A program made the position numbers and the translations under genes. Below are positions 1 through 64,000 of a stretch of DNA of 64,000 bases, in pieces. The DNA lies in NCBI GenBank assembly GCA_944390745.1, contig CALXQK010000010.1:104144-168143 (forward strand). The letters are read 5' to 3'. The stretch comes from an uncultured Duodenibacillus sp. (lineage in GTDB: Bacteria > Pseudomonadota > Gammaproteobacteria > Burkholderiales > Burkholderiaceae_F). Each line of letters begins with the position of its first letter. Positions within the stretch are counted from its first letter, which is position 1. The notes under the pieces are model-generated. The model searched no databases and was not told where the DNA came from. It worked only from the letters and a program-made list of their open reading frames with translations.

Positions 1-125
1 AACAAGGAGCAGGCGCGTGCGGCCAGCCTTCCTGCGGGGGACGTCCTCCGCGGGCTCCGGCATCTCCCGGTCCAAGGGGAGAAAACGGGGCGGGGCGGCG
101 GCGTGCGCGTCGACGGAGAACAACA

Positions 126-365
126 ATGAGCAGCAATAACAAAGGGCAGCTTCTGCAGGATCCGTTCCTGAACATCTTGCGCAAGGATCACATTCCGGTG
201 TCGATTTACCTCGTCAACGGCATCAAGCTTCAGGGACAGATTGAATCTTTTGACCAGTACGTGGTGCTGCTGCGCAACACCGTGACGCAGATGGTCTACA
301 AGCACGCGATCAGCACCGTCGTTCCGACGAGAGCGGTCAACATGCCCAGCGCTTCGGAAGAATAA
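126..365 (+). CDS. hfq: RNA chaperone Hfq
   Basis: The 79-residue product is a complete Hfq, the hexameric Sm-like chaperone that brings small RNAs and mRNAs together. The Sm1 region ([22 protein letters not shown]) is near the N-terminus and the Sm2 signature YKHA with the following ISTVVP is at about residues 58-67. The C-terminal tail is short (about 12 residues after the Sm core), as in many betaproteobacteria and unlike the longer E. coli tail. GGAG lies just upstream of the ATG. hflX starts three bases after the stop, so the two are co-transcribed, as in most Burkholderiales. Confidence 0.97.
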
Positions 366-368
366 GCG

Positions 369-1595
369 TTGACGAAGTTTCAGTTTGACAGTGCGCGGGA
401 GGCTCAAGCCGCCCGCGCTTTTCTTGTGACCGTTGCACTCGGCCGCCCGGCGCTTGCCGATGCCGCCGAGGAGCTCTCCGAGCTGGTGCGCTCCGACGCC
501 CTCGAGCCCGTGGGCCTGCTGCAGGCCCGGCGCGACAAGCCCGATCCCGCCACCTATCTCGGAAGCGGAAAGATCGAGGAGATCAAGGGGCTCGCGAAGG
601 CCGCAGGCGCCGACGTCGTGGTGTTTGACGCGGCGCTTTCGGCCGCGCAGGAGCGCAACATCGCCAATGCCCTGGGCATTGCGGTGATGGACCGCACCGA
701 GCTCATCCTTGAAATCTTTCGACGCCGCGCCAAGAGCCGCGAGGGGCGGCTGCAGGTGGAGCTTGCGCGCCTTGAGCATCTTTCCACGCGGCTTGTGCGC
801 GGATGGACGCACCTTGAGCGCCAGCGCGGCGGACTCGGAAAGACGGGCGGCCCGGGCGAAAAGCAGATTGAGCTTGACCGCCGCATGATCGCCGCCCGCG
901 TCAAGATGCTCAAAAGCCAGTTGAAGAAGCTCGAGCGCCAGCGCGACACGCAGCGCCGCTCGCGCATGCGCACCGACACCGTGACGGTGAGTCTCGTGGG
1001 CTACACCAACGCGGGCAAGTCGACGCTCTTCAACCGCCTTGTGCGCGAGAAAACCTATGCGGCCGACCAGCTCTTCGCGACGCTCGATACGACGGCGCGG
1101 CGCTGCTGGGTGAGCGATGATCAGACGGTGATTCTCTCGGACACGGTCGGCTTCATCCGCGGGCTGCCGCACCAGCTCGTCGAGGCATTCAAGTCGACGC
1201 TCGATGAGACGGTGCACGCCGACGTGCTGCTGCACGTGGTTGACGCAAGCTCGCCCGTGCGCGAGGAGCAGATGGCCTCGGTGCAGGAGGTGCTCGGGCA
1301 GATTCACGCCGAGGACATTCCCGTCATCACGGTGTTCAACAAGATTGATCTGTGCGGCCGTAGCCCCCTGCTGCAGCGCCATCCCGACGGGCGCGTGAAG
1401 TCTGTCGCCATCAGCGCGGCAACGGGCGAGGGGGTGGATCTGCTGCGCGAGGCGCTCGCCGAGACCGTCGTCGCCCTGCAGCAGCAAAATGCATCGCTGC
1501 CGCGCGAGCCCGAGCCCTGGGAGCTTGAGGCCGATCCCCGGGGCCGCAGCAAGAGCGATCAGGAGGCCCTTGCCGAGCTCGAGGCGCTTTTGTAA
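369..1595 (+). CDS. hflX: Ribosome-associated GTPase HflX
   Basis: HflX is a GTPase that binds the 50S subunit and splits stalled or hibernating ribosomes. The 408-residue product has the N-terminal HflX domain (GLLQARRDKPDPATYLGSGK), a basic coiled-coil linker (about residues 160-200), and a GTPase domain with G1 GYTNAGKST (about 210), G3 DTVGF (about 258) and G4 NKID (about 323). The start is a TTG three bases downstream of hfq; no better in-frame start is visible before the conserved region. Expression is probably coupled to hfq. Confidence 0.96.
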   Translation: MTKFQFDSAREAQAARAFLVTVALGRPALADAAEELSELVRSDALEPVGLLQARRDKPDPATYLGSGKIEEIKGLAKAAGADVVVFDAALSAAQERNIANALGIAVMDRTELILEIFRRRAKSREGRLQVELARLEHLSTRLVRGWTHLERQRGGLGKTGGPGEKQIELDRRMIAARVKMLKSQLKKLERQRDTQRRSRMRTDTVTVSLVGYTNAGKSTLFNRLVREKTYAADQLFATLDTTARRCWVSDDQTVILSDTVGFIRGLPHQLVEAFKSTLDETVHADVLLHVVDASSPVREEQMASVQEVLGQIHAEDIPVITVFNKIDLCGRSPLLQRHPDGRVKSVAISAATGEGVDLLREALAETVVALQQQNASLPREPEPWELEADPRGRSKSDQEALAELEALL

Positions 1596-1754
1596 GGCCG
1601 GGTTTTGCAAAGGTGTTTCAAGCCGTAGCAAAGTCCCGGTCCGGGCGAAGCTCAATGCTAAACTCGTAGCGCTTTTTTCTTGACATGTCCGCCCTTTTTT
1701 GCAGCTCTGGACACCGTCAGCGGGCGGACGACGATTTAGGAAACCATTCAATCC

Positions 1755-3257
1755 ATGTCTATCAATGACCCCCAGTGGGGCCGCAATGCCGGAGGCGGCA
1801 AGTCCGGCGACGCGGGAGACGATGATCCTCGCGGCAAGCCCGAGCGCCCCGACAACGAGGAGCAGTCCCCGCGCAACGACCGCGCCGACGAGGCTCGCGA
1901 CGAGCGTCGTCCGGATCCGCCGCAGCGCGGCCGCGGCGAACCCACCAGCGACCTTGACCAGCTCTGGGATGACTTCAACCGCATGCTGGGCTCGATCATG
2001 GGCGGAGGCGGCAAAAACCGCAGGCCCGGCAATGCGGGCTGGCAGCAGGATCGCGATGACGACTCGCGCAGCTGGAATTCCGATGCGCGCGAAGACGCCT
2101 CCGAGGACAGGCAGCCGCAGACGCGCCGCTCCACGAGCGGCTTCGGCGGCTTCGGCGGCCGGGGCGGCAGGCGCGGCAATGCGGGCGGCCGCGGCTTCTC
2201 GGCGCGCGGACTGGTGCTTCTGGCGGGCGTGGCCGTCATCGGCTGGGCCGCAAGCGGCATCTACATCGTTCCCGAGGGCCAGGTGGGCGTGGTGACCACG
2301 TTCGGGCGCTATACGAGCGACAGTGCGGCCGGCATCAACTGGCGCGCGCCCTGGCCCATCCAGGAGGTCGAGATCGTGGACGTCTCGAGCGTGCGCAAGG
2401 CCGAGATCGGCATCAAGGGCACCTCAAGCCGCCTGCGCGAGGCCCTGATGCTCACCGACGACGAGAACATCGTCGACGTGCAGTTCAACGTGCAGTACCG
2501 CATCCGTCTGCACCAGGCCAAGGACTACCTCTTCCGCAGCCGTGATCCCGACCAGGCGGTGATCGGCGCCGCCGAAAGCGCGATGCGCGAGGTGGTGGGC
2601 CGCAAGACGATGGACTCGGTGCTCTTTGAGAGCAAGCAGGAGATCGCCTCCAACGTGCAGACGATCATGCAGCAGATGCTCGACCGCTATCAGACGGGCA
2701 TTGAGGTGATGAGCGTGGCCATTCAGAACGCGCAGCCGCCCCAGCCCGTGCAGGCCGCCTTCAACGACGCCGTCAAGGCCGGGCAGGACCGTGAGCGCCA
2801 GATCAACGAGGGCCAGGCCTATGCCAATGCGGTCGTGCCGGCCGCGCGCGGCACTGCATCGCGCCTGATTCAGGAGGCCGAGGGCTACAAGGCGCGCGTG
2901 GTGGAGACGGCCACCGGCGACGCCGAGCGCTTCTCGATGGTGCTCTCCCAGTACGAAAAGGCTCCGCAGGTCACGCGCGAGCGCATCTACATCGACGCCA
3001 TGCGGGACATCTACGCCTCGACGCAGAAGGTGCTCGTCGACACGCGCTCGGGAAGCAATCTGCTCTATCTGCCGCTTGACAAGCTCGTCGAGCGCAGCGC
3101 CCCGGGGGCGGCGGCCGCGCCCTCGACGCCTGCAGCCGCGGCTGCCTCCTCGCTTGCCGCGCCGCAGACCGGCGCCGCTCAGCAGCCGGCGGCTCCCGCG
3201 GCAAACGCCTCGCGCGACATTGATCCCCGCGCGGCCTTCCGCATGCGCGGTGAATGA
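1755..3257 (+). CDS. hflK: FtsH protease modulator HflK
   Basis: HflK is a membrane-anchored SPFH/prohibitin-family protein that forms the periplasmic HflKC cage around FtsH. The product is 500 residues. A Gly/Arg/Asp-rich, disordered cytoplasmic N-terminal stretch covers about residues 1-150, followed by one membrane segment (GLVLLAGVAVIGWAASGIYI, about 153-172) and the SPFH domain (VPEGQVGVVTTFGRY onward). A long Ala/Pro-rich tail ends the protein. The N-terminal extension is longer than in E. coli HflK (419 residues in total). The stop overlaps a possible upstream ATG of hflC, so translation of the pair is probably coupled. Confidence 0.96.
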   Translation: MSINDPQWGRNAGGGKSGDAGDDDPRGKPERPDNEEQSPRNDRADEARDERRPDPPQRGRGEPTSDLDQLWDDFNRMLGSIMGGGGKNRRPGNAGWQQDRDDDSRSWNSDAREDASEDRQPQTRRSTSGFGGFGGRGGRRGNAGGRGFSARGLVLLAGVAVIGWAASGIYIVPEGQVGVVTTFGRYTSDSAAGINWRAPWPIQEVEIVDVSSVRKAEIGIKGTSSRLREALMLTDDENIVDVQFNVQYRIRLHQAKDYLFRSRDPDQAVIGAAESAMREVVGRKTMDSVLFESKQEIASNVQTIMQQMLDRYQTGIEVMSVAIQNAQPPQPVQAAFNDAVKAGQDRERQINEGQAYANAVVPAARGTASRLIQEAEGYKARVVETATGDAERFSMVLSQYEKAPQVTRERIYIDAMRDIYASTQKVLVDTRSGSNLLYLPLDKLVERSAPGAAAAPSTPAAAAASSLAAPQTGAAQQPAAPAANASRDIDPRAAFRMRGE

Positions 3258-3274
3258 CCGGGGGAACACAGACA

Positions 3275-4162
3275 ATGAAGAAATTTACGACATTGGTGAT
3301 TGCGGCGATCATTGCCGTGGGTGCGGCGCGCCTTTGCCTGTATACGGTGGGCGAGCGCGAATACGCGCTGGTCTTTGCCCTGGGCGAGCTCGTTGAGGTC
3401 AAGAGCGAGCCGGGACTTTATGCAAAGCTCCCCGCACCGTTTCAAAACGTGGTCTATCTGGACCGGCGCATCCTCACCATGGACACGCCCCAGGCTGATC
3501 TCGTGCAGACCAGCGAAAAGAAGAATCTTCTGATCGACAGCTTCGTGAAGTGGCGCATTCATGACCCCCGCTCGTACTGGGTGTCGTTTCAGGGCAGCGA
3601 GCGTGCGGCTGAAGACCGCGTGGCGGCCCTGCTGCGCGACGCCCTGAACCAGACGGTGAACCGCCGCACGGTCAACCAGATCACCAGCCGCGAGCGCGAC
3701 CGCGCCATGAGCGAGATCAAGGCGGCGCTGCAGTCTCGGGTGAGCGACGTCGGCATCGAAATCGTCGACGTGCGCCTCAAGCGCGTGGACTTCACGCCTG
3801 AGATCTCCGAGTCGGTCTACCGCCGCATGGAGGCCGAGCGCAAGCGCGTGGCAAGCGAGGAGCGCAGCGAGGGCGCCGCGGCCGCCGAGAAGATTCGCGC
3901 CGAGGCCGACCGCCAGCGCGCGGTGATTCTTGCCGAGGCCTATCGCGATGCCCAGCGCATCAAGGGCGAGGGCGACTCCCGCGCCAATGCGATCTACGCC
4001 GAGGCATTCAGCAAGGATCCGGAGTTTGCGCGGTTTTACCGCAACATCGACGCCTACCGCATGAGCTTTGGAAAGCCCACCGACATGATGGTGCTCGACG
4101 GCTCGGGCGAGTTCTTTGAGATTTTCAAGGATCCCGAAGCCGGCGCCGCAAAGCAGCGCTGA
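3275..4162 (+). CDS. hflC: FtsH protease modulator HflC
   Basis: HflC is the partner of HflK in the FtsH-regulating complex. The 295-residue product has a single N-terminal membrane anchor (KKFTTLVIAAIIAVGAARL) followed by the SPFH domain (YTVGEREYALVFALGEL) and a charged coiled-coil region (EAERKRVASEERSEGAAAAE). An ATG at 3254 overlaps the hflK stop, but the ATG at 3275 has GGGGGA about ten bases upstream and begins directly with the expected MKKF membrane anchor, so I prefer 3275. Confidence 0.95.
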   Translation: MKKFTTLVIAAIIAVGAARLCLYTVGEREYALVFALGELVEVKSEPGLYAKLPAPFQNVVYLDRRILTMDTPQADLVQTSEKKNLLIDSFVKWRIHDPRSYWVSFQGSERAAEDRVAALLRDALNQTVNRRTVNQITSRERDRAMSEIKAALQSRVSDVGIEIVDVRLKRVDFTPEISESVYRRMEAERKRVASEERSEGAAAAEKIRAEADRQRAVILAEAYRDAQRIKGEGDSRANAIYAEAFSKDPEFARFYRNIDAYRMSFGKPTDMMVLDGSGEFFEIFKDPEAGAAKQR

Positions 4163-4194
4163 TGAGGGCGGTCTGATCCGCAGGGTGCAGAGGC

Positions 4195-4386
4195 ATGAAG
4201 GTCATTCTTCTTGCGCTGGGCTTCATGATCGTCTTTGAGGGAGTCTTTCCCTTGATCGCGCCCGGGCTCTGGCAGCAGTCGCTTGAAAAAATCTCGCGCA
4301 TCAATCCAGAGACCGTCCGCCGGGCGGCCATGGTGATGGTGATCGCGGGGCTGGGCTGGATCTGGGTTCTGACAGCGTTTGTCTGA
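4195..4386 (+). CDS. DUF2065 family small membrane protein
   Basis: This 63-residue protein consists almost entirely of two hydrophobic segments (VILLALGFMIVFEGVFPLIA and MVMVIAGLGWIWVLTAF) with a short loop between them. The size, the two segments and the position between hflC and hisZ match the DUF2065 (YjeT-like) family, which sits at this locus in many proteobacteria. Its function is unknown; linkage to hflKC suggests a membrane role in the same neighbourhood. It starts 32 bases after hflC. Confidence 0.85.
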   Translation: MKVILLALGFMIVFEGVFPLIAPGLWQQSLEKISRINPETVRRAAMVMVIAGLGWIWVLTAFV

Positions 4387-4464
4387 ACCCGGACCGGCGC
4401 CGGCGGTGAATCGGAGACATCGACAAAAGCAAGAACAGCAAGGATAGGGAGCGTTCGTTCACAC

Positions 4465-5628
4465 ATGCCCAACTGGCTCATTCCGGACAATTTTGCAGAC
4501 ATCCTGCCCCGGCAGGCGCGCACGCTTGAAAAGATGCGTCGCGATTGTCTTGACCTTTTTGCGGCGCACGGCTTTGAGCTCGTGCAGCCGCCCCTGGTCG
4601 AATTTGTTGACTCGCTGCTCACGGGCAGCGGCAGCGACCTTGACAACAACACCTTCAAGTTCATGGATCAGAAGGGCGGCAAGATGATCGGCCTGCGTGC
4701 GGACATGACGCCGCAGGCCGCGCGCATTGACGCGCACATCCTCAACCGTCCGGGCGTCTGCCGCCTGTGCTACGCGGGCAGCTGTCTGCATGCCCGTCCG
4801 ATGCATCCGCTGGCGAGTCGCGAGCCGGTCGTGGCCGGCGCCGAAATCTTCGGCGCCTCGGGGCTTGAGGCCGACGCGCAGGTGATGCGCCTTGCCGTCA
4901 AGAGTCTGCGCAGGCTCGGTCTGAAGACCGTGCATCTTGACATCGGCCACACGGGGGTGCTGCGCGCGCTTCTTGACGATCAGCCGCTTACCGACGAGCG
5001 GCTGCATGCGCTCGTGCGCGCGCTGCGCATGAAGGATCCGGTGGCGCTGCAGGCCGCGGCCTCGGACTTTGACGAGACCACCCGCGCCGGGCTGGTGGCG
5101 CTCGCGCGCTACTTCGGCGATGCGGACGTTCTCGACGTGCTCGAGCGCGAGCTGCCGCAAAAGCCCGCGATTCGCGAGGCCATTGAGGAGGTGCGCACGC
5201 TCGCCGGCCTGTGCGGCGCCGATGAGACGAGCTTTGACTTCTGCGACGTCCACGGCTACCAGTACCTCACGGGCATTACGTTTTCGGCCAACATACCGCA
5301 ATATGCTCAGGCGGTTTTGCGCGGCGGGCGGTATGATGGTGTGGGTCTTGCCTTCGGCCGTTCGCGGCCCGCCTGCGGATTCACGATTTATCTGCGGGAG
5401 CTTGCGGGGGTGCCCGAACTCGAGGAGCCGGCGCTGCCCGAGGCCGTGATCGCCGCCGGCCCCGTGGATCCCGAATTTGAAGCCTGCGTCGAGCGCCTGC
5501 GCGACGAGGGCCGTGTTGTCGTGCGCCTGCTTCCGGGGGAGAAGTCCGAGGAGACCGCGCGGCAGTTTTGCGTGACGCACGAACTTGTGCGCACGCCCGA
5601 AGGAATTGAGCTCGTTGCTCGCAACTAA
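4465..5628 (+). CDS. hisZ: ATP phosphoribosyltransferase regulatory subunit HisZ
   Basis: HisZ is a catalytically inactive paralogue of histidyl-tRNA synthetase that forms a hetero-octamer with short-form HisG for the first step of histidine synthesis. The 387-residue product has the class II synthetase-like core (LRADMTPQAARIDA, AGSCLHARP, YDGVGLAFGRSRPACGF) but no C-terminal anticodon-binding domain, which distinguishes it from HisS. It lies directly before purA, the standard Burkholderiales arrangement. hisG itself is not in this window. Confidence 0.95.
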   Translation: MPNWLIPDNFADILPRQARTLEKMRRDCLDLFAAHGFELVQPPLVEFVDSLLTGSGSDLDNNTFKFMDQKGGKMIGLRADMTPQAARIDAHILNRPGVCRLCYAGSCLHARPMHPLASREPVVAGAEIFGASGLEADAQVMRLAVKSLRRLGLKTVHLDIGHTGVLRALLDDQPLTDERLHALVRALRMKDPVALQAAASDFDETTRAGLVALARYFGDADVLDVLERELPQKPAIREAIEEVRTLAGLCGADETSFDFCDVHGYQYLTGITFSANIPQYAQAVLRGGRYDGVGLAFGRSRPACGFTIYLRELAGVPELEEPALPEAVIAAGPVDPEFEACVERLRDEGRVVVRLLPGEKSEETARQFCVTHELVRTPEGIELVARN

Positions 5629-5634
5629 AGCTAG

Positions 5635-6939
<1,305 letters not shown>

Positions 6940-6969
6940 TCTAAAATTAGAGCTTCAAACTCATTTTTT

Positions 6970-7000
6970 GGCGGTTTCCGCAGGACCTGCGGGAGCCGCC
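6970..7000 (+). terminator. Hairpin after purA, possible weak terminator
   Basis: Two 15-base arms (6970-6984 and 6986-7000) pair with two G-U wobbles and one mismatch. The hairpin is followed by TTGCATTT rather than a proper T run, so it may be a leaky terminator or processing site between purA and the next gene. Confidence 0.35.
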
Positions 7001-7059
7001 TTGCATTTATCGGCCGCGGCGATCCAAGGCCGGGACAGATTTTTCAGGAATGCTTGGTT

Positions 7060-7593
7060 ATGGCTGAGAGTTCACACGCCCACTACAACTGGAACGAATA
7101 CATCGACCTGTGCGAGCGGCTCGTGGCCCGCGTGGGCATGAGCGGCTGGACGTTTGACTGCGTGCTGTGTCTGGCGCGCGGCGGCATGCGCCCGGGAGAC
7201 TTCTTCAGCCGCATCTACGGCAAGCCCCTTGCCGTGCTCTCGACGAGCTCCTACCGCGAGGCAGCGGGCACCGTGCAGGGGGACCTTGACATCGCCCGCT
7301 ACATCACGGGCGTGAGCGAGCTCAAGGGAAAGCTCCTTCTCGTGGACGATCTGTGCGACTCGGGCCAGACCATCATGAAGGTGGTCGAGCACCTCAAGCG
7401 CAACTATCCCGGAGTGACCGAAATCCGCGTGGCGGTGCTCTGGACCAAGGCCTGCTCGGTCTTCAAGCCCGACTACTGCGTGGTGCACTTTGAAGACAGC
7501 CCCTGGATCCACCAGCCCTTTGAGTGCTACGACGATCTGGGCATTGAAAATCACATCGCGCGCTGCCGCGAGAAGTTCGGCGACAACATCTGA
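7060..7593 (+). CDS. Phosphoribosyltransferase family protein
   Basis: This 177-residue protein belongs to the type I phosphoribosyltransferase fold. The PRPP-binding signature LLVDDLCDSGQTI is at about residues 92-104 and an upstream CLARGGMRPGDFFSR loop resembles that of xanthine/hypoxanthine-type enzymes. The exact base is not determinable; a purine base is the likeliest given the adjacent purA, and hisZ-purA-PRT order is conserved in Burkholderiales. An in-frame TTG at 7054 is possible, but the ATG at 7060 with CAGGAA ten bases upstream is the better start. Confidence 0.88.
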   Translation: MAESSHAHYNWNEYIDLCERLVARVGMSGWTFDCVLCLARGGMRPGDFFSRIYGKPLAVLSTSSYREAAGTVQGDLDIARYITGVSELKGKLLLVDDLCDSGQTIMKVVEHLKRNYPGVTEIRVAVLWTKACSVFKPDYCVVHFEDSPWIHQPFECYDDLGIENHIARCREKFGDNI

Positions 7594-7649
7594 TCGCCGC
7601 CCAGAGCCGCGCACTTTTTCAACAGTGCGCCCCCAACCGGGTCGCCAGC

Positions 7650-7686
7650 GGCACGGCTTCGCCGTGCGGGCGGCCTTGTTTTTTTG
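7650..7686 (+). terminator. Intrinsic terminator after the phosphoribosyltransferase gene
   Basis: A seven-base perfect stem GCACGGC/GCCGTGC with a TTC loop (7651-7667) is followed by GGGCGGCC and then a run of seven T. It sits in the gap between two convergent genes and would end the + strand transcript. Confidence 0.55.
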
Positions 7687-7691
7687 TCGGC

Positions 7692-9425
7692 CTAGGACTG
7701 CTGCAGACTGCGGCAGAAGCGCGTGCGGCCCAGAAGCTGCGCCATGGCGGTCTCAAGGTCGTCCGTACGGCGCACAAAGACCGTGTTGCGGACAATGTTT
7801 TCGTTGGGCGTGTCAATCGTCATCAGAGCGAGCTCAATGCCGCGCGCGTTCATCTCGTCCTCGGCCGTGCGCGCCAGTCCTGCGGGAAACCGCCCGTCGG
7901 TGATGACGATGAGAAGCCTGTCGCGGGCCGACGTCCGAAAGCTGTGCGCAGCCCATCGCAGCGCCTCGACAATGGGCGTGGATCCGTAGGCCGTCACCGG
8001 CGCGATGCGCTGCAGGCTTCGGCCGATCGGTTCGTCCGCGGCGGCAACGAGCGAAACCTTGTCGTCCTGCCCGGGGCCGGGGAAGATGGCCGCGCGAGCC
8101 GAGCAGCCGGAGACAGCGCGAAGCGCCGAGATGAGCGCAGCGACAATGCACTTGGCCCGGGTCATGGTGCCGATGCCCATGGAGCCTGAACGATCCAGAA
8201 GAATCGTGACGTCGGCCGAGACGTTTCGCTCGGCAGAGGGCGCGGCAAAAAGCCGCGGATCGCGCGCGGCCATCGCATTGAGCCAGTCGGGGGCAAGCTC
8301 AACGCCCTCGCAGCCGCGGCGCTCAAACCCATCATCCTCGGTCTTGAGAACCTCGGAAAACAGCCTCGCAAGCCTTGCGGTGTGCTCGAGCGCCTTTTCA
8401 AACTCCTCGCGGTACTCGTCTGCGCCGCTCATGACGGCGGCGTCAGACGGCCCGTCGGACCAGAACTTCGTCTCGGGGACATCCCTGTCCAAGCTTGCTG
8501 CTGCAAGTTCGGCATCCCGGTCCGGGGAGGGCGTCTCCCAAAACTGCTCCTGCTCCAGCACGCCGGAAATCGCCCGGTCAACCCTCCGGTCAAAGAGCAC
8601 TTCGCGCAGAAACGTCAATGTACGCTTGCTGCGGCGCGGGCGCCCGGTGTTCTTGTAGCGCGGGATGCGGTCCGGGGACCTCCCGGCCGTGCCTTCCTGA
8701 TGGTCGGGAACCGCCGCATTCCCGGCGGCGGCGCCGGCTTTTGAAGTCGCTTCAAGAGCAGGCTCGCGTCCGTGCGTGACCTGCGAGCAGATGGCCGAGA
8801 TGCTCCGGGCCAGGGCAAGCGCCTCGGCCGAGGAGGCAAGGCTGCGGGCCTTGAGCACCTCCGCGTGAAAGCGCTCCATGAGGTCATCGGGGAGATTGGC
8901 GCGCATGCGCTTCTCAAGCCCGGGCAGGCATTGCTGCGCCCAGGAGTACCCATGGTCGGAGAACAGGGTGAAAAGCGTCCAGAGAACGAATGCGCTGCCA
9001 GCCGAGATCGTCTCCGGGGCGGCCGCGCTGATTTGATTCTTTTCCAGAAGCACGCGCCCGAGCTCCTCGCGCCAGAGCCTGTAGCCCGCAAAGCGCTCGG
9101 CCCCCGCCTTGTCGATGCGCAGATCCTCAAAGCTGTTGAAGAGGGCAAAAACAAGGCCTGACTCGCGCGAGGCCTCGCGCACCACCTGCACGTCGGTGTC
9201 GGTCACATGCATCATCTCGTGAATGCCGTGGCCGAGTGCGAGAACTTCAAAATGCTCGTCTGCAGGATCAAGGCTGCCGAGCCAGACCGTCCTGCCGTTT
9301 GTTGAGGGCGACCCGTCAAAGACAAAGGACACCCCCGTGCGCTCGGAGATGGTTTGAAGAAAGGTTTCGACGCCTTTTCTGCGCTCGGCGGCGGAAATTG
9401 TCGGGTCGCGATAAAAAAGAGTCAT
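7692..9425 (-). CDS. CobT-like protein: HExxH region plus C-terminal VWA domain
   Basis: The 577-residue protein resembles the cobaltochelatase CobT/VWA superfamily. The N-terminal part carries HEMMH (residues 69-73) and, about 25 residues later, NSFEDLRID, the spacing seen in CobT-like zinc-peptidase-type regions. The middle is charged and variable. The C-terminal VWA domain has a complete metal-ion-dependent adhesion site: DRSGS (about residue 410), GSTP and TDG. No cobS-like MoxR ATPase or cobalamin gene is nearby, so a cobalt-chelation role is not supported; related VWA proteins usually work with an AAA+ partner. There is no signal peptide, so it is cytoplasmic. Substrate and partner are unknown. 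Confidence 0.8.
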   Translation of the reverse strand: MTLFYRDPTISAAERRKGVETFLQTISERTGVSFVFDGSPSTNGRTVWLGSLDPADEHFEVLALGHGIHEMMHVTDTDVQVVREASRESGLVFALFNSFEDLRIDKAGAERFAGYRLWREELGRVLLEKNQISAAAPETISAGSAFVLWTLFTLFSDHGYSWAQQCLPGLEKRMRANLPDDLMERFHAEVLKARSLASSAEALALARSISAICSQVTHGREPALEATSKAGAAAGNAAVPDHQEGTAGRSPDRIPRYKNTGRPRRSKRTLTFLREVLFDRRVDRAISGVLEQEQFWETPSPDRDAELAAASLDRDVPETKFWSDGPSDAAVMSGADEYREEFEKALEHTARLARLFSEVLKTEDDGFERRGCEGVELAPDWLNAMAARDPRLFAAPSAERNVSADVTILLDRSGSMGIGTMTRAKCIVAALISALRAVSGCSARAAIFPGPGQDDKVSLVAAADEPIGRSLQRIAPVTAYGSTPIVEALRWAAHSFRTSARDRLLIVITDGRFPAGLARTAEDEMNARGIELALMTIDTPNENIVRNTVFVRRTDDLETAMAQLLGRTRFCRSLQQS

Positions 9426-9761
9426 GTGCCGGTCCCTGGTGGTGCTGCTCTGGCGGCAAAAGCCGGCATTTTACGGGAATTTGTCCGCGTGCTGACACGC
9501 TGCGGCAGTTGCCAGGGTCCGCGCAGGGCCGGCCGTCGGGGCGTCATTAAAGGGCGGCGCCCTCAAAGGAGGGGGCGGCAGGGTGGGCCGCGATCGGAAA
9601 ATACAATCGAAAAGCCCCTCCGAACGCATATTTTCAGACCTGTTCAATCAATATGGCGTTCGGAAAATTTTATTGATGGATTTCTTTTCCTTGTTTTATT
9701 CGGCAAGTAAATCAAGGGAAGGAAAACAAAGAAATCCGATTCGCGAATAAAGGAGAAAATA
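9426..9761. other. Divergent intergenic region with inverted repeats
   Basis: This 336-base gap separates the VWA gene and the autotransporter, which diverge. It becomes AT-rich after about 9600. It holds a hairpin-forming inverted repeat (arms 9620-9634 and 9649-9663, CCGAACGC...GCGTTCGG with one bulge) and a second 9-base repeat pair (9678-9686 and 9729-9737, GGATTTCTT/AAGAAATCC). AGGAG at 9751-9755 is the ribosome binding site of the autotransporter. No gene is visible. Confidence 0.55.
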
Positions 9762-12700
9762 ATGAGAACTGATTTGCTGGGGGGGGGCGCAAGCTGCACC
9801 GAGCGTAATTCATCCCGCACCCATTTCAAGAAAACCCCCGCAGCTTCAGCGCTTTTAGCGGCGCTTCTCTCCTTTTCAGCAGCCTGCAGCGCTGCAGAAC
9901 CCGCTCTGCCCACGCTTCCCGATGCGTCCACCTGGGACGTTGAATGTTCGGGCGACACCTGCCAGGAAGTCACGACAAGCTCCACCCTTGAAAGCGCCTA
10001 TCGACTCGATGGTCAGTCGCAAACACAGCTGAACAACTCAATTGTTGGAAAGCAGCTTCAGGCGACGTCGGTCAGCGATCAAACCGTCATTGTCCGAGGA
10101 ATTCCGGCGAGTGCGCAGACCGTCAATCTGATTTTTGCGTCCTCGACGAGTTATTCGCAGCATGACGGCAACACCGGCACGCATGACGACAACACGCTGC
10201 TCATTGAGCTTGGAAACGATGCTGCCAGCCCGCTTCGTCTGGCGGGCATCTCAAGCTCCGCGGAGCCGACCATTGCCGCATCGGCGCACATGGGAGGCGT
10301 GGCCAGCAGCAATTCGCTGCTGATCCGAAACTCCGCGCTGCAGCATGCCGACAGCGCCACAAACAGCCTCGTAACAGCCGCCTACGTCTACAACCTCTAC
10401 GACCCGTCGGGCGGAACAGCAGCGTATAACGACAACCTCCTTGTCATTGAAAATTCGTCGATGCGCAGCGCCGGGAACTCCATTTCCCACAACATCAACC
10501 TTGCTGCGGCCTACCTCGTTGGATGGTATCCGCCTGGCACAAGATCGCCGTATGAGGCCAGTCGAAACAAGCTCTATGTCATTGGAAGCGAGCTTGACGT
10601 CAAATCCATGTGGACGGTATACAACTACGGCTCAAACACGCAGGCGTCCGAAGCCAATGACAACTGGATGTCGATTACGGACTCAAACATCAACCTCAAC
10701 TTTGTCAGTTCCTACGACAACGTCACCGGCAGAATCGGCATCAGCAATTCCTCAATGGTGGTCGTCCGGGCGTTTGACAAGTCTTCGAACAACGTCCTTT
10801 ATGTCGCCCGCTCAACCATCGACATTGATCAGCTGAAAATGCCCGCGGCGGCCGTGACCGATGGCTTTGGGCAGATCACCATTTCTGCCGCTCAGGCCGG
10901 GGATGTTGCACAGAACAATCTCACGCAGCTTGAGGACGTTGACTTCACGCTGACGGATTTTTCGGACGCGACCATCACGATCGCTCCGGACATCACGATC
11001 GGCTCGGCGGGGGCCGTTGTTTACAACAATTACCACCAGGACAAGATTGCGCGAGACAACACGACCCGCATTGTCTCGACGACCGGCCCCCGGGACTGGA
11101 CGCTCAACGGCGGCAAGCGGCGCTTTGTGATTTTCGGCGGACGCTCCATCCTGACTCCGCAGGCAATGAACTCAAGCCAGGGGGTTGAGAAGGCGCTGGC
11201 CGAATCCAACCACGCGGTTGTCGAAAACATTCGCTTCAACGAGGCGGCCATCTACGGCGGATGGGTTCAGCACGTTCATGACGTTGACGAAGCCTTCCCC
11301 GAGGTTTTGACCGGGACTCCCCAGGCTGTCACCAACACGGTTGACCTTACCAACGTGTCGGTTGAGGGAACCGCCCAGATTGCCGGCGGTCTTTCTGTGC
11401 AGGGGGAGGCCAGCGGCAACAAGGTGACGGTGACCGGCGGGCAGTATGTGAAGACCACGTTTGCGGGCGGCTATGTTGAGCGCACGGGCTCCGCTGCAGG
11501 CAACGAGGTGACGGTTTCAAACACCACGCTGACGGGAAGCGAGATTTACGGCGGCCGAATTGACGGCACGGTCGACGCCGCCTCGCAGGCCACCGACAAC
11601 GTGGTTGTCATTGGAGACAACGTTGTCGGAGCCGACGGAGGCGCTGCGCAGCTTGAACGGCTCTACGGCGGCTACCTTGCGGCTGGAAATGACGTGCAAA
11701 AGACGTTTGCCGGAAATGAGCTTCATATCTCGAGCCTCGTGACGACCGCAGAACTTGGCGGCTTTCAGCACTACAGCTTTTTCATCAACAATGAAAGCGC
11801 CCGGTCCGGGGCCTTCATCACCGTGACGGGCGCGCAGCCCGTGGTCCTGCAGCCTGACGGCGCGCAGGCCTCCACGGTGGCCGTCGGCGGCACCGGCCTG
11901 TACCTGACGCAGGGAAGCTCGTACACCCTTATTGACAGCGCGGCCGGCTTCACAAGCCTCGACGGTGCGGCGGTTGCCGCGGGAACGGATCTGTCTGCGC
12001 TCAAGCAGGATGTGGTCATGCAGGACGTCCCCTCGGTCATCCGGGTGGACACGACGACGATCAGCAAAGACGACTATGAGCTTGCTATCGTGGACGAGGC
12101 CGCGGGCGCGCAGTCGCTGCAGATGCAGGTCACTGGAGGCGCAGCGCAGTCAAGCTCGGTCAACAGCCAGACCGACACGCTCGTTGAATCGTCGCTCTCG
12201 GCGCTTGCCACGGTCTTTGCCGCGGACGATCTCTTTGTCGACACGGTGCTTCGCTCCCGCACCGGCAAGCGCGAAGGGCTTTTTGCCGCCGCGAGGGCCG
12301 GCAGGTACAGCTACGACACGAATACGCGGCTTGAGACCAACATCGTCAGCGGTCTTGTGGGCTTCTCCGCGGCCGTCGGCAGCTCCAACGTCGGCGCGTT
12401 CCTTGAGATGGGGCACGCATCCTACGACTCGCGCCTGAATTCAGCCCTGGGGGCCGTCCGCGGCGAGGGAACGCAGAACTATGCCGGCGTCGGCGTCTTT
12501 GTCGACTACGGGCTTCCGGTCGAGGGATGGCGTCTGACGGGCTACATCAAGGGCGGCTCGCTTGCCAACGACTTCAACGCGGTGATCGCGGGGCTTGATG
12601 CCGGCTACGACAAGTCAAGCGCCTACTGGGGCGCGCACCTCGGCACGCACTACGACATCGACATGCCTGGGCTCACCACGCGCGTCTTCTTCTCGTACCT

Positions 12701-13082
12701 CTACGACGGACGGGAGTCGGAGAGCTATGACATCGGCGGCACGGCCGAGATCGAGGGCGCGCACGTTGAATACGATGCCCTGAACGCGCATCGCGTCCAG
12801 GCGGGCGGCATCTTCGAGTTCAAGATGAGCGAGCGGCTGCGCCCGTATCTGGGTTTGACATTTGAGCAGATTCTCTCGGCAAAGGCCGAGGGTACGGCAA
12901 CCGACTCGGCAGGCACGCTTGCGCTCAAGTCCAGCGACCTTGAGGGCAGCACCGGCATTCTGTCGGCAGGGTGGACCTATATGAACGAGACGGGAAGCTT
13001 CTCCTGCGAGTTCGGGCTCAACGGCTACGCCGGCACCCGCAATGGCGTGAGCGGCCAGATCCAGGGCTTCTGGAGGTTCTAG
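9762..13082 (+). CDS. Autotransporter adhesin-like protein (type Va), probably phase-variable
   Basis: The 1106-residue protein has an N-terminal signal peptide (hydrophobic ASALLAALLSFSAACSAA, about residues 26-44), a long beta-helix-type passenger rich in Asn/Ser/Thr with recurring GNxVTVTGG and IYGG units (about 45-800), and a C-terminal autotransporter beta-barrel (about 820-1106) ending in the aromatic FWRF expected for BAM-dependent outer-membrane insertion. It is therefore surface-exposed or released; the ligand is unknown. AGGAG lies six bases before the ATG. Codons 6-9 (CTG GGG GGG GGC) form a run of nine G (9779-9787): loss or gain of one G would shift the frame before the signal peptide and abolish the protein. 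In this assembly the frame is open. Confidence 0.92.
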   Translation: MRTDLLGGGASCTERNSSRTHFKKTPAASALLAALLSFSAACSAAEPALPTLPDASTWDVECSGDTCQEVTTSSTLESAYRLDGQSQTQLNNSIVGKQLQATSVSDQTVIVRGIPASAQTVNLIFASSTSYSQHDGNTGTHDDNTLLIELGNDAASPLRLAGISSSAEPTIAASAHMGGVASSNSLLIRNSALQHADSATNSLVTAAYVYNLYDPSGGTAAYNDNLLVIENSSMRSAGNSISHNINLAAAYLVGWYPPGTRSPYEASRNKLYVIGSELDVKSMWTVYNYGSNTQASEANDNWMSITDSNINLNFVSSYDNVTGRIGISNSSMVVVRAFDKSSNNVLYVARSTIDIDQLKMPAAAVTDGFGQITISAAQAGDVAQNNLTQLEDVDFTLTDFSDATITIAPDITIGSAGAVVYNNYHQDKIARDNTTRIVSTTGPRDWTLNGGKRRFVIFGGRSILTPQAMNSSQGVEKALAESNHAVVENIRFNEAAIYGGWVQHVHDVDEAFPEVLTGTPQAVTNTVDLTNVSVEGTAQIAGGLSVQGEASGNKVTVTGGQYVKTTFAGGYVERTGSAAGNEVTVSNTTLTGSEIYGGRIDGTVDAASQATDNVVVIGDNVVGADGGAAQLERLYGGYLAAGNDVQKTFAGNELHISSLVTTAELGGFQHYSFFINNESARSGAFITVTGAQPVVLQPDGAQASTVAVGGTGLYLTQGSSYTLIDSAAGFTSLDGAAVAAGTDLSALKQDVVMQDVPSVIRVDTTTISKDDYELAIVDEAAGAQSLQMQVTGGAAQSSSVNSQTDTLVESSLSALATVFAADDLFVDTVLRSRTGKREGLFAAARAGRYSYDTNTRLETNIVSGLVGFSAAVGSSNVGAFLEMGHASYDSRLNSALGAVRGEGTQNYAGVGVFVDYGLPVEGWRLTGYIKGGSLANDFNAVIAGLDAGYDKSSAYWGAHLGTHYDIDMPGLTTRVFFSYLYDGRESESYDIGGTAEIEGAHVEYDALNAHRVQAGGIFEFKMSERLRPYLGLTFEQILSAKAEGTATDSAGTLALKSSDLEGSTGILSAGWTYMNETGSFSCEFGLNGYAGTRNGVSGQIQGFWRF
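9779..9787 (+). repeat. Homopolymeric G9 tract inside the autotransporter start region
   Basis: Nine consecutive G lie 17 bases after the A of the start codon. Tracts of this kind at the 5' end of surface-protein genes are classic slipped-strand phase-variation switches. The ON frame is the one present here. Confidence 0.9.
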
Positions 13083-13303
13083 CCCGCCTGATGCAGATGC
13101 ATCGTCTTTGACTGGGAAGGAGCACAAGCAGCCCGACCACGGTCTTCAGCACAAGGTTTGCAATCCGTGCCCAGTCAACTGGCGGCCGGCGTTGGCGTGG
13201 TCTGGGTGCTGCCGCGTCGGTCTGTCTGAAATCTGAACTCCGCCCTGAATGCTCCCCGCGCGGAAGACGCAAGGGGGTTCAGGCAGTTCCGGCAACTTAA
13301 ATC
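13083..13303. other. Intergenic region after the autotransporter
   Basis: About 220 bases separate the autotransporter stop from its apparent terminator. I see no open frame with coding character, no RNA gene and no repeat; it is probably a long 3' untranslated region. Confidence 0.5.
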
Positions 13304-13357
13304 AACGCCAGCGTCTGGCAGGAATCGTGTTCCTCACCCAGGCGCTGGCGTTTTTCT
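13304..13357 (+). terminator. Intrinsic terminator downstream of the autotransporter
   Basis: Ten-base perfect arms AACGCCAGCG (13304-13313) and CGCTGGCGTT (13343-13352) with additional inner pairing are followed by TTTTTCTTTTTTT. It lies 220 bases after the autotransporter stop on the same strand. Confidence 0.78.
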
Positions 13358-13413
13358 TTTTTTCGCCCGCACGGATTCCAGGTTTTTTGAGCAGCAAGAC
13401 GATGGGAAGATGA

Positions 13414-13450
13414 AAAAAACGGCGTAAATCAACGATTTACGCCGTTTTTT
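13414..13450 (-). terminator. Terminator of tRNA-Leu (symmetrical hairpin)
   Basis: A perfect 17-base inverted repeat (13414-13430 and 13434-13450) begins with six A and ends with six T around the core ACGGCGTAAATC. It can act in both directions but lies 55 bases beyond the 3' end of the minus-strand tRNA-Leu, whose transcript it most likely ends. Confidence 0.85.
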
Positions 13451-13505
13451 CAGCTTTTGTCTGGTTTCCGCACTTTTCATTTTGAAAACTGCGAAAGCCT
13501 GAAAT

Positions 13506-13590
13506 TGGTGCCCAAGACTGGACTCGAACCAGCATGCCTCACGGCGCTGCGACCTGAACACAGTGCGTCTACCAATTTCGCCACTTGGGC
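13506..13590 (-). tRNA. tRNA-Leu (CAG)
   Basis: The minus strand reads as an 85-base class II tRNA: acceptor arms GCCCAAG and CTTGGGC, anticodon stem CTGTG/CGCAG with loop TTCAGGT giving anticodon CAG, a long variable arm, a GGTTCGAGTCC T-arm, and an encoded CCA end. The long variable arm and GCGAAATTGGTAGACGC D-arm are typical of leucine tRNAs. Confidence 0.95.
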
Positions 13591-13663
13591 TAAACTTCCG
13601 AGACGCGTATTATTCATCACTCCTTTTTGATTGTCAACCCCTTGTCAAAATAAATTTCGAGAC

Positions 13664-16000
13664 ATGGCCAAAAAGAAGAAGATTGCCCCAAGAGAATCAA
13701 GACAATCCAGGCTTGAAGACTTCCTGGGCTCTCAGCCCTGCAGACTGGGCGTTGCTGCGCTTGTCCGGATCGGCCCGAGCTTTTCTCGCAGCCGCGCTGC
13801 GCAGACGCTTGTCGGCGAGGGCGCAGTCTCCGGTCCCAGGGAGGCGGCCGACTGTCTCAAGCGTCTTGAACAGGCGGGACTGCTGCAGGCCCGCGGCAGC
13901 CAGCTTGCGCTGACCGCCCAGGTGTTCAGCGAAAGGAAAAAGGGCGTCATCAACTTTTCCCGAAACTCTCTCGGCTACTTTTATCCAGAGGACGGCTCCG
14001 AGCGCCTTGCCCTTTGCGAAGAGACGGGGGAGGCGCTTCCCGGAGACGTTGTCTGGGCGCGCATCGAGTGGGACCGTGCCGTGGCCGAGGCGCTGCTCAA
14101 GCGCCGCCGCACCTGGGTGTGCCGCTACAGGCGCACGCGCTCAGGAGGGTATTGCGAGCCTTTTGACAACTACGGCGCTTCAATCCTGGTCGCGGGGGCA
14201 GAGGCTCCAAAGGGCCGCAATGGACGCAATGGCGCCGCGAAGGCTTCCAAATGCCCGTATGAGGATGGAGACGTCGTTGAGGTTGAGCTTACTGACGCAA
14301 GCTGTCGACTTGACGCCATGGACCGCGTGCCCGAGGGCGTCATCAGGCGGCTGATCGCGCGCAGGGACGATGCGCGGGCCGAGGTTCTTGCCACGGCGGA
14401 GCGCCTCGGCATTCCCCGGGAGTTTTCCCGGCAGGCCCTTGAAGAGGCCGGTGCGCTGCCCGATGCAGTCGATAGCGACCTTGAGCTTGCCTCACGGGTG
14501 GATCTGCGCGACATCGGCTTTGTGACGATTGACGGCGAGGATGCGCGGGACTTCGATGATGCGGTCTGGTGCGAGCGCTTCGGCGAGGACTCCTGGCGCC
14601 TTCTTGTGGCCATTGCCGACGTCAGCCGCTACGTGACGCCTGAAAGCCCGCTTGATGTCGACGCGCAGAAGCGCGCCACGAGCGTGTACTTTCCGCAGTT
14701 CGTCATTCCGATGCTGCCCGAAAAGCTCAGCAACGGGCTCTGCTCGCTCAACCCCGGGGTGGACCGCTGCACCATGGTCTGCGACATGGTGGTGGGAGCC
14801 GACGGCAGGGTCCGGGCCTATCAGTTTTATCCCGCGCTCATTCACTCAAAGGCGAGACTCACCTATACCTGCGTGCAGGAGGCGCTCAACGGCAATGCCG
14901 CGGAGCTGCTCGAGCGCGGCGGCAGCCTTGAGGACATTTTCTGCCTTCATGCGCTTTACAAGGCATTTGCGGCGGCGCGCCGCGAGCGCGGCGCCATCAG
15001 CTTCTCCTCCACGGAGACAAGGATTGTTCTCTCCCCCGACGCAAGGAAGGTCGAGAAGATCGTTCCAGCCGAGCACACCGATGCGCACCGCCTCATTGAG
15101 GAGTGCATGCTTGCCGCAAACACCTGTGCGGCCGACTTTCTTCTGCGTCACAAGGCGACGTGCCTGATGCGCGTTCACGACAAGCCCTCGCCCGACAAGC
15201 TTGCCGGCGTCAGAAGAACGCTGAGCGCCTACGGACTCAAGCTTTCCGGCGGGGACAGTCCGACGGCGAAGGACTACGACGCGGTGCTTGAGGCGGTCGC
15301 GGGCAAGCCCTGGGCCGGAGCGATTCAGCTCGCGCTGCTGTGCAGCATGCAGCAGGCGCAGTACAGCCCGGACAACATCGGACACTACGGTCTTCACTAC
15401 GAGGCCTACACGCACTTCACCTCGCCCATTCGCCGTTATCCGGACCTGCTGGTGCACCGCGCCATCCGCGCCATTTTGCTCAGGCACAGGTATCTGCCGC
15501 GGATTCTCGTCGATGAGACCGAGGCACGGGAGTCGCGCACGGGCATGAGAATGATTGAGGCGCAGCGCGAGCACGATGCCGCCGCCTCGGTCAATGCCCC
15601 GCGCAAGGGTTCGGCGCTCGACCGATGGCGGCGTCTCGGCGTTCTTTGTTCGGCTGCCGAACGGCGCGCCGAGCAGGCCTCGCGCGACATTGAGGCCTGG
15701 TACAAGGCGTGCTTCATGACCCGTTTCGTTGGAGAAAGCTTCACGGGCGTGATTACCGCCGTGATGCCCGCGGGGCTCATCGTGAGCCTGCCGGAGCTTT
15801 TCGTTGAGGGGTTTGTGCACATCAGCGAAATTGCCGGCGAGTACATCCAGTATGACGAGGCGAGAAACACCCTGGTGGGCAGAGTCAGCGGCAGGCGCTA
15901 TCGCATTGGTGACTCCCTGAAGGTGCGCGTCCTCGAAGCCCAGCCCGAGACCCGTTCGATCACCTTTGCCGCCGTGAACGGCCGCAGTTCGCGCAGATGA
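13664..16000 (+). CDS. rnr: Ribonuclease R
   Basis: RNase R is a processive 3'-5' exoribonuclease that degrades structured RNA and takes part in rRNA and tmRNA quality control. The 778-residue product has an N-terminal winged-helix and cold-shock region, a central RNB nuclease domain with the metal-binding acidic cluster DGEDARDFDDAVW and the TSPIRRYPDLLVHRAI motif, and a C-terminal S1 domain (FTGVITAVMPAGLIVSLPE). A TTG 33 bases upstream is in frame, but the ATG at 13664 starts the expected Lys-rich N-terminus. rlmB follows on the same strand, a common pairing. Confidence 0.96.
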   Translation: MAKKKKIAPRESRQSRLEDFLGSQPCRLGVAALVRIGPSFSRSRAAQTLVGEGAVSGPREAADCLKRLEQAGLLQARGSQLALTAQVFSERKKGVINFSRNSLGYFYPEDGSERLALCEETGEALPGDVVWARIEWDRAVAEALLKRRRTWVCRYRRTRSGGYCEPFDNYGASILVAGAEAPKGRNGRNGAAKASKCPYEDGDVVEVELTDASCRLDAMDRVPEGVIRRLIARRDDARAEVLATAERLGIPREFSRQALEEAGALPDAVDSDLELASRVDLRDIGFVTIDGEDARDFDDAVWCERFGEDSWRLLVAIADVSRYVTPESPLDVDAQKRATSVYFPQFVIPMLPEKLSNGLCSLNPGVDRCTMVCDMVVGADGRVRAYQFYPALIHSKARLTYTCVQEALNGNAAELLERGGSLEDIFCLHALYKAFAAARRERGAISFSSTETRIVLSPDARKVEKIVPAEHTDAHRLIEECMLAANTCAADFLLRHKATCLMRVHDKPSPDKLAGVRRTLSAYGLKLSGGDSPTAKDYDAVLEAVAGKPWAGAIQLALLCSMQQAQYSPDNIGHYGLHYEAYTHFTSPIRRYPDLLVHRAIRAILLRHRYLPRILVDETEARESRTGMRMIEAQREHDAAASVNAPRKGSALDRWRRLGVLCSAAERRAEQASRDIEAWYKACFMTRFVGESFTGVITAVMPAGLIVSLPELFVEGFVHISEIAGEYIQYDEARNTLVGRVSGRRYRIGDSLKVRVLEAQPETRSITFAAVNGRSSRR

Positions 16001-16175
16001 CCGCTGCGGCCCGGGGATGACCTTCACCAGCCTTCCGGCAGGTTGAGAGACTTGCCAAATTGCGCCGGGCGCTGCATGCTTCGATTTTTCGGCGGCACTT
16101 CCCGGCCCGTCAAGACAAGCTTTTTGGGGGCGCGCTTTGCCGCCTCCGAAAGCCCTTCAGCAAGGAATGACAAGA

Positions 16176-16922
16176 ATGTCCAGACAAGTTGTGCTCGCAG
16201 GCTTTCACGCCGTCAACGCGCGAGCCAAGATCAAGCCCGAATCGATCCGCGTGGTGTATGTGGATCACGCGCGCCACGACAAGCGCATGCAGCAGTGCCG
16301 CGAGCGGCTTGCCGCCGCGGGCGTCAAGGTGATGCAGGCCGATCAGCGGCGCCTTGACGGACTTGCGCCCGACGTGCCGCACCAGGGGGTGGTGGCGCTT
16401 GCCGATGAGCTCAAGCAGGCCATGGACTTTGACGCGCTCATGGACAGCATCACGCCCGAGACGTTTCTTCTGATCCTTGACGGCGTGACCGATCCGCGCA
16501 ACTTCGGCGCCTGTCTGCGCGTGGCCGATGCCGCGGGCGTCGATGCGGTGATCGTGCCGCGCGACCGCTCGGCCTCGTTTTCGCCCGCGGCGGCCAAGGC
16601 CGCGGCCGGGGCCTGGGAGACGGTGCCGGTGGTGCAGGTCACCAATCTCGCCGCGAGCATCGTTGAGCTGCGCGAGGCCGGCGTCTTTGTGATCGGAACG
16701 GCGGGCGAGGCGCAAAGGACGGTCTATGAGCTTGATCAGCGGCGCGCCGTGGCCTGGGTGCTCGGCGCCGAGGGCGAGGGGCTGCGGCAGCTCACGCGCC
16801 GGCGCTGCGATGAGCTTGCGAAGATTCCGATGTTCGGGGCCGTCGACAGCCTCAACGTGTCGGTGGCCAGCGGCGTGTGCCTCTTTGAAACCGTGCGGCA
16901 GCGCACGACGCCCGGCGCCTGA
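16176..16922 (+). CDS. rlmB: 23S rRNA (guanosine-2'-O-)-methyltransferase RlmB
   Basis: RlmB 2'-O-methylates G2251 in the P loop of 23S rRNA. The 248-residue product has an N-terminal substrate-binding domain (VLAGFHAVNARAKI) and a SpoU/TrmD knotted methyltransferase domain with its three motifs: DGVTDPRNFGACLR, VLGAEGEGL and IPMFGAVDSLNVSVASG. Three in-frame starts are close together; the ATG at 16176 has AAGGA about ten bases upstream. It follows rnr by 175 bases on the same strand. Confidence 0.95.
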   Translation: MSRQVVLAGFHAVNARAKIKPESIRVVYVDHARHDKRMQQCRERLAAAGVKVMQADQRRLDGLAPDVPHQGVVALADELKQAMDFDALMDSITPETFLLILDGVTDPRNFGACLRVADAAGVDAVIVPRDRSASFSPAAAKAAAGAWETVPVVQVTNLAASIVELREAGVFVIGTAGEAQRTVYELDQRRAVAWVLGAEGEGLRQLTRRRCDELAKIPMFGAVDSLNVSVASGVCLFETVRQRTTPGA

Positions 16923-16950
16923 GTCCGGCGCCGCGCTGCCGACAAAAGAA

Positions 16951-17013
16951 TGCCGCCGCGGCCAGGGGCCTGTCTCCCGTCGGGAGGGCCTGGGCCGCGG
17001 GCGGCATTTTTTT
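16951..17013 (+). terminator. Intrinsic terminator after rlmB
   Basis: Arms TGCCGCCGCGGCC (16951-16963) and GGCCGCGGGCGGCA (16993-17006) pair with one bulge and enclose a second small hairpin; seven T follow. It lies between rlmB and the convergent gene at 17036. Confidence 0.78.
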
Positions 17014-17035
17014 GTCTTCTTGTGCGGTCCTGGGA

Positions 17036-17413
17036 CTATTTCCAGAACACGAACACCACGGCAAGCACAAGGCAGATGAAGGCCGCGAGGTGATTCCAGG
17101 CAAAGTGGTTGTGAAACACCACGATGGAAAAGAGCGTAAAGACCGTCAGCGTCACGCACTCCTGGATGATCTTGAGCTGCACGAGCGAAAAGGGGCCGCC
17201 GTTGCCCTCAAAGCCGATGCGGTTGGCGGGCACCATGAAGCTGTACTCAAACAGTGCGATGCCCCAGGAAAAGAGCACCACCCAGTAAAGCGGCCAGGCG
17301 CTGAAGTTGATGGCGCGCACGGTCTGCAGCTTGAGGTGCAGGTACCAGGCGCAGGTCATGAAGATGTTGGAGATGCACAAAAGGCCGATGGCTGTGAGTC
17401 CCTTGCCGAACAC
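17036..17413 (-). CDS. DUF486 family (DMT superfamily) membrane protein
   Basis: The 125-residue protein has four hydrophobic segments and the sequence character of DUF486 proteins, which are related to small drug/metabolite transporters (TAIGLLCISNIFMTCAWYLHLK, FSAWPLYWVVLFSWGIALFEYSFMVPANRIG, FSLVQLKIIQECVTL, FICLVLAVVFVFW). The motif EYxxxVPANRIG is characteristic of the family. The substrate is unknown. It is a single gene ending next to the rlmB terminator. Confidence 0.88.
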   Translation of the reverse strand: MFGKGLTAIGLLCISNIFMTCAWYLHLKLQTVRAINFSAWPLYWVVLFSWGIALFEYSFMVPANRIGFEGNGGPFSLVQLKIIQECVTLTVFTLFSIVVFHNHFAWNHLAAFICLVLAVVFVFWK

Positions 17414-17497
17414 GATGAGCTCCTCGTTGCTGTCGCGGCGCGGCCCCTGTCCGCGCCCTGATGGAATTGCCGGCGGATTTTAGTCTTCAGAGACGAC

Positions 17498-17533
17498 AAA
17501 AAGCCCGCCCGGGCGCAATGCAGCCGGGGCGGG
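17498..17533 (-). terminator. Terminator of the ridA/PLP-enzyme operon
   Basis: On the minus strand CCCGCCC (17527-17533) and GGGCGGG (17504-17510), with extra GC pairing in the loop, are followed by CTTTTTG. It lies 30 bases past the stop of the PLP-dependent enzyme gene. Confidence 0.6.
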
Positions 17534-17562
17534 TTGCTGAAGGAGCGCTGCAGCCGGACTTC

Positions 17563-18657
17563 TCAGTGCTCAGACTTGATGCCCGCGCCGCACATCGTGA
17601 TCAGCACGTCCGAGGACGGTCCATAGATCTCGCAGTAGTGCTCCCAGGCGGCGAGGTTGGCTGCTGTCGTGTGCTCGCAGAAGATGCCGCGGCGCGCGAT
17701 GCGGGCGCGGCAGTCAAGGATGCGGTCCTCGGGAGCGGTCACCACGCGGATGTTGTGGCGGCGAATCATGTCCATCAGCTCGCGTCCGCGCATGGGCTTG
17801 CCGATGGCGATGCCCTCGGCAATCGTGGGCTTGACCTCGATCTCAGCCGGGTGGTCGAGCCCCTGCCTGATGCCCTGGTAGATCGGATCGCAGTACTCGC
17901 CCTGCAGCGCGATGACGTTGGGGAAGGCATCGATGGCGCCGCTTGCCAGCAGATGTTCAAGCGCCTTGACGACGCCGATGAAGAGCGTCCCGTTGCCCAG
18001 GGGCACGAGGATGTTCTCGGGAATGCGGCCGAGCTGCTCGAGCGTCTCGTAGATGTAGGCCTTCATGCCCTCGTAGAAGTACGGGTTGTAGACATGGTTG
18101 GCGTAGTAGGCGCCGTGCTCAAAGACCTCCCTGCGGCAGACGTCGGCGCAGTGGTCGCGCGTGCCCTCAATGACGTGCGCGCGGGCGCCGTGCGCCTCGA
18201 TCATGGTGATCTTCTTGGGGCTGGTGCCCTCGGGGACGTAGATGTCGCAGGAAATTCCGGCCCGGGCGCAGTAGGCGGCCACGGCGTTGCCGGCGTTTCC
18301 GCTTGAGTCCTGCACGCAGCTCTTGACGCCGATGGCGGCCATGTGCGAGACCAGGGTGGCCGCCCCGCGGTCCTTGAAGGAGAGCGTGGGCATGAAGTAG
18401 TCCATCTTGAAGAGCACGCCGGGCTCAAACTCGATGATGGGCGTCATTCCCTCGCCCATGGTGATGCCGCGCCAGATGTTGCCGTCAACCGCCATGAACC
18501 TGCGGTAGCGAAAGATGCTCCAGCAGCTGCGGTCAATGAGCGCAGGGTCCCAGGCCGGGGGCGTGAAGTCAAGCTCAAAAAGACCGCCGCAGTCGCAGCA
18601 GGCGGCAAGCGTGTCGGCGTCAACCTTTTTTGCGCAGCGCGTACAGATGTATTGCAT
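17563..18657 (-). CDS. Threonine-synthase-like PLP-dependent enzyme
   Basis: This 364-residue fold-type II PLP enzyme has an N-terminal zinc-ribbon-like segment (Cys5, Cys8 and a later CCDC cluster) as in threonine-synthase-family proteins, the PLP lysine in SFKDRGA (Lys95), the cofactor-binding QDSSGNAGNAVAA, and the phosphate-binding PLGNGTLF. It lacks the extended length of betaproteobacterial ThrC (about 470 residues), so it may be a diaminopropionate-, serine- or threonine-type lyase instead; the reaction is not certain. The ATG at 18657 has AAGGAG upstream; the open frame further upstream overlaps ridA and is not coding. It begins four bases after ridA ends, so the two form an operon. 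Confidence 0.85.
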   Translation of the reverse strand: MQYICTRCAKKVDADTLAACCDCGGLFELDFTPPAWDPALIDRSCWSIFRYRRFMAVDGNIWRGITMGEGMTPIIEFEPGVLFKMDYFMPTLSFKDRGAATLVSHMAAIGVKSCVQDSSGNAGNAVAAYCARAGISCDIYVPEGTSPKKITMIEAHGARAHVIEGTRDHCADVCRREVFEHGAYYANHVYNPYFYEGMKAYIYETLEQLGRIPENILVPLGNGTLFIGVVKALEHLLASGAIDAFPNVIALQGEYCDPIYQGIRQGLDHPAEIEVKPTIAEGIAIGKPMRGRELMDMIRRHNIRVVTAPEDRILDCRARIARRGIFCEHTTAANLAAWEHYCEIYGPSSDVLITMCGAGIKSEH

Positions 18658-18661
18658 GGTT

Positions 18662-19054
18662 TCATTTCTCCTTGGCATCGGGGACTTCGGCAACGGCTTC
18701 AATCTCAACGAGGCACCCGAAGTGCAGGTCTGTCGTGGAGACCACGACGCGGCCCGGGCGGTGCTCGCCGAAAAATTCCGCATAAACCTCGTTGATCGGA
18801 CCCCAGTACTTGACGTCGGGCGTATAGACGCGGCAGAAGACGACGTCGCTGCGCCGGCAGCCGGCGGCCTTGAGCACCCGGTCGACATTGTTGAGGGCAA
18901 GGGCGGCATGCTCGCGGATGCCGCCCCTGCAGACCTCGCGGGTGTCGGGATCGATGGAAAGCTGTCCGGAGACGTAGAGCATGCCGCGGCTGATGACGCC
19001 CGGAACGTAATGGCCGCTGTTTTCGCCCTTGAAGGCGGGATCGACGATTTGCAT
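18662..19054 (-). CDS. RidA family enamine/imine deaminase
   Basis: RidA-family proteins hydrolyse reactive enamine and imine intermediates released by PLP-dependent dehydratases. The 130-residue length is typical, and the family motifs are visible: ISRGMLYVSGQLSIDP, HAALALNNVDRVLKAAGCRRSDVV and the C-terminal CLVEIEAVAEVPD. The catalytic-type Arg expected around residue 105 (HRPGRVVV) is in place. The adjacent downstream PLP enzyme is a plausible source of the enamine. A run of 12 T (minus strand) lies 16 bases before the start codon. Confidence 0.92.
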   Translation of the reverse strand: MQIVDPAFKGENSGHYVPGVISRGMLYVSGQLSIDPDTREVCRGGIREHAALALNNVDRVLKAAGCRRSDVVFCRVYTPDVKYWGPINEVYAEFFGEHRPGRVVVSTTDLHFGCLVEIEAVAEVPDAKEK

Positions 19055-19069
19055 GAAGCTGGCCTCGAG

Positions 19070-19081
19070 AAAAAAAAAAAA
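19070..19081. repeat. Homopolymeric A12/T12 tract upstream of ridA
   Basis: Twelve A on the + strand (T on the coding strand of ridA) end 16 bases before the ridA start codon, next to where the ribosome binding site should be. Length variation here could alter ridA expression. Confidence 0.8.
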
Positions 19082-19261
19082 GAAAACGGCGGCGCGACGC
19101 GGCTGTCCGCGGCGCCGACGACTATCCTAGCAGGCCCCGGAAGGGGCTTTCGCCGCGTCGGCGCCGCGCGGTGCGGGGCCTTTGCCCGGGGTCAAGGGGT
19201 GGGTCTGCCGCAGGGGCCGTCGGGCGAATCTTTCGGAAGAGATTTTGTTTTTTTGTCCGGG

Positions 19262-19289
19262 TTGGCGGAGCGCTTGACTTTGTTACAAT
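19262..19289 (+). promoter_or_regulatory. Possible promoter of the ABC importer operon
   Basis: TTGGCG (19262-19267) and TACAAT (19284-19289) are 16 bases apart, about 85 bases before the ATPase start. An overlapping TTGACT (19274) with TATTTT 18 bases later is an alternative. The rest of the 318-base gap between ridA and the ATPase gene holds only the A12 tract and no gene. Confidence 0.35.
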
Positions 19290-19372
19290 TTGGGGCGTAT
19301 TTTCCCCGATTTCTTTCTGATCTTCGGTTGCCAGGCGCATCCGAAGCGTTTTCTTTTTTGCGATGCGGGTTT

Positions 19373-20893
19373 ATGAGTCCGAGACTAAGGCTTGAGCACA
19401 TCACAAAGGCCTATCCGGGAATAGTGGCCAACGATGACATCTCGCTCGATGTCGCGCCCGGCGAGGTTCTCGCGATTCTTGGAGAAAACGGCGCCGGCAA
19501 GTCCACGCTGATGAAGATCATCTTCGGCTCAGTCAAGCCCGACCGGGGTTCGATCGAGTTTGACGGCCGGCCCGTGGACATCGACAGCCCCTCGGCGGCC
19601 CGGGAGCTCGGCATTGCCATGGTGCACCAGCACTTTGCGCTTTTCGAGACGCTCACGGTGGCGCAGAACGTCCTCCTCGGACTCGCGCAGAGCCTGCCGC
19701 TTGCGCAGGTCTCGCGCCGCATTTCCGAACTTGGCGAGCGCTACGGCATTCCGGTCGATCCCGAGGCCTTCGTCGCCGATCTTGCCATGGGCGAGCGCCA
19801 GCGCGTGGAGATCATCCGCGCGCTCATGACCTCGCCCAAGCTGCTCATTCTCGACGAGCCCACCTCGGTGCTCACGCCGCAGGCGGTCGCGCGGCTTTTT
19901 CAAACGCTCAGAAAGCTCGCCTCCGAGGGCGTCTCCATTGTCTTTATCTCGCACAAGCTCGACGAAATCCGGGCGCTTGCCGACCGCTGCACGGTGCTTC
20001 GCGCCGGACGCGTCGTCCAAACCGTCGTCCCGCGCGAAAAGACCGAGGAGGAGCTCGCGCGGCTGATGATCGGCAGCGAGCCTCCCAAGCTCATGCACCG
20101 CACCGGGAAGCCCGGCGAGCCGGTCCTTGAGCTGCTCGGCGTGGGACTGTCGGGCGGGCGCCACGTCTCGGGCTTGTCCAACATCCGGCTTTCGGTGCAC
20201 GCGGGCGAGATCGTTGGCATTGCGGGCATCAGCGGAAACGGCCAGTCGAGGCTTCTCGGCGTGTGCATGGGCGAGCTTCCGGTCGAGCAGGGCACGGTGA
20301 AGATTTTCGGCGAGCCGGTCAACGACCTCACGCCCGAGGAGCGCCGCGCCAGGGGGCTGCGCTATGTGCCCGAGCAGCGGCTCGGGCACGGATCGGTGCC
20401 TGAGTTTTCACTTCTGACCAATACGCTTCTCACCGCCGACAACCTGCACCGGCGCGGCTTTATTGACCGCGACGGCGCAAGGCGCTTCACCGAGGAGATC
20501 ATCCGCAGCTTTGACGTGAAGACGCCCTCGGTGCAGAAGGCCGCCCAGGCGCTCTCGGGCGGAAATCTTCAAAAGTTCATTGTGGGCCGTGAGATTCTTC
20601 AGCACCCGAAGATTCTCATCGTCGACCAGCCGACCTGGGGCGTGGACGTCGGCGCGGCCACCGTCATTCGCAATGCGCTCGTTGAGCTGCGCTCCCAGGG
20701 GGCGGCCATCGTGGTGGTGAGCGAGGAAATCGACGAGCTCTATGAAATCAGCGACCGCATCGCCGTGATGTACCGCGGCAACATGTCGCCCGCCGTGCCC
20801 GTGGAGTCGCTCTCCATGGAGGAGCTCGGCCGCTGGATGGCCGGTCTCTGGACGGGCAGTCCCTTCAAACATCAGGCGCGGGAGGCCGATTGA
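19373..20893 (+). CDS. BMP-type ABC importer, ATP-binding protein
   Basis: This 506-residue protein contains two tandem ABC domains, as in sugar/nucleoside importers. The first has a normal Walker A (GENGAGKSTL, about residues 37-46) and Walker B (KLLILDEPTSVLTP). The second has the usual degenerate P-loop (GISGNGQSRL), signature LSGGNLQKFIVGREI and DQPTWGVDVG. The open frame extends far upstream but that part is antisense to ridA; the ATG at 19373 gives the expected N-terminus. It is the first gene of a four-gene importer operon. The substrate is probably a nucleoside, by family. Confidence 0.93.
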   Translation: MSPRLRLEHITKAYPGIVANDDISLDVAPGEVLAILGENGAGKSTLMKIIFGSVKPDRGSIEFDGRPVDIDSPSAARELGIAMVHQHFALFETLTVAQNVLLGLAQSLPLAQVSRRISELGERYGIPVDPEAFVADLAMGERQRVEIIRALMTSPKLLILDEPTSVLTPQAVARLFQTLRKLASEGVSIVFISHKLDEIRALADRCTVLRAGRVVQTVVPREKTEEELARLMIGSEPPKLMHRTGKPGEPVLELLGVGLSGGRHVSGLSNIRLSVHAGEIVGIAGISGNGQSRLLGVCMGELPVEQGTVKIFGEPVNDLTPEERRARGLRYVPEQRLGHGSVPEFSLLTNTLLTADNLHRRGFIDRDGARRFTEEIIRSFDVKTPSVQKAAQALSGGNLQKFIVGREILQHPKILIVDQPTWGVDVGAATVIRNALVELRSQGAAIVVVSEEIDELYEISDRIAVMYRGNMSPAVPVESLSMEELGRWMAGLWTGSPFKHQAREAD

Positions 20894-20894
20894 C

Positions 20895-21983
20895 ATGCAG
20901 TTTCCAATTCAGCTCACGCCCCGTCAGGAACCGGGTCTGATGCGCTGGCTCTCGCCGCTGGCGGCGATTGCGCTCACCATCATTTTCGGTGCGATTCTGT
21001 TTGCCTGTCTGGGCAAGAACCCGCTTGAGGGGCTGTACGTCTTTCTTGTCGCGCCGCTTGAGAGCCTGCGCGGCTGGGCGGAGGTGGGCGTCAAGATGAC
21101 GCCGCTTCTGCTGTGCGCCGTGGGGCTCGTGATCTGCTACCGGGCCAACATCTGGAACATCGGCGCCGAGGGTCAGTTTCTGATGGGCGCCATCGCAGGC
21201 GGCTGGGCCGCTCTGCAGTGCCCGCCCGGCATCGGCGGATGGTTCTTTTTCGTGGTGATGCTTGCGGGCATTGCCGGAGGCGCCCTCTGGGCGGCGGTGA
21301 CGGCGCTGCTCAAGGATCGCTTTCACGCCAATGAGATTCTCGTCTCGCTCATGCTTGTCTACGTGGCGCAGTTCTTTCTGGCCTACTGCGTGCAGGGACC
21401 GCTGCAGGATCCCGAGGGACTGGGCTTTCCGCAGTCGCCCATCTTTGTCTCCGACGCGAGCATCCCGAGGCTGCTGCCGGGCACGCGCCTGCATCTTGGC
21501 CTTGCCCTTGCCCTTGCCGCGGCGCTGGTTGTCGAGCTCATGATGTCGCGCATGTTTCTCGGCCTGCAGTTCAAGGTCACCGGCATCGCGCCGCTGGCGG
21601 CCAAGTACGCCGGGTTCCGCCCGCGGCGGCTGCTGTGGATTGCCATGCTCGTGTCCGGGGCGCTTGCCGGTCTTGCGGGCGTGTGCGAGGTCACCGGGCC
21701 CGTGGGGCAGCTCACGCTCAACATCAGCCCGGGCTACGGCTTTGCGGCGATCATCGTGGCCTTTGTGGGAAGGCTGTCGCCTGCGGGCTGTATTCCGGCT
21801 GCCTTCGTGATGGCGCTCTTCTACCTCGGGGGCGAACTCGGGCAAAGCCGTCTGGGGCTGCCCTCGTCGGTGACGGGCGTCTATCAGGGAATGCTTCTGT
21901 TCTTTCTTCTTGTCTGCGACGCGTTCATTTTCTTTAAGCCGGTCTGGGTCGGATTCTCCAGCCGTCGGGAGGCTCTCAAATGA
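20895..21983 (+). CDS. BMP-type ABC importer, permease subunit 1
   Basis: The 362-residue protein has about ten hydrophobic segments and the branched-chain/nucleoside permease signature ICYRANIWNIGAEGQFLMGAI. It matches the YufP-type larger permease of nucleoside ABC importers. The ATG is one base after the ATPase stop and the stop overlaps the start of the second permease, so all three are translationally coupled. Confidence 0.93.
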   Translation: MQFPIQLTPRQEPGLMRWLSPLAAIALTIIFGAILFACLGKNPLEGLYVFLVAPLESLRGWAEVGVKMTPLLLCAVGLVICYRANIWNIGAEGQFLMGAIAGGWAALQCPPGIGGWFFFVVMLAGIAGGALWAAVTALLKDRFHANEILVSLMLVYVAQFFLAYCVQGPLQDPEGLGFPQSPIFVSDASIPRLLPGTRLHLGLALALAAALVVELMMSRMFLGLQFKVTGIAPLAAKYAGFRPRRLLWIAMLVSGALAGLAGVCEVTGPVGQLTLNISPGYGFAAIIVAFVGRLSPAGCIPAAFVMALFYLGGELGQSRLGLPSSVTGVYQGMLLFFLLVCDAFIFFKPVWVGFSSRREALK

Positions 21984-22900
21984 GTGTGACCGCAAGCATC
22001 ATTGCGGCGACGCTAAACGCCGGCACGCCGCTTCTGATTGCCGCCATCGGCATCCTGATTCATGAAAAAAGCGGCGTTCTCAACCTGGGCGTCGAGGGGC
22101 TGATGCTGCTCGGGGCCGTGGCGGGCTTCGGCGCCACCTATGCCACGGGCAGCTTTGCCCTGGGCTTTGCGGCGGGCGCGCTCGGCGGGCTTGCCCTTGC
22201 GGCGCTCTTCGGCTTCTTTACCCTGGGGCTTTACGCCAACCAGTACGCGGCGGGCCTGGCGCTCACGCTCTTTGGAACGGGCTTTTCGGCCTTTGTCGGG
22301 CAGAGCCTGCAGGGCAAGGCGCTTGCCTCGCGCGCGCCCGAGGGCATTCCCCTGCTGCAGGACATTCCCTTTGCGGGACAGGCCTTCTTCTCCTCGCACG
22401 TCTTCGTCTACCTGGCGCTCATCGGGCTTGCCGCAGCCGGCTGGTTCTTGTACCGCAGCCGCTGGGGGCTCATCGTGCGCGCCGTGGGCGAGTCGCCCAA
22501 GTCGGCCTATGCGCTTGGCTACAACGTGCGGCTCATCCGCTTTTGCGCCGTGCTCTTCGGCGGGCTGATGTCGGGGCTCGCCGGCGCCTATCTGTCGCTT
22601 GTCTACACGCCGCTGTGGGCCGAGGGCATGACCGCAGGGCGCGGCTGGATTGCGCTTGCCCTGGTGACGTTTGCCACCTGGCGGCCTCTTCGCGTGGTGC
22701 TCGGGGCCTACCTCTTCGGCGGCGTGACGATGCTGCAGTTCAACATGCAGGCCGTGGGCATTGAAATTCCTTCGCAGATCATGTCGATGACGCCCTACCT
22801 TGCCACGATTCTGGTGCTTGTGATCATCAGCCGCAACCCGAAGTGGATTGCGATGAACGTGCCGGCAAGTCTGGGCAAGACCTTCAACCCGCGCAGCTGA
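21980..22900 (+). CDS. BMP-type ABC importer, permease subunit 2
   Basis: The 306-residue protein is the shorter (YufQ-type) permease. It shows the family motif HEKSGVLNLGVEGLMLLGAV near the N-terminus, multiple membrane segments and the cytoplasmic EAA-like loop AVGESPKSAYALGYNVRLIR that contacts the ATPase. It overlaps the first permease by four bases (ATGA). Confidence 0.93.
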   Translation: MSVTASIIAATLNAGTPLLIAAIGILIHEKSGVLNLGVEGLMLLGAVAGFGATYATGSFALGFAAGALGGLALAALFGFFTLGLYANQYAAGLALTLFGTGFSAFVGQSLQGKALASRAPEGIPLLQDIPFAGQAFFSSHVFVYLALIGLAAAGWFLYRSRWGLIVRAVGESPKSAYALGYNVRLIRFCAVLFGGLMSGLAGAYLSLVYTPLWAEGMTAGRGWIALALVTFATWRPLRVVLGAYLFGGVTMLQFNMQAVGIEIPSQIMSMTPYLATILVLVIISRNPKWIAMNVPASLGKTFNPRS

Positions 22901-22955
22901 CGAGCCCGGTTCAAAGATTTTTTCCCTTTGTTTTACTTTTTCGAGGACGTTCCCC

Positions 22956-24089
22956 ATGATGAAGAAAATGGTTTTCGCGCTTGCCGCGGCAAGCTGCCTC
23001 ACCCTGGCCGGATGCGGCGACGACAGCGGGAAGGCGAACGCCCCCGCGGCCGATCAGAAGAAGACGGCCGACGCGGGCTCTGCTCCGCTCAAGGCCGCCT
23101 GGCTCTATCCGAGCCCGCGCGCGGACGAGGGCTGGAGCAAGCAGCACGACGAGGCGCGTGAAATCGTTCAGAAGAAGTTCGGCGACAAGATCCAGACGCA
23201 GTACGTCGAAAACGTGACGACGGTTGCCGACGCCGAGCGCGTGATCCGCGACCTGGCCAACCAGGGCAACAAGATCATCTTCGCGACGAGCTTTGAGTAC
23301 ATGAACCCGGGCCTGAAGGTTGCGCGCGAATTCCCGGACGTGAAGTTCGAGCACTGCACGGGCTACAAGACGGCCGAGAACTTCAACTACTACAACGCGC
23401 GCTTTTACCAGGCGCGCTATCTCGCCGGCAAGCTTGCCGGCGCGATGACCAAGAACGGCAAGCTCGGCTACGTGGCCGCCGTGCCGATTCCCGAGGTGCT
23501 GCAGGGCATCAACGCCTACACGCTCGGCGCGCAGTCGGTCAACCCCAACATCGAGGTGCGCGTGGTGTGGACCAACACGTGGTATGACCCAGGCAAGGAG
23601 GCCGACGCCACCAAGACGCTCATCGGCCAGAACTGCGACGTGATCTCGCACCACACCAACTCGCAGGCCGTGGCCTCGACCGCCGAGGCCGAGAAGGTCA
23701 AGGTGATCAGCTATCACTCGGCCATGAAGAAGGCCGCTCCCACGCAGCTCATCGGCGCGGTGACGCACCACTGGGACGAGTACTACGCCAAGCGCATCGA
23801 GGACGTGCTCAACAACCGCTGGAAGGTTGAGCCGGTCTGGGGCGGCGCCGAGCGACACATGGTGCGTCTGTCGGCGATCACCGACCAGGCTCCGGCTGAT
23901 GTGGTCAAGGACATCAATGCGGTCTACGCCCGGATGGAGAAGGGCGAGTTCAACGTCTTCACCGGCCCCATCGTCGACAATGAGGGCAAGACCGTTATCG
24001 CCGAAGGCGAGCAGGCCGACGATGCGCACCTCACCCGCATGAACTACTTCGTCAAGGGCGTGGTCGGCAAGGTTCCCTCGAGCAACTAG
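22956..24089 (+). CDS. BMP family ABC importer substrate-binding lipoprotein
   Basis: The 377-residue protein starts with a lipoprotein signal peptide ending in the lipobox LAGC (Cys20). The mature part is a periplasmic binding protein of the basic membrane protein/PnrA-like group: conserved AAWLYPSPRADEGWSKQHDEAR, FATSFEYMNP and VGAVTHHWDEYY-type segments are visible. The family binds purine nucleosides or related compounds; a Trp/Asp-rich binding cleft is consistent but does not identify the ligand. It lies 55 bases after the second permease and ends the operon before a strong terminator. Confidence 0.92.
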   Translation: MMKKMVFALAAASCLTLAGCGDDSGKANAPAADQKKTADAGSAPLKAAWLYPSPRADEGWSKQHDEAREIVQKKFGDKIQTQYVENVTTVADAERVIRDLANQGNKIIFATSFEYMNPGLKVAREFPDVKFEHCTGYKTAENFNYYNARFYQARYLAGKLAGAMTKNGKLGYVAAVPIPEVLQGINAYTLGAQSVNPNIEVRVVWTNTWYDPGKEADATKTLIGQNCDVISHHTNSQAVASTAEAEKVKVISYHSAMKKAAPTQLIGAVTHHWDEYYAKRIEDVLNNRWKVEPVWGGAERHMVRLSAITDQAPADVVKDINAVYARMEKGEFNVFTGPIVDNEGKTVIAEGEQADDAHLTRMNYFVKGVVGKVPSSN

Positions 24090-24125
24090 CCCTGGCGAGA
24101 CGGGCCGCGCCCGTCGCAGCGGCAT

Positions 24126-24172
24126 AAAAAGAGCTCCGAACGCCTGCGGGCGCGCGGAGCTCTTTTTCTTTT
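24126..24172. terminator. Bidirectional terminator between the ABC operon and the convergent gene
   Basis: Arms GAGCTCCG (24131-24138) and CGGAGCTC (24155-24162) are flanked by AAAAA on the left and TTTTTCTTTTTT on the right, so the hairpin can end transcripts from both the importer operon and the gene at 24230. Confidence 0.8.
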
Positions 24173-24229
24173 TTGGAACATGCGCCGCCCGCAGGACGCC
24201 GGTGCGTCCCGCGGGGGGAGGCGGGAAGA

Positions 24230-25132
24230 TCAGGCGCCGTCGGCCTTCGGAGCCTTTTCGCCGGCCTTCGGGGCGGCCTTGGCGGCATTTTCCCCGGCGG
24301 CCGCGGGCTTCTTGGCGGACTTGCGGGCCTTCACGGTCTTCCGGGGCTTGGGAGCCTTTGCGGGCTTTTGCGTCTTTGCAGCCTTCTGCGCCTTTTCAGG
24401 TTTGGCAGCCTTGGGCTGCGCCGGCTCGGCGGCATCCCCGGCCTCTGCGGCCTTGGAAGGCTCGGCGCGGCTGGCGCGAAACTCGATGTTGAGTTCAGAA
24501 GCGCGGGCGATGGCGTTGAGCTCGTCAACGCTCCTGGTTGTCGCGTAGCACAGGCTCGAGGCCTCCTCGTCCTGCACAAGCTCAAAGCCGAAGGCCTCCT
24601 GATCGTCCGGAGCAAGGTCCATGAGCAGCGTGACGGCCTGACCCTCGGGGGTGTCCACGGCGGCGTCCCAGACGTGGAAGTTCGGGGTCACCTCATGCAG
24701 CAGGAAGATGCGCAGCTCCTCAACGAGGTCGCCGTAGTCGCCCTCGGCGAGCGTGTGCACCCAGTTGGTGAGCGACTTGGTGGAGATGTCGGTGAGCAGC
24801 ACCGTGACGGCCAGAAGATCCTTGTAGGCATCCTCAAGGTCGGCCTGCTCGGCCGCCGAAGGCGACTGCGCCTGCGGCTCATCGCACAGACGGGTGATCA
24901 ACTCGTCGGTGAGCTTGTTGAAATGATCAAGGTAGGCGTCGCGGATGACGATCACGGCCTCGCGAAGGTCGCTGCTGCGGTGCATGGCCTTCACAAGCTT
25001 GCCCGGATCCTTCTTCCAGCCCTTCTTCAAAAAGGGCTTCAGAGCCTGCTTGAAGGTTCTTCTGTGAAAGTCGAGAACTTCGATTTGACCGGCTTCATTG
25101 ACAAAGAAGCGCGTGATTTGATGTTTTGGCAC
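24230..25132 (-). CDS. Uncharacterised protein with lysine/alanine-rich H1-like C-terminal tail
   Basis: The function of this 300-residue protein is not recognised. The first 215 or so residues are predicted from composition to be mainly helical and acidic to neutral (RFFVNEAGQIEVLDFHRRTF, LTNWVHTLAEGDYGDLVEEL). The last 80 residues are low-complexity Lys/Ala/Pro (KAAKPEKAQKAAKTQKPAKA), like bacterial histone-H1-like DNA-binding tails. The start is a GTG at 25132 with GGGAGGGG upstream; the cytoplasmic location is inferred from the lack of a signal peptide. A second protein with a similar tail is encoded 2.4 kb away on the same strand. A nucleic-acid-binding role is inference from the tail alone. 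Confidence 0.75.
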   Translation of the reverse strand: MPKHQITRFFVNEAGQIEVLDFHRRTFKQALKPFLKKGWKKDPGKLVKAMHRSSDLREAVIVIRDAYLDHFNKLTDELITRLCDEPQAQSPSAAEQADLEDAYKDLLAVTVLLTDISTKSLTNWVHTLAEGDYGDLVEELRIFLLHEVTPNFHVWDAAVDTPEGQAVTLLMDLAPDDQEAFGFELVQDEEASSLCYATTRSVDELNAIARASELNIEFRASRAEPSKAAEAGDAAEPAQPKAAKPEKAQKAAKTQKPAKAPKPRKTVKARKSAKKPAAAGENAAKAAPKAGEKAPKADGA

Positions 25133-25369
25133 GGGAACCCCTCCCAGGGATGATGCTCGTTGTTCTTGAGCGATGGCTTTTCAATCGTATCTTGACACAA
25201 ATACGGAGCCGTGGACGCATTTTGTGCAGAAAAAAGTTTGAAGAATCGGATTTTTGTCGACGCCGCCCGCAAGTTTTGCAGGCGCCGTCATGCGGCGGCA
25301 CCGCTGGTTGGGGTGTTGAGGAACAATCGCACCGGATGAAGTAAAATAGCCATTCTGCATTTTTTGCAC

Positions 25370-25446
<77 letters not shown>

Positions 25447-25471
25447 AAAACTGGCGGCAAGCCCGCCGAAG

Positions 25472-25497
25472 CCCGTGATGAAAATCGCGGGTTTTTC
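25472..25497 (+). terminator. Terminator after tRNA-CAU
   Basis: CCCGTGAT (25472-25479) pairs with ATCGCGGG (25484-25491, one G-U) around a GAAA loop, followed by TTTTTCTTT. It lies 26 bases after the tRNA. Confidence 0.72.
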
Positions 25498-25630
25498 TTT
25501 GCCCGGTCAGGACGCCGGTCGTCCCGGGCCTGATGGCGGCGGCAGGCGTCTCTGCGGGTTTTAAGCCGTTGGACAGGTGCAATTTCGCTAAAATTAATCG
25601 ATTGAATTGTTTTTTCAGACTTTTGATGCG

Positions 25631-27103
25631 ATGAGCGAGCAGCCTTCTTTTTCCAAGTTTCCTCTTTCCTCCGCCATTCAGCAGGCCATCAGCGAGATGG
25701 GCTACGTCACGCCGACGCCCATCCAGGTTCAGGCCATCCCGGTGGTGCTTGCCGGCCAGGACGTGATGGGGGCTGCGCAGACGGGAACAGGGAAAACGGC
25801 CGGCTACGGGCTTCCCGCGATTGAGCGCGTTCTGCGCTACGCCAATACGTCGATGTCGCCCGCCCGCCATCCGGTGCGCGTGCTGATTCTGGCGCCGACG
25901 CGCGAGCTCGCCGATCAGGTCAATCAAAATCTGGTGCGCTACGCCTCGAAGACCCCCCTGCGCGTGGGCGTCGTCTTCGGCGGCGTGGACATCAAGCCGC
26001 AGGTGGAGATGCTGCGCCGCGGGGTGGAGATTCTGACGGCCACCCCCGGCCGTCTGCTTGACCACGTCGAGGGTCGCAGCGTCAATCTCTCCCAGGTGGA
26101 GATTGTCATTCTTGACGAAGCCGACCGCATGCTCGACATGGGCTTTCTGCCGGACATCTCGCGCATCCTCAATCTGCTCCCGAAGAAGCGTCAGAACCTG
26201 ATGTTTTCGGCGACCTTTTCGCCCGAGATCAAGAAGCTCGCAAAGAACTTTCTCAACCACCCGGTGCTCGTGGAGGTGGCTCGCGAAAACGCCACGGCCG
26301 AGACCGTCAAGCAGGTGGTCTATCGCGTGCACGATTCTGACAAGACGGACGTGCTCATCGACATTCTCAAGACCTACGGCCCCGAGGGCACGCCCCTCAA
26401 GCAGGTGCTCGTGTTCGTCAACAGCAAGATCGGCTGCCGGCGCCTGACCAACACGCTCAAGCGCGTGGGAATTGAGGCCGAGGCCATTCACGGCGACCGC
26501 ACGCAGGAGGAGCGGCTTGCGGCGCTGCAGGATTTCAAGACCGGCAAGTGCGAGGTGCTTGTCGCCACCGACGTGGCCGCCCGCGGACTGGACATTGCCG
26601 AACTTCCCGTGGTGATCAACTATGACGTGCCCTTTGGTGCGGAGGACTATGTGCACCGCATCGGCCGAACGGGCCGCGCCGGAGCCAAGGGACTGGCCAT
26701 CATGCTCTCGACCGCGGGAGACACGCGTCTTGTCACGGCCATCGAGGATCTCACCAAGCAGAAGTTTGACATTGAGGAGCTCAAGCCTGTTCCGCGCAGC
26801 CAGCGCCGCCGCAGCAGCGGCGAGCACGCCGAGGACAGGGACCAGGGCGGCCGTAGGCCGCGTCCGAACTGGCGCGACGATGACCACGAGGGCCGCGTGC
26901 GCCCGGACATCCCCGAGGCGAGAAAGGTGGTGTACGACCCGATCTTCGATACGCCCTATGAGCCCGGCGCCGAACCCGCGCCTGCGGCGCCCGTCAAGCC
27001 CCAGGCTGAGACTGATGCGGAGCCCTGGCGCCCGGCTGCGTCCTCGCGCTCCAAAAAGCCCGCCCGCGTAGCGGCGCTGCTCGGCGGCTTGCTGCGCAAG
27101 TAA
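25631..27103 (+). CDS. DEAD-box RNA helicase (RhlE-like)
   Basis: This ATP-dependent RNA helicase probably acts in ribosome assembly or RNA turnover. The 490-residue protein has the Q motif (GYVTPTPIQVQAIP), motif I AQTGTGKT, Ia PTRELA, II LDEADRMLDMGF, III SATF, V ATDVAARGLD and VI HRIGRTGRAG, all in order. The C-terminal 110 residues are Arg/Pro/Ala-rich, a likely RNA-binding extension as in RhlE. An in-frame TTG exists 24 bases upstream; the ATG at 25631 gives the standard short N-terminus. Confidence 0.92.
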   Translation: MSEQPSFSKFPLSSAIQQAISEMGYVTPTPIQVQAIPVVLAGQDVMGAAQTGTGKTAGYGLPAIERVLRYANTSMSPARHPVRVLILAPTRELADQVNQNLVRYASKTPLRVGVVFGGVDIKPQVEMLRRGVEILTATPGRLLDHVEGRSVNLSQVEIVILDEADRMLDMGFLPDISRILNLLPKKRQNLMFSATFSPEIKKLAKNFLNHPVLVEVARENATAETVKQVVYRVHDSDKTDVLIDILKTYGPEGTPLKQVLVFVNSKIGCRRLTNTLKRVGIEAEAIHGDRTQEERLAALQDFKTGKCEVLVATDVAARGLDIAELPVVINYDVPFGAEDYVHRIGRTGRAGAKGLAIMLSTAGDTRLVTAIEDLTKQKFDIEELKPVPRSQRRRSSGEHAEDRDQGGRRPRPNWRDDDHEGRVRPDIPEARKVVYDPIFDTPYEPGAEPAPAAPVKPQAETDAEPWRPAASSRSKKPARVAALLGGLLRK

Positions 27104-27129
27104 TTCCCTCTGGAAAGAGAACTCCAGCT

Positions 27130-27154
27130 CCCGGCTTCGGCCGGGATTTTTTTT
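27130..27154 (+). terminator. Intrinsic terminator after the helicase gene
   Basis: A perfect CCCGGC-TTCG-GCCGGG hairpin is followed by A and eight T, 27 bases after the helicase stop. Confidence 0.88.
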
Positions 27155-27422
27155 CCACGTTTGCTGAGGCTAAGAGATTATATGGGAGTTCTAATGAAGA
27201 GCCCCGCGCTTGATTGCCAATGGCATAAGTCTCTTTTGTGAGCCTTTAACAAAAAGCGAGACAACACGCCCGCGTCTGGCCGTTCATCATGGTGATGTTT
27301 CTGAAACCCTTGATGATATTGATTTAAAGGTCCGCATCACAATCTTTATTGTGCGTCGTGGCAGCGCCAGACGCTGCACGAAAGGAGAGGGGGCGTTTTT
27401 TTCCGAGGCGGGGATGAAGGCG
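27155..27422. other. AT-richer intergenic segment without a recognised gene
   Basis: About 270 bases between two terminators are clearly lower in GC than the surroundings. A frame starting with TTG at 27210 is open for about 118 codons but runs through the downstream terminator and has no ribosome binding site, so I do not call it. A small hairpin (TCGTG-G-CAGCG/CGCTG-CACGA, about 27357-27382) followed at a distance by seven T is present. It could be a gene remnant or a small RNA. Confidence 0.4.
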
Positions 27423-27461
27423 AAAAAAAAGCTTCGCCAGGATGGAAACTCCTGGCGAAGC
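27423..27461 (-). terminator. Terminator of the histone-H1-like gene
   Basis: Twelve-base perfect arms GCTTCGCCAGGA (27431-27442) and TCCTGGCGAAGC (27450-27461) are followed on the minus strand by eight T. It lies 59 bases past the stop of the H1-like gene. Confidence 0.88.
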
Positions 27462-27519
27462 CTGGTGGTGTCCTGTCCCGCCGGGAGAATCCGGCGGGAG
27501 CGCCGTGTCAGTCGACGGC

Positions 27520-28536
27520 TCAGGAGGCCTTGGTCGTGGTCTTGCGCGCGGCTGTGGTGCGTTTGACCGCGGGCTTCTTGGCCGCCGCCGGCTTTTGAGT
27601 CGGGGCAGCGGCAGTCTTGGCGGCAGGCTTTTCAGCGGCCTTTATCGGCGCCTTTGCGGCGGTCTTGGCAGGAGCCTTTTCAGCCGTCTTTGCCGGAGCC
27701 TTGGCAGCGGTCTTCGCGGCAGGCTTTTCAGCCGTCTTTGCCGGAGCCTTTGCGGCGGCCTTGGCAGAAGCCTTTTCAGTCGTCTTTGCCGGAGCCTTCG
27801 TAGCGGTCTTGGCGGCAGACTTTTCAGTCGTCTTTGCCGGAGCCTTCGTAGCGGTCTTGGCGGCAGACTTTTCAGCGGCCTTTGCCGGCGCCTTTGCGGC
27901 GGTCTTGGCGGGAGCCTTTTCAACCGTCTTTGCCGGAGCCTTCGCAGCAGTCTTGGCGGCAGGCTTTTCAGCGGCCTTTGCCGGAGCCTTTGCGGCGGCC
28001 TTGGCAGGAGCCTTTTCAGTCGTCTTTGCCGGAGCCTTCGCGGCAGCCTTGGCGGGGGCCTTTTCCGTGGTCTTTGCCGGAGCCTTTGCGGCGGCCTTGG
28101 CGGGAGCCTTTTCGGCCGTCTTTGCCGGCGCCTTCGCGGCTGCCTTTGCGGGAGCCTTTTCGGCCGTCTTTGCTGGAGCCTTCGCGGCGGCCTTGGCGGG
28201 GGCCTTTTCCTCGGTCTTTGCCGGCGCCTTTGCGGCGGCCTTGGCGGGAGCCTTTTCGGCCGTCTTTGCCGGCGCCTTCACAGCCGCCTTGGCGGGGGCC
28301 TCTTGAGCCGGCTTTGCGGCTTCCTTTTCCCCGGAGGCTTCGAGAAGCTTCTTCGATACGGCCGAGCACTCCTTCAGAAGCGCCTTGCCCGCCTCAAGCA
28401 GTTCCTTGAACTCGCTTTGCTTGAATGTGAGAACGCCCTTGTCAAAGGCATCGTCGAGAGGTTCGGAGATTTTCTGCAGACGCTTGGCGGCCTGCTCAAG
28501 CGCGGTCAGAGACAAGTTTGTGGTTTCAGCTGGCAT
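27520..28536 (-). CDS. Histone-H1-like protein with long KAPAK repeat domain
   Basis: The 338-residue protein has an N-terminal helical, phasin-like segment of about 75 residues (LSLTALEQAAKRLQKISEPL) and then about 14 degenerate tandem copies of a 16-residue unit of the type KAPAKTAEKAPAKAAA, ending in KRTTAARKTTTKAS. Such Ala/Lys/Pro tails are found in bacterial H1-like proteins that bind DNA, and in some granule-associated phasin-like proteins. The ATG at 28536 with GGGAG about ten bases upstream is preferred over two earlier ATGs. Function (nucleoid binding, or granule-DNA linking) is inferred. Confidence 0.82.
   Translation of the reverse strand: MPAETTNLSLTALEQAAKRLQKISEPLDDAFDKGVLTFKQSEFKELLEAGKALLKECSAVSKKLLEASGEKEAAKPAQEAPAKAAVKAPAKTAEKAPAKAAAKAPAKTEEKAPAKAAAKAPAKTAEKAPAKAAAKAPAKTAEKAPAKAAAKAPAKTTEKAPAKAAAKAPAKTTEKAPAKAAAKAPAKAAEKPAAKTAAKAPAKTVEKAPAKTAAKAPAKAAEKSAAKTATKAPAKTTEKSAAKTATKAPAKTTEKASAKAAAKAPAKTAEKPAAKTAAKAPAKTAEKAPAKTAAKAPIKAAEKPAAKTAAAPTQKPAAAKKPAVKRTTAARKTTTKAS
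27604..28310 (-). repeat. Tandem ~48-bp repeats encoding the KAPAK units
   Basis: The coding DNA repeats with a period of about 48 bases (recurring GGAGCC-TTTTCAGCCGTCTTTGCC-type blocks on the + strand). Copies differ by synonymous changes and occasional Ala/Ser/Thr/Val swaps. Recombination between copies would change protein length in steps of 16 residues without shifting the frame. Confidence 0.8.
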
Positions 28537-28982
28537 CGGTGGAACTCCCATAGCAAGTGCATGACGAACACAAAACAAACACCAAACGGCCGGGGTGAAG
28601 CTCCCCAGATCCTGATGTGCAGGAGCCCTCCCGCTGAAAAACCGCGGGTCTTGGTATTGAGAATGACCGTCTGCTCCAAAAATTTCCGCCGGGTCGGGAT
28701 CCTTCGCGCTGAAGGAATCGTCCGACCCGCGGAACGACGAACCCCGGACGAACCAAGGAGGAGGGCTGCGGCCCGGGCCCCCGGCTCGTCCTGTTATTCA
28801 TGAGAGGATCCGAAAGACGCCGGGCGAGCGCATGCTCCAAGCCTGTGGCGCATTTCATGATCCAGGCGCATCAAACCGTCCTTTCCATGCCCGGGCACGA
28901 GATTGAAGCGTGCGCGGACACTGCAACATTTCTGTGCTTCAATCATATCGAAAACAGACATGAAGAGAAACGACGGGGATCC
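28537..28982. other. Intergenic region upstream of the H1-like gene
   Basis: About 450 bases carry no supported gene. A strong hairpin (CGGGTCGG near 28690 with CCGACCCG near 28722-28729 and an inner TCCTTC/GAAGGA) lies about 155 bases before the H1-like start and could be part of its 5' leader on the minus strand. Confidence 0.45.
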
Positions 28983-29011
28983 TTTTCAAAACGAAAAGTT
29001 TCTGTTAAGAT
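28983..29011 (+). promoter_or_regulatory. Probable promoter of tRNA-Ser
   Basis: TTTTCA (28983-28988) and TAAGAT (29006-29011) are separated by 17 bases and end 25 bases before the tRNA. A GC-rich TGCGCTCCCTC discriminator follows, as expected for a stable-RNA promoter. Confidence 0.45.
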
Positions 29012-29036
29012 GCGCTCCCTCACTCGGAACGACCTC

Positions 29037-29127
29037 GGAAGGGTGGCAGAGTGGTCGAATGCGCCGGACTCGAAATCCGGTATACGGTTATACCGTATCG
29101 TGGGTTCAAATCCCACCCCTTCCGCCA
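29037..29127 (+). tRNA. tRNA-Ser (CGA)
   Basis: The 91-base class II tRNA has acceptor GGAAGGG/CCCTTCC, anticodon stem CCGGA/TCCGG with loop CTCGAAA (anticodon CGA), a long variable arm (TACGG/CCGTA), T-arm GGGTTCAAATCCC, discriminator G and encoded CCA. It reads UCG codons. Confidence 0.96.
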
Positions 29128-29222
29128 GAAGATGCGCCAGCAGGCAGACAGGCTTGCAGCGGTTCTTCGGCGGGTTGGACGAGTCGGGAACAACCTGATG
29201 CAGACAATGATCAGGAAAGCGT

Positions 29223-29299
29223 GCGCCAGTAGCTCAGTTGGATAGAGTACCTGGCTACGAACCAGGGGGTCGTGGGTTCGAATCCTGCCTGGCGCACCA
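29223..29299 (+). tRNA. tRNA-Arg (ACG)
   Basis: The 77-base cloverleaf has acceptor GCGCCAG/CTGGCGC, anticodon stem CCTGG/CCAGG with loop CTACGAA (anticodon ACG, which after A-to-I editing reads CGU, CGC and CGA), a GGGTTCGAATCCT T-arm and encoded ACCA. It is 95 bases after tRNA-Ser and probably in the same transcript. Confidence 0.96.
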
Positions 29300-29685
29300 T
29301 TTTCCCCATCACGTCTGAAGCGAAGCCCGGATGCGAAAGCTCTGGGTTTTTTGCTGTCTGGGGCTTTCTGCGCGCGCTTTGGCGCCCCTCTGGGTCTTGA
29401 GCAGGAACAATTTGCTGTAAGATTCACCGCAGGTTTGGACGGCCCTCCGGGCTGCCCCGCGAAGCCTTTTATTCTGCAGTGCCTCCAGGAAGGCCTGCAC
29501 TCGAAGTCGAATATGAAGTGACGGCTCCCGTCGTCCTCGAAGTGCTGCGGCCGGCGCGGCGAACCCGGCCGGGCGGCTGCCTTTCGATACCCTTGCTAAC
29601 CCACCGCACCAAGACGCGCCCCTCGTGAAAAAGAGCGCGTGCATGACGCATGCGCGCAAGTCCCTGACTCCGGGAGCGGCCTGTT
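29300..29685. other. Intergenic region between tRNA-Arg and scpB
   Basis: A weak terminator-like hairpin (CCCGGA/TCTGGG, 29326-29344, followed by six T) lies just after tRNA-Arg. The remaining 330 bases contain no frame with coding character and no recognised RNA. Confidence 0.45.
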
Positions 29686-30438
29686 GTGCGGCCTTCATTC
29701 ATTCGTACCGTGCCAGATTCGCTTCAACCGGACAGCCTCATCGAGGCGGCCCTGCTTGCCAGCCCGCACCCGCTCAAGCTTGAGTCGCTCGTGCGTCTTT
29801 TTGGCGGAACGATGAAGAAGTCCCAGGTGCAGGAGCAGCTGGCCCGGCTTGAGCAGGCCTGGCGGACGCGCGGGCTGAGGCTCGTCGAGACGGCCGAGGG
29901 ATGGCGCTTTCAGTGCGTCTCCGAGGTCGCGCAGGCGCTCAATGCGCTGAGCGGCCAGAAGCCGCCCAAGTACTCGCGCGCGGTGCTCGAGACGCTGGCG
30001 ATCATCGCTTACCGCCAGCCGGCCACCCGAGGCGACATTGAGGAAATCCGCGGCGTGGCGGTCAACGCCAACGTCATGCGCCAGCTCGAGGAGCGCGGGT
30101 GGATTGAAGTGGTCGGGCATCGGGAAACCCCGGGACGGCCGAGCCTTTTTGCCACGACCAGACAGTTTTTGACGGATCTCGGGCTGAAGTCGCTCTCCGA
30201 GCTTCCGCCGCTGGCGGGAACAGAGCCGCAGTATCAGGAGTTCGAGCTTGATCTTCCCGATCCTGCCGCCGAAGACGGCGCCTCGCTGCCGCAGGCCTCC
30301 GATGCGAAGGGCGCTGTGCCCGAGGCGGCCGGCACCGAGGTTCGCGGCCAGACGGCAGACGCTGCCGGCGATCAGGCGCCTGAGGCGCCTGCGGCTGACA
30401 GCGGCGAGTCGCCAGGCGACGAAGCAAAACCGGGTTAG
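29686..30438 (+). CDS. scpB: Segregation and condensation protein B
   Basis: ScpB is the winged-helix subunit of the SMC-ScpAB condensin. The 250-residue product carries the two winged-helix domains: [22 protein letters not shown] near residue 20 and the second around [32 protein letters not shown], which is the family's most conserved stretch. A long Ala/Glu/Asp-rich tail makes up the last 70 residues. The start is GTG at 29686; another GTG at 29710 is possible. It lies 83 bases before rluB, as in Burkholderia. Confidence 0.92.
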
Positions 30439-30521
30439 GCGCGCGCTGGCGCGCCCAGACACAGCGGGGCTCTGCGCATGCCGCTTCGGCGCGATGCGCA
30501 GCCTCCCCCCGCTCCATTGGA

Positions 30522-32300
30522 ATGTGGATGGATTCCATGACAGAAAAGAACAACGAACAGGAAATCACCCAGGCTGCTGAGGCAGAGGCCTCGACGGCAC
30601 CGCGTCTGCGCACGCGCTATCCGATGCGCAGGCGCATCAGAACCAAGACGCCCGCAGCGCAGCCCGCGCACGGGGACTTGCCCGAGGCGCTCGAGGCCAC
30701 CGGCTCGGAGAGTTCGCCTGAAAAGCCCGCCCGCAAACCCCGCCGCACGACCCGCAGCCGCGCTCAGGCGGCCCCTGTGGCCCCTGAGGCGCCCGGTTCC
30801 GAGACGGTTGCGGGCCTGACGCCTGCGGCCGATGCGCCGATCGAGGCCCTCGAGCCGGATGCCTCGCCGCGCCCGGCGCGCAAAGCGCGCACGCTGCGCC
30901 GCAAGCCGCAGCGCGAGGACGAGGCGGGCGCTCCCGAGGCGCAGCTGCGCGAGGAGGATGCCGCCCAGGTGGGCCTGGCCAGGCCGCGCCGCGCGCCGAA
31001 GGCCGCGGGCAGGGATGAGCCGGCCGGACAGACGCCTGAGTCGATGCCTGCCGAAGCCGCCGCTTCAGAGGGAGCGGGCGCGCGCGAGAAATACCGCGCG
31101 CAGAAAGGCGGCCGCGGTCCGGGCAAGGGCAGAAGGCTTTTCAAGACCCGGGCGGCGCGCTCGCGCATCGCCGACGAGGCCTGGGCCGACGACGGCTTCG
31201 TGCCCGATCAGGGCGAGGTCGTCTCAAGCGTCTTTGCCCCGCAGCTTTTTGACGCCAAGGTGCTCGCCCGCGGACGCGCCGCCAAGAAAAAGGAGCTTGA
31301 AAGCCAGAGCGAGAAGCTGCACAAGGTTCTCGCCGACCTTGGGCTCGGCAGCCGCCGCGACATGGAGCAGCTCATTGTCGAGGGGCGCATTTCGGTCAAC
31401 TCCGAGCCCGCGCACCTTGGGCAGAGAATCATGCCCGGGGACATCATCCGAATGAACGGGCGCGTGATCAAGCGCATGCCTGCCTCGGCCAAGCCCAAGG
31501 TGCCGCGCGTGCTGGTCTATCACAAGCCTGCCGGAGAGATCGTGAGCATGAGTGACCCGCAGGGGCGTCCGACCGTGTTTGACCACCTGCCGAAGATTTT
31601 CGGCGCGCGCTGGATCGTGGTGGGGCGGCTTGACTTCAACACCGAGGGGCTGCTGCTCTTTACGACAAGCGGCGAGCTTGCCAACCGGCTCATGCATCCG
31701 CGCTACCAGATTGAGCGCGAGTACGCGGTGCGCGCCGCAGGAACGATGACCGACGAGGCGCGCAAGGCGCTGCTTGAGGGCGTGATGCTCGAGGACGGGC
31801 CGGCGGCCTTCTCGATGCTCGAGGACAAGGGCGGCGACAACCTCAACAAGTGGTACCTTGTGCGCATCAGCGAGGGGCGAAACCGCGAGGTTCGCCGCAT
31901 GTTCGCCGCCGTAGGCCTCACCGTGAGCCGCCTCATCCGCGTGCGCTACGGCGCGGTGCGGCTGCCCGCGGATCTGCCGCGCGGCCAGCGGCGCGAGCTG
32001 CAGCCCGAGTGGGTGCAGGCTTGGCTTGCCGATCTTGCGGCGCAGGACGAGGCCCGCCTGCCCCCCAAGAAGCGGACCGCCCGGGCCGCCGCGCAGAAGA
32101 AGTCCGCCAAGGCGGCTGCAAGAAAGAGCGCCTGGCAGCCCGATCCGCTCACGAGCACGGTCAACTACATTGCCAGCGGCAAGCTCGGCGCCATCACGCG
32201 CAGCTACGGACGCACGCTCGCGGCCTCCGACCCCTACGCGATCGAGCCCCGGCGCCAGAGTGCGGGCAACCGCAAAAAGGCCTTTGGAAACCGCCGCTAG
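30522..32300 (+). CDS. rluB: 23S rRNA pseudouridine(2605) synthase RluB
   Basis: RluB converts U2605 of 23S rRNA to pseudouridine. The 592-residue protein is about twice the E. coli size: residues 1-250 are a low-complexity Arg/Ala/Pro/Glu extension, followed by an S4 RNA-binding domain ([19 protein letters not shown], about 265), the RsuA-family catalytic motif [14 protein letters not shown] (Asp about 371), and a basic Lys/Arg-rich tail. The ATG at 30522 and one at 30537 are both possible starts. It follows scpB in the usual order. Confidence 0.92.
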
Positions 32301-32398
32301 AGGCGAATTTTCGCCCCGGGCCGAGGGCCCGGGCGGCGGCTCTTGAAAAGCGCGGCGCCGGCGCACGCAAAAAAACAGCGAAAAAACGCAATTTTTTA

Positions 32399-32427
32399 TT
32401 GAATTTCAAGGCACAGCACCGTATAAT
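32399..32427 (+). promoter_or_regulatory. Sigma-70 promoter of the rimP-nusA-infB operon
   Basis: TTGAAT (32399-32404) and a perfect TATAAT (32422-32427) are separated by 17 bases. It lies in an AT-rich patch in the 365-base gap between rluB and rimP, about 240 bases before rimP, and is the best promoter match in the window. Confidence 0.82.
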
Positions 32428-32606
32428 GCGCCGCACCGACGCGGTCTGGCCGTCGCCGGCGCGCAAAAAGCGGGGATGCAGCCCGGTTTTCTCTGGGGTG
32501 CTCGGGCCCGTGCGCGAGGCAGCGCACAGACGCTGTCGCCTCACTAAACCCCGGACATGCGAGGGCTCCAGGAGCGCCCCGCGGTGTTCAGGGTGCCCCC
32601 GGCAAG

Positions 32607-32643
32607 GGGCGTAGGGATGGGCAGTTACGCCCATTTTTTTTTT
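32607..32643 (+). terminator. Attenuator-like hairpin in the rimP leader
   Basis: GGGCGTA (32607-32613) and TACGCCC (32626-32632) form a perfect stem followed by A and ten T (32634-32643), ending 22 bases before the rimP ATG. The left arm overlaps GGGGC (32606-32610), which can instead pair with CCCCC at 32596-32600. That gives two mutually exclusive structures, as expected for attenuation of the operon that includes nusA. Confidence 0.65.
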
Positions 32644-32665
32644 GTTTGATTGCATCTTTGACGCA

Positions 32666-33238
32666 ATGGCGAGAAGCACTTCGGAAATTATTGAACTGCT
32701 CGAGGCAACAGTCGAGGGGCTCGGCTACGAATTCGTGGAATTCGAACGCCTGCCCCGGGGACTGATGCGCGTGACCATCGACCGCCCCGAGGGGGGCGTG
32801 ACGGTCGACGACTGCGAGGTCGTCAGCGACCAGGTCACGCACCTCTTTACGGTTGAAAACATTGACTATGAACGTCTGGAGGTGGCCAGCCCTGGCGTCG
32901 AGAGGCCCTTGAAGCGCGTGCGCGACTGGCGCCGCTTCGTGGGCGAGCCCGCGCATGTCGAGCTCTATGAGCCGATGCACGCCGAGGGGTTTCCCGAGGC
33001 CGGACGCCGCAAGCTTGACGGCCGCATTCTCGGCGTCGAGGGCGAGGAGGGCGCTGAAGTGATCGTTTTCTCCTACGAAGATGTGGCGGTGGCGCGCACG
33101 CCGAGCGAGGCGGCGCGCAAAAAGAACACCCCGGCCCGGAAGAACCCGGCCGAACCCATTGTTGTCTCGTTCGCATTCCACGATGTCGACCGGGCCAATC
33201 TGATTGCTCAATTGGACTTTAGAGGAAAACAGAAATGA
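32666..33238 (+). CDS. rimP: Ribosome maturation factor RimP
   Basis: RimP helps mature the 30S subunit. The 190-residue product has the family motifs ATVEGLGYEFVEFE near the N-terminus, VTVDDCEVVSDQV and the diagnostic YERLEVASPGVERPLKR (about residues 72-88). A 30-residue Lys/Ala insert (AARKKNTPARKNPAEP) sits near the C-terminus. An in-frame TTG lies 24 bases upstream inside the attenuator T tract; the ATG is preferred. The stop overlaps the nusA start. Confidence 0.93.
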   Translation: MARSTSEIIELLEATVEGLGYEFVEFERLPRGLMRVTIDRPEGGVTVDDCEVVSDQVTHLFTVENIDYERLEVASPGVERPLKRVRDWRRFVGEPAHVELYEPMHAEGFPEAGRRKLDGRILGVEGEEGAEVIVFSYEDVAVARTPSEAARKKNTPARKNPAEPIVVSFAFHDVDRANLIAQLDFRGKQK

Positions 33239-34725
33239 GCCGTGAAATGCTCGATATGGTCGATGTACTCGCCAACGAAAAGAGTGTTGAGAAGTCTGCC
33301 GTCTTTAATGTGCTCGAAACGGCTCTGGCAAGCGCCGTCAAGAAGGCGCAGTTCCCGGGCGAGGATGCCGACGTCGTGGTGCATGTGGACCGCAACACCG
33401 GCGACTGGAAGGCCATGCGCCGCTGGGTCGTGGTGAGCGACGAGGCCGGGCTGCAGCAGCCTGACCGCGAGGAGATGTACTCGGACATCTGCGACGACTA
33501 TCCCGGCATCGCCGTGGGCGAATACATTGAAAAGCCCATTGAAAACATCAACACGAGCGGCCGGCGCTTTGCCCAGGACGCCAAGCAGGTCATTCTGCAG
33601 CGCCTGCGCGACGCCGAGCGCGAGCAGATCCTCAAGGAGTTCCTCGCGCGCGATGAAAAGATCGTCTCGGGCCAGGTCAAGCGCGTCGACAAGGAGGGCG
33701 CCATCATCGAGGTGGGCCGCCTTGAGGCCCGCCTGCCGCGCTCGGAGATGATTCCGCGCGAGAACCTGCGCAACACCGACCGCGTGCGCGCCTATGTGCT
33801 TCGCGTCGACGAAACGCCCAAGGGGCGCATGGTGATTCTCTCGCGCGCCTGCCCCGAGTTCCTCAAGAAGCTCTTTGAGCTTGAGGTGCCCGAGATTGAG
33901 GAGGGCGTCGTGGAGATCAAGGCCGCCGCCCGTGATCCGGGCTCGCGCGCCAAGATCGCCGTGATGAGCCGCGACAAGCGCGTTGAGCCCGTCGGAACCT
34001 GCATCGGCATCCGCGGCTCGCGCGTGACGGCCGTCACCAACGAGCTTGCCGGCGAGCGCATCGACGTCGTGCGCTGGGATGAAAATCCCGTGCAGTACAT
34101 CGTCGAGGCCCTCAAGCCCGCCAAGGTGAGCAAGGTCTTCGCCGACGAGGAGGCCCACTCGATGGACGTCACGGTCGACGAGGAGAATCTGGCGATTGCC
34201 ATCGGCCGCGCCGGCCAGAACGTGCGCCTGGCAAGCGACCTCACGGGCTGGAAGATCAACATCATGACCGCCGAGGAGGCCGAGAAGAAGCAGCAGGAGG
34301 AGGTCCGCGAGGCGAGCGAGGAGTTCATGCGCGAGCTCGACATGGACGAGGAGGCGGCCCGCGCCCTGATCGACGCCGGCATCTACACCCTCGAGGAGCT
34401 TGCCTACGTGCCCGAGCAGGAGATCGTCGATCTCGGCGTGTTCGATGCCGAGACCGTCGCCGAGCTGCGCGACCGCGCGCGCCGCGCGCTGCTGAGCCAG
34501 GCGCTCAAGCGCGAGGAGAACCTGCGCCAGGCCGACGAGAGCCTGCTGCAGCTTGAGGGAATGGACAACGACCTCGCAAGCCGCCTGGTGAGCGAGGGCA
34601 TCAAGAACGCCGACGAACTGGCTGATCTCGATGTTGAGGAACTGATGCAAAAGAGCGGCATCGACGATGAACGCGCCCGCGCGCTCATCATGGCCGCCCG
34701 CGCCCGCTGGAGCGACCAGCAATAA
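33235..34725 (+). CDS. nusA: Transcription termination/antitermination factor NusA
   Basis: NusA binds RNA polymerase and modulates pausing, termination and antitermination. The 496-residue product has the N-terminal polymerase-binding domain, an S1 domain (VSGQVKRVDKEGAIIEVG), two KH domains (CIGIRGSRVTAVTNELAGERID and IAIGRAGQNVRLASDLTGW) and two acidic C-terminal repeats (about 365-425 and 440-495), the full gammaproteobacterial-type layout. It overlaps rimP by four bases (ATGA). Confidence 0.97.
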   Translation: MSREMLDMVDVLANEKSVEKSAVFNVLETALASAVKKAQFPGEDADVVVHVDRNTGDWKAMRRWVVVSDEAGLQQPDREEMYSDICDDYPGIAVGEYIEKPIENINTSGRRFAQDAKQVILQRLRDAEREQILKEFLARDEKIVSGQVKRVDKEGAIIEVGRLEARLPRSEMIPRENLRNTDRVRAYVLRVDETPKGRMVILSRACPEFLKKLFELEVPEIEEGVVEIKAAARDPGSRAKIAVMSRDKRVEPVGTCIGIRGSRVTAVTNELAGERIDVVRWDENPVQYIVEALKPAKVSKVFADEEAHSMDVTVDEENLAIAIGRAGQNVRLASDLTGWKINIMTAEEAEKKQQEEVREASEEFMRELDMDEEAARALIDAGIYTLEELAYVPEQEIVDLGVFDAETVAELRDRARRALLSQALKREENLRQADESLLQLEGMDNDLASRLVSEGIKNADELADLDVEELMQKSGIDDERARALIMAARARWSDQQ

Positions 34726-34814
34726 GCTCGAAGTCTTTCGCAAGGCTTCCGTTTCAACAACCAGAATAGAGCCGGCTGTCAAGGATCAAACAGGGACTTT
34801 GCCGAACAAGGATG

Positions 34815-34842
34815 CACGGGGCTCCCCTGACAGGAGCCCGTG
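34815..34842 (+). promoter_or_regulatory. Hairpin in the nusA-infB spacer
   Basis: CACGGGGCTCC (34815-34825) pairs with GGAGCCCGTG (34833-34842) with one bulged G, about 40 bases before the infB start. No T run follows, so it is more likely an RNA processing or stability element than a terminator. Confidence 0.4.
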
Positions 34843-34883
34843 GTTGGGCAGGTCCCGGCGGCCGACGGGAGATATAGGAAAAC

Positions 34884-37790
34884 ATGGCAAACAATACGGT
34901 TCGCGAATTTGCCCTCGAGCTTAAGGTTTCCGCCGAGACGCTGCTGTCGCAGCTTCAGCACGCCGGCGTCGGCGTCAAGAGCGAGTCCGACGAGATCAGC
35001 GATGCGGACAAGGCCCGGCTGCTTGAGAGCCTGCGGCAGGCCCGCGTGCAGGACAAGCCCCGCAAGATTACGGTGACGCGCCGCGAGACGACGACGATTC
35101 GCCAGAACGACGGACAGGGCGGAGCGCGCACGATTGAAGTCGAGGTGCGCCGCCGCCGCGTGTTCGTCAAGAAGCCCGGCACGACCGGCGCGGCCGATGC
35201 GCGCGCCTCCCAGATTGCCGCCGCCCGCGCCGAACTCGAGGCTCAGGCCCGTGCCGAGGTCGAGCGCAAGGCCGCTGAGGAGGCCCGGGTGAAGGCCGAG
35301 CAGCAGGCCGCCGAGGAGGCCCGTAGGGCTGCCGAGGAGGCCGCCCGCGAGGCCGCCCGCAAGGCTGCCGAGGAAGAGGCAAGAAGAAAGGCCGAGGAAG
35401 AGGCCCGCCTGAAGGCTGAGGCTGAAAAGCGCGCGCAGCAGCAGCGCGATGCCGAAAAGTCCGAGGCTGACGCGGCCCGCGCCGAGGCCGAGAAGGCTGC
35501 CGCGCAGAAGGCTGCGGCCGAGAAGGCCGCCGCTGAAAAGGCCGCTGCAGAAAAGGCGGCCGCGGAAAAAGCCGCCGCTGAAAAGGCTGCGGCCGAAGAG
35601 GCCGCGGCGCAGGCGCGCCGCGATGAGGCCCGCCGCAAGGCGCAGCAGGAGGCGGAGGCCATCCGCGCCATGCTCGCCAAGCCCAAGACCGTGCTCAAGG
35701 CCAAGATCGACCGCGGCGACAAGACGGACCGCCGCGAGGAGCCCCGCAGCGAGGCGGCCAAGCCTGCCGCCGCCAAGCCCGCGGCCAAGGCCGCGCCCAA
35801 GGCTGCCGAGGCCAAGAAGAGCCCCGCAGGACGAAACGAGGGCGGCAAGAAGGCCGGCGTCAAGGGCCGCAGCGCCAAGGGCAGCGAGCGCAGCGGCTGG
35901 AATGAGGACAGCCAGAAGCGCCGCTCGATGAAGACGCGCGGCGGCGACGCCGGCGACGAGGCCTGGCACAGCCGCGGCCGCAAGAATCATCGTCACGATG
36001 CGCCCGCCCATGAGATGCCCGTCGAGCCCATCGTGCGCGAGGTGGTGGTGCCCGAGACGATCTCGGTTGCCGATCTCGCCCACAAGATGGCCGTCAAGGC
36101 CACCGAGGTGATCAAGACCCTCATGAAGATGGGCCAGATGGTGACCATCAACCAGATGCTCGACCAGGAGACGGCGATGATCATTGTCGAGGAGATGGGG
36201 CACACCGCGGTGGCCGCCAAGCCCGACGATCCCGAGTCGCTGCTCGGCGAGCTCGAGGACAGCGCCAAGCACTATTCCGAGCAGCCCCGTCCGCCCGTGG
36301 TCACGATCATGGGCCACGTCGACCACGGCAAGACCTCGCTTCTGGACTACATCCGCCGCGCCAAGGTCGCCGCGGGCGAGGCCGGCGGCATCACGCAGCA
36401 CATTGGCGCCTACCACGTCAAGACCCCGCGCGGCATCGTCACCTTCCTTGACACCCCGGGCCACGAGGCCTTCACGGCCATGCGCGCCCGCGGCGCGCAG
36501 GCCACCGACATCGTCATTCTGGTGGTGGCCGCCGACGACGGCGTGATGCCCCAGACGCTGGAGGCCATTGCGCACGCCCGTGCGGCAAAGGTGCCTCTTG
36601 TGGTGGCGATCAACAAGATCGACAAGCCCGAGGCCAACATCGAGCGCGTCAAGGGCGAGCTCGTGCAAAACGGCGTGCTGCCCGAGGAGTACGGCGGCGA
36701 CGTGCCGTTCTGCCCGGTGTCGGCCAAGACCGGCCAGGGCGTCGACGAGCTGCTTGAGAACGTGCTGCTGCAGGCCGAGATGCTCGAGCTCAAGGCTCCC
36801 TGCGAGGGCCCGGCCAAGGGCGTGGTGATTGAAAGCCGTCTTGACAAGGGCAAGGGCCCGGTGGCCTCCGTGCTCGTGCAGGCCGGTCTGCTGCAAAAGG
36901 GCGACATCGTGCTTGCCGGACAGGCCTTCGGCCGCGTGCGCGCCATGGTCAACGAAATGGGCCGCCAGGTCGCCTCGGCCGGTCCCTCGATTCCGGTGGA
37001 GATCCAGGGCCTTTCGGACGTGCCCGCCGCGGGCGACGAGATCCTCGTCGTGCCCGACGAGCGTCGCGCCCGCGAGGTGGCGCTCTTCCGCCAGGGCAAG
37101 TACCGCGAGGTGACGCTTGCCAGGCGCCATGCCGCCAAGCTCGAGAACATCTTCTCGGGCGGCGGAGAGGGCGAGGTCAAGACCCTTTCGCTCATCATCA
37201 AGGCCGACGTGCAGGGCTCGACCGAGGCGCTCGTGCATGCGCTCACCAAGCTCTCGACCGACGAGGTGCGCGTGCAGGTCGTGCACAGCGCCGTGGGCGG
37301 CATTTCGGAAACCGACGTCAACCTTGCCGCGGCCTCCAATGCCGTCATCATCGGCTTCAACGTGCGCGCCGACGCCCAGGCCCGCAAGCTTGCCGAGCAG
37401 GAAAGCGTCGATGTGCGCTACTACAACATCATCTACGACGCGGTCGACGACGTGAAGGCGGCCATGAGCGGCATGCTCTCGCCCGAGAAGCGCGAGACCG
37501 TCATCGGCATGCTCGAGATCCGCCAGGTCATCAAGGTGCCGAAGGTGGGCCTCATCGCCGGCTGCCGCGTGCTCGAGGGCGTGGTGCGCAGAAACGCCAA
37601 TGCGCGCCTGTTGCGCGACAACGTGGTCGTGTGGACGGGCGAGCTTGCAAGCCTGCGCCACTTCAAGGACGATGTGCGCGAGGTGCAGGCCGGCAGCGAG
37701 TGCGGCCTCTCGCTCAAGGGCTACGACGACATCAAGGTCAACGACCAGCTCGAGATCTTTGAGGTCACCGAGGTGGCCCGCACGCTCTAA
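34884..37790 (+). CDS. infB: Translation initiation factor IF-2
   Basis: IF-2 is the GTPase that brings initiator tRNA to the 30S subunit. The 968-residue protein has an N-terminal IF2N domain ([19 protein letters not shown]), a long Ala/Glu/Lys region with five or more AAAEK-type repeats (about residues 205-240), a second IF2N domain ([19 protein letters not shown], about 393), the G domain (G1 GHVDHGKTS at about 477, G3 DTPGHEAF, G4 NKID), and the C-terminal beta-barrel and fMet-tRNA-binding domains. GATATAGGAAAAC precedes the ATG. Confidence 0.97.
35496..35608 (+). repeat. 15-bp tandem repeats in infB
   Basis: Six to seven near-identical 15-base units (GCCGCTGAAAAGGCx type) encode consecutive AAAEK pentapeptides in the IF-2 linker. 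This predicts an extended charged helix and allows in-frame length change. Confidence 0.75.
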
Positions 37791-37840
37791 CAGAGATTTC
37801 GGCCGCCCGAAGCCGGGCGGCCGCAAGGAGAAGCAAAAGT

Positions 37841-38257
37841 ATGAAGTCCTACAAGCCCGGACGCGGGCAGCGCGTGGCCGATCAGATCGCCCGCGACGTG
37901 GCCGAGCTCATTCCGCGCGAGGTGCGCGATCCGCGCGTCGGTCTGGTGACCATCACGGGCTGCGAGATCACGCCCGACTATGCGCACGCCAAGGTGTTCT
38001 TCACCGTGATTGGAAGCGATCCCGAGCGTTGCGCCGAGGGGCTCAACGCCGCCGCGGGGCTGCTGCGCGGGTTCATCTACAAGAAGCTGCGCATTCACAC
38101 GGTGCCGACGCTGCACTTTGTGCACGACAAGAGCGTTGAGCGCGGCTTTGCAATGGATGCGGTGATCAACGAGGCGATGGCGCAGACGCGCGCCTCCGAG
38201 GCCGCTGAGGGCGACGCGGCTGCCGCCGCTGATCGCGCCGAGGGTGCGGATCGATAG
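37841..38257 (+). CDS. rbfA: 30S ribosome-binding factor RbfA
   Basis: RbfA is a KH-fold protein needed for late 30S assembly and cold adaptation. The 138-residue product shows the usual opening (RGQRVADQIARDVAELIPREVRDPRVGLVTI) and the core DYAHAKVFFTVIG, GLLRGFIYKKL and TLHFVHDKSVERG. The last 25 residues are an Ala/Glu-rich tail. The truB ATG follows the stop immediately. Confidence 0.95.
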   Translation: MKSYKPGRGQRVADQIARDVAELIPREVRDPRVGLVTITGCEITPDYAHAKVFFTVIGSDPERCAEGLNAAAGLLRGFIYKKLRIHTVPTLHFVHDKSVERGFAMDAVINEAMAQTRASEAAEGDAAAAADRAEGADR

Positions 38258-39175
38258 ATGGGCAAGAAGGGAGACGCAGTCGACGGCGTGCTGCTGCTCG
38301 ACAAGCCCGAGTCGATGAGCTCGAACTGGGCGCTGCAGCTCACGCGCCGGCTCATCAACGCCCGCAAGGCCGGCCACACCGGAACGCTCGATCCGATGGC
38401 CACGGGGTTGCTGCCGCTTGCCTTCGGCAACGCCACGAAGTACTCGGCCGACCTCCTGCACGCCGACAAGCGCTACCGTGCGGTGCTCGCCCTGGGGGCG
38501 GCCACCGACACGATGGACAAGACGGGCGAGGTGACCGAGCGCAGCGACAGAACCGTGACGCGCGAGCAGCTAGAGGCCGTCCTGCCGGAGTTCACCGGCG
38601 AGATCGAGCAGGTTCCGCCCATGTACTCGGCCATCAAGTTCGGAGGGAAAAATCTGTATGATCTTGCCCGCAAGGGCGTGGAGGTCGAGCGCCGTCCGCG
38701 CCGCGTCAAGGTCTATGAACTCAACCTTGTCGCCTTTGACGGCAATGAGGCGGAAATCGACGTGAAGGTGAGCAAGGGCACCTACATCCGCGTGCTTGCC
38801 GACGACATCGGCCGCAGGCTCGGGGTGTTTGCGCACCTCAAGGCGTTGCGCCGCACCGAGGTCGGCAGCCTCAGCATCCGCGATGCCGTTCCCTTTTCCG
38901 TGATCGACGACAAGAACAAGACGCCGCAGGAGCGCCGCGCCTATCTGAAGGGCGCGGACTTCCTGCTGCAGACGCTGCCCGAGGTGCGCCTGACGGCCGA
39001 GTTTGCCGCGCGGCTGCGCAACGGCCAGCGGCTTGCGCGCGCCTCAAGGCTTTCGGAGACGCTGGCGCGCGCCTACGACGACAAGGGAAAGCTGCTCGGC
39101 GTGGTGCGCGTCGATGCGCGGGGAACCGTTCATCCGCACCGCCTCATCCGGCTGGAGGACGAGGACGCATCCTGA
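38258..39175 (+). CDS. truB: tRNA pseudouridine(55) synthase TruB
   Basis: TruB makes pseudouridine 55 in the T loop of nearly all tRNAs. The 305-residue product has the catalytic motif [15 protein letters not shown] (Asp about residue 45), the [17 protein letters not shown] substrate loop, [21 protein letters not shown], and [15 protein letters not shown]. It starts directly at the rbfA stop. Confidence 0.96.
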
Positions 39176-39251
39176 TGCGCCTGTCTCAAGGATTTTTGTA
39201 AAAAACGTGTTGTTCAAGGACCCCCTCAACGAAGGGGAGTGTGAGAAGAAA

Positions 39252-41099
39252 ATGACTCGAGCCATTCGAAACATTGCCATCATTGCGCACGTCGACCACG
39301 GCAAGACCACGATGGTCGACAAGCTGCTGCAGTGCGCGGGTACGTTCCGCAGCAACCAGGTTGTCGACGAGCGCGTGATGGACAGCAACGCCATTGAAAA
39401 GGAACGCGGCATCACGATTCTGTCGAAGAACTGCGCCGTCGACTACGAAGGCATTCACATCAACATCATCGACACCCCGGGGCACGCCGACTTCGGCGGC
39501 GAGGTTGAGCGCGTGCTTTCGATGGTCGACGGCGTGCTGCTGCTTGTCGACGCCGTCGACGGCCCGATGCCGCAGACGCGCTTCGTGACCCGCAAGGCGC
39601 TTGCCGCGGGCCTCAAGCCCATCGTGGTCATCAACAAGATCGACCGTCCGGGCGCCCGTCCGGAGTGGGTCGTCAACCAGACCTTCGACCTGTTCGACAA
39701 GCTCGGCGCCACCGAGGACCAGCTCGACTTCCCGGTGATCTACGCCTCGGCCCTCAACGGCTACGCGGGCTACACCGACGACGTCGAGGAGCTCAAGAAG
39801 ATCGGCAACATGCGCGCGGTCTTCGACACCGTCATCAAGTACGTGCCGGTGCGAGAGGACGACGCTGAAAGCCCGCTGATGCTTCAGATCTGCTCGCTGG
39901 ACTACAACAGCTACGTGGGCAAGATCGGCATCGGCCGCGTGCACCGCGGCCGCATCCGCAGCGGCCAGGCCGTGGCGATCATGAACGGTCCCGACGACAC
40001 GCCCAAGCCCGCCAAGGTCAACCAGATCCTGCAGTTCGAGGGCCTCGACCGCAAGGTGGTCGACGAGGCGCAGGCCGGCGACATCGTGCTCATCAACGGC
40101 ATTGAGGATCTCAACATCGGCACGACGATCACCGATCCCCTGCATCCCGAGGCGCTGCCGCTTCTGAAGGTCGACGAGCCCACGCTCACCATGAGCTTCA
40201 TGGTGAACACCTCGCCTCTGGCCGGCCGCGAGGGCAAGTTCGTGACGAGCCGCCAGATTCGCGAGCGCCTTGAGCGCGAGCTCAAGAGCAACGTCGCCAT
40301 GCGCCTGCGCCCGACGGCCGACGAGACCGTCTGGGAGGTGTGCGGCCGCGGCGAACTGCACCTGACGATTCTTCTGGAAAACATGCGCCGCGAGGGCTAT
40401 GAGCTCGCCGTGGGCCGTCCGCGCGTGCTGCTGCGCGTTGTTGACGGCCAGAAGATGGAGCCCTACGAGCTTCTGACGGTCGACGTCGAGGAGGAGCACC
40501 AGGGTCCCGTCATGGAGGAGCTCGGGCGCCGCAAGGGCGATCTGCAGGACATGCAGCCCGACGGCAAGGGACGTGTGCGTCTGGAGTACCGCATCCCGGC
40601 CCGCGGCCTGATCGGCTTCCAGTCGGCCTTCATGACCATGTGCCGCGGCACGGGCATCATGAGCCACGTCTTTGACGACTACGGCCCCATCAAGCAGGGC
40701 GAGGTCGGCGAGCGCCGCAGCGGCGCCATCATCAGCCAGGACGACGGCGCGGCCGTGGCCTACGCGCTCTGGAAGATCCAGGAGCGCGGCCGGCTCTTCG
40801 TGAGCCCCGGCGATCCGCTCTACGAGGGCATGATCATCGGCGAGCACTCGCGCGAAAACGACATCGTCGTCAACCCCATCCGCGGCAAGCAGCTCACCAA
40901 CATCCGCGCCTCGGGCACGGATGAGGCGATTCGCCTGGTGCCGCCCGTGCGGCTCACGCTCGAGTCGGCCGTGGAGTTCATCAACGACGACGAGCTCGTG
41001 GAAATCACGCCCAAGAGCATTCGTCTCAGAAAGCGCTGGCTCAAGGAGTTTGAGCGCCGCCGCGCCGCCCGCGTCGAGCGCGACGAGAACACGCTCTAG
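39252..41099 (+). CDS. typA: Translational GTPase TypA/BipA
   Basis: TypA (BipA) is an EF-G-like GTPase that associates with the ribosome under stress and low temperature and aids 50S assembly. The 615-residue product has G1 AHVDHGKTT (residues 11-19), the switch I region [12 protein letters not shown]3 DTPGHADF, G4 NKID, then domains II, III, V and the BipA-specific C-terminal domain ([25 protein letters not shown]). An open frame extends upstream through truB in another frame; the ATG at 39252 gives the standard [11 protein letters not shown] start. truB-typA adjacency is normal in Burkholderiales. Confidence 0.97.
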
Positions 41100-41173
41100 G
41101 CTGCGCGCCCGGCCGGGGAGAGCCCCTTCGGCTCCCGCCGTCCGGCGCCCCGCGGCCTGCGCACAAGCTGGAG

Positions 41174-41213
41174 AGCCGAAGCGACTTTTCAATGGGTAGC
41201 TTCGGCTTTTTTT
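41174..41213 (+). terminator. Intrinsic terminator of the rimP-typA operon
   Basis: Perfect arms AGCCGAAGC (41174-41182) and GCTTCGGCT (41199-41207) are followed by seven T. It ends 30 bases before the next gene. Confidence 0.85.
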
Positions 41214-41242
41214 CCATCATCGCCATAAGCGAGAATCCATCC

Positions 41243-41650
41243 ATGAGCTTTTTCACCGACAAGCAAAACGCCGCCCCCTGTCCGTGCGGCAGCGGCCTGA
41301 CGCTCGGGCAGTGCTGCGGCAAGTTCATCGACCTTGACGCCACGCCCCAAAAGGCCGTTGAGGTGATGCGCGCCCGCTATACGGCCTTTGCCCTCGGTCA
41401 CGAGGACTGGCTGCGGGCGACGTGGGCGGCCAACAAGCGCCCCCGCAAGAAAATCATTGATCCGCAGTACAAGTGGCTCGGCCTGAAGATCATCTCGACG
41501 CATGAGATCGACGACAAGCACGCGACCGTCGAGTTCATCGCCCGCGCCCGCGTGGGCGGCTCGGGCGCCGTCCGCCACCACGAGGTGAGCCGCTTTGAAA
41601 AGCGCCAGGACCTCTGGTACTACGTCGACGGCGACGTGCTCGACAAGTAG
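41243..41650 (+). CDS. YchJ family protein with SEC-C motif
   Basis: The 135-residue product matches the YchJ/UPF0225 family: an N-terminal zinc-binding SEC-C motif (CPCGSGLTLGQCCG) and an NTF2-like fold after it (VMRARYTAFALGHEDWLRATW, VEFIARARVGGSGAVRHHE). Its function is unknown; SEC-C motifs bind zinc and often protein partners. An earlier ATG at 41192 lies within the terminator stem, so the ATG at 41243 is the start. Confidence 0.9.
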   Translation: MSFFTDKQNAAPCPCGSGLTLGQCCGKFIDLDATPQKAVEVMRARYTAFALGHEDWLRATWAANKRPRKKIIDPQYKWLGLKIISTHEIDDKHATVEFIARARVGGSGAVRHHEVSRFEKRQDLWYYVDGDVLDK

Positions 41651-41698
41651 TCGACTGTTTCATCAAGAAAAGCAAGCTTTCCATTGCACCAACACCCC

Positions 41699-42733
41699 AT
41701 GGCTATGACGGCAAACCCTGAGGGCTGGCGCTTTTGCGTGGCGCCCATGCTGGACTGGACGGACACGCACTGCCGCGTCTTTCACCGGCAGCTTTCGCGC
41801 CGCGCGCGGCTCTACACCGAAATGATCACCACGCCCGCCCTTGTGCACGGACGGCGCGACTTTCTGCTGCGGCATGCCGAGTGCGAGCATCCCGTTGCCT
41901 GCCAGCTCGGCGGCAGCGACCCGGCCGAGCTCGCGCAGGCCGCGCGCTGGGTTCAGGCGGCCGGCTACGACGAGGTCAACCTCAACTGCGGCTGCCCGTC
42001 CGAGCGCGTGCAAAAGGGCAGCTTCGGGGCGTGCCTCATGCTTGAGCCCGCGCTGGTTGCGGACTGCTTTCGTGCGATGCGCGAGGCCGTCGACATCGAC
42101 GTGACCATCAAGCACCGCATCGGAGTGGATCAGTGCGACAGCTATGCGTTTGTGCGCGACTTCGTGGGGACCCTTTACGAGGCGGGCTGCCGCGTGTTCA
42201 TCGTGCACACCCGCTCGGCCTGGCTCAAGGGCCTGTCGCCGAAGGAAAACCGCGAGGTGCCGCCCCTGAGGCGCGACTACGCCCATGCGCTCAAGAAGGA
42301 CTTTCCTGATGCCGTCATCTGCATCAACGGCGGCATTGAGACGGTGCAGACGGCCGAGGAGCTCATTGCCGCGGGGCTTGACGGCGTCATGGTGGGACGC
42401 GCCGCCTACCAAAACCCCTGGATGCTCACGACGGTCGACGAGCGGCTCTACGGCGACGCGCACGAGCCGCCCACGCGGGAGGCGGTGATTGCCGCCATGA
42501 CCGACTACATCGAGAAGACCGCGCCCGAGCACCCTCAGTGCATCCGCGGCACGGCGCGCCACATGCTGGGACTTCTCAACGGACTGGCGGGCGCCAAGGC
42601 CTGGCGGCGCACGCTCTCGGATCCTGCCGCCTACGCCGCCTTCGGCACGCACGTGCTCGAGGAGGCCTATGCACGGGCCGGCTGGCGCACGCCGCGCATG
42701 GGGGCCGACCGTTTTGACGACGACGAGTACTGA
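41699..42733 (+). CDS. dusA: tRNA-dihydrouridine(20/20a) synthase DusA
   Basis: DusA is an FMN enzyme that reduces U20 and U20a of tRNA. The 344-residue product begins with the FMN-binding VAPMLDWTDTHCR, has the catalytic cysteine in NLNCGCPSERVQKGSFGACLM, and the DusA-specific LKGLSPKENREVPPLR. INGGIET and MVGRAAYQNPW complete the flavin site. A TTG at 41684 is in frame; the ATG at 41699 gives the usual N-terminus. Confidence 0.94.
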   Translation: MAMTANPEGWRFCVAPMLDWTDTHCRVFHRQLSRRARLYTEMITTPALVHGRRDFLLRHAECEHPVACQLGGSDPAELAQAARWVQAAGYDEVNLNCGCPSERVQKGSFGACLMLEPALVADCFRAMREAVDIDVTIKHRIGVDQCDSYAFVRDFVGTLYEAGCRVFIVHTRSAWLKGLSPKENREVPPLRRDYAHALKKDFPDAVICINGGIETVQTAEELIAAGLDGVMVGRAAYQNPWMLTTVDERLYGDAHEPPTREAVIAAMTDYIEKTAPEHPQCIRGTARHMLGLLNGLAGAKAWRRTLSDPAAYAAFGTHVLEEAYARAGWRTPRMGADRFDDDEY

Positions 42734-42787
42734 AAAAACCGCACGCTTGCCCGGGCGCACGCCCGGTTCGGGCGCCCGGCCCTGCGC

Positions 42788-43459
42788 CTAGAGCGGGGCC
42801 CTGCGGCGCAAGGCTTCCAGCGCAAGGTAGAGCACGAGCGCAATCGCGGCAAGAATCACGCACAGAAACGAGGCCGTCTCGAAGTCGCCTCTGCCGACGG
42901 CGTTGAAGATTTCGAGCGAAAGCGTGTTGGTGCGGTCGGCGACGTTGCCGCCGATCATCATGGTGATGCCCACCTCGCCGCTGGCGCGCGCCACGCCGAG
43001 AAGCAGCGCGGCAAGAACGGCATTTCGCACCGTCGGCAGCGTCACGGTGAGAAATGCCCTCAGGGCGCCGGCGCCGCACACGCGCGCGGCGCTTTCAAGC
43101 TCCCTCAGCTCCTCGGATTCAAAGGCGATCTTCACTGGCCGCAGCACCAGCGGCAGTCCGGCAATGAAGGCCGCCATGCACACGGCCGTCTGCGAGAAGA
43201 TGATCCGCACGTCAAGCCACGCATCAAGCGGAGCGCCGAGCGGCCCATGGATGCCGAAGACAAGCAGCAGCAGGTAGCCCAGCGCCACCGGAGGAAAGAT
43301 GAGCGGCAGCGTGCAGACGAACATGAGTACGCGCGTTGCCGCCGACTGCCGCCGGGCGCAGAGGTAGGCAAGCGGCACCGCAACCAGCGCAAAGAGCAGG
43401 CAGCTTGCGCCGCAGGCCCTGAGCGTGAGCGAAATTGGAAACCAGAGCGCCTCGCTCAC
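42788..43459 (-). CDS. modB: Molybdate-type ABC transporter permease ModB
   Basis: The 223-residue inner-membrane permease has about five to six membrane segments and the permease loop (EELRELESAARVCGAGALRAFLTVTLP) that contacts the ATPase. PRIFPPVALGYLLLLVFG-like and GEVGITMMIGGNVADRTNTLSLEIF segments are typical of ModB. The start is GTG at 43459, overlapping the modC stop. It is the last gene of the modA-modD-modC-modB operon. Confidence 0.9.
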   Translation of the reverse strand: MSEALWFPISLTLRACGASCLLFALVAVPLAYLCARRQSAATRVLMFVCTLPLIFPPVALGYLLLLVFGIHGPLGAPLDAWLDVRIIFSQTAVCMAAFIAGLPLVLRPVKIAFESEELRELESAARVCGAGALRAFLTVTLPTVRNAVLAALLLGVARASGEVGITMMIGGNVADRTNTLSLEIFNAVGRGDFETASFLCVILAAIALVLYLALEALRRRAPL

Positions 43460-44151
43460 AGCGCCTCCATGAGGTAGCCGCGACGCTCGAGAATCTCCCG
43501 GGTGGGCCCGGACTCGACGACGCGTCCGGCCTTGAGATAGAGCGCCGCGGGCGCAAGACGAAGCGCCTCGCGGGCGGTGTGGGTGATGTAGAGAATCGGA
43601 AACCTGGCGCTGCGCGCGACGGCGTCAACGCACTCGACAAGCTCGCCTCGCAGCTCGGGATCAAGCGACGCGGCGGGCTCATCGAGAATGAGCATGCGCT
43701 GCGCCGAGCACAGGGCCCGCGCAAGCGAGACGCGCTGCGCCTCGCCGCCCGAAAGCGTCGAGGGGCGGCGGTCAAGAAGCGGCTTGATGCGCAGCGTCTG
43801 CACGAGTTCGTCAAGGGGCCTCAGGGGCGTACGGCCGCCGTACCGCATGGGGTAGAGGATGTTCTCCCGAACGCTCATACAGGCAAAGAGCCGGTGGTTT
43901 TGAAACACGTACCCCAGGCCGCGCTCCTCGGGCCTGAGGCGAATCGAGCGCGAGACGTCGTCAAAGACGGTGCCGTTGACAACGCAGCTTCCTGCGTCGG
44001 GCGCCGCAATGCCCGCGAGCAGCCGCGCCAGCGTGGTCTTTCCCGAGCCGCTCGGGCCGAGCACGGCCGTAATGCCGCAGGCCCCGAAGGCGCCCTTCAG
44101 GTGCAGAAAGGCTCCCCGGGGAAAGCGCTTTTGATAGTCAAAGACCACCAT
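43456..44151 (-). CDS. modC: Molybdate-type ABC transporter ATP-binding protein ModC
   Basis: The 231-residue ATPase has Walker A GPSGSGKTT (about residues 33-41), a Q-loop in FQNHRLF, signature LSGGEAQRVSLARAL and Walker B MLILDEPAASLD. It lacks the C-terminal molybdate-binding (MOP) domain found in E. coli ModC, which is about 350 residues. The ATG at 44151 overlaps the end of modD by 14 bases; an in-frame TTG at 44178 is less likely. Confidence 0.88.
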   Translation of the reverse strand: MVVFDYQKRFPRGAFLHLKGAFGACGITAVLGPSGSGKTTLARLLAGIAAPDAGSCVVNGTVFDDVSRSIRLRPEERGLGYVFQNHRLFACMSVRENILYPMRYGGRTPLRPLDELVQTLRIKPLLDRRPSTLSGGEAQRVSLARALCSAQRMLILDEPAASLDPELRGELVECVDAVARSARFPILYITHTAREALRLAPAALYLKAGRVVESGPTREILERRGYLMEAL

Positions 44152-45004
44152 CGGCTTTGCGTGCGGGCTCGCCCTCAATATGCATCTTGATGTCGGCGGG
44201 GCGGCCGAAGTAGGGCCAGGTCGTCACGAGAAAGTCCGCGCCGGCGCCCGCGTACTGCGCGGCATTGTCGGCGCGCACGCCTCCGGCGGCCGACACCAGC
44301 GCGTGCGGGCATTCGCTCTTGATGCGCGCGCACGTCTCGGCAAAGAGCCCGGGCGGCATCTTCTCGCACTGAATGATGTCGACCCCGGCGCGGGCAAAGG
44401 CGATCGCCTCGGCGGCGTCTGCGGCCTCCACGGCGATCTTGCGCTCGGGGTCGAGTCTGCGCATCCGCAAGAGGTGCTCAAGAAAGTCTTCGCTGCAAAA
44501 CGTGCGGTGCTGGTCAAAGACGAGCACGGACTCCGAGAGCCCCGTGCGGTGCGCGACGGCGCCGCCCACGTGCGCGGCATAAAGCGCAAGCGTCTTGGTC
44601 CCCGGAAAATGCTTTCGGGTGACGACGATGCGGCAGTTCGGATTGACGGCCTGCGCGGCGCTTTTCATCTCGGCCGTGCGCGTGGCGATCCCCGAGCAGT
44701 ACTCCATGATGTTCTGCGCGGTCTTGTAGACGGCGTGAATGGCGCCGGCCGTGCCGCGCGCCCTCAGAAAGGGCGTTCTGGCGGCAAGCCTCTGGCCGTC
44801 GCGCGCAGAGCGCTCCGCCTCAAGCCCGACCTTTTCAAAAAGACGCGCGGCAAGCTCTGCGCCGCAGATCACCGTATCGGCCTTGGGCCAGCAGGTGATG
44901 CTGCCCGGCGCATCCTCAATGCCGAGCAGATCCGTCGTGAGATCGCCGTAGGGCGCATCCTCCTTGAGAACCGTTTCAAGAAACGCGTCGCCGATGTAGT
45001 ACAT
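44138..45004 (-). CDS. modD: ModD, nicotinate-nucleotide-pyrophosphorylase-like protein
   Basis: ModD proteins are homologues of quinolinate phosphoribosyltransferase (NadC) found inside molybdate operons; their exact role is not established. The 288-residue protein shows the NadC-like N-terminus (LKEDAPYGDLTTDLLG), the substrate-binding RKHFPGTKTLALYAAHVGG and HRTGLSESVLVFDQH, and a C-terminal half-barrel end (ADNAAQYAGAGADFLVTTWPYFGRP). Position between modA and modC supports ModD rather than NadC. Confidence 0.88.
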   Translation of the reverse strand: MYYIGDAFLETVLKEDAPYGDLTTDLLGIEDAPGSITCWPKADTVICGAELAARLFEKVGLEAERSARDGQRLAARTPFLRARGTAGAIHAVYKTAQNIMEYCSGIATRTAEMKSAAQAVNPNCRIVVTRKHFPGTKTLALYAAHVGGAVAHRTGLSESVLVFDQHRTFCSEDFLEHLLRMRRLDPERKIAVEAADAAEAIAFARAGVDIIQCEKMPPGLFAETCARIKSECPHALVSAAGGVRADNAAQYAGAGADFLVTTWPYFGRPADIKMHIEGEPARKADGGL

Positions 45005-45030
45005 GATTGAATGCTTCCGCTTTTAGATTT

Positions 45031-45762
45031 CTAGCGAATGCCCGCCTTTTGCAGTACGGCGCGGGCCCTTTCACCCTGCAGGCACTTCAGCAGCCCCGCC
45101 ACGCCCGGGTTCCTTTCGGCGCCGGCCACGACGGCTGCGGTCATCTCGATGGGCGCAAAGCCGCTCTCAAGGGCCATCATGCCGCCGAGCTTGTCCTTGT
45201 TGGCCATGGCCGCCTGATAGTTCGCAAAGCCGGCGTCAACCTCGCCGCGCACCACGTAGGAGACGACCTGCGGCACGCCCGAGACCTGCATGAGCCTGGG
45301 CTTGACGGTGTTTCTGAAGGCCTCGGGGCGGCTGCTGACCCACTCAGCCGCCGCACGCCCGTAGACGGCGGCCCTGGCGTCGGGGTGCGCGATGCGCTTG
45401 ATCGAGGAGCCGGCAAGCGCCTCGGGGCCCTGGAGCTCAACGCCCTTTCTCCAGATGAGCATCAGCGGCGTGCTGCCCAGGGGCTGCATGACGGAAAACT
45501 TCACCGGGGTCTTCAGCCTTTCAAGCGTCGTCCTGTCGGTGATGACGACGTTGACGCCGCCGCCCGAGGAGACCTGCGCAAGCATCTGGCCGATGTTGCC
45601 GCCGTAGCTTTCAGTGATTTTTCCGCCCGCCTCCTGCTCGCAGGCCTTCACCAGGTTCTTCACCACGGGAATGTAGCCCGCGCCCGTGGTGACCATGGCG
45701 CCTGCGTACGCCGTTGAAGCTGCGGCGGCGGCCGCAAGAAGAATTCCAGGAACATGCCTCAT
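45031..45762 (-). CDS. modA: Molybdate/tungstate-binding periplasmic protein ModA
   Basis: The 243-residue protein has a cleavable signal peptide (ILLAAAAAASTAYA, cleavage near residue 20) and a type II periplasmic binding fold. YGGNIGQMLAQVSSGGGVNVVITD and HPDARAAVYGRAAAEWV are typical of ModA-like proteins, but the first residues of the mature protein (GAMVTTGAGYIPVVKNL) differ from the usual AAASL opening, so tungstate or another oxyanion is possible. It is the first gene of the operon. Confidence 0.86.
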   Translation of the reverse strand: MRHVPGILLAAAAAASTAYAGAMVTTGAGYIPVVKNLVKACEQEAGGKITESYGGNIGQMLAQVSSGGGVNVVITDRTTLERLKTPVKFSVMQPLGSTPLMLIWRKGVELQGPEALAGSSIKRIAHPDARAAVYGRAAAEWVSSRPEAFRNTVKPRLMQVSGVPQVVSYVVRGEVDAGFANYQAAMANKDKLGGMMALESGFAPIEMTAAVVAGAERNPGVAGLLKCLQGERARAVLQKAGIR

Positions 45763-45800
45763 GTTGTTGACCTCGGGAAGGAATGCAGATCGTACGGGGG

Positions 45801-45829
45801 AGTATGCACCGTTATTCCATTTAGGTCAA
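45801..45829 (-). promoter_or_regulatory. Probable promoter of the mod operon
   Basis: On the minus strand TTGACC (45824-45829) and CATACT (45801-45806) are 17 bases apart, about 39 bases before the modA start. The spacer contains GGAATAACGG, faintly like a ModE half-site, but no clear palindrome, and I see no molybdenum-cofactor riboswitch. Confidence 0.5.
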
Positions 45830-45838
45830 ACGACAGGC

Positions 45839-45868
45839 AAAAAAAACGCCGGACGGGTTGGTCCGGCG
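45839..45868 (-). terminator. Terminator of the sulfurtransferase gene
   Basis: Arms CGCCGGAC (45847-45854) and GTCCGGCG (45861-45868) are followed on the minus strand by eight T, seven bases past the sulfurtransferase stop. Confidence 0.88.
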
Positions 45869-45875
45869 CCAAATC

Positions 45876-46724
45876 TCAGGGCTCGTCAGTTTGTCGGATG
45901 GGCCGCTCGGGGTCGCTGATCCACTCCGACCAGCTGCCGATGTAGACGCCCGCGGCGGGAATGCCCGCAACCGTCATGGCCAGATGGTTGCAGCAGGCCG
46001 TGACGCCCGAGCCGCAGTAGTTGATGATGTTGGCCGGGTCGCGCTCGCCGATGACGGCGCGAAATTCCGAGGCAAGGGCATCAGCCGGCTTGAAGAGGCC
46101 GTCGGGGCCGATGTTGTCGGTGCTTGGGCGAACGAGCGAGCCGGGAATGTGTCCGGCCACGGGATCAATCGGCTCCTCGAGACCCGCCCAGCGCTCGCGG
46201 CTTCGGGCGTCCAGAAGCGTGTAGTCGCCCGTCACCAGATTGTTTTCAATGAATTCCACGCCGAAGACGCGCTCCAGGGGCGTCTGCGCGCGGTAGGTGC
46301 CGGGCTCCCAGGTGGGCTCCTCCGTTTGAACGGGAAGTCCGAGCTTCTCCCAGAGGGCGAAGCCGCCGTTGAGCACGCGCACGTTTTCAAACCCGACCCA
46401 GCGCAGCGTGAACCAAAGCCGCGAGGCGAAGTTGCAAAGCCCGTCGTCGTAGGCCACGATCACGGACTCGGGCGAGACGCCGAGGCGGCGCATGTTGACG
46501 CAGAAGCGCCCCGAATCGGGCAGCGGATGGCGCCCGTTGGTGCCGCTGCGGCAGCCGGCGACATCGTCCTCAAGGTCGGCAAACCGCGCGCCCGGGATGT
46601 GGCCCTCGTCGTAGAGGCGGCGGCCAAGCCCGTGGTCAGTGAGGTGTGCACGCACGTCGAGAAGCACGAGCCCGGGAGCGTTCATGAGCGCCTTGAGCTC
46701 TTCAACGGAAATCAGCGGATTCAT
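45876..46724 (-). CDS. Sulfurtransferase (3-mercaptopyruvate sulfurtransferase-like)
   Basis: The 282-residue protein has two tandem rhodanese domains. The second carries the active-site loop CGSGVTACC (Cys about residue 235), the CGSGVTA form typical of SseA-type mercaptopyruvate sulfurtransferases rather than thiosulfate rhodaneses. The first domain contains LLDVRAHLTDHGLGRRLYDEGHIPGA. Cytoplasmic; likely role in sulfur transfer and cyanide detoxification. Single gene with its own terminator. Confidence 0.9.
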   Translation of the reverse strand: MNPLISVEELKALMNAPGLVLLDVRAHLTDHGLGRRLYDEGHIPGARFADLEDDVAGCRSGTNGRHPLPDSGRFCVNMRRLGVSPESVIVAYDDGLCNFASRLWFTLRWVGFENVRVLNGGFALWEKLGLPVQTEEPTWEPGTYRAQTPLERVFGVEFIENNLVTGDYTLLDARSRERWAGLEEPIDPVAGHIPGSLVRPSTDNIGPDGLFKPADALASEFRAVIGERDPANIINYCGSGVTACCNHLAMTVAGIPAAGVYIGSWSEWISDPERPIRQTDEP

Positions 46725-46877
46725 CTAGCATCGGCGCGCAGGCTCCCGGCGGCAGGCCGGGGGCATGGCGCCTCCTCCCTTCGGTTGTCGTTTGGAAAGG
46801 TTCATCGTCCTGGCGCAGGGCGCAGGAATGCGGATGCGGCCCGGGGAGGGCGCGCATCAGGGCGCGCCGGGGCGTGC

Positions 46878-47780
46878 TCAGTCCTTGCGCCCGATCCCCT
46901 TGAGCTCCTCGCCCGGGGCCGTCTTTTTGCCGGCGCGCTTGGTGAGCAGGCTTGCGGCAACGCCAGCCACGATAATGATAGCGATGCCGAGGGCGCTCTG
47001 AGCCTCAATGCGATCGCCCCAGACGGCCAGCCCGATGAAGGCGGCAAAGATGATGCCCGAGAAGGAGAGCACCGAGCTCAGCAGGAGATTTCCCGCCCCG
47101 AAGCTGCGCGTCATGGCAATCTGGGCAAAGCAGGCCGAAAGTCCGACGGCAACAACGCAGGCCGTGCTCTTGAGCGTGTAGGTGTCGGCGGGCTCAAGCA
47201 GCAGGTGGCCGACCAGGCCGAAGACGAGATTGCACAGCGAAAAGTAGAACACGACGCGCCATTCGGGCTCGTGCAGGTCGCTGAGCTCCTTGATCTGGAT
47301 GTAGGCCACCGCCGAGAGCAGGCCCGAGCCCAGGCCGATGAGCGCAGGCCAGAAGTCCTGCGGATTGATCTCGGGCTGCAGCACCTCGACGACGCCGGCA
47401 AAGCCGACAAGCACGGTACCCGCAAGCCGCCACTCGATGGGGCGCCGCCGAAGAAGACCCGCGGCAATGAGAATGGCGGCCATGAAGATGGGGCTTGTGT
47501 AGTTGAGCGTCATGCCCGTTGAGAGCGGCAGAAACGTCACCGAGTAAAGCCACATGGCCAGCGCCACCGTGCCCGCGCCGCTGCGCTTGAAGTGGCTCCA
47601 GAGGCAGGGCGTTGCGATCGTTTTTCCCGTCAGCCGCGCCCAGACGTAGAGCATGACGACGCCGAAGAGCCCGCGGTAGAAGACCATCGAGAAGGTGCCG
47701 ATTTCCGGGGCGCCGAGCTTGACCGAGGCCGCGAGAACAGCAAAAAGAAAGGATGCGGCAAGCATCCAGAGCGACTGCAT
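46878..47780 (-). CDS. EamA/DMT family transporter
   Basis: The 300-residue inner-membrane protein contains ten hydrophobic segments arranged as two EamA repeats (LWMLAASFLFAVLAASVKLG to about residue 130, and the second from FWPALIGLGSGLLSAVAYIQIKEL). MVFYRGLFGVVMLY and TLNYTSPIFMAAILIAAGLL are typical. The substrate is unknown; relatives export metabolites or drugs. The ATG at 47780 fits the family length; the open frame extends about 79 codons upstream without a ribosome binding site. Confidence 0.88.
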   Translation of the reverse strand: MQSLWMLAASFLFAVLAASVKLGAPEIGTFSMVFYRGLFGVVMLYVWARLTGKTIATPCLWSHFKRSGAGTVALAMWLYSVTFLPLSTGMTLNYTSPIFMAAILIAAGLLRRRPIEWRLAGTVLVGFAGVVEVLQPEINPQDFWPALIGLGSGLLSAVAYIQIKELSDLHEPEWRVVFYFSLCNLVFGLVGHLLLEPADTYTLKSTACVVAVGLSACFAQIAMTRSFGAGNLLLSSVLSFSGIIFAAFIGLAVWGDRIEAQSALGIAIIIVAGVAASLLTKRAGKKTAPGEELKGIGRKD

Positions 47781-48004
47781 GAGAGACGATTCCAAAAAAA
47801 GTGCGCCAGGCGCCGCCTCAGTCGACCCGGGCCGCGCCTCCAGCGGTTTGTACAATAGCAAACGGTGCGTCATTGTGCCCGATTCGGCGGGCCTCCTGCG
47901 GACCGGCGCGCGGGTTTTTTCCCTAAAGCCGCCTGCCTTGAGGGGCCCCGGGCCTTTTGAACACAACTTGAACTTGGAGGCGGCGCGGGCGCGCCGAAGG
48001 TCAT

Positions 48005-48811
48005 ATGAAGGTTGCATTCATCGGCGGGGGCAACATGGCCCGCGCCATCATTGCCGGGCTCTGCGACAAGGGCTTTGCGGGCGGCGACATCGCCGTCAAG
48101 GATCCCAACGAGGACAAGCGTGCGGCGCTTGCCGCGCGCTTCGGCGTGGAGGGACGCGCGTCGGCCGGAGACTGGATCAGCCGCGCCGACCTGGTGGTGC
48201 TTGCCGTCAAGCCCCAGGTGCTTGAGGCGGCCGCAGGCGAAGTCGCCCGCTGGATCGCTCCGTCGGCCACGGTGCTTTCAATTGCCGCGGGCGTGGGCGT
48301 CGAGGCGCTCGCGCGCTGGACGGGACACGCGCACATCGTGCGCTGCCTGCCCAACACGCCGGCGATGGTCGGAGCGGGCTACTCGGCACTTTTTGCCGGG
48401 CCCGGAGCCGATGCGCGCGACCGGGAGCGTGCGCAGACGGTCATGCAGTCCGTGGGCGAGGCGGCCTGGGTGCAGAGCGAGGAGCAGATGCATGTCGTCA
48501 CCGCAGGGCCGGGGTCGGGTCCGGCCTACGTGTTTTTGTTTCTCCAGGGCCTGAGCGAGGCGCTCGAGCGCGCCGGCGCCGACAAAGCGCAGGCCCGCAG
48601 CCTTGCCATCGCCACGGTGAGCGGCGCCGCGCGCCTTGCCGCGCAGTCCGAAAGCGACTTTGAGGCCCTGCGCGCCATGGTCACGAGCAAGGGCGGCACC
48701 ACGGCCCGTGCGATCGAGGCCCTTGAGGCCGGAGACTTCCGCGGCCTGATTGACCAGGCGGTCCGGGCCTGCGTCGCGCGCTCGAGGGAAATGGCCGAGA
48801 CCTACAGGTAG
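48005..48811 (+). CDS. proC: Pyrroline-5-carboxylate reductase
   Basis: ProC catalyses the last step of proline synthesis, reducing pyrroline-5-carboxylate with NAD(P)H. The 268-residue product has the dinucleotide-binding GGGNMARAI at residues 6-14, VVLAVKPQVLE, RCLPNTPAMVGAGYSALFAG and the C-terminal dimer motif (LRAMVTSKGGTTARAIEALEAG). GAAGG is about ten bases before the ATG. It stands alone between divergent and convergent neighbours. Confidence 0.96.
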   Translation: MKVAFIGGGNMARAIIAGLCDKGFAGGDIAVKDPNEDKRAALAARFGVEGRASAGDWISRADLVVLAVKPQVLEAAAGEVARWIAPSATVLSIAAGVGVEALARWTGHAHIVRCLPNTPAMVGAGYSALFAGPGADARDRERAQTVMQSVGEAAWVQSEEQMHVVTAGPGSGPAYVFLFLQGLSEALERAGADKAQARSLAIATVSGAARLAAQSESDFEALRAMVTSKGGTTARAIEALEAGDFRGLIDQAVRACVARSREMAETYR

Positions 48812-48826
48812 TCGGGGGGCCGGCGC

Positions 48827-49531
48827 CTAGAACGCCAGGTCCAGAATGCCGCGGGGCTTGTAGCCGAGCGTCTGGATGCAGATCGGCGTCTGCGCGTCCT
48901 TGAGCAGCAGCGCCTTGCTCACCCTGGCGGACTCAAAGGTCTGGCGCGCCATGCAGTTGATGCCCAGCGCCGCGCAGGCGAGGTAGACCGCCATGACTTT
49001 GGCGCCCGTGTCGATGAGCGGGGAGCGCTCGGAGACCTCCTCGGCGAGCGTGGCGATGCGCTCGCTCTTGGTGTACTTCACGATGCTGTGCGCCAGGTCG
49101 GTCGCAAAGCCCTGCGTCTTTTCCTTGTTGAAGACGTAGACCAGGTGAACCGGCGCCTGGCGCACCAGGGGCTGCAGCAGGCACATGTCCCTGCGGCGGT
49201 CGTGGTCGTGCACGAACACGAGCGAACAGCTGAGGGGATTCCAGAGCCAGACGCCGTTGGCCTTGACGACGTAGGTCTCGATCTCCCTCCAGTTGAGCGC
49301 CGTGGGCGTGGTGCGGTGGTCGTCACGGTGCGTCTTGCCGTTTAAGCCGTCGGCCGCCCAGAGGATGGTCGACAGATGCTCGTCGCTGATCGGCTCGTCG
49401 GAAAAGTCGTAGGCCGTGCGCCGCTTCATGAGCGCGTCGGTGAGCGCGGCGTCCATGCGCCCGGGTTCGGGCAGCGAGCGTTCAAGGGCCGCATTCTGCG
49501 GCCCGGGGGCTTTCTTCTTGAAGGTCACCAT
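48827..49531 (-). CDS. Nitroreductase family protein A
   Basis: The 234-residue protein has the nitroreductase/SagB-like fold signature KRRTAYDFSDEPISDEHLSTILWAADGLN and the C-terminal FMN site (VMAVYLACAALGINCMARQTF, LGYKPRG). In the usual RRSxRxF phosphate-binding motif the third basic residue is replaced by Tyr (RRTAYDF). The substrate is unknown. It lies 46 bases downstream of the second nitroreductase gene, in the same orientation, forming a two-gene operon. Confidence 0.83.
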   Translation of the reverse strand: MVTFKKKAPGPQNAALERSLPEPGRMDAALTDALMKRRTAYDFSDEPISDEHLSTILWAADGLNGKTHRDDHRTTPTALNWREIETYVVKANGVWLWNPLSCSLVFVHDHDRRRDMCLLQPLVRQAPVHLVYVFNKEKTQGFATDLAHSIVKYTKSERIATLAEEVSERSPLIDTGAKVMAVYLACAALGINCMARQTFESARVSKALLLKDAQTPICIQTLGYKPRGILDLAF

Positions 49532-49577
49532 GTCAGAAACACTTTGTTGCGTGTCAGCCGGTCACAGGGCGTTGAAA

Positions 49578-50168
49578 TCAGGCGGGAAAGCCAGCCGTCA
49601 CGGCCATGAGCGGAGTGCAGCCCTGCGGCAGCCCCATGGCCCTGGCAAGCGCGGCGGGGTCAAGGGAGGCGCGCGGCACGCTCGCGAGTCCCATGGCGGT
49701 GCAGGCAAGCTGCGCGGCCATGACCATGCAGCCCGCGTCCACGGCCACGCACAGCTTGCCCGTCTCGCCCGAGAGAATGCCGCTCAAGCCCGCATCGTGC
49801 ACAAAGACAATTGATAACGGCGCCTGCAGCACAAAGTCCTGGCCGCTTGTGGTGGCGCCGCGCAGGTCGCCTGCGGCCGTCTGCGTGAGCGTGTTGGCCG
49901 CCGGGTCATAGCGCCAGGCGCCGTCCTTGTCAACAACCCAAGCCAGAATCTCGCGGCAGTCGCGCGCCGAGGGGACGGTGCGGTGCCCGTCGGGAAGATT
50001 GTTGCCCGCGCACGCCCACAGAAGCGCCGAGAGAATGGGGGCGTCGATGGGGTCCGGGGAAAATTCACGCGCGCTGCGCCGCCGTCCGAGCGTCTGCTCA
50101 AGCGGCATGCGCATTTCAATGGGAGAGGGAAGCACGCGCACCGCGCCGCACTGGCTCTGTTGAGACAT
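49578..50168 (-). CDS. Nitroreductase family protein B
   Basis: The 196-residue protein has the complete FMN-binding motif GRRRSAREFSPDPI (about residues 28-41), LLWACAGNN, and the C-terminal VMAAQLACTAMGLASVPRASLD. It is shorter than neighbour A but clearly a paralogue. The ATG at 50168 has AAGGAG upstream; the longer open frame (to 50315) has no such site. Reduction of a quinone, nitro compound or flavin-linked substrate is possible; none is indicated. Confidence 0.84.
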   Translation of the reverse strand: MSQQSQCGAVRVLPSPIEMRMPLEQTLGRRRSAREFSPDPIDAPILSALLWACAGNNLPDGHRTVPSARDCREILAWVVDKDGAWRYDPAANTLTQTAAGDLRGATTSGQDFVLQAPLSIVFVHDAGLSGILSGETGKLCVAVDAGCMVMAAQLACTAMGLASVPRASLDPAALARAMGLPQGCTPLMAVTAGFPA

Positions 50169-50414
50169 TTCACAACTCCTTGAACGAGGAAAAAAGCGCC
50201 GCAGCCGCGTCAAGAGCCGCCGGGCCCGGCGAAAGCCGAGCAAGGCGCAGGGTGTTGAGGACAATACGCCGCCCGCTCGCGACCCTGCCGCGCGCTCCAT
50301 CCCGGACTGCCGCACACCGGCATATTCTGCACCATAATCGGGATGTGCGCGCGCTGCCCCCAGGGCCTGCGCAGCACGCCTTCAGTTCTGATTTTGCTCA
50401 AGCCTACCCCAGTC

Positions 50415-51524
50415 ATGACCGAGCAGCCGTCCTGGCGCAGAATCATTCATGTCGACATGGATGCCTTCTATGCATCCGTCGAGCAGCACGACCATCCGCA
50501 GCTTCGCGGCAAGCCGGTGGCGGTGGGCCACGCCGACAGCCGCGGCGTGGTCGCCACCGCAAGCTACGAGGCGCGGCGCTTCGGCGTGCACAGCGCCATG
50601 TCGAGCGCCCGCGCCCGGCAGCTCTGCCCCGGGCTCATCTTCGTGGAGGGGCGCATGAGCCGCTACCGCGAGGTGAGCGCGCAGGTGCACGAAATCTTTG
50701 CCCGCTATACGGATCTCATTGAACCCATCAGCATTGACGAGGCGTTTCTGGACGTCACTCAAAACAAGGCGGGCATGAGGCTTGCGGTCGACATCGCCCG
50801 CGCCATCAAGAGGAGCATCCGCGAGGAGCTGGGCCTGACGGCAAGCGCAGGCGTCTCCTACAACAAGCTTCTGGCAAAGATTGCCAGCGACTGGCGCAAG
50901 CCCGACGGGCTGTGCACGATTCACCCGGATGCGGCCCTGAAGTTCATCGACCAGCTCAAGGTCGAGCACCTCTGGGGCGTGGGGCCTGCGACGGCCGAGG
51001 CGATGCACCGCATGGGAATCCGCACGGCGCGCGAGCTGCGCGAGGTGGAGCTTCTCGAGATGGTGCGCCGCTTCGGGAAGGCGGGCGTGACCTACTACAA
51101 CTTCGTGCGGGGCATCGACCCGCGCCCGGTTCTGGCCGTGCGGGAGCGCAAGTCGGTGGGGTGCGAGCACACCTACGGGCGCGACATCAGAACGCGCGCG
51201 GAGGCGCTCGCCGCGCTTGAGTCGCTCGTCGACGAGCTGCTGCGCCGGCTTGCGCCGCGCCGCTTTGAGGGGCGCACGCTCACCCTGAAGGTGCGGTTCT
51301 TCAACTTTGAGACGGTGAGCCGCTCGCGCTCAGCCAAGGAGCCCTGGACGCAGCGCGAAAACCTGCTTGAGGCGGCCGCGGGGCTTCTTGCCTCGCTTGC
51401 GGTGCCCGCCGGCGGCATCCGCCTCATGGGACTTTCCGTCTCCGACCCAGTGGGCGCGCACTACCGGCAGGCAAGCCTGCCGCTTGAGGAGCGGCCCGCG
51501 CCAGCCGGCGGGCAGCCGGACTAG
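50415..51524 (+). CDS. dinB: DNA polymerase IV
   Basis: DinB is a Y-family translesion polymerase without proofreading. The 369-residue product has HVDMDAFYASVE (metal-binding Asp pair) near the N-terminus, YEARRFGVHSAMS, SIDEAFLDVT with the catalytic Asp-Glu, and a little-finger domain. No beta-clamp motif is obvious at the C-terminus (ERPAPAGGQPD). The ATG at 50415 fits homologues; in-frame starts upstream to 50343 exist. I find no LexA box upstream, so SOS control is not evident. Confidence 0.92.
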   Translation: MTEQPSWRRIIHVDMDAFYASVEQHDHPQLRGKPVAVGHADSRGVVATASYEARRFGVHSAMSSARARQLCPGLIFVEGRMSRYREVSAQVHEIFARYTDLIEPISIDEAFLDVTQNKAGMRLAVDIARAIKRSIREELGLTASAGVSYNKLLAKIASDWRKPDGLCTIHPDAALKFIDQLKVEHLWGVGPATAEAMHRMGIRTARELREVELLEMVRRFGKAGVTYYNFVRGIDPRPVLAVRERKSVGCEHTYGRDIRTRAEALAALESLVDELLRRLAPRRFEGRTLTLKVRFFNFETVSRSRSAKEPWTQRENLLEAAAGLLASLAVPAGGIRLMGLSVSDPVGAHYRQASLPLEERPAPAGGQPD

Positions 51525-52297
51525 CCCAGGTCCTCAAAAAGGTCGCGGTACATCGGCCAGTAGCTTGCGTACATCACCGTGGCCGACAGAAAGACGAAGG
51601 GAATGGCGAGGACCGAGGCCAGGGTCTGGGAGGAGACCATGAGCGCAATCGAGACCAGGGCCACCGTCACCAGCGCAAAGAGAAGGGCGACGCTTGCCGC
51701 GAGCACGATCACCGGGATGATGTTTCTGAGGCACCCGAAGAACGAGTAGAAGACGGCCTTGCCCGTCGTCATGCCGCGCTCGGCGGCCAGCATCGGGGCA
51801 AACCACACGGCCATGACGCCCGGCAGGTAGACGATGAGCGCGGCGATGGTGCCGTCCCAGGGGAAGTTTTCCGAAACGCTCTTCCAGTCGATCTGGCCCT
51901 GCTCGCTGATCACCCAGCGGCTGACGTCGTCGGCGGCAAGAAGCGCGTAGACCGTCTCCACGGCGAGGATCAGAAAACTGTAGACGAGGCCGACGTTGAT
52001 GAGGGTGCGGCGCGTGACGGCATTGCGCCACAGTTCGCCGAAGACCGCATAGGAGGGCATGCGGCCGGCGAGCACCTCGCGGGTCGAGCGGGCGATGAAG
52101 ACCGTGCCGAAGGGCATGAAGAAGGCGGCCAGCACGAAGCCCGCAAAGGGCAGCGCCGAGAGTCCGCCCATGACGATGAGGTAAAAGAGCACGATGCCCG
52201 TCATGGTGACGGGCGAGCGGCGCGTGGCTGCAACAGCCTCGAGAAACCAGCGCCAGCCGGCCGAGGCCGGCAGCTTGCGCGATGCGTCGTCAGACAT
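51521..52297 (-). CDS. BPSS1780 family membrane protein
   Basis: The 258-residue protein has about six membrane segments (MTGIVLFYLIVMGGLSALPF, LINVGLVYSFLILAVETVYAL, TIAALIVYLPGVMAVWFAPML and others) and the opening AGWRWFLEAVAATRRSPVTM typical of the BPSS1780 family, a betaproteobacterial group of unknown function often near thrB. It overlaps the convergent dinB stop by four bases. It lies 56 bases downstream of thrB and may be co-transcribed. Confidence 0.85.
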   Translation of the reverse strand: MSDDASRKLPASAGWRWFLEAVAATRRSPVTMTGIVLFYLIVMGGLSALPFAGFVLAAFFMPFGTVFIARSTREVLAGRMPSYAVFGELWRNAVTRRTLINVGLVYSFLILAVETVYALLAADDVSRWVISEQGQIDWKSVSENFPWDGTIAALIVYLPGVMAVWFAPMLAAERGMTTGKAVFYSFFGCLRNIIPVIVLAASVALLFALVTVALVSIALMVSSQTLASVLAIPFVFLSATVMYASYWPMYRDLFEDLG

Positions 52298-52353
52298 GGT
52301 GTCCTGAAGTCGATGTGTCGAAGATCAAGGGAAGGCCGGGGCCGCCCGGGGCC

Positions 52354-53307
52354 TCAGAGGGCACAGGTGCGGCGGTCCCGGAGAATTCTCTCAAAATGCG
52401 TCGGGTCGTGGGGCTTGAGAAGACTCGCCTCCCGCGGCAGATAGAAGTCATAGAGGCGGCTGATCCAAAAGCGCAGGGCGCCGGCGCGCAGCATGTCGCG
52501 CCAGAAGCTTCGCTCAAGGCTGGTGATGGGCCGGACGGCCTCATAGGCCTCAAGAAGCGCGCGCATCCTGGGCTCGACCAGAAGCCCCGTGCCGGGGTCG
52601 ATGCACCAGTCGTTGACCGTGACGGCAAGGTCGTAGAGCCAGGGAACGTTGCCCGCAAAGTAAAAGTCGAAGATGCCGGCGACGTGCGCCTGATCGGTGC
52701 CGTGTCCAGCAATGAGCGCGTTGTTGCGAAAGAGGTCGCAGTGGCAGGCGCTGCCGGGAAGCTCCGAGGCGCGCTCGTGCACGCTTTGCTGATGCGCGAG
52801 CTCGGAGGTGAGAAGCTCTTGCTGCTCGCCGCTCAAAAAGGGGGCGACGCGCGGAGCCGTCTCAAGCCACCAGGCCAGACCGCGCAGGTTGGGCTGGGAG
52901 CGCGCGAAGTCGCGCGCGGCCAGATGCATGCGCGCAAGCTCCGTGCCGATCGAGGCGCACTCGCGCTCGCTCATCTCGACGACATTCTCTCCCTCGAGCC
53001 GGTCGGCGATCGAAAAGGGCTTGCCGTGGAGAAACTCAAAGAGCCTGCCGGCGCGGCTGCGCGCGGGGCAGGCAACCCTGCAGCCCTTGTTCTTCAAGTG
53101 CTCGCAGAGCTCCAGATAATAGGGAAGCTCATCGGGGCTGAGACGCTCAAAGACGGTGAGCACCCAGCGGCCGCGGGTGGTGTCGAGAAAGTAGTTGGTG
53201 TTCTCGATGCCCGCGGCAATGGGCTCGAATCCGGTGGGCTCGCCGAGGTCAAAAAGGCTCAGCGCGCGGGAGACATCCCCGCTGCTGAGCGGCGTAAAGA
53301 CAGCCAT
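52354..53307 (-). CDS. thrB: Homoserine kinase (ThrB, APH-fold type)
   Basis: ThrB phosphorylates homoserine for threonine synthesis. The 317-residue product is the phosphotransferase (APH/choline-kinase fold) type used by pseudomonads and betaproteobacteria: GIENTNYFLDTTRGRWVLTVFE near the N-terminus, CHCDLFRNNAL catalytic loop and GIFDFYFAGNVPWLYDLAVTVNDW metal site. It is six bases after the DUF2782 gene. The order BPSS1780-thrB-DUF2782-polA matches other Burkholderiales. Confidence 0.94.
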   Translation of the reverse strand: MAVFTPLSSGDVSRALSLFDLGEPTGFEPIAAGIENTNYFLDTTRGRWVLTVFERLSPDELPYYLELCEHLKNKGCRVACPARSRAGRLFEFLHGKPFSIADRLEGENVVEMSERECASIGTELARMHLAARDFARSQPNLRGLAWWLETAPRVAPFLSGEQQELLTSELAHQQSVHERASELPGSACHCDLFRNNALIAGHGTDQAHVAGIFDFYFAGNVPWLYDLAVTVNDWCIDPGTGLLVEPRMRALLEAYEAVRPITSLERSFWRDMLRAGALRFWISRLYDFYLPREASLLKPHDPTHFERILRDRRTCAL

Positions 53308-53313
53308 GGAGTC

Positions 53314-53781
53314 CTACCATCCGAATTCGATGAACTTCGGCGTATCAAGCGTTGAGCGCGGATCCGCGCCGGGGCGCAGATCGATCGGCCGGTCGCCCGT
53401 GTTCTTCATCGTGTAGGGAATGGAGGTCGAGCCCGGCGTGACGCGAATCTCCGTGAGCCGGTTGTTCTGGTCGTACGTCTCCTCGATGACCGTGCCGTAG
53501 TCCGAGACGTAGGGCTTGTTCTTCGGAGGATTCTTCTGTGCGCGGCGGCGCGCCTCGCGGGCATTGGCCATGTCCTCGGGCGTGGGCTCAAGGCGGCTTG
53601 CCTCATAGGTGGCGCGCTCGTCAGTGTTCATGGTGGGCGCGCGTTTTGCGGGCGCCTTGTCGGCTGCGGGAGCCTGGGCCGAGGGCACCGGGGTGATCTT
53701 CGGGGGCGCCTCGAGATTGTCGGCGGCAGCGGCGCACGCGGAAAAGGCCGCCAGCAGTGTTAGAGTGATTGTTTTCAGCAT
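53314..53781 (-). CDS. DUF2782 family secreted protein
   Basis: The 155-residue protein has a signal peptide (TITLTLLAAFSACAAAA, cleavage near residue 20), a Pro/Ala-rich linker, and the C-terminal DUF2782-type segment YGTVIEETYDQNNRLTEIRVTPG followed by IPYTMKNTGDRP. Function unknown; the family is fixed next to thrB and polA. It is the first gene of the operon with thrB. Confidence 0.85.
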   Translation of the reverse strand: MLKTITLTLLAAFSACAAAADNLEAPPKITPVPSAQAPAADKAPAKRAPTMNTDERATYEASRLEPTPEDMANAREARRRAQKNPPKNKPYVSDYGTVIEETYDQNNRLTEIRVTPGSTSIPYTMKNTGDRPIDLRPGADPRSTLDTPKFIEFGW

Positions 53782-53835
53782 GATCGAAACCTTTTCACAA
53801 AAGGAGGACGCCCGGCTTGTGGGCGCCTTTCTCTC

Positions 53836-53852
53836 AATCGATTATATCGATT
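53836..53852. promoter_or_regulatory. Perfect palindrome in the thrB/polA divergent region
   Basis: AATCGAT-TAT-ATCGATT is a 17-base perfect palindrome lying 55 bases before the DUF2782 start and 190 bases before polA. It is AT-rich in a GC-rich setting and could be an operator or a promoter -10 region. Confidence 0.4.
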
Positions 53853-54040
53853 TGATCCTGTGCGCACGCCCTTGTGCGGCGGATGTTTTCCCGGCCGGAT
53901 CCAACGTGGGGTCAGGTCCCTGAAGCCTGCGCCCCGGACCGGGTCTTTCGACCCGTGCGGGTAGAATCAGAACGCCTGCTGCGCCCTGCAAAAAGCCGCA
54001 TGGACCCTGCCTTCCAGTTTTTCGAGGACTTTTCCAAACC

Positions 54041-56788
54041 ATGTCCACCATTCTGCTCATTGACGGCTCGAATTACCTTTTCCGCGCATTTCATGCGCTG
54101 CCGCCGCTTGCAACAAGCCGCGGCGAGCCCACCGGAGCCATCAAGGGCTTCAACGGCATGCTCAAGACGGTCTTCGATGTGGTCAGGCCCGACTATGCGG
54201 CCTGCGTCTTTGACGCCTCTGGAAAGAACTTCCGCCACGAGATCTACCCCGAGTACAAGGCCAACCGCCCGCCCATGCCCGAGGAGCTGCGCGTGCAGAT
54301 TGCGCCCATCTTCGAGCTCATCGCGCTCAAGGGCATCCCGCTGCTGCAGATCTCCGGGGTCGAGGCCGACGACGTGCTCGCCACGCTGGCGCGCCGCGCC
54401 GAGAGCCGAGGCATGAGCGCCGTCATCGCCACGGGCGACAAGGATCTCGCGCAGGTGGTCGACGAGCGCGTCACGCTCATCAACACGATGACCCGCACGC
54501 GCTACAACCGCGAGGGCGTCTTTGAAAAATACGGCGTCTATCCCGAGCGCATCATCGACTACCTGGCGCTCATGGGCGACAAGGTCGACAACGTGCCGGG
54601 CATCAGCAAGTGCGGTCCCAAGACGGCCGCCAAGTGGATTGCCGAATACGGAAGCCTCGACGCGCTCGTTGAGCGCGCCGGCGAGGTGAAGGGCAAGATC
54701 GGGGAGAACCTGCGCGCGGGCCTCGGGTTTCTTGACGTTGCCCGCAGGCTCGTGACGATCAACACCGATGCGCCGGGCGTCGACGTCGAGCCCGAGTCGC
54801 TTGTGGTCAAGCCCGCCGATGAGGCCGGGCTTCAAAGATTTTTTGTGCGCTGGGAGATGCGCTCGGGCGCGCGCGCGGCGCGCCCCGCACCCGCCCGGAC
54901 GCCGGCGGCCCCGGTGCAGCCCGGGCTTTTTGAAGGCGCCGCGGACTCCGGGAGCGCTGCGGCCGCGCCCCTGGTGCAGCGCGAGGCCGGCCGGATCATC
55001 ACGACGCGCGACGAGCTCGAGGCCCTGGCCGCGCGGCTTCGGGCGCTTGACGAAACGCCCGGGGCGCTGCCTGCGGCCGCGGCGCTTCTGGCCGACCGGC
55101 AAAACGCCATGCGCGAGCGCCCGGTGGGGATCGCCGTGGCGCTTTCAGCGCTTGAGTCGGTCTACATTCCGCTTGCGCACGCCGAGGGGGAGAACGCCCT
55201 GCCCGAGGACGTGCGCGCAGCGCTCGGCCCCTGGCTTGAGGGAGACGGGCGCAAGGTCTTCTACAACGCCAAGCTTGACGCGCACCTGCTTGCAAACATC
55301 GGCATCCGGCTTGCGGGCGCCGTCGACGACGTCTCGGTGATGAGCTACGTGCTTGAGGCGCATCTCAAGCACGACTTTTCAAAAATCGCCGCCCGATATC
55401 TCGCCACCTCGGCTCCCGATCAGGAGAACGTGCTCGGCAAGGGCGCCTCGCGCCGCGCGGCCTCAAGCCTTGCCCGCGGGGAGGCCGCCCAGACCTTCTG
55501 CGGCATCGCCTCAATGCTGCATGCGGCTGCGGCCGTGATGCGCGCGCGGCTTGCCGGCGACCACGGCCTGCAGCACATCTACGAGGCCGTGGAGCTGCCC
55601 GTGATGCGCGTGCTTCAGAAGATGGAGCGCACCGGGGTGCTCATTGACGCCGGGCGGCTTGCCGAGCAAAGTGCGCAGCTTGCTGACAAGATTGCCGCGG
55701 TTCGCGCGCGCATCGACGCGATCGTGGGCGAGCCCTTCAATCCCGCAAGCCCCCGGCAGCTTGCGCACATTCTCTTTGAAAAGCTCGGCCTTCCGGTCAA
55801 GAAGAAGACCGCCTCAGGGGCGCCCTCCACCGACGAGGAGGTGCTCTCGGCGCTCGCGCTGGACTATCCGCTTCCCAAGGCGATTCTCGAGTACCGCGCG
55901 CTTGCCAAGCTCAAGAGCACCTACACCGACAAGCTTGCTGGCCTTGCCGATGAGCAGGGGCGCATTCACACCACGTTCGGGCAGACCACGGCCGTCACCG
56001 GGCGGCTGGCAAGCTCCGACCCCAACCTGCAGAACATCCCGGTGCGCACCGAGGAGGGCCGCCGCGTGCGCGAGGCCTTCGTGGCGCCCGCGGGCTGCCG
56101 GATCCTGTCGGCCGACTACTCGCAGATCGAGCTTCGGATCATGGCGCACATCTCGGGCGACGAGGGGCTTTTAAAGGCCTTTTGCGAGGGGCGCGACATT
56201 CACCGCGCCACGGCCGCCGAGGTCTTCGGCGTGCCGCTTGAGGCGGTCACGGCCGAGCAGCGCCGCATGGCCAAGGTGATCAACTTCGGGCTCATCTACG
56301 GCATGAGCGCCTTTGGGCTTGCGCAGAACCTGGGGCTGGAGCGCTCGGTGGCCGCGCACTACATTGAGCAGTACTTTGCACGCTACCCGAAGGTGGCGCA
56401 GTACATGCAGCAGACGCGCACCAAGGCCCGCACCCAGGGGTACGTCGAGACTGCCTTCGGGCGGCGCCTGTGGCTGCCCGACATCGCAAGTTCCCGCGCG
56501 CCCGTGCGCGCCGGCGCCGAGCGCGCCGCCATCAACGCCCCCATGCAGGGCACGGCGGCCGACCTCATCAAGATGGCGATGGTGGCCGTGGACGACTGGC
56601 TGGTGCGCGAGGGCAGGAAAAGCCGCCTCATCCTGCAGGTGCACGATGAGCTCATCCTCGAGGTGCCCGATGAGGAGGTCGATGAGATGCGCGTGAAAAT
56701 CCCCGAGCTCATGGCGGGCGTTGCAAGGCTCAGGGTGCCCCTTGTTGCCGAGGTGGGCGTGGCCGACAACTGGGAGGCCGCGCACTAG
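54041..56788 (+). CDS. polA: DNA polymerase I with apparently inactive proofreading domain
   Basis: The 915-residue protein has the 5' nuclease domain (LIDGSNYLFRAFHAL, ATGDKDLAQVVDERV, GDKVDNVPGISKCGPKTAA), a central 3'-5' exonuclease-like domain and the family A polymerase domain with motif A SADYSQIELRI (about 689), motif B RRMAKVINFGLIYG and motif C HDELILEVP (about 868). In the middle domain, the place of the E. coli DTE metal ligands (Asp355, Glu357) reads AAAALLADRQ, and the YxxxD of exo III reads FCGIASMLH; only the Asp of exo II (NAKLDAHLL) remains. Repair, Okazaki maturation and replication roles should persist; proofreading probably does not. Confidence 0.95.
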   Translation: MSTILLIDGSNYLFRAFHALPPLATSRGEPTGAIKGFNGMLKTVFDVVRPDYAACVFDASGKNFRHEIYPEYKANRPPMPEELRVQIAPIFELIALKGIPLLQISGVEADDVLATLARRAESRGMSAVIATGDKDLAQVVDERVTLINTMTRTRYNREGVFEKYGVYPERIIDYLALMGDKVDNVPGISKCGPKTAAKWIAEYGSLDALVERAGEVKGKIGENLRAGLGFLDVARRLVTINTDAPGVDVEPESLVVKPADEAGLQRFFVRWEMRSGARAARPAPARTPAAPVQPGLFEGAADSGSAAAAPLVQREAGRIITTRDELEALAARLRALDETPGALPAAAALLADRQNAMRERPVGIAVALSALESVYIPLAHAEGENALPEDVRAALGPWLEGDGRKVFYNAKLDAHLLANIGIRLAGAVDDVSVMSYVLEAHLKHDFSKIAARYLATSAPDQENVLGKGASRRAASSLARGEAAQTFCGIASMLHAAAAVMRARLAGDHGLQHIYEAVELPVMRVLQKMERTGVLIDAGRLAEQSAQLADKIAAVRARIDAIVGEPFNPASPRQLAHILFEKLGLPVKKKTASGAPSTDEEVLSALALDYPLPKAILEYRALAKLKSTYTDKLAGLADEQGRIHTTFGQTTAVTGRLASSDPNLQNIPVRTEEGRRVREAFVAPAGCRILSADYSQIELRIMAHISGDEGLLKAFCEGRDIHRATAAEVFGVPLEAVTAEQRRMAKVINFGLIYGMSAFGLAQNLGLERSVAAHYIEQYFARYPKVAQYMQQTRTKARTQGYVETAFGRRLWLPDIASSRAPVRAGAERAAINAPMQGTAADLIKMAMVAVDDWLVREGRKSRLILQVHDELILEVPDEEVDEMRVKIPELMAGVARLRVPLVAEVGVADNWEAAH

Positions 56789-56800
56789 GAGGGGAAATAG

Positions 56801-56851
56801 AAAAGCGCCGCCGGCAGCCCCCAGGAAAGAGGGGGCGCCGCAGGCGGCGCT
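56801..56851 (-). terminator. Hairpin between convergent polA and META genes
   Basis: A long GC stem (AGCGCCGCC...GCCCCC and GGGGGC...GGCGGCGCT, with internal bulges) is followed on the minus strand by TTTTC. It would end the META-gene transcript and possibly that of polA. Confidence 0.5.
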
Positions 56852-56894
56852 GAAGTCCGTAAAGGGACGGCTCTTGGGGGCGGCTTCTGCCGGT

Positions 56895-57338
56895 TTAGTC
56901 GCAGGCGGCTGCAACCTCGGGCACGAGCGTCATCAGGGGGCGACCCTCGGAGTCAAGGAACGTCAGGCCCTTTTCATCGAGCTTCACGGTGCGGGCGTTG
57001 GCCATCATGTTGGTCATCTGCGCCTCAAGGTCCATGTACTTCTTGCCGCACATCTTGCGGGTCGTGGCAACCTTGTCAAAGCGGATGTTCTTTCCGTCAA
57101 ACTCGATGCGGCCCGAGGCGCGGTTGCAGCCCAGGTCGCCCGTGACGCGGTTGTCGGGGCCGAACTCCAGCATCGGCGTGATGGCGCAGTCCGATTCCGG
57201 GGGCAGCTGCATCATCCAGCTCGTGCCCTCAAGCGCGACGGGCTTTTCATCGGCGGCGGCGCCGGTGCCGGTGCTCGAGCAGGCGGCAAGAAGGCAGCAG
57301 CTGGAAACAAGGGCGGCGGCAGTCAAAAACTTCTTCAT
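56895..57338 (-). CDS. META domain lipoprotein (HslJ-like)
   Basis: The 147-residue protein starts with a lipoprotein signal peptide with lipobox LAAC (Cys20). The META/HslJ domain follows, with GTSWMMQL, GDLGCNRASGRIEFDG and the conserved TRKMCG; the two inner cysteines can form the domain's disulfide. Such proteins are outer-membrane or secreted and are linked to heat shock and antibiotic resistance in E. coli. Single gene. Confidence 0.88.
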   Translation of the reverse strand: MKKFLTAAALVSSCCLLAACSSTGTGAAADEKPVALEGTSWMMQLPPESDCAITPMLEFGPDNRVTGDLGCNRASGRIEFDGKNIRFDKVATTRKMCGKKYMDLEAQMTNMMANARTVKLDEKGLTFLDSEGRPLMTLVPEVAAACD

Positions 57339-57518
57339 GTGAAATACCAGGCAAAGAGTGGGCGAAGGCTCCGGGAGAGGGGGAGGGGCTCAGCGCCCGG
57401 CCGTCTCCGGCGGCTCCTTCAGGGTGATTCTGTCCCTGCGCATTCTATCGAAGCCGTCCGCGAGGCGGCGAAGCGCCGGTGAGAACCTTCCGGCAGCTGA
57501 AATAAAAGCGCCGCGGAT
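57339..57518. other. Intergenic region upstream of the META gene
   Basis: This 180-base stretch between the META start and a minus-strand terminator should contain the META promoter. No clear -35/-10 pair and no gene is visible. Confidence 0.4.
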
Positions 57519-57557
57519 AAAAAAAGAGCGGAAGCACTGCTTGGAGCGCTTCCGCTG
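57519..57557 (-). terminator. Orphan minus-strand intrinsic terminator
   Basis: Arms AGCGGAAGC (57527-57535) and GCTTCCGCT (57548-57556) are perfect and are followed on the minus strand by CTTTTTTT. No minus-strand gene precedes it: the next gene upstream on that strand is over 60 kb... none until the neighbouring + strand ZIP gene at 57948, so an unannotated short minus-strand transcript is implied. Confidence 0.75.
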
Positions 57558-57947
57558 TCAATCAAACCAAAGGAGAATTAAGAAAACAAGGAAGAGTTCA
57601 GTTTTCTCAGGACGTACTTTACGGAACCCTCCCGTGGAAATCTGAAACCATTTTCGTGATTCGCAACAAGATGTGTCTGCCGCAAATTTTTCGCCCTGCG
57701 CCCCCATGGGCCTGACCGGGCGGTTTCCGAAGGCCCGGGTGTCGATTAAGATGAACGAAATTGCGATGGTTCATCGCCGGGGCGCTGCCGCCCGACCCCT
57801 GAAAAACGCCTGCCGGGCAATGGTTCGCGCAGCCGCCGGAGCGATCGCCGCGGCTGACGGCCCGGCCGCAGCCGCGGGGCGCACAGGGCGGTTCGCCTCG
57901 CGCTTGCAAATGGATACATCCCTATTGAAATTTTGCATTTTGTTGAA
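57558..57947. other. Intergenic region before the ZIP gene; candidate small-RNA locus
   Basis: Within 390 bases I see no convincing protein frame on either strand and no match to tmRNA, RNase P RNA, 6S or SRP RNA. The left 100 bases are AT-rich, the right part GC-rich with several short inverted repeats. The orphan terminator at its left edge points to a minus-strand transcript. Confidence 0.4.
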
Positions 57948-58835
57948 ATGCTTTCGCTTTTAGCCATCATTGCAGCCAATGCCCTCAGCCGGCTGGCCGC
58001 CGTGCTTCTGGGGGCCTGGCTCTCGTTTCGGGTGTTCGTGCGCTGCTCGGGCGTCATCGCCTCGCTTGCCGCGGGCCTGATGCTTGCGCTTGCCTGCACG
58101 CACCTCATTCCGGAGGCCATGCACGCCGGAATCGACGTGCACGAGGGCGGGCTGGTGCTTCTGGCCGCCTTTGTGTTTTTCACGGCGCTTGAGTGCATCC
58201 TCACGCGCTATGCCGGGCACGGCCACATGCCGGCCGTGACGGTGACGCCGGTGCTGCTCGGAGGCCGCGGCGTGCCCGAGCCCGCCGACCGCGTCACGGG
58301 CCGTGCGGCGACGCTGCTTGTCGGGGCGGCCTGCCACAACTTTGTCGACGGCGTGCTGATCGCGGCGGCCTTCATGGTGTCGGACCTGACGGGACTGGCG
58401 GTGACGCTTGCGGTGTTCGGGCATGAGCTGCCCCAGATGGCCGGGCAGCTTGTGATTCTCTCGCAGACGGGCCTCACGCGCCGCAAGGCGGCGCTTCTGG
58501 CGCTGGCGGCCTCTTCAACGGCCGTTGTCGGCGGCATTCTCGGCTGGGCGCTCTTTGCGGGCACCCGGACGCTGACGGGCTACGCGATGCTCATCTCCGC
58601 GGCAAGCTTCATCTTCGTGGTGCTCAACGTGCTGCTGCCCGAGCTCACGCACCCGTCGTGCTCCGAGGGGGACCGTTGCGGGAGGCTTCCCGTCAGGGAG
58701 CTTGCGGCGATGGCCGCGGGCGTCATCGTCTCGCTTGCGGTCCTGGGACCCCTGCACGACGAGGCCCACGAGGCGGTGGATGCGCATGAGCCGCCCGCCG
58801 CGGCGTCAGCGCCCGCTACGCCCCATGAACATTAG
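57948..58835 (+). CDS. ZIP family divalent metal transporter
   Basis: The 295-residue inner-membrane protein is a ZIP (zinc/iron permease) transporter. It has eight hydrophobic segments, metal-site motifs THLIPEAMH, CHNFVDGVLIAAAFM and GHELPQMAGQ, and a His/Glu-rich tail (HDEAHEAVDAHEPP...PHEH) that may bind metal. Zinc or manganese import is the likely role. The ATG at 57948 matches the first membrane segment; a TTG at 57933 is in frame. The tail precedes the DUF1178 gene by 41 bases. Confidence 0.9.
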   Translation: MLSLLAIIAANALSRLAAVLLGAWLSFRVFVRCSGVIASLAAGLMLALACTHLIPEAMHAGIDVHEGGLVLLAAFVFFTALECILTRYAGHGHMPAVTVTPVLLGGRGVPEPADRVTGRAATLLVGAACHNFVDGVLIAAAFMVSDLTGLAVTLAVFGHELPQMAGQLVILSQTGLTRRKAALLALAASSTAVVGGILGWALFAGTRTLTGYAMLISAASFIFVVLNVLLPELTHPSCSEGDRCGRLPVRELAAMAAGVIVSLAVLGPLHDEAHEAVDAHEPPAAASAPATPHEH

Positions 58836-58876
58836 AATGCCCCCAGGCTCAGGCCTCAACCTGCTGAAACGAACCC

Positions 58877-59335
58877 ATGGCAAACAAGATTTTTGACCTT
58901 TGCTGTGAAAACGGCCATGCATTTGAAGGCTGGTTTTCAAGCGTCGAGGACTTTGAGGAGCAAGGCGCCCGGGGGCTTGTGAGCTGTCCGGTCTGCGGCA
59001 GCCGCAGGATCGTTCGCCGCCCGAGCGCAAGCCACATCTCGTCGCGGCGCGAGCCGCGCGAGAGCCCTGAAATCCTTCAGGCCGAGGCCATGAAGGAGGT
59101 GCCCGAGGAGGTGCGCGAGCGCTTTGAGGCCCTGATGGCGAAGGTGCGCGACGCCGCCGGCCGCGCCGAGGACGTCGGCGCCGACTTCGCGCACGAGGCG
59201 CGCCGCATTCACGCCGGGCTTGCGCCCGAGCGCAACATCCGGGGTCTGTGCACGCCGGGCGAGGCCGAAAAGCTTCGCGAGGAGGGCATCAACGTGCTCC
59301 CCGTGCCGGAGTCGGCTGGAAAGACGCTCAATTGA
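58877..59335 (+). CDS. DUF1178 family zinc-ribbon protein
   Basis: The 152-residue protein starts with the DUF1178 signature IFDLCCENGHAFEGWFSSVEDFEEQ and a zinc-ribbon-like CPVCGSRRIVRRPSA. The rest is a charged helical region. The family is widespread in proteobacteria and uncharacterised. It probably shares a transcript with the upstream ZIP gene. Confidence 0.9.
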   Translation: MANKIFDLCCENGHAFEGWFSSVEDFEEQGARGLVSCPVCGSRRIVRRPSASHISSRREPRESPEILQAEAMKEVPEEVRERFEALMAKVRDAAGRAEDVGADFAHEARRIHAGLAPERNIRGLCTPGEAEKLREEGINVLPVPESAGKTLN

Positions 59336-59420
59336 CCGCGGCCGCGGCCGCAGCCGCCCCGGCCTGCGCCGGACCACTTTTTGTTTCCTGCAAGACAAAA
59401 GCCATCCAAAGGACACACCC

Positions 59421-59897
59421 ATGAGAAGACAAGATCGTCAGACAGGCGCCGAGGAGGCGCTTGAAATCCTTTCGAGCGCCCCCTATGCCGTGGTGAGCGC
59501 CATCGACCCCAAGGGGCGGCCCTACAGCACGCCCGTGACGCCGGTGCTGATGAACGGAGCGGTGTACTTTCACAGCGCCGTCGAGGGCGGCGCACGCTCC
59601 CGCGCGCTTGATGCCAACCCCGAGGTGAGCCTGTGCTTTGTGGCGCGCTGCGACGTGCTCGCCAGCCGCTACACGATCGACTACGCGAGCGCCCTTGTGC
59701 GCGGGCGCTGCACGCGCTTGAGCGACCCCGGCGAGTGCAAGGCGGCGCTGGCGGCCGTCGCGCAGCGCTATGCGCCGCAAAACGACCCGGCGATGACCGA
59801 GCAGTACATCGAGGCCGCCTGGGAAAAGGTCACCGTCTGGAAGGTGTCCATTGAGGAGCTCTCGGGCAAGTCGCGCAATCCGCGCAAGGCTGCCTGA
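59421..59897 (+). CDS. Pyridoxamine-5'-phosphate-oxidase-like flavin-binding protein
   Basis: The 158-residue protein has the split-barrel FMN-binding fold: EEALEILSSAPYAVVSAIDPKGRPYSTPVTPVLM, VYFHSAVEGGARSRALDANPEVSLCFV and TIDYASALVRGRCTRLSDPGEC are typical of the nitroimidazole-resistance (Nim)/PNPOx-like group. It is too small and lacks the context to be PdxH. Possible activity is flavin-dependent reduction of small molecules. The ATG at 59421 has AAGGA upstream. Confidence 0.86.
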   Translation: MRRQDRQTGAEEALEILSSAPYAVVSAIDPKGRPYSTPVTPVLMNGAVYFHSAVEGGARSRALDANPEVSLCFVARCDVLASRYTIDYASALVRGRCTRLSDPGECKAALAAVAQRYAPQNDPAMTEQYIEAAWEKVTVWKVSIEELSGKSRNPRKAA

Positions 59898-60050
59898 GGT
59901 CCGGCAGACTGTCCACGCGCACCGCCGCCGGCCCGGCGACGGTACTGCATTGTCGATTGGCGTGCAAATGTGGTATACCACAGCACGCCTTTTTTCTTTT
60001 TTCGCAATCATGCATCGGCAGGCGTCCCCGCCGCCCTCTTGAGTCATCCT

Positions 60051-61007
60051 ATGCAGAGCGTTCTTCTGATCGCCCCGGACTTTCTCATCATCCTGCTCGG
60101 AGCGGCGGCTGTTGCCTGGCTCAAGTATCCGCACGAGTTCTGGATGTGGGCCGAAAAGCTTGTCTTCTACATTCTTTTTCCCCCGCTTCTCTTCACCTCG
60201 ATTGCAACCTCAAGGCTCTCGTTTTCAGAATCCAGCTCCTTTCTCACGGCAAGCCTTGTGACGATGATGCTCGGCGTTCTGCTCTCCTGGTGCGTGCGCT
60301 ACGTGGTGAAGGCTGATGCGGTGACGCACGCCTCGGTCTTTCAGTGCAACTTTCGCTTCAACACCTATATCGGCTTTGCGCTGTGCTCGCGCCTTTTCGG
60401 CGACGAGGGCTTTGCGCTTCTGGCGCTCATCATGGCCTTCTGGGTGCCGGTGAGCAACACGATTGCCGTGGCGGTGCTCGCGCATGCCGTGGCGCGGCGC
60501 GACGCCGAGAAAAATGAATCGATGGGCGGCGGACTGAGCGCGCGGCAGGTGGTGCGCGCCACCGTCTCGGCCGTGGTCCGCAACCCGCTCATCATCGCCA
60601 CCGTTCTTGGACTGATCGTCAATGTGAGCGGCCTCAAGATGCCGCAGATTGCGCTTGACTTCATGCGGCATCTCGGATCGGCCTCGCTTGCCATGGGGCT
60701 CTTGTGCATCGGTGCCGGACTGCAGGTGCGCGGGCTCAAGAGCGGCCTGAAGCTTCTGGCGGCGTCAAGCTTTGTGCGCCTTGCGGGCATCAGCCTCATT
60801 GCGCTGGTGATGATCAGGGGCTTCAATCTGCCCGAGCTCGCCGCGGGAGTGCTGCTGATCTTCACGTCGCTGCCCACGGGACAGAGCTGCTACGTCATGA
60901 CGGCAAACATGCGCGGCAATGCAGCCGCGGTTGCCAATCTCACCACGATGCAGACCGTGCTCTCGATGGCGACGCTGCCGGTGTGGATTTCGCTGTTCAT
61001 CCTCTAG
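60051..61007 (+). CDS. AEC family transporter
   Basis: The 318-residue inner-membrane protein belongs to the auxin efflux carrier family: ten hydrophobic segments in two five-helix repeats, WMWAEKLVFYILFPPLLFTSI near residue 30, NTYIGFALCSRLFGDEGFALLAL, and the C-terminal SLPTGQSCYVMTANM. Bacterial AEC proteins export or import carboxylates or amino acids (for example malate). The ATG at 60051 begins the first membrane segment. The desulfhydrase-like gene follows after 54 bases, so a shared operon is likely. Confidence 0.9.
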   Translation: MQSVLLIAPDFLIILLGAAAVAWLKYPHEFWMWAEKLVFYILFPPLLFTSIATSRLSFSESSSFLTASLVTMMLGVLLSWCVRYVVKADAVTHASVFQCNFRFNTYIGFALCSRLFGDEGFALLALIMAFWVPVSNTIAVAVLAHAVARRDAEKNESMGGGLSARQVVRATVSAVVRNPLIIATVLGLIVNVSGLKMPQIALDFMRHLGSASLAMGLLCIGAGLQVRGLKSGLKLLAASSFVRLAGISLIALVMIRGFNLPELAAGVLLIFTSLPTGQSCYVMTANMRGNAAAVANLTTMQTVLSMATLPVWISLFIL

Positions 61008-61061
61008 CGGCTGCAGGGGCCGCGTGCCGAGGGTGATGTTCGTTGAAAAAGGAGAGAAGAC

Positions 61062-62177
61062 ATGACCACCGATCGACTGACACAGGCCCGGGAAAAACTC
61101 AAGCGCCTCGGGAAAATCTCCCTGGGCTTTTACCCCACGCCTTTTCACAAGCTTGAGCGCATTTCCGAGGAGTTCGGCATCAACCTCTGGATCAAGCGCG
61201 AGGACTTCTCGGGCGCCTCGCTTTTTGGCGGCAACAAGATCCGCAAGCTTGAGTACCTTTTGAAGGAGGCCAGGGACCAGGGCTGCGATACGGTCTTCAC
61301 CTACGGCGCCACGCAGTCCAACCACGTCATGCAGACCTGCACGGCGGCGCGCCGCTGCGGCATGCGCCCGGTGCTTTATCTGGGCGCCATCGTCGAGCCC
61401 CGGGCTGGCGACGTGCGCGCCAACCTGCTTCTGGACCGCATTCTGGGCGCCGAGGTGCACATTCTTCCCTCCGAGGGCCGCTCGACCAAGGAGACGATGA
61501 AGGCCAACGCCGAGGTCTTTGCCCGGCATCGCGCGCAGCTGGAGTCTGAGGGACACAAGGTCTACGACATTCCGATCGGAGGCTCGACGCCGCGCGGTGC
61601 CGCGGGCTTTGCCGAGGGCTACGTGGAGCTTCTTGAGCAGCTGCGCGACAAGGGCATGACGATGGACTACCTCTACACGGCCACGGGCAGTTGCGGAACG
61701 CTCGCGGGCCTCACCGCCGGCAGAATCCTTGCGGGAGACGCGCACGCCGTGGTGCGCGGCATGATCGTGGGCAAGAAGGATCCGGCAACCTACGCCGGCG
61801 ACGTGGCAAGGCTTGCCAACGAGACGCTGATGCTTGCGGGCGCCGAGCCCCAGGCAACGCCCGCGGACTTTGAGCTTGCCTCCTACACGGGGCCGGGCTA
61901 CGAAAAGCCCTACCACGAGGCCAATGACGACATCCGCTACCTGGCGCGCACCGAGGGCATCTTCACCGATCCGGTCTACTCCGGCAAGGCCTTTCACGGC
62001 ATGATGGACCAGATCCGCAAGGGCATGGTCAGGCCCGGCTCAACGGTCGTGTTCCTGCACACGGGCGGCGCAACGGCGCTCTTTTCCGAGCCTGAAATCG
62101 TCGGCGACCTGTCAAGCGACATGGCTGGATACCCTCAAAACGACATAAAAACGGCCCCACCCTCCGATAGCTTTTAA
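61062..62177 (+). CDS. D-cysteine desulfhydrase/ACC-deaminase-like PLP enzyme, 3' end replaced by IS sequence
   Basis: The protein is a fold-type II PLP enzyme of the ACC deaminase/D-cysteine desulfhydrase group. The PLP lysine is in GGNKIRKLEYL (about residue 60), the substrate-binding SNHVMQTCTAARR follows, and YTATGSCGTLAG is the phosphate loop. D-cysteine or a related D-amino acid is the likely substrate. The normal family sequence appears to run to about residue 355 (FLHTGGATALF...); the last 16 residues (GYPQNDIKTAPPSDSF) are encoded by what looks like the end of the IS21 element, so the native C-terminus is lost. AGGAGAGAAG precedes the ATG. Confidence 0.86.
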   Translation: MTTDRLTQAREKLKRLGKISLGFYPTPFHKLERISEEFGINLWIKREDFSGASLFGGNKIRKLEYLLKEARDQGCDTVFTYGATQSNHVMQTCTAARRCGMRPVLYLGAIVEPRAGDVRANLLLDRILGAEVHILPSEGRSTKETMKANAEVFARHRAQLESEGHKVYDIPIGGSTPRGAAGFAEGYVELLEQLRDKGMTMDYLYTATGSCGTLAGLTAGRILAGDAHAVVRGMIVGKKDPATYAGDVARLANETLMLAGAEPQATPADFELASYTGPGYEKPYHEANDDIRYLARTEGIFTDPVYSGKAFHGMMDQIRKGMVRPGSTVVFLHTGGATALFSEPEIVGDLSSDMAGYPQNDIKTAPPSDSF

Positions 62178-62189
62178 TGTTGAGTTAAA

Positions 62190-62251
62190 CAGCAGGCACA
62201 GGCGGAAGGATCAAGGCCGTAGGCCGCAGAGTCTCACGCCTGTGCCTGCTG
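62190..62251. repeat. Perfect 15-bp inverted repeat within the IS
   Basis: CAGCAGGCACAGGCG (62190-62204) is repeated in reverse complement at 62237-62251, enclosing 32 bases that contain a small GGCCGTAGGCC hairpin. It lies 3' of istB and has no T run; it may mark an internal terminal repeat or block read-through. Confidence 0.7.
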
Positions 62252-62282
62252 CTTATGCGGTGCGAGCCTCCTCTTTATCTCG

Positions 62283-63084
62283 TTAACCGTTTCTTGTCTC
62301 TGGTTCTCCCTGAGTGGTCTGTTTGAATTTCAAGCCGGCCTTTTTCTGCTCCAACAACCGGTAGCTTTCTCCCAGAATCGCCAATGCAGTGCAGTGATGC
62401 AGCAGCCGATCCAAAATGGCTGGCGCCGGCAGTGGTGGAGTCGGCAAAAATTAAGCCCCATTCCGACGGCAGCCTGTTGCTGGTAGTCATCAGGTTTTTC
62501 TTCTCATAGCGCCTTGATGCAACCAGGAAGAAAAGCCTTGCAGCCTCCGGCGTGTACGGCAGGTAGCCAATTTCGTCAATGATCAGCAATTGCGGCTTTG
62601 TAAGCTCCTTGAGCTTGGCTTCCAGCGTGTCTTCCCGTGCCGCTTTCTCCAGCTGTGCCAGCAGATTGGCTACTGTGTAAAACCTCACCGAAAACCCGCG
62701 CTCTACAGCTAGTCTTCCGAAGGCGATTGCCAGATGCGTTTTACCCACTCCGGGAGGCCCAAACAGCGTGACATTTTCTCCAGCGCTGAGCCACTCCAGC
62801 TTCTTGAGTTCCCAAATGACACCGGGATTGATGCTCGGCTGTTTGGTGAAATCAAAACTGTCAAGCGTCTTGACCGCTGGGAAATGAGCGGCCATCAATC
62901 CTTGCTTGTACCGGTTCGCGTTGCGTTGTTCGATTTCCTTGGTGAACAAATAATCAAGCTGTTCGCGCGGCGTCATCCTGGTCTGCTCCGCAGCGTCGAG
63001 CAGTTCGGAAAGATGGTCACGGATAAAAGAAAGCTTTAGCCGAGCGGCCTACTGCTGCAGCTCAATATCAGACTGTCATTGCAT
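62283..63084 (-). pseudogene. istB, IS21-family ATPase (disrupted)
   Basis: The intact part encodes the IstB AAA+ ATPase, with Walker A GPPGVGKTHLA and Walker B LLIIDEIGYLP. From the natural ATG at 63084 (directly after the istA stop) codons 3 and 12 are TGA and TAG. Near 62430 a frameshift diverts translation: in the +1 frame the expected C-terminus PAILDRLLHHCTALAILG and GEPETRNG ends at a TAA at 62283. An internal ATG at 62976 opens the longest remaining frame. Three separate lesions make function very unlikely. Confidence 0.85.
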
Positions 63085-63777
63085 TTATGCAGCCTCCCTA
63101 GACAAGCTCTGAGGCTGCGGCCAATTGATTACGTCGTCGCAATCGAAGCCCGCACGGACCAGCTCCGCAGAACCGTTTTGCAGGGATCTCCAATGCGGAT
63201 CTGCCATGAGCCGCTTGTATTGCCTCTGATCTGCAATCTGCCAATGCTCTTGGCTTCACGCTTCCTGCACTTTGGGGTTAAATGCGCCCATGGTCTTGTC
63301 CAGAGCTGCGATTTGCCTGCCTGCCCGGCTGACACTGATGCCCTTTTCATCGTATTGGATTTGGACCTTCAGCCCGATAAGTGCGTCATCAAGACGGAAG
63401 TTCTGGTTGTCGACTCGGATAAGACCATCCCTGCCTACCTTCCAGGTCTTGAAAAACACGCCGGCAATGCAATGCTTGTCATTGCTTCGCAACGCTTGTT
63501 TTTCCAATGCCCAACGCTCTGCCGGCGTGTCCGAGCCACTAAACAGCGTATTAAGCCTCCGTTGGTCGGACTCCGTCCGGAACCAAGTCTCAAGCCAAAT
63601 ATTCCAAGAGGCGAGATCAGGTTTGTCGATGCCTACCACGGCATTGTTCTTGACGTACTTGACTCCAGACTCGACCTTGCCTTTGGACTGAGGGTGCTGC
63701 AATGCATTGGCATTCTGAAACCTTCTGTTGATACATGGCTTATAGCTGTGTTCGTTTTGGGATTCAAAATTCCGCAA
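63085..63777 (-). pseudogene. istA, IS21-family transposase fragment (5'-truncated, internal stop)
   Basis: Only the C-terminal part of IstA remains, beginning just before HPQSKGKVESGVKYVKNN, the end of the rve/DDE catalytic domain; roughly 300 N-terminal residues, including the first two catalytic acids, are absent. The frame reaches a TGA at 63256-63258, but the next 56 codons (EHWQIADQRQYKRLMADPHW onward) continue in the same frame as a credible IstA C-terminus ending at TAA 63085-63087, next to istB. The TGA is therefore a nonsense mutation. Confidence 0.85.
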
Positions 63778-63815
63778 CGATGGCCTTAGTTCAACTCCTT
63801 AGGAGGATGAGGATA

Positions 63816-64000
63816 CTAATGAGAACTCAGATGTAAGCCGACGACACCGACAATGCACACGCAGATAAAGAAAATTTGACCCTTGTTGAGGCTTTCATTG
63901 AACAGGAAAGCCCCGGCTATCAGAACGCCAGCAGCTCCGAGTGTTGTCCAGACGGCATACGTGAGTCCTGACGGGAGAGTCTTCATCACCCGTGCGAGAA
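63816..64000 (-). CDS. SMR family efflux protein, partial
   Basis: The last 61 codons of a small multidrug resistance (EmrE/SugE-type) gene run in from beyond the window and stop at TAG 63816-63818. Visible segments MKTLPSGLTYAVWTTLGAAG and QIFFICVCIVGVVGLHL match membrane helices 3 and 4 of the family, including the conserved G-x-G-x-x-G-like helix 3 pattern around AVWTTLGAAG. The C-terminus is complete and the N-terminus lies outside the window. The istA fragment begins about 40 bases beyond its stop. Confidence 0.85.
   Translation of the reverse strand, partial: LARVMKTLPSGLTYAVWTTLGAAGVLIAGAFLFNESLNKGQIFFICVCIVGVVGLHLSSH

Follow-up and report, generated by a model that had tools for sequence, protein, structure and literature searches.

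What is a run of nine guanines doing in the first codons of a gene for a large surface protein? The question is raised by a stretch of 64,000 nucleotides (hereafter the window; G000:C10:104144-168143) from the draft genome of an uncultured Duodenibacillus sp. (G000; 2,224,686 bases, 20 contigs, 99.83% complete), for which the original prediction had proposed a phase-variation switch. The tract was found where it had been placed: it begins 17 bases past the A of the ATG, at the third position of codon 6, and ends at the second position of codon 9, ahead of a signal-peptide-like stretch (Table 1). Its length is that of the assembly consensus. A true start downstream of the tract would have argued against a switch, but before codon 177 the only in-frame starts are codon 1 (ATG) and codon 5 (TTG), both 5' of the tract. 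Since there is none between codons 5 and 177, a start ahead of the signal peptide must read through the tract. In the two alternative frames stops occur 14 and 31 codons past the start, so that the gain or loss of one G is predicted to turn the gene off, as had been proposed. One detail did not hold up: the sequence between the tract and the signal peptide had been described as low-complexity, but residues 10-21 (ASCTERNSSRTH) form a short stretch that is not really of that kind.

Table 1. Features of the tract-bearing gene and its neighbours (positions are those of the window)
Feature	Position	Strand	Remarks
Shine-Dalgarno-like AAGGAG	9750-9755	+	6 bases before ATG; from the sequence, scored again
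Start codon ATG	9762-9764	+	Next in-frame starts: codon 5, then codon 177
G9 tract, codons 6-9, proposed slippage switch	9779-9787	+	In frame in the assembly (ON)
Signal-peptide-like stretch, residues 22-45, FKKTPAASALLAALLSFSAACSAA	9825-9896	+	By eye from the translation
Passenger-like region, residues 46-797	9897-12152	+	No Pfam match
C-terminal translocator-like region, residues 798-1106, ends WRF	12153-13079	+	Homology to barrels recognised by PF03797
Autotransporter-like ORF, 1106 codons	9762-13082	+	ORF and translation
Divergent neighbour, VWA-domain protein	7692-9425	-	Context
Downstream neighbour, RNB/S1 exoribonuclease (RNase R type)	13631-16000	+	Start may be 13922; context

Is the protein an autotransporter? 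The ORF has the 1106 codons first reported, and by eye the translation opens with a signal-like stretch, continues in a long passenger-like region and ends in WRF. A probable class assignment can be made by an indirect route. Searches of Pfam (E <= 0.001 and E <= 10) and NCBIfam gave nothing usable for the protein, and PF03797 did not match its C-terminus directly even at E <= 10. The C-terminal region does, however, align with two barrels that PF03797 recognises, G004:C17:24018-24974 (27% identity, E 2.4e-19) and G031:C2:76192-76992 (25% identity, E 4.9e-17). A profile-profile comparison with the PF03797 barrels of the host genome was uninformative (probability 14%, E 0.0004), and a structure prediction from the single sequence, without an alignment, had a pLDDT of 30, too low for use. 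By transitive homology, then, the protein looks like an autotransporter, apparently of the classical type (type Va).

The gene has a paralogue on contig C13 of the host genome, with 51-57% identity in the C-terminal region and no tract. A full-length orthologue was not found among the 60 relatives searched, a search of the protein against genome contigs returned 23 pattern matches and 0 relatives, and a DNA search of a plasmid collection gave no match. Two other contigs open inside near-identical barrels (G000:C8:6-311, L128; G000:C20:6-311, L127) with 65-68% identity to the window protein, and further paralogues may therefore hide in assembly breaks. Among the best 80 of at least 592 loci, the top named match of the RNase R neighbour was 'uncultured Sutterella sp.', at 53% identity.

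A G9 tract is not in itself remarkable. At least one occurred in 49 of 100 dinucleotide-preserving shuffles of the window, which means that its presence is not improbable by composition and that rarity within the window is no argument. The improbability lies in how tract lengths are distributed across the genome and in where tracts sit, next to autotransporter genes. Counted on both strands, the host genome has 213 runs of exactly G6, six of G7 and one of G8, followed by 27 of nine or more (11 of G9, 12 of G10, one each of G11 and G12, and two of G13). Extrapolating the decay from G7 to G8 gives about 0.2 expected runs of nine or more. Counts that are low at G7-G8 and then rise to a peak at G9-G10 are to be expected if long tracts form a class of their own, slipping or maintained. 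Such tracts are common in the family, with at least one in 51 of the 61 genomes searched. Missing mismatch repair was considered as their cause and found no support, a MutS domain being present in 10/10 genus genomes.

These counts can also be read in another way: runs of nine or more G may be broadly tolerated, mostly in intergenic DNA, and the tract in the window may be in frame in a surface gene by chance, with length changes that are rare or harmful and no switching system. The shuffles and the presence of MutS in all ten genus genomes fit such neutrality, as does the fact that 20 of the 27 tracts in the host genome have other predicted genes beside them and no recognised autotransporter. 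Not every tract need therefore be a switch, and long tracts also arise elsewhere. The near absence of G7 and G8 runs speaks against neutrality, as does the position of the tracts relative to autotransporter genes.

To score position, a tract was counted at a 5' end if it lay between 450 bases before and 300 bases after the point where the open frame begins. The host genome has nine PF03797 matches at E <= 0.01; this fixed rule finds a tract in 5 of the 8 genes at E <= 0.001. A sixth gene (C4:34979), with C9 and C8 before a signal-like stretch, was recognised by inspection; the rule missed it because the open frame extends further upstream. The seventh autotransporter-like gene with a tract is that of the window, unrecognised by PF03797. 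If 54 of 1900 genes are assumed to lie near a tract, 7 of 11 autotransporters (the nine PF03797 matches, the window gene and the C13 paralogue) gives a hypergeometric probability of 3e-9.

The association extends to relatives. In eight genomes of the genus, the host included, a tract lies at the 5' edge in 27 of 66 PF03797 rows and at the 3' end in 0, and twelve shifted controls, in which the counting interval was moved by 1.5 to 20 kb, gave 0-2 each. Sixty-three of these rows have at least 500 codons and include all 27 positives; the other three are shorter (309, 356 and 463 codons). Without a size cut the count is 27/84, distributed as 5/8 in the host, 8/17 in G006, 5/12 in G009, 4/14 in G008, 3/13 in G004, 2/10 in G002, and 0/5 in both G001 and G003; G005 and G007, with 22 of the 106 PF03797 rows, were left out of the genus count. 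Four other genera, counted over the 53 of 64 rows with at least 500 codons, gave 23/53 at the 5' end and one at the 3' end, with 0-1 in shifted controls (8/13 in G085, 7/15 in both G031 and G034, 1/10 in G064). The association is thus family-wide, yet uneven: G001 and G003 show none and G064 nearly none. Genome G012 has 16 tracts and 0 PF03797 matches. Indifferent tolerance of long tracts does not lead one to expect such a contrast between 5' and 3' ends, in the genus or outside it.

If these tracts do switch genes, both states should be met among intact loci. A classifier assigned the 54 tract rows at autotransporter 5' ends to upstream positions (34), first codons (12), unclear (7) or both (1). 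The first-codon class comprises tracts that follow an ATG supported by a Shine-Dalgarno sequence. Tracts were excluded when no 300-codon open frame started nearby, as for L263. Nine of the twelve are poly-C and three poly-G, and one is merely C8. If a fixed tract were needed, all these genes would be in frame, and a random phase would put about one third in frame. Five of the 12 keep the start in frame with the long open frame that follows (the window gene, L244, L257, L258 and L271) and seven put it out of frame (L120, L125, L253, L264, L268, L274 and L280); in these seven the frames that follow span 704-1778 codons. In L268 and L274 the tract separates the passenger frame from a stretch that by eye is hydrophobic and signal-like. 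ON and OFF states are therefore both present among intact genes, across loci and species and not as alleles of the window gene.

The first-codon rule is not strict. Against 13 rows called on the real sequence, shuffling the upstream sequence still gave a mean of 3.0 calls in the 54 rows, and at most 9 in any of 200 shuffles. Other tracts satisfied the rule in 11 of 124 orientations. Chance may thus account for about three of the twelve calls. Requiring a Shine-Dalgarno match of five or six letters leaves four loci against 0.9 expected, with the window gene and L258 in frame and L125 and L253 out of frame. The mixture of states thus survives the stricter rule, in small numbers. Even allowing for about three chance calls, tracts that put long open frames out of phase are hard to square with neutrality, which we regard as an unlikely explanation of the window tract. 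The G>=9 excess, the enrichment at autotransporter 5' ends and the out-of-phase loci in relatives all support the phase-variation reading originally put forward.

Tracts of the upstream class suggest a second design. In the genus, 9 of 18 G-sense upstream tracts fall in the spacer of a sigma70-like promoter (at least 9/12 hexamer matches) against 3.5% with shuffled flanks, by a rule that was set after seeing examples and that yields 3/18 with a narrower scan range. By the same rule the figures were 1/61 for tracts not beside autotransporters and 0/11 for C-sense tracts, again in the genus set, and in an enlarged set 10 of 34 G-sense tracts lie in a promoter spacer against 1.4 expected. In the host itself, L123 reads TTGACA, 18 bases that include a G9, then CATAAT. 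The 1/61 exception, L012:2482-2490, is a G9 that occupies the spacer of a promoter-like site with TTGACA; the gene downstream encodes a protein that, by its N-terminal sequence, may resemble UDP-galactopyranose mutase, and it is a candidate phase-variable glycan gene.

Another group of upstream tracts follows the box TTGAT-N4-ATCAA, which we take to be a site for an anaerobic regulator of the FNR/ANR type. At 9/10 positions or better, 6-12 bases before the tract, it occurs at 5 of 34 G-sense autotransporter tracts against 0.03 in shuffles, though box and distance range were chosen after seeing examples and three of the five cases come from one genome, G031. The cases include L122 of the host and L242, an exact match. 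A wider test (at least 8/10 within 45 bases) gave 9/53 against 1.6 expected and, for 61 other tracts, three in the G orientation and one in the C orientation. Tract lengths differ between similar promoters: the near-identical promoters of four paralogues in G008 carry C9, C9, C10 and C9, and the similar promoters L245 (G006) and L246 (G004) have G9 and G11. These differences point indirectly to change in tract length.

Could the true gene simply have another number of Gs? Homopolymer length is a common sequencing error, as is generally known, and the genome is a 20-contig draft. But the recorded length yields an intact frame of 1106 codons, comparable positions are occupied by long tracts in 10 genomes from five genera, and an error of one or two bases would leave the tract itself in being; an artefact of assembly or sequencing is accordingly very improbable. 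We can give hardly any credence to the idea that the tract acts as mRNA or codon sequence, through slow or structured initiation and not through slippage, for although its codons are among the first ten, a region in which mRNA structure is generally known to affect initiation, the use of poly-C (nine) as well as poly-G (three) in first codons and the tracts in promoter spacers, where no codon is read, fit a change in length better.

We therefore return to slippage. Because such tracts front about four in ten of the recognised autotransporter genes examined in the host and its relatives, the G9 of the window is very probably an on/off switch worked by slipped-strand mispairing, that is, a simple-sequence contingency locus, and one of a family-wide set. 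Nine Gs are long enough to slip in other bacteria. Mispairing during replication would add or remove one G; any change other than a multiple of three would stop translation no more than about 31 codons past the start, ahead of the signal peptide or within it, and so no autotransporter would reach the surface, until later slippage restored the frame. The assembly would have captured the ON phase. The slippage rate, its reversibility in this organism, surface display and the biological role are points that we infer. Several autotransporters of this bacterium and of its Sutterella-like relatives would be governed by tracts of two designs: those in first codons as translational switches, and those upstream, often in a promoter spacer, as devices for transcriptional tuning. 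With several genes switching independently, a clonal population would come to display differing combinations of surface proteins.

A bolder proposal, to which we give somewhat less than even weight, is that Sutterella-like gut bacteria have a two-layer, family-wide autotransporter 'phasome'. Its first layer would be on/off switching by poly-G or poly-C in first codons. Its second would be poly-G between an FNR/ANR-type box and a -10-like element, such that oxygen and slippage act on the same promoter.

The type of switch is already known from Campylobacter, Moraxella, Bordetella and Neisseria. Campylobacter is another phylum-level lineage, and Bordetella belongs to the same bacterial order as the host. 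Campylobacter autotransporters have poly-G either upstream in a putative promoter (capC) or in the coding sequence (capD), the commonest capC tract in C. jejuni being G9, and capC tract length did not account for whether the gene was intact or inactive (PMC7168839). The same pair of designs, upstream and coding, is seen here; the family differs in having several tract-bearing autotransporter genes per genome and in using sense-strand poly-C too. Moraxella catarrhalis likewise has poly-G at adhesin genes: uspA1 mRNA is low at G8-G10 and high at G11-G12, and mid/hag goes from on to off with the length of its poly-G tract (PMC7302503). Its Hag protein is an autotransporter of the Oca type (PMC1931440), whereas the window protein looks classical.

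In Bordetella pertussis a genome screen found long tracts in coding regions and promoters (the fim C-stretch), and tcfA, bapC and BP3651 were polymorphic from strain to strain and also within cultures (PMC1891110). Length polymorphism was measured there, whereas the present case concerns another family and is built on placement, excess and reading frames in sequence. The Neisseria meningitidis autotransporters NalP and MspA are switched by homopolymeric tracts within the coding sequence (PMC3723659); they differ from the present case in genus, in number (two genes) and in that expression state was scored in isolates. Judged by titles and abstract openings, a search of the open-licence literature found no paper on phase-variable or tract-bearing autotransporter genes in Sutterella, nor one on phase variation in Parasutterella, and a term search of the phase-variation review PMC11868660 did not find the word Sutterella. 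The switch is of a known type, and within that scope we found no report of its scale in this family.

Why would it matter? Bacteria of the Sutterella type are common gut commensals, and little is known of the ways in which they meet the mucosa. If their surface proteins do switch independently, each population would be a mixture, with possible effects on adhesion, immune recognition and sensitivity to phages, and finding a gene in a metagenome would not tell whether it is expressed. Existing read sets allow tract lengths to be counted, which makes the switch testable at once.

Several other tract sites are of note. About 90 bases upstream of an autotransporter start, a C9 (L121:361-369) lies between the arms of an inverted repeat (AGGGTTTGTAC ... 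GTACAAACCCCT). Genome G085 has very long tracts upstream of autotransporter genes, a G27 in L261 (G085:C28) and a G11 beside a C24 in L275 (G085:C20:50600-53300), which could be real expansions or assembly errors. Tracts are also found in prophage-like surroundings. L283 (G064:C135:41000-48500) has six tracts of nine or more G or C within 2.3 kb (2431-4781) of a tail gene array. It includes two tandem genes of about 160 amino acids with PHROG tail-protein matches, in which a tract encodes the FGGG of an HPVGS...NP (or similar)...FGGG motif; these look like phase-variable phage tail proteins. A further tract there (3799-3807) lies in no listed ORF. L285 (G034:C11:125500-131000) and L115 (G009:C46:39000-46000) each have three tracts that lie within tandem short ORFs or next to them, in surroundings that look phage-like by eye; three ORFs from there had no PHROG match. 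Finally, a sense-strand C9, exactly nine in four species (L031:383-391, L068, L088 and L096), stands before a TTGACT- or TTGATT-like element, and the gene downstream is one that we take to be porin-like (MKKT[LV]AAVAVLGAFAGSA...).
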